A stretch of DNA of 64,000 bases from Lachnospiraceae bacterium (GTDB lineage Bacteria; Bacillota; Clostridia; Lachnospirales; Lachnospiraceae), in NCBI GenBank assembly GCA_015057275.1, contig SVEO01000001.1, positions 62,001-126,000 on the forward strand, in the 5' to 3' direction. Below, piece after piece: positions 1-64,000 of this stretch. The notes beneath the pieces are model-generated. The model was not told the origin of the DNA. It ran no database searches and saw only the letters and a list, made by a program, of their open reading frames with translations. The position numbers and the translations under genes are program-made. The first letter of the stretch is position 1. Each line of letters starts with the position of its first letter.

Positions 1-92
1 TCGCCGGGCATGAGTCCCTGTTCCTGCAAAATACTTCCACAGCCACCGTCAAAATATACAAATCCGTTTTTTACCTTGTCTAAAATATTCAT
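1..92 (-). CDS. metH: N-terminus of homocysteine S-methyltransferase / B12-dependent methionine synthase (truncated by window edge)
   Basis: Minus-strand translation from ATG at 92: MNILDKVKNGFVYFDGGCGSILQEQGLMPG..., typical MetH/homocysteine methyltransferase start; lies after metF and the activation-domain gene. Confidence 0.75.
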   Translation of the reverse strand, partial: MNILDKVKNGFVYFDGGCGSILQEQGLMPG

Positions 93-102
93 AAAAACTT
101 TG

Positions 103-774
103 TCACCTCTTTTTTCGGTTAATCCCGATAACCGCCGTCACTGATTTCTCCGGGACCATAAGCAGTTGTTCCGTTAATGTGATGCCTGCCTTTCTCGGCG
201 GTTCCAATATTCGGAAAATGTCTCTTTGGTATGCGAGTTCAAAATCACCGTATCCCGGGCTGAAGCGCGGTCGGAAGCTCCACCCTTCCATCTTTACCAT
301 GTCGCGAATGCGTTCCTCCAAAAGATCGCAGTAAGCTTCAATCGCCGCCGTTCCAATCGCCTGCAAAATCACACTTTTGCTCGGAGCAACGCGCGCGTAT
401 CTGCGTATCTGTCGATCAATCTCCGGACCAACCGTTGCTGCAAAAACAAAGATTTCCTCGCAGCCTTCAAGATTTTTCCACAGCTTTTCACTGCAAACCT
501 CGGCAAATCCCAAATTCATTTTTGGATATTGCCCAAACTCGACCGAAAGTCTCGTATAGCACGCCTTCGGCTTTATCGTCTGCTTCATCTGCAAAATCAG
601 CTCATCCACCGCCTGCTCCACTTCATCGGTCATTTCTGCTCTACCGTAGCCAAGGTAGCGCTTCACTTCTCTTTTGGATATATCAATATGTACACTATTT
701 GTCACATCAACATAAATCGGATAATTCATACTAAATTTATTGCTGTTTTTGCGCGCAACCGCATCATCAATCAT
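103..774 (-). CDS. Vitamin B12-dependent methionine synthase activation-domain protein
   Basis: Motifs such as FAATVGPEIDRQIRRYARV and RFSPGYGDF; located between metF and metH. Start placed at MIDDAVARKN rather than ORF-track start 843. Confidence 0.85.
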   Translation of the reverse strand: MIDDAVARKNSNKFSMNYPIYVDVTNSVHIDISKREVKRYLGYGRAEMTDEVEQAVDELILQMKQTIKPKACYTRLSVEFGQYPKMNLGFAEVCSEKLWKNLEGCEEIFVFAATVGPEIDRQIRRYARVAPSKSVILQAIGTAAIEAYCDLLEERIRDMVKMEGWSFRPRFSPGYGDFELAYQRDIFRILEPPRKAGITLTEQLLMVPEKSVTAVIGINRKKR

Positions 775-775
775 T

Positions 776-1657
776 TTAGAAAACTGCCTTTTTTGCCGAC
801 GGAATAATCTCCGAAAGATTTTCCTGAATCTTCGCTGCCACATCCGGCTTGTTCATCGAGTACACGTGAATCGCATTCACGCCATTTGCCAAAAGGTCGA
901 TAATCTGATCGGTCGCATACGCAATCCCCGCCTGCTTCATCGCCTCAGGTTTGTCGCCGAAACGGTCAACAATCGCACGGAATCTCTGTGGTACATTCGT
1001 GCCGGACAGCGCCACGGAACGGCCGAGCTGCTTTGCATTCGTAATCGGCATGATACCTGCGATAATTGGCACGTTAATACCCGCCTCGCGGATTTTATAT
1101 AAATAATTGTATAAAATGCTATTATCAAAAAACATCTGCGTCGTCAAAAATTCGCAACCGGCCTCGACCTTTTCCTTTACATGAAGAATATCTTCCCGCT
1201 GATTTGCCGACTCCACGTGTCCTTCCGGATAGCATGCACCGCCGATACAGAAGCCACCGTAATCTTTGATGTCACGCGTTAGTTCGCTGGCATATCGATA
1301 ATCTTCGGAAACTACTCCGTCCTTTGGAATGTCGCCTCGCAGCGAAAGTACATTCTCAATGCCCGCCGCCTTCAAACGGTCAAGCTGGGAAAACACGGTA
1401 GCACGGCTCGAGGATACACATGTGATATGCGCGAGCGTTGTTACCCCGTAATTATCCTGCAAATCTTTCGCAATCGCAGTTGTATATGCGCTCGTACCAC
1501 CGCCGGCACCGTAGGTCACACTCATAAAATCCGGCTTAAGCTTGGCGATTTCCCTCGTCGCATATTCCACAGAATCATATTTATCACTCGTCTTCGGCGG
1601 AAACACCTCAAACGAAAGTGTCGGTTCCTTTTTTGCCAGTAATTCACTTATCTTCAT
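776..1657 (-). CDS. metF: 5,10-methylenetetrahydrofolate reductase
   Basis: MKISELLAKKEPTLSFEVFPPKTS...; MSVTYGAGGG; classic MetF motifs. Confidence 0.95.
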   Translation of the reverse strand: MKISELLAKKEPTLSFEVFPPKTSDKYDSVEYATREIAKLKPDFMSVTYGAGGGTSAYTTAIAKDLQDNYGVTTLAHITCVSSSRATVFSQLDRLKAAGIENVLSLRGDIPKDGVVSEDYRYASELTRDIKDYGGFCIGGACYPEGHVESANQREDILHVKEKVEAGCEFLTTQMFFDNSILYNYLYKIREAGINVPIIAGIMPITNAKQLGRSVALSGTNVPQRFRAIVDRFGDKPEAMKQAGIAYATDQIIDLLANGVNAIHVYSMNKPDVAAKIQENLSEIIPSAKKAVF

Positions 1658-2397
1658 TTTCGTTCTCCTGTCAATGCGCCATGTGCAACCTCCACCGCCT
1701 CATGGCTGATGTTGCAGCCAAGTCGGTAAATCGGCACACGTGTCAGTACGTAATCTAATAACGTGAGATGCTTATCCATCTCCTCTTCATTTAGATTCAT
1801 AATTGTTTGCTTCATAAATTTCTGCACCGCCATCATCGGATGCACCGGCACAATCACATTTTGCTGTGCACGCTCGAGTAAAACAATGCCGCCGAGTGGT
1901 ACAACGCGATTGACATTTTGGTCACTCTTTCCGCTCCACGGGGTGCCGCACGCGTAAATCTTGCCGTCCTGCACCAAAATCGCTGGTTTGTCGTCATTTA
2001 AAATGTAAGCGCGCTCACCGAAATATTCAAGCCAAAGCTCCGTGTGCGTCGACTTTCCCGTGCCGCTGTCGGCCGAAAATACATACGCAGTGTTGTCGAG
2101 CACCACGCATGACGAATGCAACATAAACCCGTCAAATTTTAACAATTGGCGGTAAAATTCGTAACCGCTGAGCATATACTCCCAGTGCTCCATCGTAAGC
2201 TCCGGGTGTTCATGATGTCTGGCATCAATGACTCTTTGCGGCACTTCGACTGTGATGTCCGCCTCGTCAAGCGGCCATTCCGCATTCGTCACATAACCTC
2301 GTGCCTGCCGCCATGTGTGATTATAATTTAAGAGCATTGCCACTTTTTTGCCGGCAATTTCATATCTTTCAAATTCTCCCAGCATGCTTCTCTCCAT
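1654..2397 (-). CDS. HPr kinase/phosphorylase-like P-loop protein (RiPP-cluster-type kinase)
   Basis: Walker A FSADSGTGKSTHTELW, LNDDKPAI acidic motif, CGTPWSGK; resembles HPrK-like proteins found beside PqqD proteins. Start likely MLGEF (2385). ATGA overlap with metF. Confidence 0.75.
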   Translation of the reverse strand: MERSMLGEFERYEIAGKKVAMLLNYNHTWRQARGYVTNAEWPLDEADITVEVPQRVIDARHHEHPELTMEHWEYMLSGYEFYRQLLKFDGFMLHSSCVVLDNTAYVFSADSGTGKSTHTELWLEYFGERAYILNDDKPAILVQDGKIYACGTPWSGKSDQNVNRVVPLGGIVLLERAQQNVIVPVHPMMAVQKFMKQTIMNLNEEEMDKHLTLLDYVLTRVPIYRLGCNISHEAVEVAHGALTGERK

Positions 2398-2435
2398 CCT
2401 GTCGCTGTGTGCGACTAAACTTTCTTTCGGATTCG

Positions 2436-4166
2436 TTACTTTTCCATCTTCAAGCTACGATTGCTAACGCCAAATGCTGCTTCCTTATGTGAAATCATCA
2501 GGCATGTTTTGCCTTGCATCGCTTTCAAATTCGCCAGCATACGTTCCTCAGTCTGCGCATCAAGTGCGGAAGTTGCTTCGTCTAACAGCAAAATTGGGGC
2601 TTCGCTCAAAATCGCACGTGCCACCGCCACACGTTGTATCTGACCTTCGCTTAATCCGTGCCCTTTCTCACCGACCTGCGTGTCAATACCGTTCGGCAAC
2701 TGTGCAACAAATTCGTAGCAGCAGCTAATTTGCAATGCCTCTGCTATCTGTTCTTCACTCGCCTGCGGTGCCACTAATTGCAGATTTTCACGCAAAGTTC
2801 CGCTGAGCAGGAAATTTCCCTGCGGCACGTATGCAAACATACCTCGGAAGGTCTCATCGAGAGGCATCTTCGTACCATCACGCAGAATAAGCGTTATCTC
2901 GCCACTCATTACCTTATACACGCCAAGCAGCAGTTTCATTAACGTACTCTTGCCGATGCCGGAGTCCCCGTAAAGAACGAAGAAATCGCCCTTGTTCAAT
3001 CTTAAATTGTAGTGAGAAAGCACCTCTTTTTCTCCATAAGAAAATGAAACATCGTCAAATACAATCGCTTCAAATGTCTCATAATATTGTGTAATTTCCG
3101 CTGCCGGACGGCGCAACTGTTCTTCTGCTTCGAGTGCCTCAACCTCCATCAGTCGTTCTGCTGACGCGAGCATCGAGTAATACTGCGGCAAAATGCCTGC
3201 CAGCCCTGAAACCGGCGACTGCATCTGAGTAACCAACTGCAGCACTGCGGTCAATGTACCGACTGAAATCACGCCAAGATACAAGCGGTACGAGCTCCAA
3301 ATCAATGCACAAATAAAGCCAATCTGGAAAATCATCGTGAATCCGCAATTTGCGATAATACTCACATTGCGGCGTTTAATCTTCGCACGGTAATTTACCT
3401 GTTGTAAATCGCCACTCATATGTGTAAGTTGTTCTTCCATTCCATACGTCTTTACTGCCAGCAGATTCTCTAACATTTCCTGCTGGAAGCTGCGCACCTT
3501 ACCTTCCGTTTGCTGCACCTCATGATGCAATGCCTTCATACGCTTTTTCAAATAGGTAGCAATCACGAGCAGAATCGCGCCAATGGCAATAAATACAAGT
3601 GAAAACATCAGGTCAAAATACGCGAGCACTGCAAATGCACCGACAAACCGTAACCCTAAATATAACACATTAGGGAAAATATTTACCATACCGGAACAAA
3701 CGATACTAATGTCGCCAGTCAACCGGGTGAGCAGCTCGCCACTGTGATATGAAGTCACTTCTTCATATTTTTTCCGCAACAGCCCACCAAAAATATAGTT
3801 TTTAAGACCAATTTCGAGTTCCGCCTGTATACGCACGGAAAACATATTTCCGACCACATAGCAGATGAGCTGCAGTGTAATCATTCCTGCCATAGCAGCG
3901 CCAAACAGAAAAATCCGCTGTTTATCAAGGGCGATTGCCGCGTCGAGTACCTCACGCGACACAAGTACGCCAAGAATGCCCGCCACCGCGGAAATTGTAT
4001 ATATCAAGCTTAATAATAAAATCCCCTTCATCCGTCCATACAACCGACTGGATAGCCAGGATAACGCCTTATTGTTTTTCATTCTTATCCCTTTCACTTT
4101 AGAATATAGAAATATGCGTAAATATACCATATTTTTAGGAACATGACAAGTAAAATGCGTATTCAT
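2436..4166 (-). CDS. ABC transporter, fused permease + ATPase (no N-terminal C39 peptidase)
   Basis: TM segments then Walker A GDSGIGKST, signature LSEGQIQRVAVARAIL, Walker B ILLLDEATSALD; start likely MKNNKALSWL. Confidence 0.93.
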   Translation of the reverse strand: MNTHFTCHVPKNMVYLRIFLYSKVKGIRMKNNKALSWLSSRLYGRMKGILLLSLIYTISAVAGILGVLVSREVLDAAIALDKQRIFLFGAAMAGMITLQLICYVVGNMFSVRIQAELEIGLKNYIFGGLLRKKYEEVTSYHSGELLTRLTGDISIVCSGMVNIFPNVLYLGLRFVGAFAVLAYFDLMFSLVFIAIGAILLVIATYLKKRMKALHHEVQQTEGKVRSFQQEMLENLLAVKTYGMEEQLTHMSGDLQQVNYRAKIKRRNVSIIANCGFTMIFQIGFICALIWSSYRLYLGVISVGTLTAVLQLVTQMQSPVSGLAGILPQYYSMLASAERLMEVEALEAEEQLRRPAAEITQYYETFEAIVFDDVSFSYGEKEVLSHYNLRLNKGDFFVLYGDSGIGKSTLMKLLLGVYKVMSGEITLILRDGTKMPLDETFRGMFAYVPQGNFLLSGTLRENLQLVAPQASEEQIAEALQISCCYEFVAQLPNGIDTQVGEKGHGLSEGQIQRVAVARAILSEAPILLLDEATSALDAQTEERMLANLKAMQGKTCLMISHKEAAFGVSNRSLKMEK

Positions 4167-4200
4167 GCAATTTTTTGTCTCCGAATTACAATATTTATGA

Positions 4201-4229
4201 TTGCGGTATGCCAGAAAATATAGTATACT
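4201..4229 (+). promoter_or_regulatory. Putative sigma-70-type promoter for PqqD/peptidase operon
   Basis: TTGCGG (4201-4206), 17-nt spacer, TATACT (4224-4229). Confidence 0.55.
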
Positions 4230-4309
4230 ATATATTTAGTGGCGATATTTTTTTAATCGCCGATTAGGAACAAAAAAGGCTGCCATAGTGCTTCAGAATG
4301 GAGAATATT

Positions 4310-4573
4310 ATGAAAATTAAAAGTGGATTTATGCTCCGCAAGGTTGCCGGCAAGCAGGTGGTTGTCCCGGTCGGGAAGGCGACTCTTGACTTTAACGGCA
4401 TGATTACCTTAAACGATAGTGGTGCGATTTTGTGGAACTGCTTGCTGGCGGGTGCCGAGGTCGAGGATATGATTGCCGCATTACAGGAAGTCTATGATGT
4501 GGATGATGCGACCGCAAGAGCAAGCATTGACGCATTTATAAATAGGTTAAAAGAGGCTGATTTATTTGAATAA
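4310..4573 (+). CDS. PqqD family peptide chaperone / RiPP recognition element
   Basis: ~88 aa; VPVGKATLDFNGMITLNDSGAILWNCLLAGAEVEDMIAALQEVYDVDDATARASIDAFINRLKEADLFE matches PqqD pattern; SD GGAG upstream of ATG at 4310. Confidence 0.85.
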   Translation: MKIKSGFMLRKVAGKQVVVPVGKATLDFNGMITLNDSGAILWNCLLAGAEVEDMIAALQEVYDVDDATARASIDAFINRLKEADLFE

Positions 4574-5039
4574 TTTTGTGGAATTAGCAGAAATGTTGCC
4601 GTTGATGCAGGAAATGTTGGACGCGGGAGGCAAGGTTTCCTTTACGCCCTCCGGGGTAAGCATGTTGCCAATGCTTCGCCATCGCCAAGATGTTGTTGTA
4701 CTGACAAAGCCTGTCGGACGGCTAAAAAAATATGATTTGCCGCTCTACCGTCGCGATGACGGTACCTTTGTGCTACATCGTGTGGTAAAGGTATGTGCGG
4801 ATGACACATACACAATGTGTGGTGACCACCAGTGGATTTTAGAGCCAGGCATTAGTGATAAACAGTTGGTTGGTGTCGTCACACAATTCACGCGCGGCAA
4901 CCGCACTTATATGGTCACAAACAAAAAATATCTTGCCTACTGCAGTTTCTGGGTGGCAATTCGTCCATTGCGCGGTCTGTATTTTCGTGCGCGAGGCAAG
5001 CTCGGGAAAATAAAAAGAGCGCTTCTCCGGCGCCATTAA
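4566..5039 (+). CDS. S24/S26 (signal peptidase-like) family peptidase
   Basis: VSFTPSGVSMLPMLRHRQDVVVL (catalytic SxxM-like), DLPLYRRDDGTFVLHRVVKV, TMCGDHQ; typical S24/S26 fold motifs. Confidence 0.8.
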   Translation: MNNFVELAEMLPLMQEMLDAGGKVSFTPSGVSMLPMLRHRQDVVVLTKPVGRLKKYDLPLYRRDDGTFVLHRVVKVCADDTYTMCGDHQWILEPGISDKQLVGVVTQFTRGNRTYMVTNKKYLAYCSFWVAIRPLRGLYFRARGKLGKIKRALLRRH

Positions 5040-5084
5040 CATTGAGAATCGAAATTAATATTTCAAACGAAAGCGAGAGATAAA

Positions 5085-5309
5085 ATGAAAAATAAGCAGA
5101 AAAAAATGATCCTTATCGTATGTTGCGTTGCTCTGATTGCTATTTTTGCCGGTTTAATGTTTTTAGGTACCAAAGATAAGCCTACAGCCCCTCCGGCTAC
5201 TCGTTCCGACTTGATGGAAGAGTTCGAAGAAGCACATACTACATCGACGATTGACGAACTGGAAAGTGTGGATAATGAAGGCTGGGGCGAATTAATTCCA
5301 CTAAAGTAG
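5085..5309 (+). CDS. Small single-TM protein with acidic C-terminal tail
   Basis: MKNKQKKMILIVCCVALIAIFAGLMFLGTKDKP...EEFEEAHTTSTIDELESVDNEGWGELIPLK; co-directional downstream of peptidase. Confidence 0.7.
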   Translation: MKNKQKKMILIVCCVALIAIFAGLMFLGTKDKPTAPPATRSDLMEEFEEAHTTSTIDELESVDNEGWGELIPLK

Positions 5310-5330
5310 ATGATACGCTTTTATGAGTTC

Positions 5331-5358
5331 AAAACACTCCCTCACGGGGGTGTTTTTT
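5331..5358 (+). terminator. Rho-independent terminator of PqqD operon
   Basis: aaaacactccctcacgggggtgtttttt. Confidence 0.75.
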
Positions 5359-5386
5359 GCATCAAAAGATCGTTTTTCTGTATGCA

Positions 5387-5420
5387 AAAACCTCCGGGAA
5401 TTAAGTCCCGGAGGTTTTCT
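5387..5420. terminator. Bidirectional terminator
   Basis: aaaaacctccgggaattaagtcccggaggttttct; strong stem with T tracts on both strands. Confidence 0.8.
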
Positions 5421-5445
5421 TATTCATTCAATTTAAATTTATGAA

Positions 5446-5607
5446 TTATTCACCAAATACAGAGTCATCCTTTGTTGTCCATACAGACTTAGATACACCC
5501 TGTGTACCATCCCAACCCATGTTGTAGGTTACGATGTTGGAAATCATAATTGCTTCCTGCTCGAAACGAACTACTTCAACTGCAGGAACTTCAAATGTCT
5601 TCTTCAT
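5446..5607 (-). CDS. 53-aa peptide, candidate RiPP precursor (absent from supplied ORF track)
   Basis: ATG at 5607, stop at 5446; MKKTFEVPAVEVVRFEQEAIMISNIVTYNMGWDGTQGVSKSVWTTKDDSVFGE; SD aaggagg upstream; 14 nt after preceding gene; followed by terminator. Confidence 0.75.
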   Translation of the reverse strand: MKKTFEVPAVEVVRFEQEAIMISNIVTYNMGWDGTQGVSKSVWTTKDDSVFGE

Positions 5608-5621
5608 ATTTCTATTCCTCC

Positions 5622-7571
5622 TTAACCAATCACAGTTGAATCAATTGTTACTGTTTCGCCAAATACAGTTTCACCACCAATGGTATAGTATGGAGTTAAT
5701 TCGTATGTAGCTGTCTTATCGTAGTTTGTGATAATGCTTGCGAATGCACCTTCAAAATCGCTGCCGGAAATACCAAGCTGTACACTTTCTGTTACATACT
5801 CTGTAGCGAAATCAACTTCTGCGCCGCCGTTCTTGCTAATCTTTACGCCCATAGCTTCAACACTTGCAAGATTATCGTATACATCAGCAGAAAACTCTGT
5901 GATAAATCTTACATCCGCACCTGTTTCACTCTTCTGAGCATATGTTGTAGCGATATCTGCTACAGGTGTAGCAACTTCGTTGATTGTTAATACAATATTA
6001 CTTAACTTAACCTGCTCACCGGAAAGGTGGATGCTTAATTCATCTGCCAAATCTGCAATCGCCGGTGTAGTACCTACAATGTGATATGTGCTTGCGCCAA
6101 CAATATCATATGTGAAAGTAAGTACATTGCCTGTACGTACAACATTAACTGTTACATCTGCATCTGCCATGGTTGCTCTGAATGCATCCCAGTCTGTTGG
6201 AATTCCTGTCCATGTTGTTGTAACAGTGCCACCCCATGTGCCTAAATCATCTTCATAAGCGCCTGAACCAACACCGTAGCAGTCAGCTCTCATGGTAACA
6301 AAGTTAGGAACCGTGTCAAACAACTCTACTGCAAAGTTTGCGTAGTTCAAAGTTGTATCCTTGCTCTTGTTTGTGAATGTGTAAGTTACATCGAAATCAC
6401 CTGCGCCAAGTGCAACGTCTTCAGAATGTGCACTAAAGCCTGCTGTGATATCTACTGTCTCACCTTCGTCTTCAACGATTTCCTTCTTTTCAAACGTAAT
6501 GTTTGTCAGCTTAACCTGCTCACCGGAAAGGTGGATGCTTAATTCATCTGCCAAATCTGCAATCGCCGGTGTGGTACCTACAATGTGATATGTGCTTGCG
6601 CCAACAATATCATATGTGAAAGTAAGTACATTGCCTGTACGTACAACATTAACTGTTACATCTGCATCTGCCATGGTTGCTCTAAATGTTGCCCAAGCCG
6701 CATCGTCTGCTGGTACACCTGTCCATGTTGTTGTAACAGTGCCACCCCATGTGCCTAAATCATCTTGATACGCACCCGAACCAACACCGTAGCAGTCAGC
6801 TCTCATGGTAACAAAGTTAGGAACCGTGTCAAACAACTCTACTGCAAAGTTTGCGTAGTTCAAAGTTGTATCCTTGCTCTTGTTTGTGAATGTGTAAGTT
6901 ACATCGAAATCACCTGCACCAAGTGCAATATCTTCAGAATGTGCACTAAAGCCTGCTGTGATATCTACTGTCTCACCTTCTTCTTCATCGTCAACACGTT
7001 CATTCTTTGTAAACGTAATGTTTTCCAATGTAACCTTTTCACCGGAAAGGTGGATGCTTAATTCATCTGCCAAATCTGCGATCTCCGGTGTCGTACCTAC
7101 AATGTGATATGTGCTTGCGCCAACAATATCATATGTAAAGGTAAGTACATTGCCTGTACGTACAACGTTAACTGTTACATTTGCGTTTGCCATGGTTGTT
7201 CTGAATGCAGCCCAGTCTGCTGGAATTCCTGTCCATGTTGTTGTAACAGTGCCACCCCATGTGCCTAAATCATCATTATACGCACCTGTACCAGCACCAA
7301 CGCCATAGCAGTCAGCTCTCATGGTAATAAAGTTACCTGCCGTATCAAACAATTCTACAGCGAAATTGTTCCAGTTTGCACTTGTGTCCAGGCTCTTGTT
7401 TGTGAATGTGTAAGTCACATCAAAATCGCCGGAACCGAGTGCCTCGTCCCCTGAATTAGCATTAAATGCGCCTGTAATGTTTACCGATGTACTTGTCTCA
7501 GCAAATACCGATAACACAGATGCAAGCACCATAATTACTGCTAAAACAGCTGAAAGAATTCTTTTTTTCAT
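5622..7571 (-). CDS. Secreted protein with three ~165-170 aa tandem repeats and a distinct C-terminal domain
   Basis: Signal peptide MKKRILSAVLAVIMVLASVLSVFAE; repeats with GDFDVTYTFTNKS...DDLGTWGGTVTTTWTG...STYHIVGTTP. Confidence 0.88.
   Translation of the reverse strand: MKKRILSAVLAVIMVLASVLSVFAETSTSVNITGAFNANSGDEALGSGDFDVTYTFTNKSLDTSANWNNFAVELFDTAGNFITMRADCYGVGAGTGAYNDDLGTWGGTVTTTWTGIPADWAAFRTTMANANVTVNVVRTGNVLTFTYDIVGASTYHIVGTTPEIADLADELSIHLSGEKVTLENITFTKNERVDDEEEGETVDITAGFSAHSEDIALGAGDFDVTYTFTNKSKDTTLNYANFAVELFDTVPNFVTMRADCYGVGSGAYQDDLGTWGGTVTTTWTGVPADDAAWATFRATMADADVTVNVVRTGNVLTFTYDIVGASTYHIVGTTPAIADLADELSIHLSGEQVKLTNITFEKKEIVEDEGETVDITAGFSAHSEDVALGAGDFDVTYTFTNKSKDTTLNYANFAVELFDTVPNFVTMRADCYGVGSGAYEDDLGTWGGTVTTTWTGIPTDWDAFRATMADADVTVNVVRTGNVLTFTYDIVGASTYHIVGTTPAIADLADELSIHLSGEQVKLSNIVLTINEVATPVADIATTYAQKSETGADVRFITEFSADVYDNLASVEAMGVKISKNGGAEVDFATEYVTESVQLGISGSDFEGAFASIITNYDKTATYELTPYYTIGGETVFGETVTIDSTVIG
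5985..7490 (-). repeat. Three tandem intragenic repeats, ~500-520 nt period
   Basis: Blocks such as ctcaccggaaaggtggatgcttaattcatctgccaaatctgc recur near 6010, 6511 and 7037; tctcatggtaacaaagttaggaaccgtgtcaaacaactctact recurs at ~6288 and ~6789. Confidence 0.9.
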
Positions 7572-7977
7572 TTCTTTCTTTTCCTCCTTAATTATTTAAT
7601 TATTTTTCGCTTGCCCCTCTATCCAAAAGGCATTCCTTTTAGACAAATTAAGCAGCCTAATTAACATATATATCATATCACTTTTCAATTTGTGATACAA
7701 ACAAAATTTTTCCACCCATCTAAAATTCAGCTATTTTCACAATTTTATGGCTAGGATGGCTCATTTTAATGTATTATTTTTGTAAATTTTGCACAATTTT
7801 CCTACTGCCCGCTTGTTCGTTTTATTGTTTTATCATGGGAAACCATCGAAATAGTACACTTTCTACGCGAACAAATACTGATATTTCCTTCTTTGCTGTG
7901 CAATCATCTCATACACTCTATCCTTCATCTCCTTCGGATAATGCGCTACCGCCTCCTTTTCTTATAATGACACAATA

Positions 7978-8031
7978 ATACCCTCAAATAAGGGGTTTGT
8001 TAACTTTATTCCGCCCTTATTTTGAGGGTAT
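7978..8031 (-). terminator. Inverted repeat/terminator downstream of murE-dapF
   Basis: ataccctcaaataagggg ... cccttattttgagggtat. Confidence 0.6.
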
Positions 8032-8067
8032 TCATCTTTTTTTCTCAGTATCTTTTCTCTTTCTATC

Positions 8068-10377
8068 TTACACCCGTAACTTGCCGACACAGATCTGCAC
8101 AGCCTCACCAGTCATGTAAATGTCGTTATTTTCAACGTCATATGTGATTTCAAGTGTGCCGCCACGCATCATCACATTCACTTTGTTGGAAAGTCGTCCG
8201 GTGCGTACGCCGGCCGCTACCACCGCGCAAGCTCCCGTGCCGCACGCCATCGTCTCGCCCGAGCCACGTTCCCACACACGCATGCGTACGTTGTTACGGT
8301 CAACTATCTCGATGAATTCCGTGTTCACACGTTCCGGGAACATTTCGTGGCATTCAAATTTCGGTCCAATTTTTGCCAGTTCCAATGCGTCAATGTCTTC
8401 CGTAAAGATCACACAATGCGGATTCCCCATCGACATGCAGGTGCCGCAATATTTTACGCCGGATTCCAGTTCAACCGGCAGCTCACCGTCCATAAATACC
8501 GGATGTTCGCTGATGACCGGCACGTTCGCCGCCTCGAATTCCGGATGTCCCATATATACGGTCGCTTTCGTAATTTCATCTCCTTCGTGGATTAAATCCA
8601 CTTCGCGCAAGCCACTCTTTGTTTCAATGACCATGTGTTCCTTTTCAATACCCGCGTGCTCGTACATGAACTTCGCCAGGCAGCGGATTCCGTTGCCACA
8701 CATTGCACCTTCGGAACCATCTGCATTAAACATGCGCATTCTGCCATCTGTACCTTCTGTTTGCGCATCATCAAGCACAATCAAGCCATCTGCACCGATA
8801 CCCTTGCTCTTGTCGCTTACTTTAATCGACAAAGCCTGCAAAAACGCATTCTCATAATTTTTGCCACGTACATCCATGTAAATGTACGGATTACCACAGC
8901 CGTGCAACTTTACAAAATTCATTTCGCGCTTTAAATAAGAAAGAATCGCTTCTTTGTCATTATAAGGGTAACGCACTCCTTTGATTTCCTGATAATCCTC
9001 ATGCCCTTTCCCAAAAACAACGATAATGTCGTTTTCCTGCGCATGATCTATTGCGTAGTAAATCGCTTCCTTACGGTCCGGAATTTCAATATATTTTCCA
9101 TTTGTCTTCGCAAGTCCAATCTTAATATCGTTGAAGATGTCGGCAATCTCCTCATTTCTCGGATTATCGGCAGTGAGTACCGACAAATCCGCCATCTTAC
9201 CGCAAAGCTCGCCTACCTCGTATCTGCGCACCTTTGAGCGGTTGCCGCCAAGACCGTACACGCAAATGATACGGTTCGGATTGTATTCCTTGATTGTCGT
9301 TAACAGGCTTTCTACGCTCATCGCATTGTGCGCGTAATCGACCATAATGGTAAATTTCGGTGAAATATCCACCAGCTCGACGCGCCCCGGCACGCGGATA
9401 TTTTTCAATGCGTGAGTCATTGCCTCGATCGGAATGTCTAAATGCCAGCCGATCGCCAGTGCAGTCAGACAGTTGTACACACTGAATCTGCCCGGAATGC
9501 ATGTTTTTACGTGGCAATTCAGTACGCCTTCCACGTCAAATTCTACACCGAGCACACCGCTCTTGCGCACAAGCTTCTGATTCGCGCCGCGCAAATCCGC
9601 ATCCGCATCAAAGCCGTAAGTTTTCAACTCACAAGTGTGTCCCTCGGTCACTCCCTGCCAATACTCGCTGTCGCGATTGATGATGCCGACTTTACACTGA
9701 CGGAACAGCAGGCTCTTGCAATACAGATATTCCGCCATGTCTGCGTGCTCGTTTGGCCCAATATGGTCAGAAGAAAAGTTCGTAAAAATACCGTAATCAA
9801 ATAAAACACCGGCCACACGGTCCATCTTCATACCCTGTGAGGAAACTTCCATAATACAATACTCGCAGCCCGCCTCGACCATTTTCGCAAACAGGCGCTG
9901 CACCTCATACGATTCCGGCGTTGTGTTGGATGTCTTTACAATTCCCTTGTCAATCACAGCTCCAATCGTGCCGATGACACCAACCTTTTTTCCTGCCATT
10001 TCCAGCATTGCCTGCACCATGTAGCTGGTTGTCGTCTTACCCTTCGTACCGGTGATACCGATTAACGTCATCTTTTCCGCCGGTTTGCCGAAATATGCCG
10101 CAGCCATGTAAGATAACGCCTTTCTTGCGTTCTCAACCTTTACCACGGTCACATTCGCCGGTACCTGTACATCTTTTGTGACTACAATCGCCGCCGCACC
10201 TTTCTCTGCCACCTGCGGAATAAAATCGTGCGCATCGACTGTTGTCCCGCTGATGCAGAGAAACACGCAGCCCACGCTTGCCTTTCTGGAATCATATACT
10301 AATTCTGTTACATCGGTATCCGTTGTCCCTTGTAACACTTCATATGTAATCTCGCTTAATAACTCTTTTAATAACAT
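8068..10377 (-). CDS. MurE-DapF fusion: UDP-MurNAc-tripeptide synthetase (N-term) + diaminopimelate epimerase (C-term)
   Basis: MurE: GITGTKGKTTTSYM, TTPESYEVQ, DNPRNEE. DapF begins MNFVKLHGCGNPYIYMD (ATG at 8922), AMCGNGIRC, MACGTGACAVV. No stop codon between. Start taken as MLLKELL after SD. Confidence 0.92.
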   Translation of the reverse strand: MLLKELLSEITYEVLQGTTDTDVTELVYDSRKASVGCVFLCISGTTVDAHDFIPQVAEKGAAAIVVTKDVQVPANVTVVKVENARKALSYMAAAYFGKPAEKMTLIGITGTKGKTTTSYMVQAMLEMAGKKVGVIGTIGAVIDKGIVKTSNTTPESYEVQRLFAKMVEAGCEYCIMEVSSQGMKMDRVAGVLFDYGIFTNFSSDHIGPNEHADMAEYLYCKSLLFRQCKVGIINRDSEYWQGVTEGHTCELKTYGFDADADLRGANQKLVRKSGVLGVEFDVEGVLNCHVKTCIPGRFSVYNCLTALAIGWHLDIPIEAMTHALKNIRVPGRVELVDISPKFTIMVDYAHNAMSVESLLTTIKEYNPNRIICVYGLGGNRSKVRRYEVGELCGKMADLSVLTADNPRNEEIADIFNDIKIGLAKTNGKYIEIPDRKEAIYYAIDHAQENDIIVVFGKGHEDYQEIKGVRYPYNDKEAILSYLKREMNFVKLHGCGNPYIYMDVRGKNYENAFLQALSIKVSDKSKGIGADGLIVLDDAQTEGTDGRMRMFNADGSEGAMCGNGIRCLAKFMYEHAGIEKEHMVIETKSGLREVDLIHEGDEITKATVYMGHPEFEAANVPVISEHPVFMDGELPVELESGVKYCGTCMSMGNPHCVIFTEDIDALELAKIGPKFECHEMFPERVNTEFIEIVDRNNVRMRVWERGSGETMACGTGACAVVAAGVRTGRLSNKVNVMMRGGTLEITYDVENNDIYMTGEAVQICVGKLRV

Positions 10378-10626
10378 ACGAATCTCCATTCCGCCCTGTC
10401 GGGCTCCATTCTCATACTTTGCCAAACATTAACTGATCATAACACCTACGGATTTCTCCGTTTTTAACTCTAACATTGTTAGTATACCATACATTTTTAA
10501 CAAGTAAAATACTGTTTTTGGGGAAATATATTGTAAATTGTTCGCTTGCTTTCTTCCTATATCTATGTTATTATCATGACAATTGGAAAATTGGAATCGT
10601 AGATAAAACGCAGAAAGGACTACAAC

Positions 10627-12738
10627 ATGACAGAAGTATTAAACGTGGAAGAAATCTTTGGGCACAATGTCTTTACGCTTGGTAAAATGCGAGAAAGACT
10701 ACCGAAAAAGGTTTTTGCTGAAGTTAAAAAAGTTATGGAAACAGGCGGCGAATTATCGCTTGCTACTGCAGACATTGTGGCAAAGGCCATGAAGGATTGG
10801 GCTGTGGAGAACGGCGCAACACATTATACACACTGGTTCCAACCTCTGACCGGTATTACCGCAGAAAAGCATGACTCCTTTGTGACGCTTGCAGACGAGG
10901 AAGGCCGTATGTTGATGGAGTTCTCCGGCAAAGAATTAATTAAGGGCGAATCCGATGCATCCTCATTTCCTTCGGGCGGTTTGCGCTCCACCTTTGAGGC
11001 CCGCGGATACACCGCATGGGACTGCACTTCCCCTGCATTTTTAAAAGAAGGTGCGACTGGTGTTGTTTTATGTATCCCAACCGCTTTCTGCTCCCATAAT
11101 GGTGAAGCATTAGACAAAAAAACACCGCTTCTTCGTTCGATGGAAGCGCTTGATAAGCAGGCGTTGCGTGTTGTTCGCCTGTTCGGCAACACCGAGGCAA
11201 CTAAGGTAACTCCTTCAGTCGGCCCGGAGCAGGAATATTTCCTTGTTGACCGCCAGAAATATTTACAGAGAAAAGATTTAATTTATGCCGGCCGTACCCT
11301 TTTTGGTGCACCTGCACCAAAAGGTCAGGAGATGGACGACCACTACTACGGCACCATCCGCGAACGTATCGGCGCATATATGAAGGATCTCAATATTGAG
11401 TTGTGGAAGCTCGGCGTTACTGCGAAAACGCAGCACAACGAAGTTGCTCCGGCGCAGCACGAACTGGCTCCGATTTTTGATAGCGCTAACGTAGCCGTTG
11501 ACCACAATCAGTTGGTAATGGAAATAATGAAAAAAGTAGCTGTCCGTCACGGTTTGACCTGTTTGTTACACGAAAAGCCATTCGCAGGTGTAAACGGTTC
11601 CGGCAAGCACAACAACTGGTCCTTATCGACTGACAACGGTGTGAACCTGCTTGATCCGGGCGATACACCGAACGAGAACATTCAGTTCTTATTCGTCCTT
11701 GCTTGTATTTTACGTGCAGTTGATAAGCATGCAGATTTGCTCCGTCAGTCCGCTTCTGTCGTTGGTAATGACCAGCGTCTGGGCGCACACGAAGCTCCGC
11801 CGGCGATTATTTCCGTATTCCTCGGCGACCAGTTACAGGACGTGGTAAATCAGTTAGTTGCAACCGGTAATGCAACCTCACACATTGAAGGCGGTGTATT
11901 ACAGACTGGTGTGGGCACGCTTCCTGATTTAAAGAAAGATGCGACTGACCGTAACAGAACCTCGCCGTTCGCATTTACAGGTAACAAGTTTGAATTCCGT
12001 ATGGTTGGCTCCTCCGATTCGGTCGGCAGCCCAAATACCACAATCAATGCGATTGTTGCAGAAGCATTCTGCGAGGCTTGCGATGAATTAGAGGCGGCGG
12101 AAGATTTCGAGCTTGCTTGCCATGACTTAATCAAGCGTTACATGACCGAACATCAAAGAATTATTTTCAATGGAAATGGCTACTCACAGGAATGGGTGGA
12201 GGAAGCAGCGCGCAGAGGCCTGCCAAACATTGCATCGATGGTCGATGCGGTCGAAACGCTGACCACCGAAAAGTCTATCCGCCTGTTTGAAAAGTTCGGC
12301 ATTTTCACAGAGGCTGAGCTTGTATCCAGAGCCGAGATTTTATATGAGACATATTCAAAGACCATCAACATCGAAGCTTTGACGATGATTGATATGGCTT
12401 CCAAGCAGATTATCCCTGCGGTAGCGAAGTTCACAAAATCAATGGCAGACACGGTAAATTCCGTAGTCGCTGCCGGACTTGAACCGGTCGCACAGAAGGA
12501 AATGCTCACAGAGGCAAACGCATTGCTCACAGAGGCAAAGGCAGCGCTCAACACATTAGTGAAGGTTCGCGCCGAAGGTGCTGCAATGGGCGAAGGCAAG
12601 ACACGAGCTTATTTCTACAAGGATTCCGTTGTGACTGCGATGGATGCGCTTCGAGCTCCGGTTGACAAGTTAGAGATGATTGTTGACAAGGAAATGTGGC
12701 CGATGCCAAGCTACGGCGATTTAATTTTTGAAGTTTAA
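10627..12738 (+). CDS. glnN: Type III glutamine synthetase
   Basis: 703 aa; [47 protein letters not shown]. Confidence 0.95.
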
Positions 12739-12754
12739 TAAGTTACATAGTGAT

Positions 12755-12785
12755 GGGCCGGTAAATTTACCGGCCCTCTCTTTTC
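12755..12785 (+). terminator. Terminator of glnN
   Basis: gggccggtaaatttaccggccctctctttt. Confidence 0.8.
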
Positions 12786-12871
12786 TTTTCCTCACACATA
12801 TGGTATCATTTATATAGTTATGATTTACTGCACAAGCTGACGTATTCGCTTGAGGCCCAAGGAGGCAAGTT

Positions 12872-13678
12872 ATGAAATATAAAGTATTAGTATTAGATAT
12901 TGATGGGACACTGCGTACGAGCGACAAACGCATTACAAAGACAAATTATGACGCCATTCAGAAATTGATGAACGACGGTGTAAAGGTTGTGATTGCTTCC
13001 GGCCGCCCGACATACGGCGTGGTACCGACCGCAAAGGAGTTGGGACTTGATAAGAAAAATGGCTACATTCTTTCCTTTAACGGCGGTGTCATTACCAATT
13101 GCACAACCGGAGAGAGATTATGCGACTACACGCTTCCGACCGGTACTATCGCCCGTATCGGCGCGTTTGCCGCAAAGCATGGTTGCAATATGTTAAGTTA
13201 TGACGGTGATCGCATTATTACGGATAATCCGGACAATCCGTTCGCCGCACTTGAATCGCGTATCTGCGCTCTGCCAATGACGGAAGTTCTCGATTGGCAT
13301 ACCTATGATAACCTTGCTGCCAACAAATGCATGATTCTCCATGAAGGTCACATATTAGAACATTTAGAGCCGATTGCACAAGCAGAATTTGGCGCAGAGA
13401 TGAACGTGTTCCGCTCTGAGCCGTTTTTCCTTGAAATCGTACCGAAGGGCATCGACAAGGCGCGTTCCCTAGCCATTCTTCTCGAAAAATTCGGTCTAAC
13501 GAAGGACGACATGGTGGCATGTGGTGATGGATTCAACGATTTATCAATGATTCAATTTGCCGGCATGGGTGTAGCCATGGCCAATGCTCAACCACAGGTC
13601 AAAGAAGTTGCCGATTTCATCACACTGTCAAATGATGAAGACGGGGTTGCCTACGCGATTAAAAAGCTGTTTTATTAG
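12872..13678 (+). CDS. Cof-type HAD-IIB family hydrolase
   Basis: VLDIDGTLRTSDKRIT, VVIASGRP, GDGFNDLSMIQFAGMGVAMANA. Confidence 0.92.
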   Translation: MKYKVLVLDIDGTLRTSDKRITKTNYDAIQKLMNDGVKVVIASGRPTYGVVPTAKELGLDKKNGYILSFNGGVITNCTTGERLCDYTLPTGTIARIGAFAAKHGCNMLSYDGDRIITDNPDNPFAALESRICALPMTEVLDWHTYDNLAANKCMILHEGHILEHLEPIAQAEFGAEMNVFRSEPFFLEIVPKGIDKARSLAILLEKFGLTKDDMVACGDGFNDLSMIQFAGMGVAMANAQPQVKEVADFITLSNDEDGVAYAIKKLFY

Positions 13679-13686
13679 TTTATGAA

Positions 13687-13722
13687 AGAGGCTGTGGTTA
13701 TGTAGTGCCACAGCCTCTTTTT
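13687..13722. terminator. Terminator between convergent HAD hydrolase and GH43 genes
   Basis: gaggctgtggttatgtagtgccacagcctctttttc. Confidence 0.75.
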
Positions 13723-13727
13723 CATTT

Positions 13728-14672
13728 CTAGTATTCAAATACCGGTCTGCCGTCTGCGTCAAATTTCACTTCCATCACACGTGCATGGCGATTCGGATCA
13801 TACAGCGGGTCACCGACAATTTCTTCGTATGGACGCGCATGATAGATGCACAGCGGTGTCACACCATCCTCCGCTACCGTAAAGCTGTTGTGTCCCGGTC
13901 CGTAAATCTTCTTTTCATAATCGGTCTTAAGTACCGGATATCTCGATTTCTTCCATGAGTTGCGGTCCAACAGGTCTGCATCCTCATCAGCCTCCATCAT
14001 ACCCATACAGTAGCATGCACCGGTCGCGCTGGCGGAGAAAGTAATGAAAATCTTGCCGGCATTCTTGATGACAGCCGGGCCTTCATTTACCCAAAAATCA
14101 ACTCTTTCCCAGTCATAGTCCGGCGTTGTGAGCATAAACTGCGGTGTCTTAAGTTTCGTCGGCGATTCCATTTCTGCCAAATACAAATTGGATGCCGCGA
14201 ACTGACCGCCTGTTTTTTCTGCCCAACAAAAGTAACGCTTCCCTTTGTTTTCAAATACAGTTGCGTCAAGCGAGAAGTCGATAAACGTCTTGTCGTCACC
14301 ATCTGCCGCTTGCATCATGCCGCGTTCTACCCACTCGTCGGTCAACGGATTCTGTCCAAGGCACTCTAAAACATACGGACGTAATCTCCAAATGTCATCT
14401 ACCTTGCTGCCGGCAAAGTAAACGAACCACTTGCCATCCAGATAATGAAGCTCCGGTGCCCAAATGTGCTGGCTCATCTCGCCGCTCTCGTGCTTCTTCC
14501 AAATCATAAATGTTTCCGCGTCCTGTAATTCTGCAATTGTCTTCGCGCGACGTAACTCAATACCGTCATACGCTGGAACCGATCCGGTAAAATAATAGTA
14601 ACCGTCCGTGTGGCGATACACATACGGATCTGCACGTTGCAAAACAATTGGATTTGTATACTCTTTGTTCAT
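13728..14672 (-). CDS. Glycoside hydrolase family 43-like protein
   Basis: NPIVLQRADPYVYRHTDGYYYFTGS, HIWAPELHYLDGKWFVYFA, GPGHNSFTVAEDG. Confidence 0.88.
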   Translation of the reverse strand: MNKEYTNPIVLQRADPYVYRHTDGYYYFTGSVPAYDGIELRRAKTIAELQDAETFMIWKKHESGEMSQHIWAPELHYLDGKWFVYFAGSKVDDIWRLRPYVLECLGQNPLTDEWVERGMMQAADGDDKTFIDFSLDATVFENKGKRYFCWAEKTGGQFAASNLYLAEMESPTKLKTPQFMLTTPDYDWERVDFWVNEGPAVIKNAGKIFITFSASATGACYCMGMMEADEDADLLDRNSWKKSRYPVLKTDYEKKIYGPGHNSFTVAEDGVTPLCIYHARPYEEIVGDPLYDPNRHARVMEVKFDADGRPVFEY

Positions 14673-14697
14673 AAATTCATGTCCTCCATGTTGATTT

Positions 14698-15939
14698 TTA
14701 TTCTGAAATCCCAAAAGCTGTCTCGTAGATTGTTCTGGAATTTTGCCATCTTCCTTCTTCGGTATCGTTTAAAACAACACATATTACTGTTTTTCCGTCA
14801 TATGTAGCACTTGAAACGAGGCATTTGCCCGCCGCACTCGTGCTGCCGGTCTTTAAGCCGGTCACATACGAAAGATAATATTCACCGTCCGGATTCATCA
14901 GCTCGTTTGTCGAGCTGTACGTAACGTCCTCGCCAGTCACGGAAACAATGCGTTTCTTATATGTACTGCAAATCACGCTCAGGCGCATGTCCTCAATTGC
15001 CCACTGCGCGATACGTGCCATGTCTGCCGCGCATGTATATTGTCCGTCGGCCGTAACGCCGTCCGGTGTCATAAAATGTGTATTTACAAGGCCCATATAG
15101 CCCACATTTTCATTCATCAAATCAATAAACTTGCTAACTGCCTCATCAATGGAAAGCGTGTCATCACCGGCCGCTTTTCTGCCGGCTGCCACCGCAATCG
15201 TATAGGCCGCGTCATTGCCTGACGGTACCATCAGCGCGTAAAGCATGTCCTCAAAGGTAAGCTGCTGCCCCTGCTTTAAAGCTGCCACGCTCGACCCGCC
15301 GTCAATCAGCTCAATTTCTTCGCCGACGGTGATGATATCCGAAAAATTCAAATATTCCATCGCGGTCAAAGCTGTCATAATTTTTGTCGTGCTGGCCGGT
15401 CCGGTTTTCGTGTACGCATTTTTCTGCAACAACACCTTGCCGGCTGTCGCATCAATTACAAACAGATGCTTCGTTGATAAATCAGCCAGAAAATCTTCCG
15501 TAAAACCTGCACCTGCATACAAATCGCCAAGCTCCGTCGCCCCGGCTTCTACGCTGCCGCCCGACTCGCCGCCTGTGGAGCTCTCCTCCTCTTTAATCTC
15601 GCCTTCGCCGGCACTCTGCTCCGGTGCTTCCGGCACAATCTCATTCGCATAGGTCAACTCAGAAAATTTAATTACCGTGCCGTCCGGCTTCGTCGGAATC
15701 TCAGTCGTCGTTTCCTCCGGTGTGGTTTCTTCACCGCCACTTTGAACACCGGCTGCTTCTTGCTTATTTTGATTATCCTGCTTATTATTACTGAAATTAC
15801 CAATGACTGCCGCAATCACAACGCCAATCAACACAATCATGATAATTCCCATGAAAAACTGAATCATGCGCTGGATGCGTCTTTGTCTTCTCTTTTTTGC
15901 CTTTCGCTCAGCCACAGTCTGTTGTTTGCTTTCGTTCAT
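14698..15939 (-). CDS. D-alanyl-D-alanine carboxypeptidase (S11), membrane anchored
   Basis: PASTTKIMTALTAMEYL (SxxK), SGNDAAYTIAVAAG (SxN), TGLKTGSTSAAGKCLV (KTG); start at MNESKQQ with SD aggagtagggg. Confidence 0.92.
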   Translation of the reverse strand: MNESKQQTVAERKAKKRRQRRIQRMIQFFMGIIMIVLIGVVIAAVIGNFSNNKQDNQNKQEAAGVQSGGEETTPEETTTEIPTKPDGTVIKFSELTYANEIVPEAPEQSAGEGEIKEEESSTGGESGGSVEAGATELGDLYAGAGFTEDFLADLSTKHLFVIDATAGKVLLQKNAYTKTGPASTTKIMTALTAMEYLNFSDIITVGEEIELIDGGSSVAALKQGQQLTFEDMLYALMVPSGNDAAYTIAVAAGRKAAGDDTLSIDEAVSKFIDLMNENVGYMGLVNTHFMTPDGVTADGQYTCAADMARIAQWAIEDMRLSVICSTYKKRIVSVTGEDVTYSSTNELMNPDGEYYLSYVTGLKTGSTSAAGKCLVSSATYDGKTVICVVLNDTEEGRWQNSRTIYETAFGISE

Positions 15940-15946
15940 TTCTCCC

Positions 15947-16450
15947 CTACTCCTCCTGCTCCGGAATTTCCTCCGGAAAATTTTCTTCAAAAATACGCAC
16001 AGCCATCTTGATTAGCTCCGGGCATGGGCGCTTTTTGTAATACTCCTGCGTCCGCTCAGCCGGCACATGCGTCTCTGCCTGCTTCTCTTTGTCGGTCAGT
16101 CCGAGTAATTCTTTACAGATAATAGAGCCGTTTTGCCCGCGGAACTGTCCTGCCAGTTTCTGCACTGCCTGATAATTACGCGCCTTCTGCTGTGGGTCCT
16201 TCTCCTTCACCTGTCCGGTTTCCATCCCCACCGCCATCAGCATGCCGGATACCGCACCGCACACCTCTCGCATGCGTCCCATGCCTCCGCCAAAAGATGC
16301 CGACAGACGCAGCGCCAGCTCATGCTCGATACCGTAACGGTCCGCAAGTGCCACAAAGACTGCCTGTGCACAGTTATACCCTTCATAAAACAGCTTTTCT
16401 GCTTCTGCCTCACGTACGCTCATGACCCGCGTGTCTTCATTATACATCAA
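15947..16450 (-). CDS. C_GCAxxG_C_C family protein
   Basis: GYNCAQAVFVAL..SFGGGMGRMREVCGAVSGMLMAVG. Confidence 0.88.
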   Translation of the reverse strand: MMYNEDTRVMSVREAEAEKLFYEGYNCAQAVFVALADRYGIEHELALRLSASFGGGMGRMREVCGAVSGMLMAVGMETGQVKEKDPQQKARNYQAVQKLAGQFRGQNGSIICKELLGLTDKEKQAETHVPAERTQEYYKKRPCPELIKMAVRIFEENFPEEIPEQEE

Positions 16451-16485
16451 AATTCCCCTCCTGTATATTTCTCTTGATGAAAAAT

Positions 16486-19400
16486 TTACTCTTTTTTACT
16501 CAAATTTGCAATTTCGGTAATTATCGTCAGCATTTGCTCAAATCGCGCCTGTTCATCCTGAAATGCTTTGCGCGGAATATAATGAAAATACGGCTCTTTT
16601 TCGTTCTTAAAACGCATCTCACCGTTGTATTTCTTGATTAACTCCGGTATGCGCTCGGTCACTACCGGTATGCCGGTGTGCACATAAAAACGATACTCCT
16701 CGCGGTTGCCGCGCACTTCGGTAATACCGGCCGCATGAGCTGCGGTTCTTAGTTCAGAAATAGATAATAAGTTGCGTACCGGACGTGGCATTTCGCCGAA
16801 ACGATCCAACAGTTCATCTTCAATTTCCTCGCGGTCCCGAGCGTGTGCCATGCCGGCAATCTTCTTGTACATGTCGAGCTTGAGCGATTCATTCTTAATA
16901 TATGTGGCTGGAATGTAAGCATCAATACTCATTTCCACATTTGTCTCAAAATCCAGCGGCCTTGCCTCGCCCTTGGCTGTAAGCACCGCTTCATTTAACA
17001 TTTTACAGTATAAATCGTAACCGACCGCCTCCATGTGTCCGTGTTGCTCCGCACCGAGCAAATTTCCTGCCCCGCGGAGTTCTAAATCGCGCATGGAAAT
17101 CTTAAATCCGCTGCCAAGTTCAGTAAACTCACGAATCGCACTCAAGCGCTTCTCCGCTACCTCTTTTAACATTTTATCTCTGCGATAAAGCATAAATGCA
17201 TAAGCGGTTCGGTTCGAACGGCCGATACGTCCGCGCAACTGGTAAAGCTGAGACAAGCCAAACGTGTCCGCATCGTGAATAATCATCGTGTTAGCATTGG
17301 CAATGTCCAGGCCGGTCTCCACAATCGTCGTTGAAACAAGTACATCAATCTCGCCCTGAATAAAATCGTACATAATGCGCTCCAACTGCCGCTCGGACAT
17401 CTGTCCGTGAGCATATACCACATTTGCATCCGGCACAAGTTTTGAAATCTCACCCGCCACCATGTCAATGTTGTTCACACGGTTGTACACATAATATACC
17501 TGTCCGCCGCGCGCCAGCTCACGGTTAATTGCCTCACGCACCATTTCTTCGTTATATTCCATTACATACGTCTGAATCGGCAGGCGGTCGACCGGCGGCT
17601 CCTCAAGCACACTCATGTCACGGATGCCGATTAAGCTCATATGGAGTGTACGCGGAATCGGTGTCGCTGTCAATGTGAGTACATCAATATTTTTACGCAA
17701 CTGTTTGATTTTTTCTTTGTGCGTCACGCCGAAGCGCTGTTCCTCATCGACAATCAGCAGTCCCAAATCTTTGTATGCCACATCTTTGGACAATACTCGG
17801 TGCGTGCCGATGACGACATCCACATACCCGGATTTCAAGCCGGCAATCGTCTTTTTCTGCTGTGCCGGCGTGCGGAAACGGGAAAGCATCTCGATACGGA
17901 CCGGATAGTCCTTGAATCGCTGCACGAAGTTTGTGTAATGCTGCTGCGCGAGAATCGTGGTCGGCACAAGCATTACCACCTGCTTGCCCTCCTGCACTGC
18001 CTTGAACGCGCCGCGGATGGCGATTTCGGTCTTGCCGTAGCCCACGTCTCCGCAAATCAGACGGTCCATCATCTTCTTGGATTCCATATCCTGCTTCATC
18101 GCTTCGATAGCGTTTAACTGGTCCTCTGTTTCCTCGAACGGGAACATTTCCTCAAATTCGCGCTGCCAAACCGTATCTTTGCCAAACTGGTAGCCCTCCT
18201 GCTTTTGGCGAATGGCGTACAGTTCAATCAGCTCATTTGCTATATTTTTCACAGCGGTGCGCACGCGTGACTTCGTCTTATGCCACTCCTGTCCACCGAG
18301 CTTGTTCAGTTTTATTTTCGCGCCGTCCGCATCGCCGCCGGCATACTTCTGTATACGGTCAAGCTGCGTCGTCTTCACGTAAAGATTTCCGCCGTCGCTG
18401 TAGGAAATCTTAATGTAATCGAGCGTCACACGGTCGACCTCGATTTTCTCGATGCCCTGATAAATACCGAGGCCATGGTTTTCATGAATCACGTAATCGC
18501 CGACAGTCAGCTCGGCAAAATCGTGAATGTTCGTGCCGCTGTAGGCGTGCTGACGCTTTTTCTTCTTTTTCTTTTCGACCGGGAAGATGTCGGTCTCGGC
18601 AATGACTACAAATTTAATCTGCGGATATTCAAAACCCTTGCCAATGTAACCGTAGGCCGTCATCACTTCGCGTGGCTGCAGTACACGGTCCGGCGACTCC
18701 GAATAAAAAGCCGGAATATCAAAATCCTGCAGATTCTTCGCCAAACGTGCTGCTCTCGTGCGCGACGCTGACAAAATAACTACGCTGTAGCCTTTCCTGC
18801 GGTAGCGCTTTAAATCCTCCGCCATCATATCGAACTGACTGTTGTACGAATTGACCGACTGCACCTGCACCGGGAAGCTCTCCGCCACGGACAATTCTTT
18901 AATCTTCTGACCGAGCAGATTGCAGGCTACCGTATGCTCATGTTCTAGCGCCGCAAACACTTCGCGGCCGCTGACAAGCACCTCCGCCTGCTTCGGCAGC
19001 ATGTAGCCTTTCTCCAAGCGGTGCACCACGCTTTCGCGGAATTCCTTTTCCACCGTCTCGCTTTTTTCGGCCAGACGCGCGGTTTCATCTAGGAAATACA
19101 CCGTTTCCTCGGTCGGAAAATACGATAAGAGACTGACAAATTCATTACCGAAATACGGAAGAAATTTGTCGAAATTCGTCCCTGCCACTGAAATTTCTAA
19201 CGCTGTCACAAATTCCTTTACTTCCACGCTTAAGCGGTGCGCCTCCTCGTTTTTCATTTCTTTTCGCAGCGCGGCCTCACATTTTTTCTCCTCCGCCTGA
19301 ATACGCTCGATACCTTCGCGAATTTCCTGTGTCGTAAACACGTACTCGGATGCCGGATAAAGCGTAAACATCTCGATATTCTCGATGCTCCGCTGGCTCT

Positions 19401-20016
19401 CCGGGTCGAATGTCTTAATCAAATCAATCTCATCGTCAAATAAATCAATACGGTACGGCACTTCCTCGGTCGTCGGGAAAATGTCAACGATACTTCCGCG
19501 CACGGCAAATTGCCCAGGCATCTCTACCTGAGCTGTTTTTTCATATCCTAATTGCACGAGCTTCTTCGTGTATGCGGTAAGCTCCATCTGCTCGCCCACG
19601 CAAAACGTGAGCGTATTTTCCTGCAATGTGTGAAGCGGGAGCAAACGGTCCATCAGACCGTCAATCGTCGTGATAACGGTCGTCTTTTCGCCTTCTAATA
19701 TGCTACGGAACACCTGCATACGCTCCTGCAACAGCAGCTGTCCTCTGGCATCTGCGCCCATAAAAATAAAATCCTTCGCCGGATAATAGTAGGCGTGCTT
19801 GTCATAAAAGCGGTACTCCGAAAGCAATTCCCTCGCGCGCTGCTCGCTATAGGTAATTACCATCTGATACTTTTTCTCACGACCGAGCTGACTAAGAAAA
19901 TGTACCATCTGCGACTCTTTGCAGCCAACAAGTTGGAACGCCCCCGGCTTTTTTAATCGCTCCTTCGCATTTGCAAATGCTTCCAAACCGAGCAATGGTT
20001 GATATAATGTTTCCAT
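16486..20016 (-). CDS. mfd: Transcription-repair coupling factor
   Basis: 1176 aa; CID-like domain, [41 protein letters not shown]. Confidence 0.97.
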
Positions 20017-20025
20017 AGCTATCCT

Positions 20026-20586
20026 CTAATTATATTGATTCATCGCTTTTTGCGGCCCCTCAAGAATCATCACTGCCGCAGCCAAAGATGCTTTGTCCGC
20101 ACCTTCCCTCGCCAGTTCCTTATCCTCGCCCTGAAAATGACCGAGCACATAATCCGCCAAATCCATCTTTGGAGGCTTCTCACCGACACCAATCTTGATG
20201 CGCTTAAATGTCTGCGTGCCGAGATGCGCAATAATGCTCTTGATTCCGTTATGTCCGCCGGCGCTGCCCTTCGTGCGGATGCGGATTTTGCCCGGCTCCA
20301 AGCTGATATCATCATAAATAATAATCAGTTCTTCCTCCGGATCAATCTTGTAAAAATCGACGAGCGCCCGCACCGACTCACCGCTCAAATTCATATATGT
20401 CTGAGGCTTCGCCAAAACTACTTTCTCCGCGCCGATTCTGCCGGAACCGATGAGTGCCTTATGCTTCTTTGTATCCACGCCACAGCTCATCTTCTCCGCC
20501 AGCGCATCAATTGCATCAAATCCGATATTGTGTCTTGTCCCTGCATACTGCGCCGTCGGATTGCCTAATCCTACTATAATGTACAT
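20026..20586 (-). CDS. pth: Peptidyl-tRNA hydrolase
   Basis: MYIIVGLGNPTAQYAGTRHNIGFDAID, KPQTYMNLSGESV, GSAGGHNGIKSII. Confidence 0.95.
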   Translation of the reverse strand: MYIIVGLGNPTAQYAGTRHNIGFDAIDALAEKMSCGVDTKKHKALIGSGRIGAEKVVLAKPQTYMNLSGESVRALVDFYKIDPEEELIIIYDDISLEPGKIRIRTKGSAGGHNGIKSIIAHLGTQTFKRIKIGVGEKPPKMDLADYVLGHFQGEDKELAREGADKASLAAAVMILEGPQKAMNQYN

Positions 20587-20710
20587 AACTTTCTCCATTC
20601 TAAAACGGTCGTGATATCGCCGCATCCTTCTAATTGTCTGCTGATATTATACTTTATTTCCTGCCATTCATTCAATAGGAAAATAATTTTTTTGTTGGGC
20701 ACAAAGATAA

Positions 20711-20737
20711 AGCCGGGGACCTCGTGTCCCCGGCTGG
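20711..20737 (-). terminator. Hairpin downstream of small membrane protein
   Basis: agccggggacctcgtgtccccggct. Confidence 0.55.
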
Positions 20738-20748
20738 GTTTAAGCTGA

Positions 20749-20931
20749 TTAAAAATCTACATGCCAAGTTACAATAAGCCAAAAGATGGTAGCTGAAACA
20801 AATATAGCAACTGCTACAATTTCTGATTTTTTGGCTTTACCTTTTTTGTATGCAAATATTGAACGCACTAACCATACAAATGCTAATATAACTACACCAA
20901 CTGATAAAATTCTTATAATTGTACCTGCCAT
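20749..20931 (-). CDS. 60-aa membrane protein with two predicted TM segments
   Basis: MAGTIIRILSVGVVILAFVWLVRSIFAYKKGKAKKSEIVAVAIFVSATIFWLIVTWHVDF. Confidence 0.55.
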   Translation of the reverse strand: MAGTIIRILSVGVVILAFVWLVRSIFAYKKGKAKKSEIVAVAIFVSATIFWLIVTWHVDF

Positions 20932-21011
20932 AATATTTTCCTCACTTGTTCCAAACCTTCTTTATCGCTTTATGTGTTGTTATTTCTAATTCTTTAATCG
21001 CCACTCTTTAT

Positions 21012-21602
21012 CTATGAAGTTGCCGATGTTATTTTACCATTTTCCGTATATCCAATTGGTAAAAAACTGTGGTCAAACTCAACTTCATCTTTTGGTAGAG
21101 ATTGTAGATATATATAATATATCACTTGCTGTTCTTTATCTAGCAAAGCATATTCATAAGAATAGTCATCACCAAGCCGGGTTGCATAGGCAGAAAATCC
21201 AGCTTTTTCAAAATATTCATTACAATTAAATGCTACTGTCAAAATTCTTTCTAATTCATCATTAAATATCTTTTCATCCGTATACTGAATTCCCAAAAAT
21301 ACTTGAATCCCCTCGCCAAGCGGTATTTGCTCGTCATATCTGCAATAAAAATCTTTTACTTCTAAATTCTCAATTTCTTTCGGGAAGAAAAAGGAACCAT
21401 CTTCAAAGGTGCTATAACGGAATCCTGCCAGCTTCCATATCTCTGAATATTGCTCTGTTGCTGAATAATACTCCTTGTATGAAACATAGGAACAGCCTGC
21501 AATTAGTACTATCGTGCTAATTGCAAGTGCTAATCTAATCACACATCTTCTATTCATATATTCTTCCTCCAATCGAAACAGAAATAAACACTTAATCATC
21601 AT
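21012..21602 (-). CDS. Lipoprotein, candidate immunity protein of orphan RHS module
   Basis: Lipobox VLIAGCSY; immediately downstream of orphan RHS C-terminal module. Likely start MNRRCVIRL. Confidence 0.6.
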   Translation of the reverse strand: MMIKCLFLFRLEEEYMNRRCVIRLALAISTIVLIAGCSYVSYKEYYSATEQYSEIWKLAGFRYSTFEDGSFFFPKEIENLEVKDFYCRYDEQIPLGEGIQVFLGIQYTDEKIFNDELERILTVAFNCNEYFEKAGFSAYATRLGDDYSYEYALLDKEQQVIYYIYLQSLPKDEVEFDHSFLPIGYTENGKITSATS

Positions 21603-21669
21603 TTTTCTACAATATCTGTAACTAACAGATTGTTCAAAATGCTAATTATCCTTTCATAATAACCGTGTG

Positions 21670-22332
21670 TCATTTAATTAATTTAGTATACACAGTAGTT
21701 CCCACCACACAACCAATCGTGTAAGTTATCTTCGTACTTGAATTCCATACCAATTTAAAAATCCATGCCCTATTGTCATCACTATTTACCTCAATATAGC
21801 CCGCTTGATATACTTTGTAATTCAACCCTTCCCATTCTATATTGCACCACTTTAACACAGTTTGCATGGGCTTTCCCACATAATATGCTAACGCATGAAA
21901 CCATAGTTCTTGTGCAATTCTAACTGTATTCATTCCAGAATATTTTTTATTGCACCACTTTCCCGAACCATATTCTGCTAAAAACTCTGCGGCATACAAC
22001 ATACAAAACGTACGCGATAAAAATTTTGTGTTTACATTAACATTAAATCCCTTACTATTTTTCTTAAATCCAGCGTAATCTTCACACCAGTATCCATAAT
22101 AATCAACATTATTGACTACATTATTTTCACAATAAACAAACAGATTATAACTCAATACCGTGCCATTCGCGCCTAGCATCAGCGCCTCATCCGCATTCAA
22201 GAACCTACCAATCTCCGCGTCATAGTACCGGCTCTGCAGATAATACAGCCCCGTCTCCTCATCATAGTAGTACCCACGATACCTTATCGGATTGATACTT
22301 CCAATACTCTCTGCCAGCGTTCCGGAAACACT
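21670..22332 (-). pseudogene. Orphan RHS C-terminal (toxin-tip) module lacking the RHS core N-terminus
   Basis: Frame opens at homology junction 22332: SVSGTLAESIGSINPIRYRGYYYDEETGLYYLQSRYYDAEIGRFLNADEALMLGANGTVLSYNLFVYCENN..., then a unique C-terminus; internal ATG gives ORF 21670-22200. Confidence 0.75.
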
Positions 22333-22604
22333 TGAAAAACATCTTCGTTGAACATATTTATTGTTTCTAATGTAATATCAGAAATCATGAGCGTACACTC
22401 GTAATCTTCGTCCTCGTTTCCTCTGCAGCCCATTTCTTCGCAGTCAATCACTTGAACCTTACCTTCGACCACATTACACTGTTCATTAACTACATTATAC
22501 TTGATTTTCCACATGAATACAATGGCATCCCCAAATGTAAGAATAATCAATAAAACAATTGTGCCTTGTATAAATTGCCGAAGCAGTTTTCCAAGAAACG
22601 GCAT
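22284..22604 (-). CDS. Small membrane protein whose 3' end is out-of-frame RHS-derived sequence (likely truncated gene)
   Basis: MPFLGKLLRQFIQGTIVLLIILTFGDAIVF...; last ~16 codons (VFPERWQRVLEVSIR*) lie in RHS-homologous DNA in a different frame. Confidence 0.55.
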   Translation of the reverse strand: MPFLGKLLRQFIQGTIVLLIILTFGDAIVFMWKIKYNVVNEQCNVVEGKVQVIDCEEMGCRGNEDEDYECTLMISDITLETINMFNEDVFQVFPERWQRVLEVSIR

Positions 22605-22841
22605 TTTTTGTATGGTATATTTAAAAATTTAGGTTCCCCCTTAGCGGATCAATAATAAAAAATTCAAACCATCAAACGATTAAAAGTACAATGCCTATTG
22701 TCATTATGACCAATCGCTGATCCACAAATCCGGCATCTTGTTGATAAATTAATTGCATATGCTATCCCTCTCCTGTGTTGTATTATTTTAATTTAGCTCT
22801 TTCAGAAACATCGGGTGACATGTCATTCGTGGATATTTCCA

Positions 22842-23294
22842 TTACAGAATATCCCTCCAATCGTTTCTCCCAAAAATATCTGATACATACTTTCTTATCG
22901 GTCCGTAGGAATCACGCAACGTCCATCTGATAAACGCCGCTATTGCAACTGCAATTATAAAACCACCGAAATCAAATATTCCTTGCTCTGAAAAGCTTGA
23001 GAATAACATAAATGCAATAAACCACACCGAAATGCTTAGTGTAATTCCTACCCAGTAGATGAGCAGCCTGCTATCTTCAAGATATATGCCTCTCCACTCA
23101 GTAGACAATGGCAACCCACGTCCAACTACACCACACCCATTGTGATAATAAACCAGAAAATAATTACGTCTGATTTTAGAATAAAAAGCTATCCGCTCCT
23201 CATCAACATTATCCACCAATTCATCTGTCGTATTGTATATATCAGTTTTTAATTGTTCAAATTCTTCTCGTGTCATAGTTTTGAAATATATCAT
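22842..23294 (-). CDS. 150-aa membrane protein, candidate immunity protein for the full-length RHS toxin
   Basis: Starts 2 nt after RHS stop; two TM segments (LLIYWVGITLSISVWFIAFMLF, FGGFIIAVAIAAFIRW). Confidence 0.6.
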   Translation of the reverse strand: MIYFKTMTREEFEQLKTDIYNTTDELVDNVDEERIAFYSKIRRNYFLVYYHNGCGVVGRGLPLSTEWRGIYLEDSRLLIYWVGITLSISVWFIAFMLFSSFSEQGIFDFGGFIIAVAIAAFIRWTLRDSYGPIRKYVSDIFGRNDWRDIL

Positions 23295-23295
23295 A

Positions 23296-26200
23296 CTACT
23301 TTACCTTTAAAAATATAGGCACTGCATTCATAAGAATAGGAACTGCTCTTCTTGCAGACATTGTAAGCATCGAAGTAAATTTTCCTACTACTGGTGCCAT
23401 TGCAGGAACTGCTACACATACCACCGCAACAGCCGCTGTTGCTATATGTGATACAGCAAACTTAAAATTAATAGCAAAATAAGGTCCATAATTCTCCGGA
23501 GAGAATATTATGCATGCGTTAAAGTATGTCTCCTTCCAATTAATTCCAATCGCATAAGCAACACTTATTTTTCCACTTCCTTTAGAAATTCCAACATCAA
23601 AACTGTTTTCAGTAAACCCGAAACAAATAAGACCACTCGCGTTCGTTTGCCACGCTGTTGATACTATCACCTCAGCATATATTCCCAAGTATTTTGGTGT
23701 TTTTAGTATTGTTTTACTAAATCGACTATGCGAAACACTAACATTAATATATTTTGTTACTGCCCGGACAACCCAAGATTCTTTTTTTAATTTACTAATG
23801 CTAAGCGTTTTATATCCACTGTAATCAACAGAATTTACCGCATTATTCTCACAATACGCAAACAGATGATACCCTAAAACAGTTCCACTCGCGCCAAGAT
23901 AAGATACATCATCCGCATTCAAGAACCTACCAATCTCCGCATCATAGTACCGGCTCATGAGATAATAGAATCCTGACTCCTCATCATAGTAGTATCCACG
24001 ATACCTCAGCGGATTCACTGTTCCAATACTCTCTGCCAGCGTTCCGGAAACACTCACGTTGCCCCATGCATCATACTCATATGCTACCACGAAAATTCCA
24101 TTACTGTCAAGAATACCGATGATATCTCCCTGCAGATTTTTCACGTAGTAATACATGCCCTTGGTGGTTCCGTTCTCATAGTAGAACGCACTGACGGTTC
24201 CGTCTGCGCCGTAGTAGAAATACAGGCTGGTTGTGCCGTCCGACTGGTACACCAGACTGCCGTCGCGGTACATAAACTTTGTCGTCACGCCATCGACTGT
24301 TTTCGATACTCGGTAACCGTTCACATCATACGTGTACTGATAGACTGTTCCGTCCGCGTCTGTAATCTGCGACAGCATTCTGCCGCGCGTCCAGGCAAAG
24401 CGCATGCCGTTATAATACACACTTGGTTGGAAACTGCTATCATAAGTGATGCTGTTTCCGTTATACGAATTCAACAGATCCTTCCACATCGTGTTGTAAC
24501 CGTAGGTAATGATGTTGGTTGCCGTACCCGGCGCGCCGGTCGTGTAAGCATATTCTGCCACCTGCACGAGATTTCCGCCGCCGTTGTACGTATATACCAC
24601 CGTCTTATCATTCGGGTAGTCCACTCTGGTAAGCTGACCTGCCTCGTCGTAATGATACGTTACCGTGCCGTTCGTACCGTCCGCATAAGAGATGATGTTT
24701 CCGTTCGCATCGTAGGTGTAGGCCAGCGCTTTGCTAAAACCGTTCGTGTTGCTAAGAGTAATACTGCTTATCTGATTCGTTGTCTGCGTGGCAGAAACAT
24801 TTGTATAACCATAGATGGTATTTAAGATATCCGTTCGCTCGGTGGCTGCTGCTCCATGGGTAATTGTCTCGCCGTTCAATCGACCGAAGTTATCATAGGT
24901 TATCTTCTGCTCGCCATAGCCGCTAAGACCGTCCATACCATACTGTGTGATATCGTTTCCGTCCGCATCTGTCGTATACGTTGTTTGTGCATGCAGCTGA
25001 CTGGTTGTCGTGCCTACATTTTCACTTAACACGGATGTGTAGATATCACTCTCTTCTTCCGCACCTTCCTCTGCTGTCTCATCCGTGGTTGTGTAGGTAT
25101 GGTAATCGGCGTTTCCGTTGATGCCGCTTTCCGTTACCACATAGTTGCCATCTTCATCATAGGAATACTCCGTCTTACGGTTGTTGACGTAATCGTAGAT
25201 GGCTTCCGTCTCATTCTCGATTCCATACTTGTATTCAAACAGCACGGTGCCGTTCTGACTTTCCGCCACCAGCTGTCCGAAGTCATCGTAGGTGTAGGAA
25301 ATCGTCTGCCCATAGGCATAGCGGATGGAAGTTAACGGATAGCCGTCCTCTGCCGCCCCGTAGGTGTAGGTAATTAGGGTTCCCAGCGGTGTGCCAATGC
25401 CGGTCAACGCTCCCATCGCATTATAACTCATCGTATAGGTCACACCGTTTGCGGTAATCGTCTTTGTTCTGCCGCCGGCATCGTAGGTGTAGGAGACGCC
25501 CATCGAGGATGCTCCGCTCAGGCCGGTTACTGACATTGTCATGGATACGATACGTTGCATCGCATCGTAGGTGTAGTTTGTCTTTGCTCCCAGAGCATCC
25601 GTCACGCTCTTTAAGAGACCGGTATCTGCGTCATAGTCGTAAGTGATGGTATTGCCGAGTTCATCCGTCGTAGTTGTCAGGAAGTTCCCGTCTTCCGTGT
25701 AGCTGCTGCCGGTCAGGATGCTTATCGTGCCATCGGTTACTGTCTCCGAAAGTGCATGGTCATAATCATCATATGTGGTCTTTGTTACCACTCCGTTTTC
25801 GTCGGTGTACTCGATTACTCTGCCGTATTCGTCGGTAACGGTGGTATCTTCTTCCTCTTCCGTCGTCGAATCCTCGGTGCTTTCTTCCTCCTCAGCTTCT
25901 TCCACCACTACATCCTGATACGCACCAAACGCCTCCTTGTACAGCACGATGCCGTTAAAGTATGCATTCCCGAGTTCGTAATCATAGTGCAGGGAAATCT
26001 CGATGCCTGTGTATTCATACTCGGTCGTAAAGCCGTCCATCACATACTGCCAGTCTGTCACGTATGGGTTACAGTGAATCGTATAGACGCTGTCTTCCGG
26101 ATATTTCTCGGTATCCACGCCTGCGGCTCGGATGACTTTTGCCTGTATCGAGAAGTCCCGGTCATCTTTGATGGCAACAGAAGCTGCCTTTGCCCAGCCG

Positions 26201-29200
26201 CCGAAGGTAAAGCTTTCGCCTGCGCTGCCGGTGGCGGTTGCCGTCTGCTTTATGTACCTTGGTTCCTCTTTCTTTCCTAAGATACCGGCAGCTTTGCTGC
26301 CAACCGGATTAGAGTCCGAAGATGAAACATAATAATTGTAGTCAGAACCGGTTCTTTCTTCTCCATAATATTCCCAACCGGTCAATCCAAAGTAGTGGCC
26401 GACAAAGCTGGAATTGTTTAACAGATTTGCTTTCCCGAGATCACTTTTTTCCACCTGAATCGCATCTACCCATGCGGTACCACTCTCTGCCTCATTTTTT
26501 ACGCTTACGGTTGCATTGCCGTTATACCACTCTGTTGTGCCTGACACTAAGGTTCCGGTATATCTAATGCGCATGCTGATTCGCTGATAATCCGTTGTCC
26601 CCTGAATGCACGGCGACGCATCGATTACCTCGATATCCTCTCCGGAAACCGTAAGCGATACCCCATTCCCGCCTGTAATATTTTCTGTCTTTACATATGC
26701 GGAGATGGTATACTCAGCGGCTTCATATAAATATGCATTGCCATACACCGACGCTCCCGTGCCGAGCGAATACCCTCTGCCTGCGGAAAAATATGAGTTT
26801 GCCTCGTCAAGCACGGCATCTCCGCTTGTGTGAAAGCCCATCATCAGGTTCGTTGACGACTTCATCAAATCGGAAGTGTCCACTAACAGCTTTTCTCCGT
26901 CGTCCGAAGTGTCATAGACATTGAAAATTGCATAACCGGTATCATCATGCACCGCAGTCTGATTGCCTTCCGTATCAAACTGCATTACCAAGGATTTTCC
27001 GGTCAGGTTGTCCTGATAGGTCGTCTGTCCGACCTCATAGTTTACCGAGACATCCTGAAAAATTTCGCCATCCGTACCGAATTCCTGTATCCTGGCAACT
27101 CTAGTGCCGGCGCTGTAGGTAAGGTTTACGCCGTGGCCGTCGTTTTCCGTGATGCTGCTTAACCGGAAGTTCGAATAATCGTAAGTGATGCTGCTGCCAT
27201 CCGGATAAGTAACCTTCGAGAGGGAATACATGCCGCTCTGATAGTAGCCGTACTCATAGCTGACCGTGCTTAATACCTCATCCCCGGTGCCTGTGTAGGT
27301 GATGGATGTCAGACGGTTGCTTGTATCGTAGTTAAAGTGATATTTCCTGCCGGCACCATCCGTAATCATCTTAATGCGACGGCTGTTCTGTACACTTGTC
27401 GCCCCTTCGGTCAGGTAATCAATACGGATGACTCCCGGTTCGTCCACCAGTGGGGAGAGATTGCCGGTAGCTGTCACATCCTTTGTAATCGGATAATCTC
27501 CAACCAGCTTTACAATTCTGCCGAGCGTATCAAAGTAATATTTTGTTCCATCCGGTGCGATAATCGTCTGTAAGGTGTAATTATCATAGTCTGATACATC
27601 AACCTTTAGCGTATAGCCGGAATCACTCGCATCGACAAACACCGTTTCTAAGTCGGTCTCTGCGGTAATGTCCGCCGCTTCGATGGCACGCTCGAAGTAG
27701 ACAATACTTCCATCGTCCGCATAGAATTCATAAAAATCGGTTGTTTTGCCATTTACCGTTTTTGTAACATACTTTAACAGCATGGAATAATTGCAGACCC
27801 ACGCCATGCCGTAAGGTGCTTCTGCATAATGGCTGCCGATATAGTTTTTCGTCATGTTGTTCTGATTATGTAAAAAACCGATGGATACCGGCATAATCTC
27901 GCCGTCATAGCCCATGTCGGTGCGCTCTAAAATCGGACTGCCGGTGTAATCATTTAAATACAATGTACCGGCGCTGCCGAACTCCATCGTGGTATGGCTT
28001 CCATCCAGACGGTCCGCCGGCTGGTATTCCACTACCATGTATGGGAATTTCGTGGTATCAGAAGCATTGTCTGAGTAAAAAGTTGCAAAATTATTGCCCT
28101 GTGCTACCTTATGCCCGGCAATTTTTACCCCATAATTTGATGACAGTCCATAGTACCACTCATTATACAAGCGGGTAATGTCGTAGGTAACCATTTCGTC
28201 CGCGGACGATAGATCATGCTCATAGTAATCATATACCTCCGTGCCGACCGCCGGCTGATTTGCGTAGGTAATTTCATCTTCCGCCCAACTCTCCGTTACC
28301 TTATACACTGCGCTTGTAAAGCTGCCCGTACAGCTCTTTTGTGTCATGTTCAAGGTTGCAGATACAATGACGGAACCGGTCGGTACGGACGGTATCGTTG
28401 TCTTTACAAAAGCGCCGTAATCATAGTAATGATAAAATTTGCCGACCAGAGAGGTAGTCGCACTGCCAAGATTTGTACTTGTGTTCGTATTATGTACATA
28501 GGCATCGCTGACGGACGTCGACTGTACACTCTCAATGGTCGGGTCAATGGTAACCGGATAGGTACGCTCTGCGGCAGCAAGCCACGTCAGGTCCGGAGTA
28601 TAAGTAAGTGTGTATTCTCCCTTTGCGGTTGCTTCTAGTGTAACCTCAATCGCCTCACTGTAAGCACCTCCGGCATCAAACATGAATGGCGCTGGCAGGT
28701 AGTAGGTAACCTTTCCTTCTGCATCAAAAAGGCGTACGCTGCCATCCTGCTGCTTTTCTGCCGTCATACCTTCGGTTTCCATCGTATAGGTGTATGTCGG
28801 TACACTTTCCGGAATCTCACTTAATATAATGCTTTCCTTCACACCGATGCCGGAGAACTCATAAACGATATCCGTGTCGGCATAAACATCCCCATAGACA
28901 ATCTCCGCTTTTTGCCCTGCTATCTGCTGTAGTTGTACCACCACTTCTTCCTGTGTCAGTCCGCTTAAGCGGTAGTCTCGGGTATCCGCGGATTTTTCTG
29001 CTGCTGTTGCTTCCGCCGTCGCACTCATAAATAGCATTTGTGTCGCTTCCGACGTATCTGCACGTTCCACGCCTGCGGTTTCCTCTGCATCCTGTAAGGT
29101 AACCGTTACCGTATGCTCGCCGTCATTTAACTCGGCTGAAATCGTATTCTCACTTTCGTCATGCAAGACGGAAGCGAAACCATTTTCGTAAGAAATATTC

Positions 29201-29598
29201 CCCTCTGTTGTTGCTTCTGCGGAAACATTTCCCGGTAATTCTTCCCAAACATCATTGTCCTCGTCATAACGGTGCAATGGTGTTGCCATCGTAATCTGTA
29301 CGTTGACACCATCGCTGCGCTCGTATGTCTTCGAGTACTCATCGCGCAAATCGGTGTGTTCATACAAGATATAGACTTCCGTATCGGTGCCCATATCACC
29401 TGCATTTACGTCTGTACTCGTGTCTGTATTCGTATTTGCATCCGTCGCTGTTGCAGCTTCCATTCCCATGCTTTCATCCGTGGCTGCAATTTTTTCTGCC
29501 ACAGCATGGATAAAGGAATCCGGAAAAACGGTTGCAAATACAGTCACACAAAGCATCAGCGCTATGACTTTCTTTGCCGTGTTCCATTTCTTTTTCAT
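23296..29598 (-). CDS. Secreted RHS/YD-repeat protein with DNRLRE-like domain and variable C-terminal tip
   Basis: Signal peptide MKKKWNTAKKVIALMLCVTVFATVFPDSFIHAVAEK with SD aaggagg; many YD repeats (YDANGNIISYADGTNG, YTYDVNGYRVSKTVDG); RHS core end RYRGYYYDEESGFYYLMSRYYDAEIGRFLNADD. Confidence 0.93.
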   Translation of the reverse strand: MKKKWNTAKKVIALMLCVTVFATVFPDSFIHAVAEKIAATDESMGMEAATATDANTNTDTSTDVNAGDMGTDTEVYILYEHTDLRDEYSKTYERSDGVNVQITMATPLHRYDEDNDVWEELPGNVSAEATTEGNISYENGFASVLHDESENTISAELNDGEHTVTVTLQDAEETAGVERADTSEATQMLFMSATAEATAAEKSADTRDYRLSGLTQEEVVVQLQQIAGQKAEIVYGDVYADTDIVYEFSGIGVKESIILSEIPESVPTYTYTMETEGMTAEKQQDGSVRLFDAEGKVTYYLPAPFMFDAGGAYSEAIEVTLEATAKGEYTLTYTPDLTWLAAAERTYPVTIDPTIESVQSTSVSDAYVHNTNTSTNLGSATTSLVGKFYHYYDYGAFVKTTIPSVPTGSVIVSATLNMTQKSCTGSFTSAVYKVTESWAEDEITYANQPAVGTEVYDYYEHDLSSADEMVTYDITRLYNEWYYGLSSNYGVKIAGHKVAQGNNFATFYSDNASDTTKFPYMVVEYQPADRLDGSHTTMEFGSAGTLYLNDYTGSPILERTDMGYDGEIMPVSIGFLHNQNNMTKNYIGSHYAEAPYGMAWVCNYSMLLKYVTKTVNGKTTDFYEFYADDGSIVYFERAIEAADITAETDLETVFVDASDSGYTLKVDVSDYDNYTLQTIIAPDGTKYYFDTLGRIVKLVGDYPITKDVTATGNLSPLVDEPGVIRIDYLTEGATSVQNSRRIKMITDGAGRKYHFNYDTSNRLTSITYTGTGDEVLSTVSYEYGYYQSGMYSLSKVTYPDGSSITYDYSNFRLSSITENDGHGVNLTYSAGTRVARIQEFGTDGEIFQDVSVNYEVGQTTYQDNLTGKSLVMQFDTEGNQTAVHDDTGYAIFNVYDTSDDGEKLLVDTSDLMKSSTNLMMGFHTSGDAVLDEANSYFSAGRGYSLGTGASVYGNAYLYEAAEYTISAYVKTENITGGNGVSLTVSGEDIEVIDASPCIQGTTDYQRISMRIRYTGTLVSGTTEWYNGNATVSVKNEAESGTAWVDAIQVEKSDLGKANLLNNSSFVGHYFGLTGWEYYGEERTGSDYNYYVSSSDSNPVGSKAAGILGKKEEPRYIKQTATATGSAGESFTFGGWAKAASVAIKDDRDFSIQAKVIRAAGVDTEKYPEDSVYTIHCNPYVTDWQYVMDGFTTEYEYTGIEISLHYDYELGNAYFNGIVLYKEAFGAYQDVVVEEAEEEESTEDSTTEEEEDTTVTDEYGRVIEYTDENGVVTKTTYDDYDHALSETVTDGTISILTGSSYTEDGNFLTTTTDELGNTITYDYDADTGLLKSVTDALGAKTNYTYDAMQRIVSMTMSVTGLSGASSMGVSYTYDAGGRTKTITANGVTYTMSYNAMGALTGIGTPLGTLITYTYGAAEDGYPLTSIRYAYGQTISYTYDDFGQLVAESQNGTVLFEYKYGIENETEAIYDYVNNRKTEYSYDEDGNYVVTESGINGNADYHTYTTTDETAEEGAEEESDIYTSVLSENVGTTTSQLHAQTTYTTDADGNDITQYGMDGLSGYGEQKITYDNFGRLNGETITHGAAATERTDILNTIYGYTNVSATQTTNQISSITLSNTNGFSKALAYTYDANGNIISYADGTNGTVTYHYDEAGQLTRVDYPNDKTVVYTYNGGGNLVQVAEYAYTTGAPGTATNIITYGYNTMWKDLLNSYNGNSITYDSSFQPSVYYNGMRFAWTRGRMLSQITDADGTVYQYTYDVNGYRVSKTVDGVTTKFMYRDGSLVYQSDGTTSLYFYYGADGTVSAFYYENGTTKGMYYYVKNLQGDIIGILDSNGIFVVAYEYDAWGNVSVSGTLAESIGTVNPLRYRGYYYDEESGFYYLMSRYYDAEIGRFLNADDVSYLGASGTVLGYHLFAYCENNAVNSVDYSGYKTLSISKLKKESWVVRAVTKYINVSVSHSRFSKTILKTPKYLGIYAEVIVSTAWQTNASGLICFGFTENSFDVGISKGSGKISVAYAIGINWKETYFNACIIFSPENYGPYFAINFKFAVSHIATAAVAVVCVAVPAMAPVVGKFTSMLTMSARRAVPILMNAVPIFLKVK

Positions 29599-29765
29599 GT
29601 CAAAATCCTCCTTTTTTGATTTTCTATTTCGAGACCTGACAAGCGCATCCAAAAAGTGTACACTGATGAAAGCAGATAGGTCCCTATCATCAGTTTAAAA
29701 GGCGGATTTGGCGAATGCAAAGAATTTGCTCCCAAATGGCAAAAAGTGCTCCGAAATGTAGGACA

Positions 29766-29796
29766 AAAAAAGACAACCGAATTTCTTCGGTTGCCT
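29766..29796 (-). terminator. spoVG terminator
   Basis: Minus strand GGCAACCGAAGAAATTCGGTTGTCTTTTTTTGTCC. Confidence 0.8.
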
Positions 29797-29808
29797 TCCT
29801 TATTTTTC

Positions 29809-30093
29809 TTAGATATCTCCCGCGGCGGAATCCTCTTCCGCTAATACTTCGCGGTATTTGTCTAAAATAATCTTTTGTATTTTGCTTCTTGTATCTGAAT
29901 TAATCGGATGCGCGATATCGCGATATTCGTTCTCCGATGTCTTTTTACTCGGCATCGCCACAAACAACCCCTTGTCTCCGTCGATGACCTTGATATCATG
30001 TACTACGAACTCATCGTCTAGTGTAATCGATACAACAGCTTTCATTTTACCGTCCGAAGATACCTTGCGGACTCTCACGTCTGTGATGTTCAA
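29809..30093 (-). CDS. spoVG: SpoVG family regulator, probable TTG start
   Basis: (L/M)[57 protein letters not shown] before TTG at 30093. Confidence 0.92.
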
Positions 30094-30222
30094 TTTAAAA
30101 CCCTCCAAGCTTTTGCCACCCCGACAAAAACACCTGCTACTGTTCACACCCGAGCCAATCGCAAAGACGCCTACGCATTTTATCACCGCTTTGCGGCTAA
30201 CGTGCGAACTGTAACAACCATA

Positions 30223-31344
30223 TTAAATGTTGTATCTGATATTCTTTTCTAAGACAATCTTTACGTCATCCGGAGAACCGATGTATGTGGTGTTCGCACG
30301 GATGGTGTCTCTGGACTCTACGATACAGTTTTCAATATGTGTATTATCTCCGATATAGACATCATTTAAAATAATTGAATTCTTAATCACGCAGTTGTTA
30401 CCGATGTAAGCCTTCTTGAACAGAACAGAGTTCTCAACCGTGCCGTTGATGATACAGCCGCTGGAAACTAAGCTGTTGCTTACCTTACTTCCCGGATTAT
30501 ACTTCGCCGGCGGTAAATCGTCCACCTTGGAGTATACGTCCGGATACTCCTTGAAGAAGTAATTACGGATTTCCGGTGTTAAGAAGTCCATGTTGGTCTT
30601 GAAGTAAGACTCAACCGTGGAGATATTGCTCCAGTAGGAATCCATCTCGTAAGAGTAGATTCTCTTGATATTCTTATAACGAACAAGAATATCGTTAACA
30701 AAGTCGTAACGGTCCTCCGCCGCGCACTTTTCTACCAATTCAATCAGCAGTCGTCTGCGGATGATGTAGATACCGGTGGAAATCAGGTTGGAAGAAGAAG
30801 CCATCGGCTTTTCTTCGAAATCTACAATTCTTCCGTCATCATCTGTCTTTACAAGACCGAATCTTGTTACGTCTTCACCGTTGTCCAGCTTCTTTGTAAC
30901 AACTGTAATATCTGCCTTCTTATCAATATGATATTCTAAAACTTTGTTGTAATCCAACTTATAAATGCCGTCACCAGATGCGATAACTACATACGGTTCG
31001 TGGCTGCTCTTTAAGAAGCTGATGTTCTGATGAATGGAATCCGCGGTTCCTCTGTACCAGAAGCCGTTGTCCGCTGTGATGGAAGGCGTGAATACATATA
31101 AACCGCCTTGTTTTCTACCGAAATCCCACCACTTGGAGGAGCTTAAATGCTGATTTAAGGACCATGCATTGTACTGCGTCAGTACTGCTACCTTCTGGAT
31201 GTGTGAATGAGTCATATTACTTAAAGCAAAGTCAATCGCTCTGTAGCTGCCTGCGATTGGCATCGCGGCGATTGCTCTCTTTTGGGAAAGCTCTCTCATT
31301 CTGTTATTATTACCACCAGCTAAGATAATTCCGATTGCTCTCAT
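30223..31344 (-). CDS. glgD: Glucose-1-phosphate adenylyltransferase, GlgD subunit
   Basis: [40 protein letters not shown]; 4-nt overlap with glgC. Confidence 0.92.
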
Positions 31345-32615
31345 TCTACGTCACCTGCCTTAATAATATAGTCTCCGCTCTCTAAAACGCCGTTCGTATA
31401 ATCTTCCGCAGAAGTTACACCCATGATTGCGGTATTCTTACCGATCTTCACGCCGTCCGGAATTACGGTGTTTTCACCGATTGTTACAAGGTCAGCTGCG
31501 TATACCTTCTCGCTTAGCTTGCTCGGAGCGTATTCGCCGACACCGAGTTCACAGTTTTCACCAATGACAACATTCTCAGCGATAATCGCCTTCGTTACCT
31601 TGGTTCCCTTCTTAATTACAGTGTTCTGCATAATAATGGAGTCTACAACTTCAGCGCCCTCTTCGATAGTTACACCGCAACCGAGAACAGAGTTACGCAC
31701 CGCACCACGAATGTCCGTACCTTCGCCGAGAATACACTTCTCAATCACTGCACCCGGAGCTATGTACTGCGGTGGCAAGGTATCGCTCTTTGTGTAAATT
31801 CTCCAAAATTCTTCATACAGGTTGAATACCGGAATGATGTCAATCAATTCCATATTCGCTTCCCAGTAGGAGCTTAAGGTTCCTACGTCCTTCCAGTAGC
31901 CGTTGTACTCGTAAGCAAAAATTCTGTCGTCCTTGCCGAAGCAGTACGGAATGACATGCTTACCGAAGTCACATCCAGGCTGATCTTTTAAAGTAATCAG
32001 TGCTTCTCTTAATACCTTCCAATTAAAGATATAAATACCCATGGAAGCAAGATTGCTCTTTGGAACCTCCGGTTTCTCCTGGAAGTCAGTGATTCTGTTG
32101 TCTTCGTCAGTAATAACGATACCGAAGCGGCTTGCTTCCTCAAGAGGTACCGGCATTGCAGCGATTGTTACATCTGCGTTGTTTGCCTTATGATAGTCAA
32201 GCATCACTTCATAGTCCATTTTATAAATGTGGTCACCGGATAAGATGAGCACATACTCAGGATTGTAGGATTCCATATAATCAAGGTTTTGGAAAATAGC
32301 ATTTGCAGTACCGGTATACCAGTCACTGCCCTGACTTTTTTCGTACGGAGACAAAATTGTCACACCACCAATATTTCTGTCCAAATCCCAAGGAATACCA
32401 ATGCCAATATGTGCATTTAATCTTAATGGCTGATACTGTGTTAAAACGCCAACGGTATCCACACCTGAATTAATGCAGTTACTTAATGGGAAGTCGATGA
32501 TTCGGTACTTTCCGCCGAATGCGACTGCCGGCTTAGCAACCTTAGATGTCAGCACGCCGAGTCTGCTTCCCTGTCCACCTGCCAATAACATGGCAATCAT
32601 CTCTTTTTTAATCAC
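31341..32615 (-). CDS. glgC: Glucose-1-phosphate adenylyltransferase
   Basis: [40 protein letters not shown]. Confidence 0.96.
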
Positions 32616-32847
32616 TTCACATCACCTCGTTGTGTTAAGATGCATCCATTATATCACTTCATTAAAAAAAATGAAATAGAATTTTCATAAATTATAGTTA
32701 TTTTTTCTGTAAAATTTTGTCATTTTTCTATCTTTTTGTGCATTTTGCCCAACATTTTTTACTTTTCTTTTTGGTACAAAGCAAGTATACTATAAGTTAG
32801 AGTGATTTTTACATACATTACAAACAAAACGAAAGGAAGCATTGCAT

Positions 32848-34230
32848 ATGTATGTTCTTGATTTTGACACACCATGTCATGTACATTTTACCGGCATCGG
32901 CGGCATCAGCATGAGCAGTCTGGCGGAGATTCTTCTTTCCAAGGGATTTACCGTGTCCGGCTCAGATGCGAAAGCGTCTGCGATTACGGAGCGCCTGACT
33001 GCGCTCGGTGCGACGATTCATTTTGGACACAGCGCGGATTATGTGCCGAAGAATACCTCTTTATTAGTTTATACGGCTGCGGTAAATTTCTCCAATCCGG
33101 AGCTTGCTTATGCGGCCGAGCATCATATTGCACTTTTGACCAGAGCGGAGCTTTTAGGCCAGATTATGAAAAATTACGAGACAGCGATTGGCGTTTCCGG
33201 TACGCACGGCAAGACGACGACTACCAGTATGATTTCGCAGGTACTGTTAGCCGCACAAACGGACCCGACGATTTTGGTCGGCGGCATTTTCCCGACGATC
33301 GGCGGTAACACGCGCATTGGCGCATCGGGCATGTTTATTACCGAATCGTGCGAGTACACGAACAGCTTTTTATCGTTTGCACCGACACTGGCTGTGATTT
33401 TAAATGTTAAGGAAGACCACTTAGACTTCTTTAAGGACATCGACGATATTCGTCTTAGTTTCCGCAAATTTGCCGAGCTTTTGCCGGCACACGGCACGCT
33501 CGTTGTCAATACGGAAATTGATAATTACACTTATTTTACGGAAGGTTTGCCTTGTAATGTAGTTACATATGGTACGGATGCCACCACAAGCCGTTACTAT
33601 GCAAAAAATGTGACGTTTGATGCGCAGGCGCGCGGTCATTATGATTTGATGGACGGCAATACGTGCCTTGGTCACATCGACCTCGGCGTAACCGGTGAGC
33701 ACAATGTTTCCAACTCGCTTGCGGCCGTGGCTGCCTGTGCGGCCGCCGGTATTGATTTTTCCACGATTGCCCGCGGTATCGCAGCGTACACCGGCACCGA
33801 CCGCCGTTTCCAGCATAAAGGAAGCTTTCGCGGTGTGACCGTGCTCGATGACTACGCACACCATCCGGACGAAATTGCCACGACACTTAAAACTGCAAAA
33901 AAATGCGATTATAAAAAAATTTGGTGCATTTTCCAACCGCACACCTACACACGCACAAAAAATCTGTTGCATGAGTTCGGTGAGACGTTGGCGTTAGCAG
34001 ATCATGTCATCCTGACAGACATTTACGCAGCCCGTGAAAAAAACACGGTCGGTATCTCTTCACTCGATTTGAAGCGAGAAGTTGAGAAATATGGTGTTCC
34101 GTGCGAATATTTTGCAACTTTTTCTGAAGTTGAAGAATTTGCGAAAAAAAGTTGTTCACAGGGTGATTTGTTGATAACTATGGGCGCCGGCGACGTTGTA
34201 AATATCGGTGAAATACTGATTTCCGAGTAA
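32848..34230 (+). CDS. murC: UDP-N-acetylmuramate--L-alanine ligase
   Basis: VHFTGIGGISMSSLAEILL, GVSGTHGKTTTTSMISQVL, DDYAHHPDEIATTL. Confidence 0.96.
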   Translation: MYVLDFDTPCHVHFTGIGGISMSSLAEILLSKGFTVSGSDAKASAITERLTALGATIHFGHSADYVPKNTSLLVYTAAVNFSNPELAYAAEHHIALLTRAELLGQIMKNYETAIGVSGTHGKTTTTSMISQVLLAAQTDPTILVGGIFPTIGGNTRIGASGMFITESCEYTNSFLSFAPTLAVILNVKEDHLDFFKDIDDIRLSFRKFAELLPAHGTLVVNTEIDNYTYFTEGLPCNVVTYGTDATTSRYYAKNVTFDAQARGHYDLMDGNTCLGHIDLGVTGEHNVSNSLAAVAACAAAGIDFSTIARGIAAYTGTDRRFQHKGSFRGVTVLDDYAHHPDEIATTLKTAKKCDYKKIWCIFQPHTYTRTKNLLHEFGETLALADHVILTDIYAAREKNTVGISSLDLKREVEKYGVPCEYFATFSEVEEFAKKSCSQGDLLITMGAGDVVNIGEILISE

Positions 34231-34314
34231 ATTTCGGCTTATTTAGCGCTTTTTCGACAATTCGATTGGAAAATACTGTATACAAAGTTCATAACTTGAT
34301 TGAGAAATCCACAT

Positions 34315-34367
34315 TATCCACAATATTGTCAACATTTATTGTCGGCAAATATTGTGGATATCTTTTT
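34315..34367. promoter_or_regulatory. Inverted repeat containing DnaA-box-like sequences upstream of dnaD; also terminator-like for murC
   Basis: TATCCACAATATT (34315-34327) / AATATTGTGGATA (34348-34360) then TCTTTTTT; TTATCCACA at 34314-34322. Confidence 0.5.
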
Positions 34368-34415
34368 TACCCAAACCGAAAAACTTATGTTATGATGAAA
34401 CAACGAGGAAAGAAA

Positions 34416-34452
34416 AACCAATGTTTATGCTCGCATAAAACATTGGTTTTAT
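34416..34452 (+). terminator. Hairpin upstream of dnaD
   Basis: aaccaatgtttatgctcgcataaaacattggtttt. Confidence 0.5.
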
Positions 34453-34542
34453 CTGACGAAGGTAATGGATGCGAGCGTCGCAAGTTAAAAAATAATTTAT
34501 TGCGATGAAGCAGCCGGTTTTATTATCATACGGAGATTTACT

Positions 34543-35649
34543 ATGAGTCAATTTATTTTACAGTCAAAATCCGGCGGTTTTATTGTGCTGTCAAACCGCT
34601 TCATTGATGAATACATGCCACATGCGGACGGTGAATACGTGAAGGTCTATTTGTATTTGCTGCGTCAGGCGGCCGCGGAATGTCCGGCGCTGTCACTCAG
34701 CGATATTGCGGAACATTTAGAGGACACCGAAAAGGATATTAAGCGCGCAATCAGTTATTGGACGAACATCGGACTGCTTTCGGTACGTTTCGGCGCGGAC
34801 GGTGAGATAGAGGCACTGATGCTTGAAGATATTCCTGCGCAGGAAAAATCTGTGCAGGAAAGTGCGGCGCGTGATGTACAGGAAGTCGCGGCCACACAGC
34901 GCGTTACAGAAGTTTCTACACCGGCAAAATCAGCGTCGGCAACCAAGACACCGCACAATTACACTCCGCAGGAAATTGCCGAAATCAGCGAAAATGCCGG
35001 GCTGGAAGAATTGTATTTTGTCATTTCTTCGTACTTGGGCAAGCCGCTGTCTCAGACCGAGATTTCCGCGATTTTATTCTTCTACGATACGCTCGGATTT
35101 TCCACCGAGCTGATTGAATATTTGTTTGAATATTGCATCTCCAAAAATCATAAGAGTATTCGTTACATAGAAAAGGTTGCCACGAACTGGGCAGCGGAGC
35201 GGATTACGACAGTTGAGCAGGCACGGGCGCAGGTAGCCGGCCACTCGGAAGATTGCTATGCGGTTCTGCGCGCTTTTGGTCTGTCAGGCCGTAAACCGGT
35301 GCCGCAGGAACTCGCTTTTGTAAATACGTGGCAAGAAATGTACGGTATGTCGATGGAACTGATTTTGGAGGCGTGCGCGCGGACGATGAATACCATTCAC
35401 ACACCGAGCTTTGAATATGCGGACGGTATTTTGAGCAGTTGGCACAAGCAGGGTGTGAAGACCCGGGCAGATTTGACGGCAGTCGATGAGAGCTTTGCCG
35501 CCAAAAGACAGCAGGCCGAGCGCAATTTCACGCAGTCAGCAAAGCCGGCCAAGCAAAAGAACCGTTTCCACAATTTTGAAGAACGAAGCTATACGGACGA
35601 CGAGGAGGCTTTCGAGCGCTTCCTGCTGACCGGACAGCATTCACAATAA
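34543..35649 (+). CDS. DnaD domain protein (primosome)
   Basis: DnaD C-terminal pattern (YFVISSYLGKPLSQTEISAILFFYDTLGFSTELIEYLFEYCISKNHKSIRYIEKVATNW) and second copy. Confidence 0.9.
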   Translation: MSQFILQSKSGGFIVLSNRFIDEYMPHADGEYVKVYLYLLRQAAAECPALSLSDIAEHLEDTEKDIKRAISYWTNIGLLSVRFGADGEIEALMLEDIPAQEKSVQESAARDVQEVAATQRVTEVSTPAKSASATKTPHNYTPQEIAEISENAGLEELYFVISSYLGKPLSQTEISAILFFYDTLGFSTELIEYLFEYCISKNHKSIRYIEKVATNWAAERITTVEQARAQVAGHSEDCYAVLRAFGLSGRKPVPQELAFVNTWQEMYGMSMELILEACARTMNTIHTPSFEYADGILSSWHKQGVKTRADLTAVDESFAAKRQQAERNFTQSAKPAKQKNRFHNFEERSYTDDEEAFERFLLTGQHSQ

Positions 35650-35666
35650 CACGGGAGATTACATAT

Positions 35667-36680
35667 ATGTCATTAACACGAAGCCAATACCAGCAGATGA
35701 TGCAGGAATACGACCAGTTACAATTTAAAAGCAGACATGAACTGAACAACCGCAAGGCAGAGATTGCACAGCGCATTCCGCGCATTTTAGAGATTAGCGA
35801 TGAGATTACATCGCTCGGAATTCAGGCTACAAAGGCCAAGCTTGCCCGCCGTAACGAGGAGCACAAGGCTTGTCTTGACAAGATTTCCTCTCTATCTCGC
35901 GAAAAAGCGGATTTACTTGCAGCACACGGCTATGCAGAAGACTATCTGATGCCGCGTTTTGCCTGCCGCGATTGCAGCGACACCGGCTATGTGGACGGTC
36001 GACCTTGTCATTGTCTGACACAGCGGACCATCAATTTATTGTATCAGCAGTCCAATTTAGGTGATATTTTACAGCGTGAGAATTTTTCTCAATTTTCTTT
36101 CTCATACTATTCCAGCGAGGAGGGCGCTCGAGATTCTCTGACCGGCGAGACACCGGCAGAGACGATTCGCCGTGTATTTGATTACTGCCAAAAATTTGCC
36201 GCAACCTTTAAAAAAACCGGCGAGAATCTGCTGCTTTACGGCCCGGTCGGCGTCGGCAAAACATTTTTGACACACTGTATCGCTAAGGAAGCTTTGGAAA
36301 ACTCCAAAAGCGTCATTTATCTTTCCTCCGGTCAGTTGTTTGAGATTTTATCCGACAAGGCGTTTGCCGGCGGCCGCAAGGACGATGAACAGATGGCAGC
36401 CTGCGAGAGTATTTTCGCTTGCGATTTGTTGATTATTGACGATTTAGGCGCGGAATTTTCCAACACTTTCACGCTCTCATCGCTCTTCCATTGTCTGAAC
36501 GAGCGCATGCTGGCGAAGAAGTCAACGATTATTTCTACGAACCTGTCGCTGGCAGATTTGCGAAACGTATATTCCGAGCGCATTTCGTCAAGAATTACAG
36601 GAAATTACACCTTATTGAAAATCAACGGAAACGACATCCGCAGACAACGTCGTATGCAACCGCGAAACGAGAATGTATAA
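35667..36680 (+). CDS. DnaC/DnaI-like helicase loader ATPase
   Basis: CRDCSDTGYVDGRPCHC, LLLYGPVGVGKTFLTHCIAKE, LLIIDDLGAE. Confidence 0.92.
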   Translation: MSLTRSQYQQMMQEYDQLQFKSRHELNNRKAEIAQRIPRILEISDEITSLGIQATKAKLARRNEEHKACLDKISSLSREKADLLAAHGYAEDYLMPRFACRDCSDTGYVDGRPCHCLTQRTINLLYQQSNLGDILQRENFSQFSFSYYSSEEGARDSLTGETPAETIRRVFDYCQKFAATFKKTGENLLLYGPVGVGKTFLTHCIAKEALENSKSVIYLSSGQLFEILSDKAFAGGRKDDEQMAACESIFACDLLIIDDLGAEFSNTFTLSSLFHCLNERMLAKKSTIISTNLSLADLRNVYSERISSRITGNYTLLKINGNDIRRQRRMQPRNENV

Positions 36681-36770
36681 TTTTGTCGAAACGATTCGTA
36701 AAAACGAACGTTCCCACTTGACGGAATTTCGTTCGCATGTTAAATTTTACAAGTAAGTTATTATTAACTA

Positions 36771-36794
36771 AGCGTAAACGCTTCGGAATGGAGG
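36771..36794 (+). promoter_or_regulatory. 24-nt leader element shared with 58726-58749
   Basis: AGCGTAAACGCTTCGGAATGGAGG identical at both sites. Confidence 0.6.
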
Positions 36795-36799
36795 AAAAA

Positions 36800-37999
36800 A
36801 TGCCACACGATCATGAAAGTTACCAGACAATACCGGTAGGCCCTTTGGGTATCATCTGCCTTGACAGTTGTAAGGAAATGGGTAATATGGTGGATGCTTA
36901 CATTTCTCGCTGGAGAAAAGAGCGCGAACACGAGCACGCTTCCACGATCGCTTTTGCCGGCTACGAGAAAGATTCCTATTTGATTAGCGCAAAGGTGCCG
37001 CGTTTCGGTTCCGGTGAAGCAAAAGGTATCATCAACGAGACGGTAAGAGGCAAGGATTTATATATTTTAGTTGACGTATGCAATTACAACATGACATACT
37101 CCCTGTGCGGTCACACGAACCACATGAGTCCGGACGACCATTATCAGGATTTAAAACGTATCATCGCTGCAGTCGGCGGTAAGGCAAGAAGAATCAATGT
37201 TATCATGCCTTTCCTTTATGAAAGCCGCCAGCATAAGCGCACAGCCAGAGAATCTTTAGACTGTGCACTCGCACTGCAGGAGCTGACACAGATGGGTGTT
37301 GAAAACATCATCACATTTGATGCGCATGACCCACGCGTACAGAACGCGATTCCACTAAAGGGATTTGAGACGATTCGCCCGACATACCAGTTTATTAAGG
37401 CGCTTTTGTCCAAGGAAAAGGATTTGCAGATTGATAAGGATCATATGATGATTATCAGCCCGGATGAAGGCGGTATGGGCAGAGCGGTTTATTTCGCAAA
37501 TGTACTTGGTCTCGACCTCGGTATGTTCTATAAGCGCCGAGACTACACGACCATTGTTAACGGAAAAAACCCGATTGTTGCGCACGAATTTCTCGGCAGC
37601 TCCGTGGAAGGCAAGGATGTATTCATCATCGATGATATGATTTCTTCCGGTGACAGCATGATTGACGTTGCGACTGAGCTTAAGAATCGCAAGGCTCGCC
37701 GCGTATTTCTGGCATCAACATTCGGCTTATTTACAAACGGTCTCGAAAAGTTTGATAAGGCATACGAGCAGGGAATTATTGACCGCATCCTGACGACCAA
37801 CCTGATTTATCAAACACCAGAGCTTTTGACAAAGCCATACTACATCAATGTTGATATGAGCAAATACATCTCTATCATCATTGACAAACTTAATCACGAT
37901 GCATCCGTAAGTACATTGCTTGACCCGGTTGACCGTATTCACAGACTTGTGAATACATACAAGGAAGAGCAGGCAAAGGCACATATGAATAACGAATGA
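36800..37999 (+). CDS. prs: Ribose-phosphate pyrophosphokinase
   Basis: MPFLYESRQHKRTARESLDCALALQEL, VFIIDDMISSGDSMIDVATEL; long clostridial form. Confidence 0.9.
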   Translation: MPHDHESYQTIPVGPLGIICLDSCKEMGNMVDAYISRWRKEREHEHASTIAFAGYEKDSYLISAKVPRFGSGEAKGIINETVRGKDLYILVDVCNYNMTYSLCGHTNHMSPDDHYQDLKRIIAAVGGKARRINVIMPFLYESRQHKRTARESLDCALALQELTQMGVENIITFDAHDPRVQNAIPLKGFETIRPTYQFIKALLSKEKDLQIDKDHMMIISPDEGGMGRAVYFANVLGLDLGMFYKRRDYTTIVNGKNPIVAHEFLGSSVEGKDVFIIDDMISSGDSMIDVATELKNRKARRVFLASTFGLFTNGLEKFDKAYEQGIIDRILTTNLIYQTPELLTKPYYINVDMSKYISIIIDKLNHDASVSTLLDPVDRIHRLVNTYKEEQAKAHMNNE

Positions 38000-38006
38000 C
38001 AAAATA

Positions 38007-38040
38007 ATGGCACTTAATCAAAAGATTAAGTGCCATTTTA
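38007..38040. terminator. Bidirectional terminator
   Basis: atggcacttaatcaaaagattaagtgccatttta. Confidence 0.8.
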
Positions 38041-38054
38041 TTGCTTCTATCATT

Positions 38055-39938
38055 TTATAACTTTATTACATGATATGGAATCTCACTCTTATCAAGCACC
38101 GCTTTTTCTCTTGTGTGACAAGTGAATATGACTGATTGCTCTACCATGTCAGAGAGGCTTTGCAAGGTCATTGCCATGCGCTTGTTATCATATGCAACAA
38201 ATGCATCATCCAAAAGCATCGGCTTGTGTTCCTGTTCGAAGATAAGGTCGGCGGCCGCAAGGCGCAGAGAGAGATAAATCTGCTCCATCGTGCCTTTACT
38301 GAGCTGCGAAACTTCAAGCACGCGATGGTCGGTGTGCACCGCAATCTGCAAATCATCATCCATCACAAGTTTGCGATATTTGCCGCCGGTAATGCGGTCA
38401 ATATAATATGAGGCTTTTTCATTCAAACGAATACCGAAGCTACCTTTGATTTTTACAGCCACTTCTTCGAGACGGCTTAAGGCAAGCTCAACTGCTTTCA
38501 CTTCTACCTCGGCCTCACCGATGATTTGCAGGCGCTCTCTAATGCCGGCACGTTCTTCCGCAAGCTCCTCCTGCTTCTTAAACTGCTGCTCCATTTCCCA
38601 CTGCAGCTTCTGTTCTCTCTGCTTTAATTCTACCTGATACTTTGCAATTTCCTTCGTCTTTTCCGGCATCTTGCTGATTTTCTTCTGAATCTCGCGTTCC
38701 ATTGTCTGGATTCTCTGATTCAATGCTGCAGATTTATGTTCCTCCTCTTCGCAAGTTTTGCGAAGCTGCTCGAATTCGCTTTGCGTTGCCGCACAACGGA
38801 TACATATATCCTTGCATTTTTCGAGTTCCATAAGTTTTTCTTTTTTAGCTTCAATCCGTCTCAGCGTACGGAAAATAAATACTGCGAGAAATGTTAGTGT
38901 AATTGCCAGACAGGCAAATCCGGCGGTTGGAATCTGCACTACAAGAAAGACATAAGCTGTACATATCGTTGATAACAGGAAAAACAAGTAACTCCACAAA
39001 GAAATACAGTTTTTCTTTTCCTGACGATTCATCTCAGCCAGCACATCATCAAGTGTACTTAACCCTACCGTTTCCAATGCCTGCATCATCCGGCCAATCT
39101 GCTCCCGTTTCTCACCGATTTTCGTTTGTAAATCCTTCTGTTCTTTGATAAGTTCAAGCTGCCGGTCACATAATGTTTTGCACTCTACCTGCATCTGACG
39201 CAGAGTGTCACGCTCCTTTTGCTCGGTCGCCAGCTCGCGGTCGTATTCGGTCTGCACAGTCTGCTGCTCGGCTACCAGCTTTGTCATCTGTTCCTCCAAG
39301 GCCTTCAGCTCCACTTTTTGCGAAACTTCTTTTTCCTCTAAATCAAGCCAGGCATTTTTCCAAACCGCCTTTTTGTCGACCTGATTTTCCTTTACCATCT
39401 GCTTTTTCTTGTTCCGCAAAAACTCCGATGCCTTTTTCAGATTCATATCCGCATGTTTTGTTGAGGACAGGTTCGCCGCATATTGCTTCAATACGAGGCT
39501 CAAATCACCGTCCGTCTGCCCACCGAGCTGCGATACGCTTACCGTATTATAATAGCTTTCCTCAAATAATCCACCGAACAGCTCCTTCTGCTCCTCCGGC
39601 GTCAAAAGCTTGCCGTTGTCCTCACAAATGACACGTACTGATTTGCGCTCCGTCTTAAACTCGCGGTCCATGCGGTAATTGACGCCCGCAATTTCAAAGC
39701 GCATGCTGCCAGAATACGCACCCGGCATGTCCCACGGTTCGTACTTGCTATAAGTGTCCTGCTTGGCCGCCTTGCCTCTGCCACGTTCAAGGCCAAACAG
39801 CATACCACGGATAAATGTATGAATCGTCGTTTTTCCTGCCTCGTTCTCGCCGTAAATAATATTTAACCCTTTATGCAACTTGATTTTTTTCTCATGAAAC
39901 TGTCCGAAATGTTCCAAATATAGTTCCTTAATAATCAT
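38055..39938 (-). CDS. AAA ATPase, SbcC/YhaN-like
   Basis: MIIKELYLEHFGQFHEKKIKLHKGLNIIYGENEAGKTTIHTFIRGMLFG, coiled coil with TM-like segment, LSKGTMEQIYLSLRLA, MLLDDAFVAYD. Confidence 0.88.
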   Translation of the reverse strand: MIIKELYLEHFGQFHEKKIKLHKGLNIIYGENEAGKTTIHTFIRGMLFGLERGRGKAAKQDTYSKYEPWDMPGAYSGSMRFEIAGVNYRMDREFKTERKSVRVICEDNGKLLTPEEQKELFGGLFEESYYNTVSVSQLGGQTDGDLSLVLKQYAANLSSTKHADMNLKKASEFLRNKKKQMVKENQVDKKAVWKNAWLDLEEKEVSQKVELKALEEQMTKLVAEQQTVQTEYDRELATEQKERDTLRQMQVECKTLCDRQLELIKEQKDLQTKIGEKREQIGRMMQALETVGLSTLDDVLAEMNRQEKKNCISLWSYLFFLLSTICTAYVFLVVQIPTAGFACLAITLTFLAVFIFRTLRRIEAKKEKLMELEKCKDICIRCAATQSEFEQLRKTCEEEEHKSAALNQRIQTMEREIQKKISKMPEKTKEIAKYQVELKQREQKLQWEMEQQFKKQEELAEERAGIRERLQIIGEAEVEVKAVELALSRLEEVAVKIKGSFGIRLNEKASYYIDRITGGKYRKLVMDDDLQIAVHTDHRVLEVSQLSKGTMEQIYLSLRLAAADLIFEQEHKPMLLDDAFVAYDNKRMAMTLQSLSDMVEQSVIFTCHTREKAVLDKSEIPYHVIKL

Positions 39939-39997
39939 TGTTATCTCCATTCTGCCGCCACATCCGAGCGACACAAATATTGTATGAAATCAGTCTC

Positions 39998-41050
39998 TTA
40001 TTGCTCGGCATCCAGCAGGGCCTGCACGCCGTACGCAAGTGCCTTGCTCTCGATTTCCGATAAATCTTCCGCCGCAAAACTGTCAATAAATACACCGAGC
40101 ATATTATCTTCGTTCTCGCGTTTTAATTTTTCAAAATCATAGGAAATCTTCGTTTCATCTTCAACCTTTGCAACATTTCCAAGCATATATATTTCCTCAC
40201 AATCAATCTGAAAATCCGGATGCCGTTCGCCTTCAAACACGATGTGGTACAGATGCTCCTCACCTTCTTCACTTATTGCTGTGCTCACGCTTCTGCGCAA
40301 TCCCACCAACGTCGCATTCAGGTCAACCGCGATACGTAACATTTTGTAGTTTCGCTTCGCAAACGGCACAAATTGCACCGTACACCCTTCTTTTCGCACA
40401 TCCACATCAAGATAACCATGCTCACCTGTCTCCGTGCAATCAATCGGTTCCAACGAGCCCGCATACGCGAAATTTGCGTGCCTTGCCCACGCTGTCTTGT
40501 GAATATGACCAAGCGCCACATAATCAAAACCGCTCACCGGCAGCCGTTGAAATCGAATCGGTGCGTGCTTCTCGTCGCCGCCATGGGCCACAAGAATGTT
40601 GATTCTGCTTTCGTCCTGCGGCTCCACATGGTCATATACCGGCGCGAGAATTTCCTGCTCAGTGTAACTCAAGCCGTAAATGTCCGTCGCCAAATCCTTC
40701 AGTTCCACACGACTCATAATGCTGTCTTTTAAGAAAATGACGTTGTCGCTCCATGCGAATCGCTCGTACAGCGAATTCTTGCGAATGTAGTCATGATTGC
40801 CGGCAATGAGCACCACCGGAATCGGTGCAATGTCCGCAAACAACGCTGCCACCTCACGCAACTCCCGCTCCATCGGCGGTCGGTGGAACAAATCACCCGC
40901 GATAATGAACAAATCCGGCTGTTCCTCCTTCACCCGTCCGATGAGCGCCTCAAACGTCTGCCATATTTCCTTTTCCCTCAATTTGGACCACGTGCGCTTC
41001 TTGTCCGGCGCCGCGCCCAAATGGATATCTGCTGTATGTATAATTCTCAT
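39998..41050 (-). CDS. Metallophosphoesterase, SbcD/YhaO-like DNA repair exonuclease
   Basis: MRIIHTADIHLGAAPDKKRTWS, IIAGDLFHRPP, LIAGNHDYI, LGHIHKT. Confidence 0.9.
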   Translation of the reverse strand: MRIIHTADIHLGAAPDKKRTWSKLREKEIWQTFEALIGRVKEEQPDLFIIAGDLFHRPPMERELREVAALFADIAPIPVVLIAGNHDYIRKNSLYERFAWSDNVIFLKDSIMSRVELKDLATDIYGLSYTEQEILAPVYDHVEPQDESRINILVAHGGDEKHAPIRFQRLPVSGFDYVALGHIHKTAWARHANFAYAGSLEPIDCTETGEHGYLDVDVRKEGCTVQFVPFAKRNYKMLRIAVDLNATLVGLRRSVSTAISEEGEEHLYHIVFEGERHPDFQIDCEEIYMLGNVAKVEDETKISYDFEKLKRENEDNMLGVFIDSFAAEDLSEIESKALAYGVQALLDAEQ

Positions 41051-41343
41051 CTGCTTATCCTCCATTCCGAAGCGTCACAAAGTTGTGTGCGAAAATCAAC
41101 ACTTTACACCATCCCCTGTAAGTGTTATTTTTTATAGAATATCATATTTTTACGGTTGTGGCAACACCCACGCGGTAGCCAGCATTTTCTGTGGTAAAAT
41201 AGGATAAATTGGTTAATATATTAGGTATGACAAACTTTGCTTTTTCGCCCCTTTACTTTTTGATAGCGGTGGCTTATAATAGGTGCAATGGAATTTTGTG
41301 GTACATTATAATGCACTCTTTTATTGAATACAGGAGGAAATAC

Positions 41344-42459
41344 ATGGATTCAAGAATTAAGAAATTAGCTTACAATCTCGTGAATTATTCGATGCGCGTG
41401 CAGCCGGGCGAGAAGGTTCTCATTCATTCCATTGGCGAGGCAACAAAGGATTTGGCGAGACAGTTGGTAAAGGAAATTTACATGGCAGGCGGCCTGCCTT
41501 TTGTGGATTATGAAGATACGCGTTTACAGCGCGAAATTTTGCTGAATGCCAGTGAAGAACAGTTGAAGCTGATGGCTGAGGTTGACTGCAAGAAGATGTC
41601 GCAGATGGATTGCTATGTCGGCGTACGCGGCTCGGACAATATTACAGAGCTTGCTGACGTGCCGGCAGACCGCATGGCGCTTTATCAACGTCTGTATAAC
41701 ACTCCGGTGCATCACGACATTCGCGTGCCTAAGACAAGATGGGTCGTTCTGCGCTACCCGAACGCATCGATGGCACAGGCAGCCAACACGAGCCTTGAGG
41801 CATTTGAAGATTTCTATTTTGATGTTTGCACGATGGATTATGAGAAGATGGGTAAAGCGATGGAGGCATTGGTCGATTACATGAACCGTACCGACCATGT
41901 GCATATCGTAGGGCCGGGCACTGATTTGACCTTCTCCATCAAGGATATCCCGGCGATTCCTTGCGCAGGCCAGTTAAATATTCCGGACGGCGAAGTGTTC
42001 ACCGCACCGGTCCGTGATTCCGTTCAGGGCAAGCTCACATATAACGCGCCAAGCGTAAATCAGGGCTTTACATTCGAGCAGGTTTGCCTCGAATTTAAGG
42101 ACGGTAAGATTATTAAAGCGACCGCCAACGACACCGAGCGTATCAATGCGATTTTTGATACCGACGAGGGCGCGCGCTATGTCGGCGAGTTTGCAATCGG
42201 CGTGAACCCATATGTAACCACCCCGATGAAGGACATTTTGTTTGACGAAAAGATTATGGGCTCCTTCCACTTCACACCGGGCAACTGCTACGATGAAGCG
42301 CCGAACGGCAATGCTTCCGCAATTCACTGGGATCTTGTCTGCATCCAGACACCGGAATACGGCGGCGGCGAAATCTATTTTGACGATGTGCTGATTCGTA
42401 AGGACGGCAGATTTGTAGTGCCGGAGCTGGAATGCTTGAATCCGGAGAACTTAAAATAA
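41344..42459 (+). CDS. M29 family aminopeptidase
   Basis: MDSRIKKLAYNLVNYSMRVQPGEKVLIHSIGEA, NIPDGEVFTAPV, HWDLVC; SD aggagg. Confidence 0.9.
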   Translation: MDSRIKKLAYNLVNYSMRVQPGEKVLIHSIGEATKDLARQLVKEIYMAGGLPFVDYEDTRLQREILLNASEEQLKLMAEVDCKKMSQMDCYVGVRGSDNITELADVPADRMALYQRLYNTPVHHDIRVPKTRWVVLRYPNASMAQAANTSLEAFEDFYFDVCTMDYEKMGKAMEALVDYMNRTDHVHIVGPGTDLTFSIKDIPAIPCAGQLNIPDGEVFTAPVRDSVQGKLTYNAPSVNQGFTFEQVCLEFKDGKIIKATANDTERINAIFDTDEGARYVGEFAIGVNPYVTTPMKDILFDEKIMGSFHFTPGNCYDEAPNGNASAIHWDLVCIQTPEYGGGEIYFDDVLIRKDGRFVVPELECLNPENLK

Positions 42460-42471
42460 AACAACGAAGAA

Positions 42472-42515
42472 AATAGAAACAGGACCTGTACTCGCACAAG
42501 GTCCTGTTTCTATTT
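42472..42515. terminator. Bidirectional terminator
   Basis: aatagaaacaggacctgtactcgcacaaggtcctgtttctattt. Confidence 0.8.
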
Positions 42516-42557
42516 GACGAGTGTCCCGAATGAGCAAAAAATTCTCATCCGTATTTT

Positions 42558-45029
42558 TTAACTCGAAGCTTTTACCACAAACACATTTCCACCATCGGCA
42601 AACATACTGGCCGCTTTTTCACGGGTGACGGTCACCTTTCGTTTCGTGTCCAGATAACGGATGCCAATGACGCTGCTGTCGTAGTCGACAATCATTGCCC
42701 AACCGTCGGCTGTATACGCGAGCACCGGCTTGCGAAAGCCCACGTATTGCAAAGCAATTTCCAGATTTGCGCCGGTCAAATCAAGTGCTTCGCCGTTTTG
42801 ATATGCCGCTAAAATTTCCTTTCCGTCCTCGACAGTTGCATCGAGCAGATACATATAGTACTGACGCTCCCCACGGCGATAAATCACTGTGCCCTCGCTG
42901 TCAATCACATAACCGTACACATCGCTTGCCGCTCCTACTGCGTCTGCCGCCCGTTCGTACATGCCGAGCAGCTTGCCACCGCCGTACGCATAGTAATAAA
43001 TTTCTCCATGCAGCACACTGGAAATCGTACGTTCATTATCCTGCTTATTGCAAATTGTACTCACATTGCTCTTTAACTCCGCCTTCGCAGGAATCGTACG
43101 GTTGTACGACACAGTCAAAATGCGGTCTTTTTTATTGTCTGAAACATAACGAATCGCGAGACCGCCCGCCGCACTTGTTGCTTGCCCGACCGTCTGCTCC
43201 TCGCCAATTACAGTATAGGAAATTACCTCACCGCTCGTCTGTTTTTCACTGTACTCATAAGAAATCATATTGTCTGTCACAGAAATTTCCGTGAAATAAT
43301 AACCATCTTTTGTGATGCGCTTTTTCTCGGCCCCCTCAGCATCTACAATCACAATTGTCTCGGCTGGGAACACCGTGTTTCCGTACGCATCGAGCGTAAT
43401 GTCCTGCGCATTTGCCACGCTGTAAACGAAGTCCTCGCCGATAAAGCCGACGCTGCGAATCAGCTTGCCTTTCTCTGCCACAAATTGCAGGTCCTGTCCT
43501 GATTCAAGTTTGAGAATGCGAATTTTCTCCGCGCCGTACACCGCGCTGTCCTCATTCCATGCAATCACATCGCCGCCATCCTGAATCACATAGCTGCCGG
43601 ACACCAGTCCCTCAACCATCTGAATCGACTCGGTGCCAATAAAATCCATGTAATAGAGGCTGTCCTCCACCATCAGATAGAATGAACCCTCCGCATTGAT
43701 ATAGGCAATCTTGCCCATCACTTCCTGCAAATATTCAAATGACTTATCGTACGGAACGAAGATTTCTTCCATCGTCACATTTTGTTTGGCATCGTAGCTA
43801 TAGAGCGCAATCCCAACCTCGCCTTCATGTGTGCCGGCACTCATGTAGCCATAGACAAGGAATTTGATATTTCCGGTGTTTTCTACCGAAATAATCTTAA
43901 TATCGTGGTTATGCGTGTAATTGTGTCCTTCCGCTTCCGGAAAAGCAAAAATCTGCGTCGCCACATAATCACTTATTGATAATTTCCAAAGTTCACCGTG
44001 GTTGACAAATGCAAGCTGGTAACCATTAGCGCTGTCCATCGCCTCCGCTTCCGCCTGTGGCTGAACACCGAGATTCACGCGTGTGGTTGAGAGCGTGTTT
44101 GCATTCGGTACAAACTGTTCCTCCATGGTTCGCTCGTAGGAAAGCACTGTCGTTCCATTACCGGAAACACAGAAAACTTCCTGCGCATCATAAAATGTCT
44201 TTACCCCGCCATCTTCTGTTTCCACAGTGTATTCCAGACGATAGCTGCCGATTTTTCCTTCCGAAAAGTCCACAATGGATACGCGTGTCTTTCCAATCTG
44301 TCCCGGCGCTAAATTCCCCCACATCAAGCGGCTGACAGAATCACTTATTGTAATTTTTCCGTAATGTGTGCTCTGTGTACCGCTCTGCAGATACTGCTCA
44401 AGTTCGCTTACCGAACTTGTCAAAAATGTATTCTTATGGAATGTCTCCACAAACATAAGCTGGCTCTTGTAATCCGGCAACTCACCGCGCACAAGTGTAG
44501 TATAGTAGCTGATGCATTTCTGCTCGGGTGTCTGCACAATCACACGAAGCGCAAATTCACCGTCGCCGAGGCCGGTTCCAACCGGAATATCAAAGGTTGT
44601 ACCTGCTCTATCAGCATCACTCTCTTTGTTGTCGCTTACCACATTCGTTGCCTCGCCGGATGCCACGACTCTATAACCCTCCTGCGAATAAATCTCATAA
44701 GAAATGCTTGTAATCTCATTTTTATAGAGGTCCAGTTCAAAAGAAACCTTGTTTGTGGTTCCAACCGGCGTTACTGTTTCGCGCATGCTGAGCACGTCCA
44801 TCTCACTTATGTAGCCATGCATCTCATTGATGCGCATACCGGTCGGCTCATCCCATACCCACAACATCGGCAGCGTAGCCTCCGTAAAGACAGTTGTTAC
44901 CGCAGGTGTCTCTTTTTGACGCAATAAGAGGAAAGAGAGTATCGCGGATATGAAAAATAAAGCGCAGACAATCCCCGCTTTTTTTCTCGCACTGCTCCAC
45001 ATTCTATTCTTTTCGCTCCCTCTGTTCAT
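42558..45029 (-). CDS. Large membrane-anchored extracellular protein of unknown function
   Basis: 823 aa; N-terminal TM (AGIVCALFFISAILSFLLL), long extracytoplasmic beta-rich region. Confidence 0.8.
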   Translation of the reverse strand: MNRGSEKNRMWSSARKKAGIVCALFFISAILSFLLLRQKETPAVTTVFTEATLPMLWVWDEPTGMRINEMHGYISEMDVLSMRETVTPVGTTNKVSFELDLYKNEITSISYEIYSQEGYRVVASGEATNVVSDNKESDADRAGTTFDIPVGTGLGDGEFALRVIVQTPEQKCISYYTTLVRGELPDYKSQLMFVETFHKNTFLTSSVSELEQYLQSGTQSTHYGKITISDSVSRLMWGNLAPGQIGKTRVSIVDFSEGKIGSYRLEYTVETEDGGVKTFYDAQEVFCVSGNGTTVLSYERTMEEQFVPNANTLSTTRVNLGVQPQAEAEAMDSANGYQLAFVNHGELWKLSISDYVATQIFAFPEAEGHNYTHNHDIKIISVENTGNIKFLVYGYMSAGTHEGEVGIALYSYDAKQNVTMEEIFVPYDKSFEYLQEVMGKIAYINAEGSFYLMVEDSLYYMDFIGTESIQMVEGLVSGSYVIQDGGDVIAWNEDSAVYGAEKIRILKLESGQDLQFVAEKGKLIRSVGFIGEDFVYSVANAQDITLDAYGNTVFPAETIVIVDAEGAEKKRITKDGYYFTEISVTDNMISYEYSEKQTSGEVISYTVIGEEQTVGQATSAAGGLAIRYVSDNKKDRILTVSYNRTIPAKAELKSNVSTICNKQDNERTISSVLHGEIYYYAYGGGKLLGMYERAADAVGAASDVYGYVIDSEGTVIYRRGERQYYMYLLDATVEDGKEILAAYQNGEALDLTGANLEIALQYVGFRKPVLAYTADGWAMIVDYDSSVIGIRYLDTKRKVTVTREKAASMFADGGNVFVVKASS

Positions 45030-45059
45030 ATGTTACTCCATTTCAAAATGTTTTGCGTT

Positions 45060-46295
45060 TTATTCCGTTTCTTCCTTCAACAATCGCACCAATGTTGGAT
45101 CAAGCGCAAATGTCTCAATAAGTCCTGACACATCCGAGCTTTCCACCGCGAATTTACCGCGCATTTTCGCTTCTTCCGGTCGATTTGCTGGCAGTTCCCC
45201 ACCATTCGGCTTCTTCACTCCGCGAATCAAAATATTTTTCGGTGTATGCTCCAAATCGATAAATTCTAAAAGTTGCACTTTGTAGCCGTGTTGCTCTAAT
45301 AAGTTACCACGAATCGCGTCGGTAAGCAAGGCAGAAATACGCTCTTTGATTAGGCCGTATTTCAAAACTGGCTGCCATTCTTTATTTTTAATCTGTTTAT
45401 TTACTTCATGCTGGCAGCATGGCACCGACATAATGACGGATGCGCCCCATTTGACCGCCTTTTCAAGCGCATAATCGGTGGCGGTATCGCAGGCATGCAG
45501 GGTAATAACCATGTCCACCTGATTGACAAGCGCAAACTCAGCCACGTCTCCCTGTAAAAACTGCAACTTATCGTAACCGTATTTTTCAGCGAGCTGTGCA
45601 CAATGTGTGATGACATCTTCTTTTAAATCAAGTCCAATCATCCGCACCGGAATCCCCTGCAGCTCGTGTAGGAAATAGTATACAGCAAACGTCAGATACG
45701 ACTTGCCACAGCCGAAATCAAGAATCGTAATCTCTTCCTTATCAATCTGTTGCAAAATCGGCACGACATCATTGATATACTCTAAAAAGCGGTTAATCTG
45801 GCGGAATTTGTCATATTTTGCCTTGACAAGATGCCCATCCTTCGACATGACGCCGAGGTCTACCAAAAACGGTACCGGCGTGCCTTCCTGTAACAAATAC
45901 GCCTTCTTACGATTGTGCGCAAACCTGTCCTCTTTCGTCGGCTGTGCGTCCGCAGGCATCGTCGCTTCATTTTTCTTTTTCTTGCAGGTCACAAAAATCT
46001 TTCCTTTTTTGCTCACGCGGATAGAACGGTCCTCACTCTCCATCTGAATCTGACATTGTGTGAAGTTGCAAAAAAGCTCCTGCGTGAGGATTTCTTCACC
46101 TTCGACCGCTGTCATATTTTCGTGAAACACCTTCTGTCCGATGTAGCGCGTTACCTGAAAAACGGTCTGATTCTTGATTCGAATCGGCCGCACTTTGATT
46201 TTTAAAACCTCTGTCTTTTTTCCGCTGAGTGTCATTTGGATGAGCGCCTCCGTTAAGCACTCACGCATGACCTGTCTGATTTCTTCCATTTGCAA
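45060..46295 (-). CDS. Class I SAM-dependent methyltransferase
   Basis: ITILDFGCGKSYLTFAVYYFL, MIGLDLKEDVI, DMVITLHACDTATDYAL, SVPCCQHE. Confidence 0.85.
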   Translation of the reverse strand: MQMEEIRQVMRECLTEALIQMTLSGKKTEVLKIKVRPIRIKNQTVFQVTRYIGQKVFHENMTAVEGEEILTQELFCNFTQCQIQMESEDRSIRVSKKGKIFVTCKKKKNEATMPADAQPTKEDRFAHNRKKAYLLQEGTPVPFLVDLGVMSKDGHLVKAKYDKFRQINRFLEYINDVVPILQQIDKEEITILDFGCGKSYLTFAVYYFLHELQGIPVRMIGLDLKEDVITHCAQLAEKYGYDKLQFLQGDVAEFALVNQVDMVITLHACDTATDYALEKAVKWGASVIMSVPCCQHEVNKQIKNKEWQPVLKYGLIKERISALLTDAIRGNLLEQHGYKVQLLEFIDLEHTPKNILIRGVKKPNGGELPANRPEEAKMRGKFAVESSDVSGLIETFALDPTLVRLLKEETE

Positions 46296-46365
46296 ACGCC
46301 CTCATTTTTATAAGGGCAGAGTTACCTCCACCCTCATTGATTACCTGCAGTGCAGGCGCTGTTTC

Positions 46366-46704
46366 TTACCAGCAGTGCCGTCTGTAGCGACATCTTCTGT
46401 GAAAAATCTCCTGAAGCAAAATTGCCTGCAGGTAGTCTCTTATTGCAGGTTCCGAGGCATCTTCCGCACCAGGAAGCCGCTGATAAATCATATCACCCAG
46501 CCGCATGAGCTGTGCTTTGTCCGGGTACTCATCGAACATCGGACTACCCTCATATTCGAGCTGGTCCAAAACCCGGTCGATTTCCTGCAACACACGTTGC
46601 ATATTTGGAGTCAACATCTCCTTAAAATACATCTGATCCTGCTGCGCCGCCATCATGTGGCTTGGCGGATAAGCAGTCCTGTTTTCTGTATTTCTCATAT
46701 CCAC
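46366..46704 (-). CDS. Hypothetical protein with Cys/Arg-rich C-terminus
   Basis: 112 aa; ends LQAILLQEIFHRRCRYRRHCW. Confidence 0.6.
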   Translation of the reverse strand: MDMRNTENRTAYPPSHMMAAQQDQMYFKEMLTPNMQRVLQEIDRVLDQLEYEGSPMFDEYPDKAQLMRLGDMIYQRLPGAEDASEPAIRDYLQAILLQEIFHRRCRYRRHCW

Positions 46705-46763
46705 TCCCGCTGATTCCTCAATTTACTATATGTAAAATCGCAGAAATTGTGCGTCACATATTA

Positions 46764-47252
46764 TTACAATGTGAGGCTAACTTCACGGCCGGAAGGCATG
46801 TATTGAATCACTTCTACACCGGCAGCCGCTAACATTTTTTTTGACGCCTTAACCGACGGAGAATCACCGTATTTATCATCGGCATACACAATCGCCCTAA
46901 TGCCGCACTGAATGACCGCCTTTGCGCATTCGTTACATGGGAATAATGTCACATAAAGTTTTGCGCCCTCCAAGCTGCCGCCACGATAATTCAATATCGC
47001 ATTCAGCTCACTGTGTGTGGAATAAAAATATTTGTTCTGCAACGGGTCATCACCCTCTCGGTTCCACGGAAATTCATCGTCCGAGCAACCGATTGGAAAC
47101 CCATTGTAACCCATCGACAAAATCTTGTTATCCTTGCTGACAATGCAGGAACCAACCTGCGTGTTCGGGTCTTTGGAACGCAGGGATGACAAATAAGCCA
47201 CTCCCATAAAATACTCATCCCAAGAAATGTAATCTGTTCGTTTTGTGCTCAT
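46764..47252 (-). CDS. dCMP/cytidine deaminase (ComEB-like)
   Basis: THSELNAILNYRG, LFPCNECAKAVIQCGI; start MSTKRTDY after SD GGAGG. Confidence 0.92.
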   Translation of the reverse strand: MSTKRTDYISWDEYFMGVAYLSSLRSKDPNTQVGSCIVSKDNKILSMGYNGFPIGCSDDEFPWNREGDDPLQNKYFYSTHSELNAILNYRGGSLEGAKLYVTLFPCNECAKAVIQCGIRAIVYADDKYGDSPSVKASKKMLAAAGVEVIQYMPSGREVSLTL

Positions 47253-47303
47253 AGAATCCTCCATTTTAAAGTACGGGCTCTAATATGAGACATTTACCGC
47301 AAC

Positions 47304-47729
47304 CTATTCAATCCCCTTAATGCGGCGGATATGTCTCTCGTCATTTGAAAATGGTGTATCTAAAAATGTATCAACTATCTTAAGCGCAAGTCCAGCCCCG
47401 ACAACTCGTCCGCCAAGCGCCAACACGTTGGCATCATTGTGCTGTCTTGTTGCTTCTGCGCAGAAGCAGTCTGTACAAAGTGCTGCGCGAATGCCCGGAA
47501 TCTTATTTGCTGCAATTGAAATACCGATGCCGGTACCGCAAATCAAAATGCCCTTTTCTGCTCTTCCCTCGTTAATCTCTGCTGCTACCGCCTTCGCGTA
47601 AGTCGGGTAGTCGCAGGACTTCTCCTCATAACAGCCGAGGTCATTGTACTCAAGACCTCTCTCCTTTAAATGTGCAAGAATCTCCTGCTTTAATGCAAAT
47701 CCACCGTGGTCACAACCAACTGCTATCAT
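47304..47729 (-). CDS. rpiB: Ribose 5-phosphate isomerase B
   Basis: MIAVGCDHGGFALKQEILAHL, GILICGTGIGISIAANKIPGIRAALCTD. Confidence 0.94.
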   Translation of the reverse strand: MIAVGCDHGGFALKQEILAHLKERGLEYNDLGCYEEKSCDYPTYAKAVAAEINEGRAEKGILICGTGIGISIAANKIPGIRAALCTDCFCAEATRQHNDANVLALGGRVVGAGLALKIVDTFLDTPFSNDERHIRRIKGIE

Positions 47730-47784
47730 CGTTTTGTCCTCCTTATATTGTGTCATGTATATTTCAGAGCCATGCTCTAACCCG

Positions 47785-48237
47785 TTAAAAATCATTTTCT
47801 AATCGTTCAATGACTTTTAAAATCATACGCTCCATCTCCGCAGCGAAATCCCAATACCCCTGCAAATCTCTGCCGTATGGGTCGTCCACGTCGCCCAGCT
47901 CTCCGATAAACTCCTTCAATGTATAAACATTAATCGCCGTCGGGAATTCCTCATATACTTTCTTTTTGTACTGCTCCGTCATCACAAGAATGAGTGTAGA
48001 ATCCGCAAAATCGTCCTGCGCAAGTTGTGTGGCTGTGTGCGCCTCAAAAAACATGCGTTTCTTCTTTCCTACTTCAATCACTTTTGCGTTAGCCGGCTCC
48101 GGGAAAAGCACTACCAACCCACGCGACTGCACCGAAATAAACCGCGTCATATCCCAATATTTGCGAAAAATCCCTGCCGCCAGAACACTTCGCGTCGTAT
48201 TCGTCCTGCAGACAAAAATAATTTTTTTGTATCTCAT
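47785..48237 (-). CDS. Low molecular weight phosphotyrosine/arginine protein phosphatase-like
   Basis: KIIFVCRTNTTRSVLAAGIFRKY (P-loop variant CxxNxxRS), VDDPYGRDLQGY. Confidence 0.85.
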   Translation of the reverse strand: MRYKKIIFVCRTNTTRSVLAAGIFRKYWDMTRFISVQSRGLVVLFPEPANAKVIEVGKKKRMFFEAHTATQLAQDDFADSTLILVMTEQYKKKVYEEFPTAINVYTLKEFIGELGDVDDPYGRDLQGYWDFAAEMERMILKVIERLENDF

Positions 48238-48367
48238 ACTAAAAAGGTATCCCCCTGTTCATCTCATAACAGTATAACACGAATCCAAGAAAAATCATAG
48301 TAGAATTTCATTTTTTCATCAACCTATAAATCGGCAGCAACGGGTTCTGATATTCTAGATTTGCAAT

Positions 48368-49171
48368 TCACTCCTGTGCAAAATAATTTTTTACACCTGC
48401 AACTATGGCCTTCGCAATCGACTGCTGATACACTTCCGTCGTCAGCTTCGTCGCTTCATCTGCATTGGACAAAAATCCACACTCTACGATAACAGTTGGA
48501 CTTGTGCTATGTACCAGCATATAATAGCTGTTGTTGGGCTTTTGTACCCGTTTATTTCCCGGATCGGCAATTTCAATAAGTGACTTTTGTAAGTCGGCTG
48601 CGAGAATCGCTCCTTCCTGTGAGTTTTCGTAATAGAATACCTGCGCACCGCGGATACTCTCGCTAGTATAGCTGTTCTGGTGAACGCTGATGGTGATATC
48701 CGGTTGTTCGGCCGCAATCAACGCACACCGCGCCCGCAAATCCGCCGCCTTTTTGTTGCTGTCACTCTCCGCGTAAAGTCCGGCATCCGTTGTGCGCGTA
48801 CAAACAATTTCCGCGCCTTCTTCCTCAAGAAGTTCCGCCAACTTCTGCGAAATTGCCAAATTTATATCCTTTTCCAGCTCATCATGCACGCCAACTTTAC
48901 CTGGGTCTATGCCTCCGTGTCCCGGATCAATGACGATTTTAATGCCGGAAAGTGGCAATCTTGCTTCATCCTTGTCAACATTTTCTCCATTTTCCCCGGC
49001 ATCATTACCGTCATTCGCTACACCGTCTTTTTTCCACGTACTTACCGACTCATTGCCGACAAGTCTCGGCAAAATAAATAAGGATAGCAGTGCCCCGAAA
49101 AGCAATAAACATGCTCCCATGATCCACTCTATCCTTATTTTTAACTGTTTTTCTCTATCTATTTTTTTCAT
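48368..49171 (-). CDS. N-acetylmuramoyl-L-alanine amidase (Amidase_3)
   Basis: IKIVIDPGHGGIDPGKVG, DITISVHQNSYT, TVIVECGFLSNADEA. Confidence 0.92.
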   Translation of the reverse strand: MKKIDREKQLKIRIEWIMGACLLLFGALLSLFILPRLVGNESVSTWKKDGVANDGNDAGENGENVDKDEARLPLSGIKIVIDPGHGGIDPGKVGVHDELEKDINLAISQKLAELLEEEGAEIVCTRTTDAGLYAESDSNKKAADLRARCALIAAEQPDITISVHQNSYTSESIRGAQVFYYENSQEGAILAADLQKSLIEIADPGNKRVQKPNNSYYMLVHSTSPTVIVECGFLSNADEATKLTTEVYQQSIAKAIVAGVKNYFAQE

Positions 49172-49285
49172 GACCGCCTCCCCCAATACTTGCCGCACAC
49201 ATCACATATGAATGTGTTTGCTATAATAAGTATATGAGAGGCTTGCGTGAGATAGTACTTTCACAATCCAACGCCTTGCTTGTTT

Positions 49286-50146
49286 CTATCGTACGAGCAA
49301 ATTGCTGAATGTCGCAAATTGTTCCAGTGTAAAGGTTTCGCCGCGCACAGTTTCCGGCAAATTCATAGCCCTTAATGCAGCTACAACCTGCTCCTTGGAA
49401 TATGGCAACGACGGATCGTTGTTAATGCCGTTCTGCAACGTTTTCCGACGCTGATTAAAAGATGCGCGAATCAGTGCAAACATCTTTTTTTCATCATGCA
49501 CATCAACTGGTGGCTGCGCATGTCTCGTCAGACGAATAACTGCGGAGCCCACTTTCGGACGCGGCATAAAGCAGTTCGGCGGAACATTCGCCACGATTTC
49601 CGGCTTTGCATAATACTGCACCGCCAATGACAATGCACCGTAATCTTTCGAACCCGGCCCCGTCTGCATGCGATCTGCAACTTCCTTCTGCACCATAATC
49701 GTAATGCTGTCAACCGGAACCCCACTCTCAAATAGTGCCATAATAATCGGTGTGGTAATATAATACGGAAGATTTGCCACAACTTTGATTGGCTTACCGT
49801 CGTTCTTTTCGCGAGCAATGGCAGCAATATCAACCTTTAAAATATCCTCGTTAATAACCGTGACATTGTCGTATTCGGAGAGCGTGTCCCGTAAAATCGG
49901 AATCAGTGCATGATCGATTTCCACCGCGATTACCTCACGCGCCGCTTCGCACAGATACTGCGTCATTGTGCCGATACCCGGGCCGATTTCCAACACAAAA
50001 TCATCTTTTGTGACACCAGCCTCGCGCACGATTTTTTCCAGCACGTGTGTGTCAATTAAGAAGTTTTGCCCGAAACGCTTCTGAAACACAAAATCATATT
50101 TATTTATAATTGCAATAGTATTTTGCGGATTACCAAGTGTCACCAT
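49286..50146 (-). CDS. rsmA: 16S rRNA dimethyladenosine transferase
   Basis: KRFGQNFLIDTHVLEKIV, VLEIGPGIGTMTQYL, VVANLPYYITTPIIM. Confidence 0.95.
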   Translation of the reverse strand: MVTLGNPQNTIAIINKYDFVFQKRFGQNFLIDTHVLEKIVREAGVTKDDFVLEIGPGIGTMTQYLCEAAREVIAVEIDHALIPILRDTLSEYDNVTVINEDILKVDIAAIAREKNDGKPIKVVANLPYYITTPIIMALFESGVPVDSITIMVQKEVADRMQTGPGSKDYGALSLAVQYYAKPEIVANVPPNCFMPRPKVGSAVIRLTRHAQPPVDVHDEKKMFALIRASFNQRRKTLQNGINNDPSLPYSKEQVVAALRAMNLPETVRGETFTLEQFATFSNLLVR

Positions 50147-50158
50147 GTCTTTCCCCTT

Positions 50159-50929
50159 TTAATCCATACGGTACAAACGCTTGCCGTTTTTAAACGTAAT
50201 TTCGCCAACTTCCTCAACCGTCATCCCTTTGATGGTTGCAATTTCTGACGCCACATATTGCAGGCGTCCCGAGTCATTTCTTCTGCCGCGGTAAGGCTCC
50301 GGCGACAAATACGGGCAATCGGTTTCGATGACAATGTGTTCGATCGGGATTTCTTCGACCACGCGGCGTAGCTTTTTGCCGTTTTTAAACGTAATAACAC
50401 CGCCCACGCCGATAAAAAAGCTCATTTCTACATATTCCTTGGCCATTTCGGCACTCGCAGAATATGCATGAATCACACCACCAATTTCCTCGGCATGTTC
50501 TTCCTTAAGGATGCGAAATGTATCTTCCGCCGCCTCACGGGAATGAATTGCTACTGGCAATCCATGTCCTCGCGCCAATGCCAGTTGTCTGCGAAACCAG
50601 TAGTCCTGTAAATCCTTTTCTTCCGGATGCCAGTGATAATCGAGACCAATTTCGCCAACTGCCACGATTTTCTCAGTCGAAAGCATCGCATCGAGCCACT
50701 GATATATGTCTTCGCTCATGGTAGAAATACATTCGGGATGGATGCCGAGCGCGCCATAAACAAACGGATATTGCTTCGTTAGTGCAATCGTATCCTCGCA
50801 GCCCTTGATCTCCGCACCCATATTCACGATTCGCTCTACTCCCGTCTCATGCAAGGCGGTAAGCAACTCTGTGCGGTCCCCGTCAAACGCTGCATCATCA
50901 TAATGTGCATGTGTATCAAAAATTCTCAT
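50159..50929 (-). CDS. TatD family DNase
   Basis: MRIFDTHAHYDDAAFDGDR, GEIGLDYHW, LPVAIHSREA, IETDCPYLSPEPYRGRRN. Confidence 0.93.
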   Translation of the reverse strand: MRIFDTHAHYDDAAFDGDRTELLTALHETGVERIVNMGAEIKGCEDTIALTKQYPFVYGALGIHPECISTMSEDIYQWLDAMLSTEKIVAVGEIGLDYHWHPEEKDLQDYWFRRQLALARGHGLPVAIHSREAAEDTFRILKEEHAEEIGGVIHAYSASAEMAKEYVEMSFFIGVGGVITFKNGKKLRRVVEEIPIEHIVIETDCPYLSPEPYRGRRNDSGRLQYVASEIATIKGMTVEEVGEITFKNGKRLYRMD

Positions 50930-50930
50930 A

Positions 50931-52877
50931 TTATCTAATCTCAGAGCCACTGATTAAGTCGCGGTCCAGTGTCAGCACAGACAGATTGCCTTCATCGTCG
51001 GAAGCTGCCAAAATCATGCCCTCGGAAAGCATGCCACACAGTTTCACCGGCTTCAAATTCGTAATAACTGCTACCTTCTTGCCGACCATTTCTTCCGGCT
51101 TGTAGTAAGCTGCGATACCGCTGACTATCTGGCGCACTTCGCCGCCAACACGAATTTGGGAAACTAACAGCTTCTTTGCCTTTTTTACCGGCTCACACTG
51201 CAACACTTCACCGACTTGAATCTGTACTTTATCAAAATCATCAATGCTGATTTCTTCCTTCTTTTCTACTTCCGGATACTTTGGACCTTCGGCCGCTTTC
51301 TTCTTCTCCTCAACCTTCGCCAGCACTTCTGCCACGTCAAGACGCGCAAAGAGAATTTCCGGTTTCTCAGTTACCTTGGTGCCGGACACATAATGACCGT
51401 AAGTTTCCATATCTTCCAAGCTTCTTGCGATTGTATTAAGCTGCGCAAGAATTTTTGCTGCTGTTTCAGGCATGAATGGTTCAAGCAATGCTGCGCCGGT
51501 GCTGATACTCTCGGTTAAATTGTATAATACCTCTTTCAGACGGTCCTGCTTTGTCTCGTCTTTTGCCAGAGCCCAAGGCATCGTCTCATCGATGTACTTG
51601 TTGCAGCGCTTGAATAATGCAAAAATCTCGCTGATGGCGTCTGCCACGCGCAATTTTTCCATCTTTTCCACAGCCTTCTTCGGTGCCTGCAAAGTCACTT
51701 CAATTAAGTCCGCATCCATCTCATCGGTCACACCGGTGCGTTCCACCACGCCGCCGAAATATTTATTTGTCATGGAAATGGTACGGTTTACAAGGTTGCC
51801 GAGCGTGTTCGCAAGGTCGGAATTCATGCGTTCCACCATCAGTTCCCAAGTAATCACGCCGTCATTGTCAAACGGCATCTCATGCAATACGAAGTAACGC
51901 ACTGCATCCACCCCGAACATTTCCACAAGCTCGTCCGCGTAAATTACGTTACCCTTAGACTTACTCATCTTGCCGTCACCCTGCAGTAACCACGGATGTC
52001 CGAAAATCTGCTTTGGCAACGGTAAGTCGAGCGCCATTAACATAATTGGCCAATAAATCGTGTGGAATCTTAAAATGTCCTTACCAATCAAATGCAAATC
52101 TGCCGGCCAGTATTTATCAAACATCGGGTCGCCGTTGCCGTCCAAATCATAACCGAGACCGGTAATGTAGTTGGAAAGCGCGTCGATCCAAACGTAAATG
52201 ACATGTTTGTCGTCGAAATCAACCGGAATACCCCACTTAAAAGAAGTTCTGGACACGCAAAGGTCCTGCAAGCCTGCCAAGAGGAAGTTATTCATCATCT
52301 CGTTTTTTCGCGACTCCGGCTGAATAAATTCCGGATGTGTATTGATATGCTCAATCAAACGGTCTGCATACTTGCTCAGTTTTAAGAAGTAAGCTTCTTC
52401 CTTTGCCGGCTGGCACTCTCTGCCACAGTCCGGGCACTTGCCATCCACAAGCTGGGAGGCAGTAAAGAAGGATTCGCACGGGGTACAATACATCCCTTCA
52501 TAATATCCCTTATAAATGTCGCCCTGTTCGTAGAGTTTCTTAAAAATCTTCTGCACCTGCTTTTCGTGGTAATCATCCGTCGTGCGAATAAACTTATCGT
52601 AAGATGTGCCCATCATATCCCAAATGCTCTGAATCTGGCCTGCCACGTCATCTACAAACTCCTTCGGAGTCACGCCCTTTTCGGCAGCTTTAAGCTCAAT
52701 CTTTTGGCCGTGCTCGTCAGTGCCGGTCTGGAATCTTACATCGTAGCCTTCCAGTCGCTTGAAACGGCAGATACTGTCGGCCAAAACAGCCTCATACGTA
52801 TTGCCGATATGCGGCTTGCCCGATGTATAGGCAATCGCTGTTGTCAAATAAAATTTCTTCTTACAATCCTGACACAT
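50931..52877 (-). CDS. metG: Methionyl-tRNA synthetase with C-terminal tRNA-binding domain
   Basis: FYLTTAIAYTSGKPHIGNTYE, KMSKSKGNVIY; C-terminal EMAP-like domain. Confidence 0.97.
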   Translation of the reverse strand: MCQDCKKKFYLTTAIAYTSGKPHIGNTYEAVLADSICRFKRLEGYDVRFQTGTDEHGQKIELKAAEKGVTPKEFVDDVAGQIQSIWDMMGTSYDKFIRTTDDYHEKQVQKIFKKLYEQGDIYKGYYEGMYCTPCESFFTASQLVDGKCPDCGRECQPAKEEAYFLKLSKYADRLIEHINTHPEFIQPESRKNEMMNNFLLAGLQDLCVSRTSFKWGIPVDFDDKHVIYVWIDALSNYITGLGYDLDGNGDPMFDKYWPADLHLIGKDILRFHTIYWPIMLMALDLPLPKQIFGHPWLLQGDGKMSKSKGNVIYADELVEMFGVDAVRYFVLHEMPFDNDGVITWELMVERMNSDLANTLGNLVNRTISMTNKYFGGVVERTGVTDEMDADLIEVTLQAPKKAVEKMEKLRVADAISEIFALFKRCNKYIDETMPWALAKDETKQDRLKEVLYNLTESISTGAALLEPFMPETAAKILAQLNTIARSLEDMETYGHYVSGTKVTEKPEILFARLDVAEVLAKVEEKKKAAEGPKYPEVEKKEEISIDDFDKVQIQVGEVLQCEPVKKAKKLLVSQIRVGGEVRQIVSGIAAYYKPEEMVGKKVAVITNLKPVKLCGMLSEGMILAASDDEGNLSVLTLDRDLISGSEIR

Positions 52878-53067
52878 ATTTTTTCTCCTTATTTTTAAAA
52901 TAATCTATTTTACCCTTAATTACATTTAAGTTTGAGTTTATTATTTTTTCCGATATTTGTCAAGGAGCGCGGCGGTTTTCGCGGGATAAAATCTCATAAT
53001 CCGGCTTCGGCACGAATATGAATGGAGTAATATATTGCTTTCGGCTTTACTTGCGGAGGTCTCTGCC

Positions 53068-54957
53068 ATGAAACTTAATGAATTACATCTACCCCATTTT
53101 GACCTTTCAACGAAAGATGGGCGCCGTGTTACGCTTCTTTTGTACGGTGCACTGCCGCTGTTGCTTTTGATTTTAGTAATTTCCTTTTTTGCTCTCTATC
53201 CGGGCGTTGTGGGAAATGCAGGTTCCCATAATAGCTCCGGTCCGTCGGCGGGCGACTCCGATAGCGGTTCAGCAAAGGAGCAGACCTCACTTACACCGGC
53301 GCAAAAAGACTTTGACACCTATCTGAACACAATTTTTGCCACACAAGCGGCGGACAGCACGTTGTCCGAACATTTTATGATTGCAGATCCTACTTATTAC
53401 GGTATTCGCGAAAAGGAGGCAACTTGGGGCCCGGCGATGCTTTTAGAATTGCGAGATGCAGACACCGAAGCAAAGATTTTATTTGAACGTCTGGAGTCAT
53501 ATGCTTACAATGAGCTGACCGATGAACAAAAAATCTGTTATCAGCTAATTGAAAATGTGGCTTCCCATATGGCTGAATCAGAGAATTCCTACTTGTATGA
53601 CAGCGTCTTCAGTCCGACCGTCGGCGTGCAGGCACAAATTCCGGTTCTGCTCGCTGAATACGCTTTTGATTCGACAGCGGATATCGAAAATTACCTGTCA
53701 TTGATTGAGCTTTTGCCGGAATATTTTATGTCACTTCTTACCTTACAGCAGGAACGTATCTCTTTCGGAATTCCGTTGCCGATTACGTTGGCGGAACGTG
53801 TTGTCGCACAATGTGAATCGGTCTCCTCGCAAGGAAATGATTGCTTTTTATTGGAAATTTTTGAACAGAAGATTTATGATTTTTCTAATGACGTGGCGAC
53901 ATTGTCGGAAACACAGATTGCAAATTATACGGAACGTCACGAGCTGCTTATATTGAACAGTTACCTCCCTGCCTATCGACTGCTCGCTGACAATCTTGCT
54001 TCCTACGCGTCGGCTAAGGCGAGCGTTTTGGGGCTTGCTCATTATGACGGCGGCAAGGAGTATTACGAAGCATTTGCGCAATCGGAGCTTGGCACCACGC
54101 GCACAATGCAGGAATATATCTCAATGACCGAGCTGCAGATTGAAAATGATTTGCAGGAAGTTTATTTGCTGCTGGCAGGCGATTCAACGCTGCCAGAGGC
54201 GCTGCTAAAGGTCGATGAGCTACTCGCAGACGGTTCTCCGGAGGAGTGCCTCACATTGCTGTCTGAGGCGATGCTTACCGATTTTCCGGCACCCGCTGAC
54301 AATAAGTTTTCCATCAAATATGTTCATTCTGCTCTGGAGCCATTCTTAAGCCCGGCGTTCTATATGATACCGCAGATTGATGCTGATGCTTCCAACATCA
54401 TTTACTTAAATCAGTCACGTATGACCTCCGGCGAAACGCTGCTTTCAACGCTGGCGCACGAGGGTTTCCCGGGACATCTGTACCAAACTGTCACATTTTA
54501 TGAAACAAATCCGCATCCGGTGCGGCAGCTTTATTCGTGTAACGGCTATGTCGAAGGTTGGGCCACGTATGTGGAAATGATTTCTTACGATTACATGGGA
54601 CTGCCGAAAAATCTTGCCGAACTGCTAAGACGCAATGCTTCTTTTTCTCTCGGCCTCTATGCACGCATCGACATGGGGGTAAACTATGACGGCTGGCAAA
54701 AGGCAGATGTCGTCGGTTTCCTCGAAAGCTACGGAATCAGCAGCGATGATTATGCTGACGAAATTTACTACACGATGGTCGAGGAACCAGGCAATTATCT
54801 AAAATATTATCTTGGTTATTTGGAAATTTTAGAGCTACGCAAAACAGCATTAGCCATCGACGGCGATGATTTTTCACTGAAGGAATTCCATGCAACATTG
54901 CTGGAGATGGGGCCATTGCCGTTTGAGATGTTAGAGGAAATAATTTTATCGCAGTAG
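53068..54957 (+). CDS. DUF885-type membrane-anchored metallopeptidase-like protein
   Basis: N-terminal TM; STLAHEGFPGHLYQTVTFYETN, CNGYVEGWATYVEM. Confidence 0.88.
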   Translation: MKLNELHLPHFDLSTKDGRRVTLLLYGALPLLLLILVISFFALYPGVVGNAGSHNSSGPSAGDSDSGSAKEQTSLTPAQKDFDTYLNTIFATQAADSTLSEHFMIADPTYYGIREKEATWGPAMLLELRDADTEAKILFERLESYAYNELTDEQKICYQLIENVASHMAESENSYLYDSVFSPTVGVQAQIPVLLAEYAFDSTADIENYLSLIELLPEYFMSLLTLQQERISFGIPLPITLAERVVAQCESVSSQGNDCFLLEIFEQKIYDFSNDVATLSETQIANYTERHELLILNSYLPAYRLLADNLASYASAKASVLGLAHYDGGKEYYEAFAQSELGTTRTMQEYISMTELQIENDLQEVYLLLAGDSTLPEALLKVDELLADGSPEECLTLLSEAMLTDFPAPADNKFSIKYVHSALEPFLSPAFYMIPQIDADASNIIYLNQSRMTSGETLLSTLAHEGFPGHLYQTVTFYETNPHPVRQLYSCNGYVEGWATYVEMISYDYMGLPKNLAELLRRNASFSLGLYARIDMGVNYDGWQKADVVGFLESYGISSDDYADEIYYTMVEEPGNYLKYYLGYLEILELRKTALAIDGDDFSLKEFHATLLEMGPLPFEMLEEIILSQ

Positions 54958-55091
54958 AGCAATCTAAAAACAGCGGAATTCTACCTTAGGTTGAGTACCG
55001 AGCGGCTGCAATTTGCCCTCCGTGTATAGACTTTTTACTCGAAATATGATACCATGAAGAGAAATAAATTTATATGTGACATGGAGGATTT

Positions 55092-55340
55092 ATGGTTTAT
55101 AAAACAAGGGGCGTTTGTTCCCGTCAAATCAATTTTGAAGTTGCCGAAGACGGCACCATCTGCACCGTTAATTTCATGGGCGGCTGCAATGGAAACACAC
55201 AAGGTGTGGCACGTTTAGTCGAGGGCATGAATATTAACGATGCGATTGTCCGCCTTGAGGGCATTGATTGCAATGGTCGTGGCACCTCTTGTCCGGACCA
55301 GCTCGCACGCGCATTTAAGGAATATTTAGCGCAGGCGTAA
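55092..55340 (+). CDS. TSCPD domain protein (TIGR03905-like)
   Basis: 82 aa; CSRQINFEVAEDGTICTVNFMGGCNGNTQGVARLVEGM...RGTSCPDQLA. Confidence 0.9.
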   Translation: MVYKTRGVCSRQINFEVAEDGTICTVNFMGGCNGNTQGVARLVEGMNINDAIVRLEGIDCNGRGTSCPDQLARAFKEYLAQA

Positions 55341-55370
55341 ATCGCACGCCATAATATGTGACGCAAGAAA

Positions 55371-55414
55371 AGTACGGTAGCCATCTTTTCAGACCAGCTA
55401 CCGTACCTTTTTCA
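55371..55414. terminator. Bidirectional terminator
   Basis: agtacggtagccatcttttcagaccagctaccgtacctttttc. Confidence 0.75.
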
Positions 55415-55421
55415 TTACATA

Positions 55422-56375
55422 TTATTTTTCTTCTTCATACGTCAGCACATCGCGTGCAATGTAAATCGGACGATTTTTTCCTTCGACGTAAACTTTCGCC
55501 ATGTATTCACCGAGAACTCCAAGCACCATAAGTTGCACGCCGCCCATAAAGAGAATCAGCGCGACGATGGTTGGGTACCCCGGCAGCCCCATACCGAAGA
55601 ATAATTTTTGGATGACAACGACAATTAAGTAAAGTGCTGCCAATGCCGAGGAAATGGCGCCAAGAATGGTCGCCATATGAAGCGGTGCAGTGGTAAAGGA
55701 TACGATGCCACCTATTGCATATTTAAACAGTTTCCAAAAGTTCCACTTGGTCGTGCCGTTGGCTCGTTCCTGCACCTCGTACGGCATATAATATGTTTCA
55801 AAGCCGACCCACGAGAAAATGCCCTTGGAGAAGCGATGATATTCCGGCAGCGAAAGCACGGCATCCACCATCTTCCGACGCATCGTGCGGAAATCGCTGG
55901 CACCCTGAATGAAGGTAATGTCCGCCATCTTGTTAATAATCTTGTAGAAGCAGTCCTTGAAGAATGTCAATACTTTGCCTTCTTTGCGCTCCGCCTGATA
56001 AGCCGCTACACAGTCGTATTCCGGATGTGTGTCAAGGATATCGACCATCTCCAGTGCGATTTCCGGTCGCTGCTGGAGGTCCGCATCGATAATTGTGATA
56101 TAATCGCCGGTCGCATGGCTAAGGCCCGCATAAATAGCAGACTCCTTGCCGAAGTTTCGCGAGAAGTCAATTACTTTCATATGTAACTCTCCCTGCTTCT
56201 CGCGGTGCAGTTCGTGCAACACCTGTCGCGTGCAATCCCTGCTGCCGTCATTGACGAAAACTATTTCCACCTGTTCTTTATACTCTTTTTCCTGCAATGA
56301 CGCGAGAATTGCATCATACATTAACCGTACATTTTTTTCCTCATTATAACAAGGAATTACTAATGATAATTTCAT
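55422..56375 (-). CDS. GT2 glycosyltransferase (GtrB/DPM1-like, C-terminal TMs)
   Basis: SLVIPCYNEEKNVRLMY, IDADLQQRPE, C-terminal two TM segments. Confidence 0.9.
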   Translation of the reverse strand: MKLSLVIPCYNEEKNVRLMYDAILASLQEKEYKEQVEIVFVNDGSRDCTRQVLHELHREKQGELHMKVIDFSRNFGKESAIYAGLSHATGDYITIIDADLQQRPEIALEMVDILDTHPEYDCVAAYQAERKEGKVLTFFKDCFYKIINKMADITFIQGASDFRTMRRKMVDAVLSLPEYHRFSKGIFSWVGFETYYMPYEVQERANGTTKWNFWKLFKYAIGGIVSFTTAPLHMATILGAISSALAALYLIVVVIQKLFFGMGLPGYPTIVALILFMGGVQLMVLGVLGEYMAKVYVEGKNRPIYIARDVLTYEEEK

Positions 56376-56388
56376 AATTTGCCTCTAT

Positions 56389-57174
56389 TTATCCCCTTAT
56401 CCCATGTTTGCGCACGCCATTGATTGCATAGCTGATAAAATAAAATACGGACGGAATCACGCCGATTCCCGCATAGCGGAGTGACTGATAATGCATCAGC
56501 GCTGATTTTAATTTGTTACCTGTCTTGGCGGTCGGACTCTTGCGGTAATACAAAAGTGGCTTATTAATGCCAATTGCGCACCCATACTTTTTCAAAATGC
56601 GAAGCCACAAAATGTAATCTTCATGCGCATCGTCGTGCTCCATGCCAAACTCAGCAATGACCTCACGCTTTGCCAGCACAGACGAACAATTGATGCAATT
56701 ATGCTTCAACAAAACTTTATATGTGATGTCCTCGGTAACCGGCACCACGCGCCCGGTTTTACTGCCGTCGGCGTTGACAAACTCACGTGCGGTCGAACAC
56801 AGCACACATCCACTCTCCTCTAAAACACTTACCTGTTTTTTCAGTTTGCCCGGCGCCCACCAGTCATCACTATCCAAAAACGCAATATATTTTCCCTTTG
56901 CCATCGAAATCCCGAGATTTCTCGAAGCCGCCACACCCTGATTGACCGGATTTTTTTTGTAAATCACACCCGGGATTGAAAGGTACGGTGCAAGCGCATC
57001 ATAGGTTGCATCGTCCGGCGAATTGTCTAAAATTAGCAGTTCAAACGGAATTTCCTGACATAGCACGGATTCGACTGCAACTGCAATCGTTTTCTCCGAA
57101 TGAAATGCCGGCATAATGACACTTACTAACGGTTCTTCGTTTTGTTCTCGTCTTTCATCGCGGTTGTCTGCCAT
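56389..57174 (-). CDS. GT2 family glycosyltransferase
   Basis: PLVSVIMPAFHSEKTIAVAVESVL, KYIAFLDSDDWW. Confidence 0.9.
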   Translation of the reverse strand: MADNRDERREQNEEPLVSVIMPAFHSEKTIAVAVESVLCQEIPFELLILDNSPDDATYDALAPYLSIPGVIYKKNPVNQGVAASRNLGISMAKGKYIAFLDSDDWWAPGKLKKQVSVLEESGCVLCSTAREFVNADGSKTGRVVPVTEDITYKVLLKHNCINCSSVLAKREVIAEFGMEHDDAHEDYILWLRILKKYGCAIGINKPLLYYRKSPTAKTGNKLKSALMHYQSLRYAGIGVIPSVFYFISYAINGVRKHGIRG

Positions 57175-58502
57175 TCGTCTACTCCCTCTGTGTTTTCCTT
57201 CATAAACAAAATCTTGATTGTCATTAACACCAGTTCAATATCTAAAAGCAATGATTGATGCTCGATATAATATAGGTCGAGTTTCAGCTTGTCGTACGGT
57301 GTCGTGTTGTACTTCCCGTGCACCTGCGCATATCCGGTAAGTCCAGCCTTCGTCTTTAAGCGAAAATCAAATTCCGGAATGCTCTCTTTATACTGGTCGG
57401 CAATCTCCGGACGCTCCGGTCTCGGACCAACAATCGACATTTCACCCTTCAATATGTTGATAATTTGCGGCAGCTCATCCAAATGCAGCGCACGAATCAC
57501 TTTGCCTACCGGCGTAATACGGCTGTCATTTTTCTTTGCAAGCTGCGCCTTGCCGTTCTCTGAATCAATCTTCATACTGCGGAATTTGTAAATGTCAAAC
57601 ACTTTGCCATTCAATGTAAGACGCGGTTGCTTGTACAAAATCGGGCCGCCGTCCTGCAACTTAATAAGAATTGCGATGACCAGCATAATCGGTGATGCCA
57701 CAATCGCCACCGGAATAATCAGGCATAAATCAAAAATACGCTTCACGATTTGTCCCTCACGCTGGCGGTCGCGGTTTTTACAGATTAACAGTGGTGAGTC
57801 AAAAATATTACTATTGTCTGCGCCGAGCAAAATTACGTCCGAAAGCTTCGGCGTCACGTACGCGCGAATAGATTTGTCAAAGCAAAACTTTACCAAATCA
57901 TTTCTTGTTTCGCCCGGAATATCACAAAGAATGACTGCCTCATATTGCAGGATTTTTTCCTTCATCTTTTCCATGCCCTGATTGATGTGGATAAATTCGC
58001 AAATATGATACTTGTCCTTGCGGCTGTTCATCTTTAAGAACAAGCCGTCCGGGTCATAATCACCGTACACCATAATCGTCTTACGCGGCGGGAAGAGTTT
58101 GCGGTAAATCGCTTTCGCGAGGCATGCCCAAAACACAACAATGCAAAAATCAATACATGTCAAAATTACCATCGGCCATGCCGTTACCAGCCAACGGTTC
58201 AACAGACAAATCTGTAAATACATCAAAACATTTACAAAAACAATTGATAACATCTGGGAATAGATAATCTCCAAAATACCCCAATCGCCAATCTTACGCG
58301 CGCTGTAAATCTTTGTAAATAAATAAAGAATAATTGCGTAAACGGCCACCAAAAGCCAGTTACCTTTATTCCAAAACGGATCCGGAATAATTGGATGATA
58401 CATCGACATCCACACATACCAAAACGCGTAACAGATCATAAATATATTTGCAAGGGAAAGTAAAAGACGTACCCCTCTTTTTATTTGACCCGAATTCTTC
58501 AT
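57126..58502 (-). CDS. Undecaprenyl-phosphate sugar transferase (bacterial sugar transferase)
   Basis: N-terminal TMs; KRIFDLCLIIPVAIVASPIM, KFRSMKIDSENG, HLDELPQIINILKGEMSIVGPRPERPE. Confidence 0.92.
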   Translation of the reverse strand: MKNSGQIKRGVRLLLSLANIFMICYAFWYVWMSMYHPIIPDPFWNKGNWLLVAVYAIILYLFTKIYSARKIGDWGILEIIYSQMLSIVFVNVLMYLQICLLNRWLVTAWPMVILTCIDFCIVVFWACLAKAIYRKLFPPRKTIMVYGDYDPDGLFLKMNSRKDKYHICEFIHINQGMEKMKEKILQYEAVILCDIPGETRNDLVKFCFDKSIRAYVTPKLSDVILLGADNSNIFDSPLLICKNRDRQREGQIVKRIFDLCLIIPVAIVASPIMLVIAILIKLQDGGPILYKQPRLTLNGKVFDIYKFRSMKIDSENGKAQLAKKNDSRITPVGKVIRALHLDELPQIINILKGEMSIVGPRPERPEIADQYKESIPEFDFRLKTKAGLTGYAQVHGKYNTTPYDKLKLDLYYIEHQSLLLDIELVLMTIKILFMKENTEGVDEWQTTAMKDENKTKNR

Positions 58503-58635
58503 ATAACCACCAGTTATAATATCCTTTCTCTATGTATCATTTGCTTTTCAAAAATCTTTTGCATATTATTGTTAACCTTTTGCGATAAGTTTAACAAAGA
58601 GCGCTTTCTTTGTCAATTTTTTCGCCAATTTTCAG

Positions 58636-58663
58636 TTGTTTTTTTGATTTCCTGTAGTATAAT
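58636..58663 (+). promoter_or_regulatory. Putative sigma-70-type promoter for LCP gene
   Basis: TTGTTT, 16-nt spacer, TATAAT. Confidence 0.5.
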
Positions 58664-58725
58664 GTGAACTACCATCTGCTATACGATGGTGTTTGGGGAA
58701 AAATAATTTATTTTACGGAGGTTAC

Positions 58726-58749
58726 AGCGTAAACGCTTCGGAATGGAGG
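58726..58749 (+). promoter_or_regulatory. 24-nt leader element shared with 36771-36794
   Basis: AGCGTAAACGCTTCGGAATGGAGG. Confidence 0.6.
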
Positions 58750-58754
58750 TTATG

Positions 58755-60293
58755 ATGGCACGAAGGAAGGAACACATCGGCAGACAGGAGGAATCGGCCG
58801 GTTATGAAATGTCCGAGCTTGAGGCGCGCAAGGATCGGCGCTTAAGACGGATGGAAAAACAAAAGCTTAAAAAGAGTCGCACAGTCGGCAAATTTCTTGT
58901 GGCAGTGCAGGCACTGCTTACGATACTGTTTTTGGTGTCTCTTTTTATATTAAAATTGCTGCCGATTGCATATTGTATCGCGATTGCAGCAGTTCTCATA
59001 TTATTTGTTTTGTATAATTATTTTACCCAGTATACGAAACATTACCGCACATTGGGCAAGATTTTTTCGATAATCTTAAGTATTATTTTGGCATTCGGCT
59101 CATATTACTTAATAAAAACGCACGATTTGTTTTCAGCGATTACCGGCGCCGGTTACAAGACTTCGGTCATTTCGGTGTATGTGCTGGATGACTCAAACAT
59201 TTCGTCGCTGTCACAGATGAAAGATGCAGCATTCGGCGCACAGGATTTTACCGATAAATCAAACACGGATTTTGCGATTGGCAAAATAACAGATGAGATT
59301 GGTCAGGAACCGAATGTCACATATTATGACAGTTTTGACGATTTGGTGGCAGCTCTCTACGATGGTAGTGTGTCGGCTATTATATTAAATGAAGCCTACC
59401 TCGATACGATTACCGAGCATTATGAGTCATTTTCAGATGACACACGCTTTATTGCCTCGTATACAAATAAAGTAAAAATCAATGTGAATAACTCATCGGT
59501 GGCGGTCACCAAGGAATCGTTTAATATTTATATCAGCGGCATTGACGTGTACGGAAATATTTCCAAGACGAGCCGCAGCGACGTGAATATCATTGCCACG
59601 GTTAACCCGCTGACAAAGGAAATTTTACTGACTTCCACACCGCGAGATTCGTATGTGGAGCTTATTTCCGACGATATCCCGGCCGGCAATATGGATAAAT
59701 TAACGCATGCCGGCATTCACGGTGTCGACTGCTCCATGGCGACGCTGGCAAACTTATATGAGACGGATATTGATTACTTTGTGCGTGTGAATTTCTCGGG
59801 ATTCCAGGAGATTATCGATGCGCTCGGCGGCATCACGATTGAAAATGAGACCGCATTTACCTCGCACGACGGCTACTATTTTGCAGCCGGCACACTGAAA
59901 CTCGACGGTCTGCATGCGCTCCATTTTGCACGTGAGCGTAAGGCGTTTGCGCTCGGCGACGTGCAGCGCGGCATGAATCAGATGAAGGTAATTAAAGCGA
60001 TGGCAAATGAGGCAATGTCTTCCAAATTGTTGGAGAATTACACCGAAATTCTGGCGAGTATCGAAGGCTCGATGGAGACAAATTTCGAGCAGTCTGACAT
60101 CGGCGCGCTTGTGCAGATGCAGTTGAAAGAAAAGATGCCTGAATGGACGATTACAACAAATTATGTCAGCGGTACGAGCGCAAGCCGCAAAACATACCAG
60201 TCGCCGAACCGGAATTTGTCCGTATACTTGCTGGACGATGATTCTGTTGCGGAAGCGAAAGAAAAAATTCACACAATACTGAACAATAAATAA
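58755..60293 (+). CDS. LCP (LytR-CpsA-Psr) family protein
   Basis: NIYISGIDVYGNISKTSRSDVNIIATVNPLTKEILLTSTPRDSYV, KLDGLHALHFARERKAFALGDVQRGMNQ. Confidence 0.94.
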   Translation: MARRKEHIGRQEESAGYEMSELEARKDRRLRRMEKQKLKKSRTVGKFLVAVQALLTILFLVSLFILKLLPIAYCIAIAAVLILFVLYNYFTQYTKHYRTLGKIFSIILSIILAFGSYYLIKTHDLFSAITGAGYKTSVISVYVLDDSNISSLSQMKDAAFGAQDFTDKSNTDFAIGKITDEIGQEPNVTYYDSFDDLVAALYDGSVSAIILNEAYLDTITEHYESFSDDTRFIASYTNKVKINVNNSSVAVTKESFNIYISGIDVYGNISKTSRSDVNIIATVNPLTKEILLTSTPRDSYVELISDDIPAGNMDKLTHAGIHGVDCSMATLANLYETDIDYFVRVNFSGFQEIIDALGGITIENETAFTSHDGYYFAAGTLKLDGLHALHFARERKAFALGDVQRGMNQMKVIKAMANEAMSSKLLENYTEILASIEGSMETNFEQSDIGALVQMQLKEKMPEWTITTNYVSGTSASRKTYQSPNRNLSVYLLDDDSVAEAKEKIHTILNNK

Positions 60294-60310
60294 ACTGGAG
60301 AATATTTATT

Positions 60311-61375
60311 ATGAAGAAAATTTTGCTTACCGGCGGCGGTACTGCCGGACATGTAACACCGAATATTGCTCTGCTTCCTACTTTAAGAGAGCAGGGATAT
60401 GAAATTCGCTACATCGGCTCCTATGACGGAATTGAGAAGACGCTGATGGAGGATTGCGGTATTCCATACACCGGCATTGCGACCGGCAAATTCCGCCGCT
60501 ATCTGTCGCTAAAAAATCTGACGGATCCGTTTCGCGTGTTTAAGGGCTATGGCGAGGCAAAGAAACTGATGCGCGAATATAAGCCGGATGTGCTCTTTTC
60601 CAAGGGTGGTTTCGTAGCTGTGCCTGTCGTGCTTGCCGCGAAGAAATACAAGGTTCCGACCATCATCCATGAATCCGACATGACACCGGGTCTGGCAAAC
60701 AAAATTTGCATCCCTTCCGCCGCGAAGGTGTGCCACAGCTTCCCTGAAACTGCAAAATATCTTCCGGAGGGCAAAGCGGTTTACTCCGGCTCCCCGATTC
60801 GTAAGGAACTTTCCGAGGGCGACCCTGCAGCCGGCCGTGCGCTTTGCGGTTTTAATACTGAAAAGCCGGTACTGCTCGTAATGGGCGGTAGCCTCGGCGC
60901 ACTGAAAGTGAACCAGGCGGTGCGCGAAGCACTTCCTCGCCTGCTTGAAACTTTCCAGATTTGCCATCTGTGCGGCAAAGGTAAGGTTGACCCAGCTTAT
61001 GATAACACATCGGGCTACGTACAATTTGAGTACATTTCCGACGAACTAAAAGACCTGTTCGCGATGACTGACGTGGTAATTTCCCGTGCCGGTGCCAATG
61101 CGATTTTCGAGCTTTTGGCGCTGAAAAAGCCGAATCTGCTCATTCCGCTTTCGGCAGCAGCCAGTCGCGGCGACCAGATTTTGAACGCCAAATCTTTCGC
61201 GGCACAGGGCTTTTCCAAGGTGATGGAGGAAGAAACCATCACATCCGACCTGCTCGCTTCCGAAGTCGAGGACTTATATGCGAACCGCAAGGCCTACGTG
61301 GATGCGATGACAAATGCCGCGGGACAGAACGCAATTACAACAATTACTGAGTTAATTAAGAAAGTCGCACGGTAA
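60311..61375 (+). CDS. murG: UDP-GlcNAc:undecaprenyl-PP-MurNAc-pentapeptide GlcNAc transferase
   Basis: ILLTGGGTAGHVTPNIALLP, VVISRAGANAIFELLALKKPNLLIPL. Confidence 0.95.
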   Translation: MKKILLTGGGTAGHVTPNIALLPTLREQGYEIRYIGSYDGIEKTLMEDCGIPYTGIATGKFRRYLSLKNLTDPFRVFKGYGEAKKLMREYKPDVLFSKGGFVAVPVVLAAKKYKVPTIIHESDMTPGLANKICIPSAAKVCHSFPETAKYLPEGKAVYSGSPIRKELSEGDPAAGRALCGFNTEKPVLLVMGGSLGALKVNQAVREALPRLLETFQICHLCGKGKVDPAYDNTSGYVQFEYISDELKDLFAMTDVVISRAGANAIFELLALKKPNLLIPLSAAASRGDQILNAKSFAAQGFSKVMEEETITSDLLASEVEDLYANRKAYVDAMTNAAGQNAITTITELIKKVAR

Positions 61376-61415
61376 TAACTTGTTTCAAAGAGGCGGCATG
61401 GATTAACAAATACCA

Positions 61416-61462
61416 TAAGGGCATACAATAGTGTACTTACATTATTGTATGCCCTTATTATA
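61416..61462. terminator. Bidirectional terminator
   Basis: taagggcatacaatagtgtacttacattattgtatgcccttatta. Confidence 0.8.
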
Positions 61463-61469
61463 TTTAAAC

Positions 61470-63125
61470 TTATTCAAAATAAGATGCCTCTTCAAACTTA
61501 ATGTCCTGTCCCGAGTCGCAGGAATAATACCACGCAACATCATCGCCGTCCTTCAGCACATACTCTCCGCAACTTACGGATGGGTCCGTGTCATTCACAT
61601 AATAAAGCCAGCCTGACCGATCGCCATAATCAAATTCGTACAGATGGTTGAGCCCCTCAACATACACCGTAGCACCGGTGCCGCTGCTCTCCATGTGAAT
61701 CTCATACTTACGCACTGCCTCTGTAAGAAGATCAAAAACCGTGTCGCCATCCTCTATTTCAAATTCCACACCATCCAAAATGATACCGCCCTGCGGAATG
61801 TGTTCCGCGCCGGACTCGCCCGCTACGGTATCACATTTTATGGTTAGTGTTACCGTCCCAATCGCATTTTCCTTTACACCGTTATCACTGTTATAATAAT
61901 CATCAACGGTCTGGAAATTTGTAAGCCAAACAAGCGCGAGCGCAATCGCTGCCAGAATAAGCAATGCCATATAATCCTTCTTATTACGCTTTTTGGTCAG
62001 ATACATAATGAGACAAATAATTGCGCAAGCAATGAGAATTGCCGCAGTGACCGGAAGCTTATAATTGCTTTTTGTCGGTTGTTCGCCAGTACCTTTATTG
62101 TCTGTTTCTGCATCGGTTACAGTTGCTTTATCGTCGTTGTCCTCAAAAAGGTATAGATTTTTTTCGCCGTTTGTCATGCGTTCATATGACACGAATGCGC
62201 AAAACACCTGCGCGGTGGATGCTTCGTTCGCGGCACCGCCTTTTTCGTGGCAAAAACTTCCGTCGGCAAGGCGGTATTTCGTCAAGCCGTCGAGCAATGT
62301 GTTGCCATCTTTTATGAAGCGTGCGTCGCTTGCGCAATCGATTCCCAGTGCGGAGAGTGCAATCATTACCTGCGCCGTGCTCTCTGCATTGTTTACACCA
62401 TAGCTCGCATAATCGCCGGTCTCCTGCTGCCGTGCAGATAAAAAAGTTAATGCCTTGTCGACGGCCTCTTTTACCGCCGCATCTGTCTCATACTGCGGAG
62501 CAAGCGCCTGCAATGCCATCGCGGTCACGTCAACATCTCCATTTGCGCCCATGACCGCCCATCCGCCGTCAGCAAGCTGCAGCGATAGCAATGTTTCTTG
62601 CACCGTGGTAGTCGAATATGTTTCTCTCGTACAACCGTTGTTCAGCAGATGCAGCCCGAAAATCCAGCTCATCACGCCCTGTTTACCAATCGAATCGTCC
62701 TGTGTGCGATTGATGTATTCATCCGCACTGCCGCACGCAAGCAAGACAAGCGCATACTTTTGCCGCGAGGATGCGGAACGCACCTCATTTTCAGCAAGAT
62801 ACTGTAGAAGTACCGTCTCATACTGAGAAAAATCATATGTACCGCTCTGCCTTAATGCGATTACATACCATTCCGCACTGATGCCGGCATTCTGCGTCAA
62901 ATCGGTATCAATCCATTCCTGCACGGTTGCCGTGCCGGTTTCATTTAATTTGTAATCGATAATCCCGTCAATGTGTTTCTGCACGTATTCGAAATCGCTT
63001 ACTTTCACACCAATACTTATGTTGGATCCGGCACTGCTACCGGTCGCTAAAGCCACGCCGGCATTTGTCAAAACAGACAGCATAGCCATGCAACTTATTA
63101 GAATCTTTACAAGTTTATTTTTCAT
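61470..63125 (-). CDS. Secreted/membrane protein: cyclase-like alpha/alpha domain + two TMs + C-terminal DUF4430-like domain
   Basis: LQLADGGWAVMGANGDVDVTAMALQAL, AESTAQVMIALSALGID; TMs LPVTAAILIACAIICLIMYL and YMALLILAAIALALVWL; GDTVFDLLTEAVRKY...DRSGWLYYVNDTDPSVSCGEYVLKDGDDVAWYYSCDSG. Confidence 0.82.
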   Translation of the reverse strand: MKNKLVKILISCMAMLSVLTNAGVALATGSSAGSNISIGVKVSDFEYVQKHIDGIIDYKLNETGTATVQEWIDTDLTQNAGISAEWYVIALRQSGTYDFSQYETVLLQYLAENEVRSASSRQKYALVLLACGSADEYINRTQDDSIGKQGVMSWIFGLHLLNNGCTRETYSTTTVQETLLSLQLADGGWAVMGANGDVDVTAMALQALAPQYETDAAVKEAVDKALTFLSARQQETGDYASYGVNNAESTAQVMIALSALGIDCASDARFIKDGNTLLDGLTKYRLADGSFCHEKGGAANEASTAQVFCAFVSYERMTNGEKNLYLFEDNDDKATVTDAETDNKGTGEQPTKSNYKLPVTAAILIACAIICLIMYLTKKRNKKDYMALLILAAIALALVWLTNFQTVDDYYNSDNGVKENAIGTVTLTIKCDTVAGESGAEHIPQGGIILDGVEFEIEDGDTVFDLLTEAVRKYEIHMESSGTGATVYVEGLNHLYEFDYGDRSGWLYYVNDTDPSVSCGEYVLKDGDDVAWYYSCDSGQDIKFEEASYFE

Positions 63126-63990
63126 AAGCTGTTTTCTTCTTTATAAAAATAATCGCTGTTGCAAAAATCATAACCACCGCTGCCGCAAACCACATACTGT
63201 TGTCACCAGTTCGGGTGGATTCCTGCTGTGTTGCTTCTTCCTCCGGTGTAGTTTCCTGTGTTACTCCTGTTGTAGCTTCTCCAATTTCTGCTTCTGCCAC
63301 CGTCATCCTGCATACCGGTGGCACGAGTACCTGTGCATCGGAAGTTGCACTGATGACATAGTCGCCGACATCGTCTATTTTTATTGTAACCTTGCCTTCC
63401 GCATCAGTCACATACGCTGTCTCTTCGCCGTTTACGATAATGGTCGCACCTGCTACCGCAAATACCGCCGGATTCCAGTTTGCATCATATCCTGCGGAAG
63501 AAAGTGTGAAAGTGATTTCTTCACCTGCCACTGCTTCCGCTGTCTGCACATCAAAATAACAATATGTGTCGGACCATGCAGTTAAATCGGTAATGACATA
63601 AGCGTTAACATAATCACCTTCCTTTACCGCATCCAACAGACTCCACGCAGATACATTGTTCAGATAGTAGCCGTAGCTGCCACCGTTCGCCACGCCCCAC
63701 AACCTGTCCAACGAAAGACCGTATGCGCCCGCATAAGATACGTATCCGGCAGTCGCGCCGCCCGCATATTTGGCTTCGTGTGCCGCGTAAAGCGCATCGT
63801 TGATGGTCAACGCACCATCGCCATCCGAATCAGCAACCGCAATTTTTTCCTGTGCCAATGCCAATTTCCCGTCTCCATCAGCAATCGTTACAAATACGTT
63901 TACCAAATCCGGCGTCTCTGCCAATGCTGTAATGCTCCATGTGCCGAGCACCATCATAAGTGTCATTGTGAGTGTAATAAATTTTTTCAT
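63115..63990 (-). CDS. Secreted, C-terminally membrane-anchored protein with EF-hand-like loop and DUF4430-like region
   Basis: Signal peptide MKKFITLTMTLMMVLGTWSITALAE; DSDGDGALTINDALYAAHEAKY; GSYGYYLNNVSAWSLLDAVKEGDYVNAYV; C-terminal TM + KKKTAYEK. Confidence 0.8.
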   Translation of the reverse strand: MKKFITLTMTLMMVLGTWSITALAETPDLVNVFVTIADGDGKLALAQEKIAVADSDGDGALTINDALYAAHEAKYAGGATAGYVSYAGAYGLSLDRLWGVANGGSYGYYLNNVSAWSLLDAVKEGDYVNAYVITDLTAWSDTYCYFDVQTAEAVAGEEITFTLSSAGYDANWNPAVFAVAGATIIVNGEETAYVTDAEGKVTIKIDDVGDYVISATSDAQVLVPPVCRMTVAEAEIGEATTGVTQETTPEEEATQQESTRTGDNSMWFAAAVVMIFATAIIFIKKKTAYEK

Positions 63991-64000
63991 AAAATCCTCC

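Follow-up and report, generated by a model that had tools for sequence, protein, structure and literature searches.

A candidate precursor of a clostridial LPP-type peptide, encoded behind a secreted repeat protein in a Lachnospiraceae bacterium

Linear polyphosphorylated peptides (LPPs) were described by Popov et al. 2026 (PMC13381572) for the lppAKBSDN genes of Paenibacillus alginolyticus DSM5050, a gene set that was found by starting from a SipW-like peptidase. As described there, LppK adds up to four phosphates to Ser3 of the LppA core, LppS cuts after Thr-1 with the help of the RRE LppB, and the NTP transferase (NTase) was inactive in the host used. In the LppB-LppA crystal structure of the same report, D70 forms a hydrogen bond with the leader Tyr. 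When LPPs were reported, in May 2026, neither a final product nor a role was given, and no mention of Lachnospiraceae, Clostridia, or secreted or surface proteins was found in the main text (PMC13381572).

This study was concerned with a 53-aa ORF in a 64,000-nt stretch of a Lachnospiraceae genome, referred to below as the window. A preliminary description had proposed the ORF as a candidate precursor peptide, a proposal that is now supported by homologues, by a conserved N-terminal part and by proximity to PqqD genes. The ORF is, in our judgment, very likely the precursor of a clostridial LPP-type RiPP.

The 53-aa ORF and the genes around it

The ATG start, strong Shine-Dalgarno sequence, terminator after the stop and close position behind a repeat-protein gene that the preliminary description had listed were all confirmed. 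The Shine-Dalgarno sequence is AAGGAGG, 9 nt before the ATG, and 14 nt separate the ORF from the stop of the gene for the 649-aa repeat protein. A hairpin lies 3' of the ORF stop (Table 1). The operon of the PqqD, S24-type peptidase and TM protein genes runs toward this same hairpin, which can act as a bidirectional terminator and end both transcripts. The minus strand between 5446 and 6292 showed no promoter-like site. With no such site directly before it, the 53-aa ORF probably closes the repeat-protein operon as its last cistron.

Table 1. Positions of the features in the window, beside it and in related loci.
Feature	Position	Strand	Remarks
Precursor peptide (LppA-like), 53 aa	5446..5607	-	leader FEVPAVEVVRFEQEAI; candidate acceptor Ser23; variable Trp-containing tail
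Hairpin, 13 pairs	5387..5418	both (.)	between converging precursor and PqqD operons
Small single-TM protein	5085..5309	+	ends in DNEGWGELIPLK; counterparts in other clusters, including the G013 TM protein
SipW/S26-type signal-peptidase-like protein	4566..5039	+	Ser32, His71, probable Asp98; predicted leader peptidase
PqqD-type discrete RRE	4298..4573	+	Pfam PF05402, E=1e-16; profile match to LppB chain 9x8z
MsbA-like exporter ABC protein	2436..4166	-	start probably ATG at 4082; no peptidase domain
HPrK-related kinase	1654..2397	-	SGTGKST Walker A and NDDKP motifs; predicted kinase
649-aa secreted protein	5622..7571	-	signal peptide, three ~160-aa repeats, C-terminal domain; one predicted operon with precursor downstream
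NTase, PF14907	G000:C28:57923-58648		ends 3.0 kb before window start, beyond metH
Echoing TM/lipoproteins elsewhere	L041:817-1416, L151:9260-9766, L115:3710-4054, L193:546-1283		

The conserved start of the window PqqD is probably the ATG at 4310. In the S26 peptidase, Ser32 and His71 were invariant in nine clusters, and position 98 was Asp in seven of the nine and Glu in two. The 39-residue spacing of Ser32 and His71 equals that of S29/H68 in LppS, as a comparison of residue spacing. The predicted structure (pLDDT 90) had signal-peptidase folds as its best PDB matches, although weak ones (4n31, E=1e-3, TM 0.5). The top NCBIfam match of the ABC protein was MsbA (TIGR02203, E=1e-74), below the equivalog cut-off.

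The HPrK and ABC genes lie on the strand opposite to PqqD. The window HPrK is 31-43% identical to the cluster kinases and closest by sequence (about 50%; about 46-53%) to stand-alone HPrK-like kinases of Eubacterium-type MAGs with no PqqD nearby. Its assignment to the cluster is thus a putative one, based on its nearness to the other genes and on the clusters of G013 and G001. The HPrK alignment returned nothing from the PDB at E<=0.01. Several of the stand-alone kinase loci (L094-L101, L103, L136) have a lipoprotein-like gene following the kinase. In the window, the end of the HPrK gene, including its stop, and the start of a methylenetetrahydrofolate-reductase-like gene share 4 nt (1654-1657), with metH further on, and translation of the kinase gene may be coupled to that of the folate genes.

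Precursor family, PqqD clusters and secreted partners

A single-sequence search with the 53-aa peptide returned two relatives, both in G013, from another genus, and 39-50% identical. In each, a secreted-protein gene is followed by the peptide (16-20 nt gap) and, after a short gap, by a small TM protein with a GWG motif at its end, and one copy lies within a cluster of HPrK, PqqD, S24-type peptidase, ABC and NTase genes. A three-sequence profile had matches in 23 of 299 genomes of the bacterial family and a 22-sequence profile in 51 of 397 at E<=0.1, the weakest of which are not all real. Because the G013 relatives share the gene order and profile matches occur across the bacterial family, the ORF is beyond chance, and at the level of sequence it is confirmed as real and conserved. 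None of the Pfam and NCBIfam models matched the peptide or 21 of its relatives.

About 80 distinct precursors, several of them assigned by profile only, align over their N-terminal ~25 residues as [Y/F]xxPxxEV.xFE.ED[IV]IT[TA]SG, and their tails vary freely. Positional entropy was 0.4-1.6 bits at the aromatic residue, Pro, Phe, Asp, two aliphatic positions and Ser, compared with about 3.6 bits across the tail. The N-terminal part of the 53-aa peptide is thus kept and the tail is not, the pattern that the preliminary description had looked for. The same description had read the tail as rich in Ser, Thr and Trp, with several possible kinase acceptor sites. A kinase-modified precursor is in keeping with our results, but a Ser/Thr tail is not a property of the family, and tail residues were rejected as family-wide kinase sites, as 13 of the 80 tails have no Ser or Thr. 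Most likely the kinase acceptor is instead the near-invariant Ser at the leader/core junction, which lies at P+16 in 75 of 80 precursors and at P+15 in the window (S23).

A second precursor of the window genome, MKKEFFEAPEIEIMTYEYENIMTLSGGGQGGDDGMEDDL (G000:C17:16701-16820; L013:6702-6821, minus strand), is encoded behind an aspartyl-tRNA synthetase gene and not behind a secreted-protein gene. A related cluster in Ruminiclostridium cellobioparum (L157:7626-9686) has three candidate precursors of a different style (YVKPAFTFIKLRTEEGIACSG..., YVKPFLECISYKIEERLANSCTG..., YQKPVIKFFDLHTEELLANPG...), two with Cys in the tail.

Homologues were found near PqqD, S24 and HPrK genes well above chance, an association that the preliminary description had proposed to check. 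In 20 genomes, 14 of 43 peptide matches lay within 15 kb of a PqqD gene, compared with 2.5% expected; the binomial value of about 2e-12 treats matches as independent and becomes 2e-8 by contig. In addition, 80 loci of the GTDB collection were seeded with the HPrK alignment, which also brought in stand-alone kinases; a leader peptide was present in 15 of 51 loci with PqqD or S24 and in 1 of 29 without (p=0.004). The usual cluster near precursors is HPrK-PqqD-S26-peptidase-ABC-NTase without lasso B2. The window's genus is represented by only two genomes, and in the other one (G001) a repeat-protein homologue, precursor, TM protein, HPrK, PqqD and S24 stand in a row. Many precursors in other genomes lie far from any RRE.

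The precursors also tend to follow genes for secreted proteins. In 37 of 54 cases, a gene of 200 aa or more on the same strand ends within 400 nt upstream, often with a gap of 4-35 nt. A simple signal/TM hydrophobicity rule classes 20 of the 30 complete upstream partners as secreted, compared with 60 of the 351 remaining genes of these loci (p=2e-8). For example, homologues of the 649-aa protein precede a precursor in G001 and in G013, and G228 encodes two different secreted proteins with an identical 55-aa precursor behind each. The predicted structure of the repeat domain (pLDDT 64) was too poor for a fold search. A C-terminal region of the vRFITEFS / lGfVTTIS type is common to secreted partners (window 5622-6000, minus strand; L011, L012, L204), and Pfam did not detect this region in the window protein. 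Peptide matches number 17 in G651, 14 in G507 and 11 in G545, genomes from another family of the order (f11), each with one PqqD beside HPrK and S24. Together with G522 and G466 of the same family (loci L224-L226, L249-L258), these genomes show dispersed precursor matches and a single PqqD by HPrK and an S26 peptidase.

Pairing of leader and RRE, and the membrane-protein tail

When LppB (9x8z) was aligned to the PqqD profile, its residues N33, D70 and F74 corresponded to N39, S76 and F80 of the window protein. The window RRE therefore keeps the N33 and F74 equivalents and has Ser at the position of D70, where Asp occupies 69 of 75 RREs of the first set. The window leader (FEVP) has Phe where LPP leaders have Tyr. 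L114, the only other Phe leader then paired with an RRE, had Cys at the D70-equivalent. The neighboring RREs of three further Phe leaders found by the leader profile (G214, G327, G710) were checked after the prediction, and all three had Ser. Thus, a non-Asp RRE accompanies the Phe leader in 5 of 5 linked pairs and the Tyr leader in 1 of 30 (L107, Ala; Fisher p=2e-5), and the three later Phe pairs alone differ from the Tyr pairs at p=7e-4. Five changes are required to place the Phe trait on the RRE tree, and supported branches force at least three of them; phylogenetically independent pairs on supported branches number only three (two agree, none oppose, one is neutral), too few for a sign test. 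This covariation links the window peptide to the window PqqD.

In many clusters there is a gene for a TM protein or lipoprotein whose ectodomain is rich in Ser, Thr and acidic residues, and the C-terminus of this protein often resembles the tail of the precursor from the same locus. For example, EYELPFIP occurs in both proteins of G008 and ELPFVPA in both of L151, and further likenesses are DGVIDFDDLLEAAG / DGEINFDDLLDAGG (L115) and GWTGYY / GWSGYY (G001). The match in the window is weak (NEGW/NMGW). The summed tail similarity of 17 loci was reached by none of 20,000 partner shuffles (permutation p about 5e-5), in a test that was made after the pattern had been noticed and in which most of the signal comes from a few pairs. 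A recognition step shared by the C-termini of the membrane protein and the precursor is our guess.

Interpretation and comparison with known systems

Three other readings of the 53-aa ORF were considered. Its position directly behind a secreted-protein gene, and the secreted look of the upstream partners in general, would also suit a small accessory subunit or chaperone of the repeat protein, with the PqqD association incidental. However, the conserved part appears to be an RRE-binding motif and not a structural domain, the peptide has no signal peptide, several precursors lie inside a PqqD cluster without a secreted partner (L074, L222), and the leader covaries with the RRE, so that we regard a subunit or chaperone as very unlikely. 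The covariation bears as well on the idea that the window precursor is an orphan remnant, a decaying member of its family. Several conserved positions do deviate, with Phe for Tyr, ISN for TTSG and a length one residue shorter, but the ORF, Shine-Dalgarno sequence and terminator are intact, the window RRE has the matching Ser76, the other precursor of the genome also reads FxxP, and the Ser, Phe15 and Glu16 of the family are retained; decay is accordingly quite improbable.

The smallest probability is given to a lasso-peptide precursor of a paeninodin-like cluster with its cyclase elsewhere. The YxxPx[L/V] leader motif, PqqD, HPrK, NTase and ABC are common to the paeninodin and pseudomycoidin clusters, and Gly follows the conserved Ser in many family members. 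In contrast, PF13471 (Transglut_core3, lasso B2) was found over the cut-off neither in the window genome nor in 17 others with such precursors, and no Asn synthetase (PF00733) was found near the clusters, the best match in G000 being an unconvincing partial one (E=7e-6, 244-aa frame). Furthermore, there is no consistent Asp/Glu acceptor at core positions 7-9, and the cores of many precursors have only about 8-15 residues. With B2 absent and a cyclase not linked to the clusters, the lasso reading was rejected.

For the favored reading, an LPP-type precursor, the following pathway is proposed. The PqqD protein would bind the FxxPxV leader, and the HPrK kinase would phosphorylate Ser23, perhaps repeatedly; this Ser follows the motif Pro at a distance of 15 residues, precisely the spacing of the phosphorylated S3 of LppA (P-13 to S3). 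With the help of the RRE, the S26 peptidase would remove the leader just before Ser23, leaving by LppA spacing a core of residues 21-53; both cleavage site and acceptor are thus inferred by spacing. The NTase, which lies outside the window, may attach an additional group, and the ABC protein would export the core. More speculatively, the modified peptide might act at the cell surface with or on the repeat protein, because the precursor is probably on the same mRNA as this large secreted protein, and the small membrane protein, with a C-terminus able to echo the precursor tail, might be part of the same recognition step.

A wider scheme is offered tentatively, as one that we consider less likely than not. 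In Clostridia, an LPP-like pathway may have turned into a cell-surface system, in which many scattered precursors, each produced together with a large secreted protein of its own, share a single set of RRE, kinase and peptidase. A common surface partner would bind both the core, phosphorylated and perhaps glycosylated, and a membrane protein showing the same C-terminal tail. In leader recognition, Tyr/Asp would have given way to Phe/Ser on several occasions. The location of most precursors directly behind large secreted proteins gives LPPs their first functional lead. The Phe/Ser pair is a natural experiment on the published Tyr-Asp contact, and Phe/Ser versus Tyr/Asp a simple code to match precursors with RREs. 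The widespread clostridial branch is in itself a large natural data set.

Among known systems, the SynChlorMet (ScmC) and HPr-rel-A cassettes (TIGR04249, TIGR04352/04353) also combine an HPrK-like with a PqqD-like protein, but the model matches are weak, with scores far below the cut-offs, and no radical SAM gene was noticed among the listed cluster genes. The phosphorylated lasso peptides (paeninodin PadeK, pseudomycoidin PsmK/PsmN; PMC9266682) share an HPrK-type kinase, NTase, discrete PqqD RRE, ABC exporter and [Y/W]xxP leader. Unlike their clusters, the window type has an S26-type peptidase and neither a B2 protease nor a macrolactam cyclase, and the Ser predicted as its acceptor lies where leader and core meet instead of at the C-terminus.

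LPP clusters and the window type have in common a discrete RRE, a SipW-like S26 peptidase, an HPrK kinase, an NTP transferase, an MsbA-like exporter and the lack of a cyclase. The window locus itself has the S26 Ser-His-Asp residues, the discrete RRE, a putative HPrK-like kinase, the MsbA-like exporter and, 3.0 kb outside the window, the PF14907 NTase. The precursors are alike in that a conserved leader is closely followed by a conserved Ser and the tail varies; the leader reads YxxPxVLxHQxIxFETxxS in LPPs and xxPxxEV.xFE.ED[IV]IT[TA]SG in the clostridial family. The window leader contains FxxPxV, but the Bacilli signature Px9Fx[T/A] is absent, with Glu18 at P+10 and Phe at P+7. Since this narrow signature fails and the aromatic-xxP motif and the spacing of the Ser are kept, the window precursor is a variant and not a plain LPP member. 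This clostridial leader variant is new here, as are three features that set the system apart from LPPs: the Phe/Ser recognition pair of the window, dispersed precursors that are usually coupled to secreted-protein genes, and an additional TM protein or lipoprotein whose C-terminus echoes that of the precursor.
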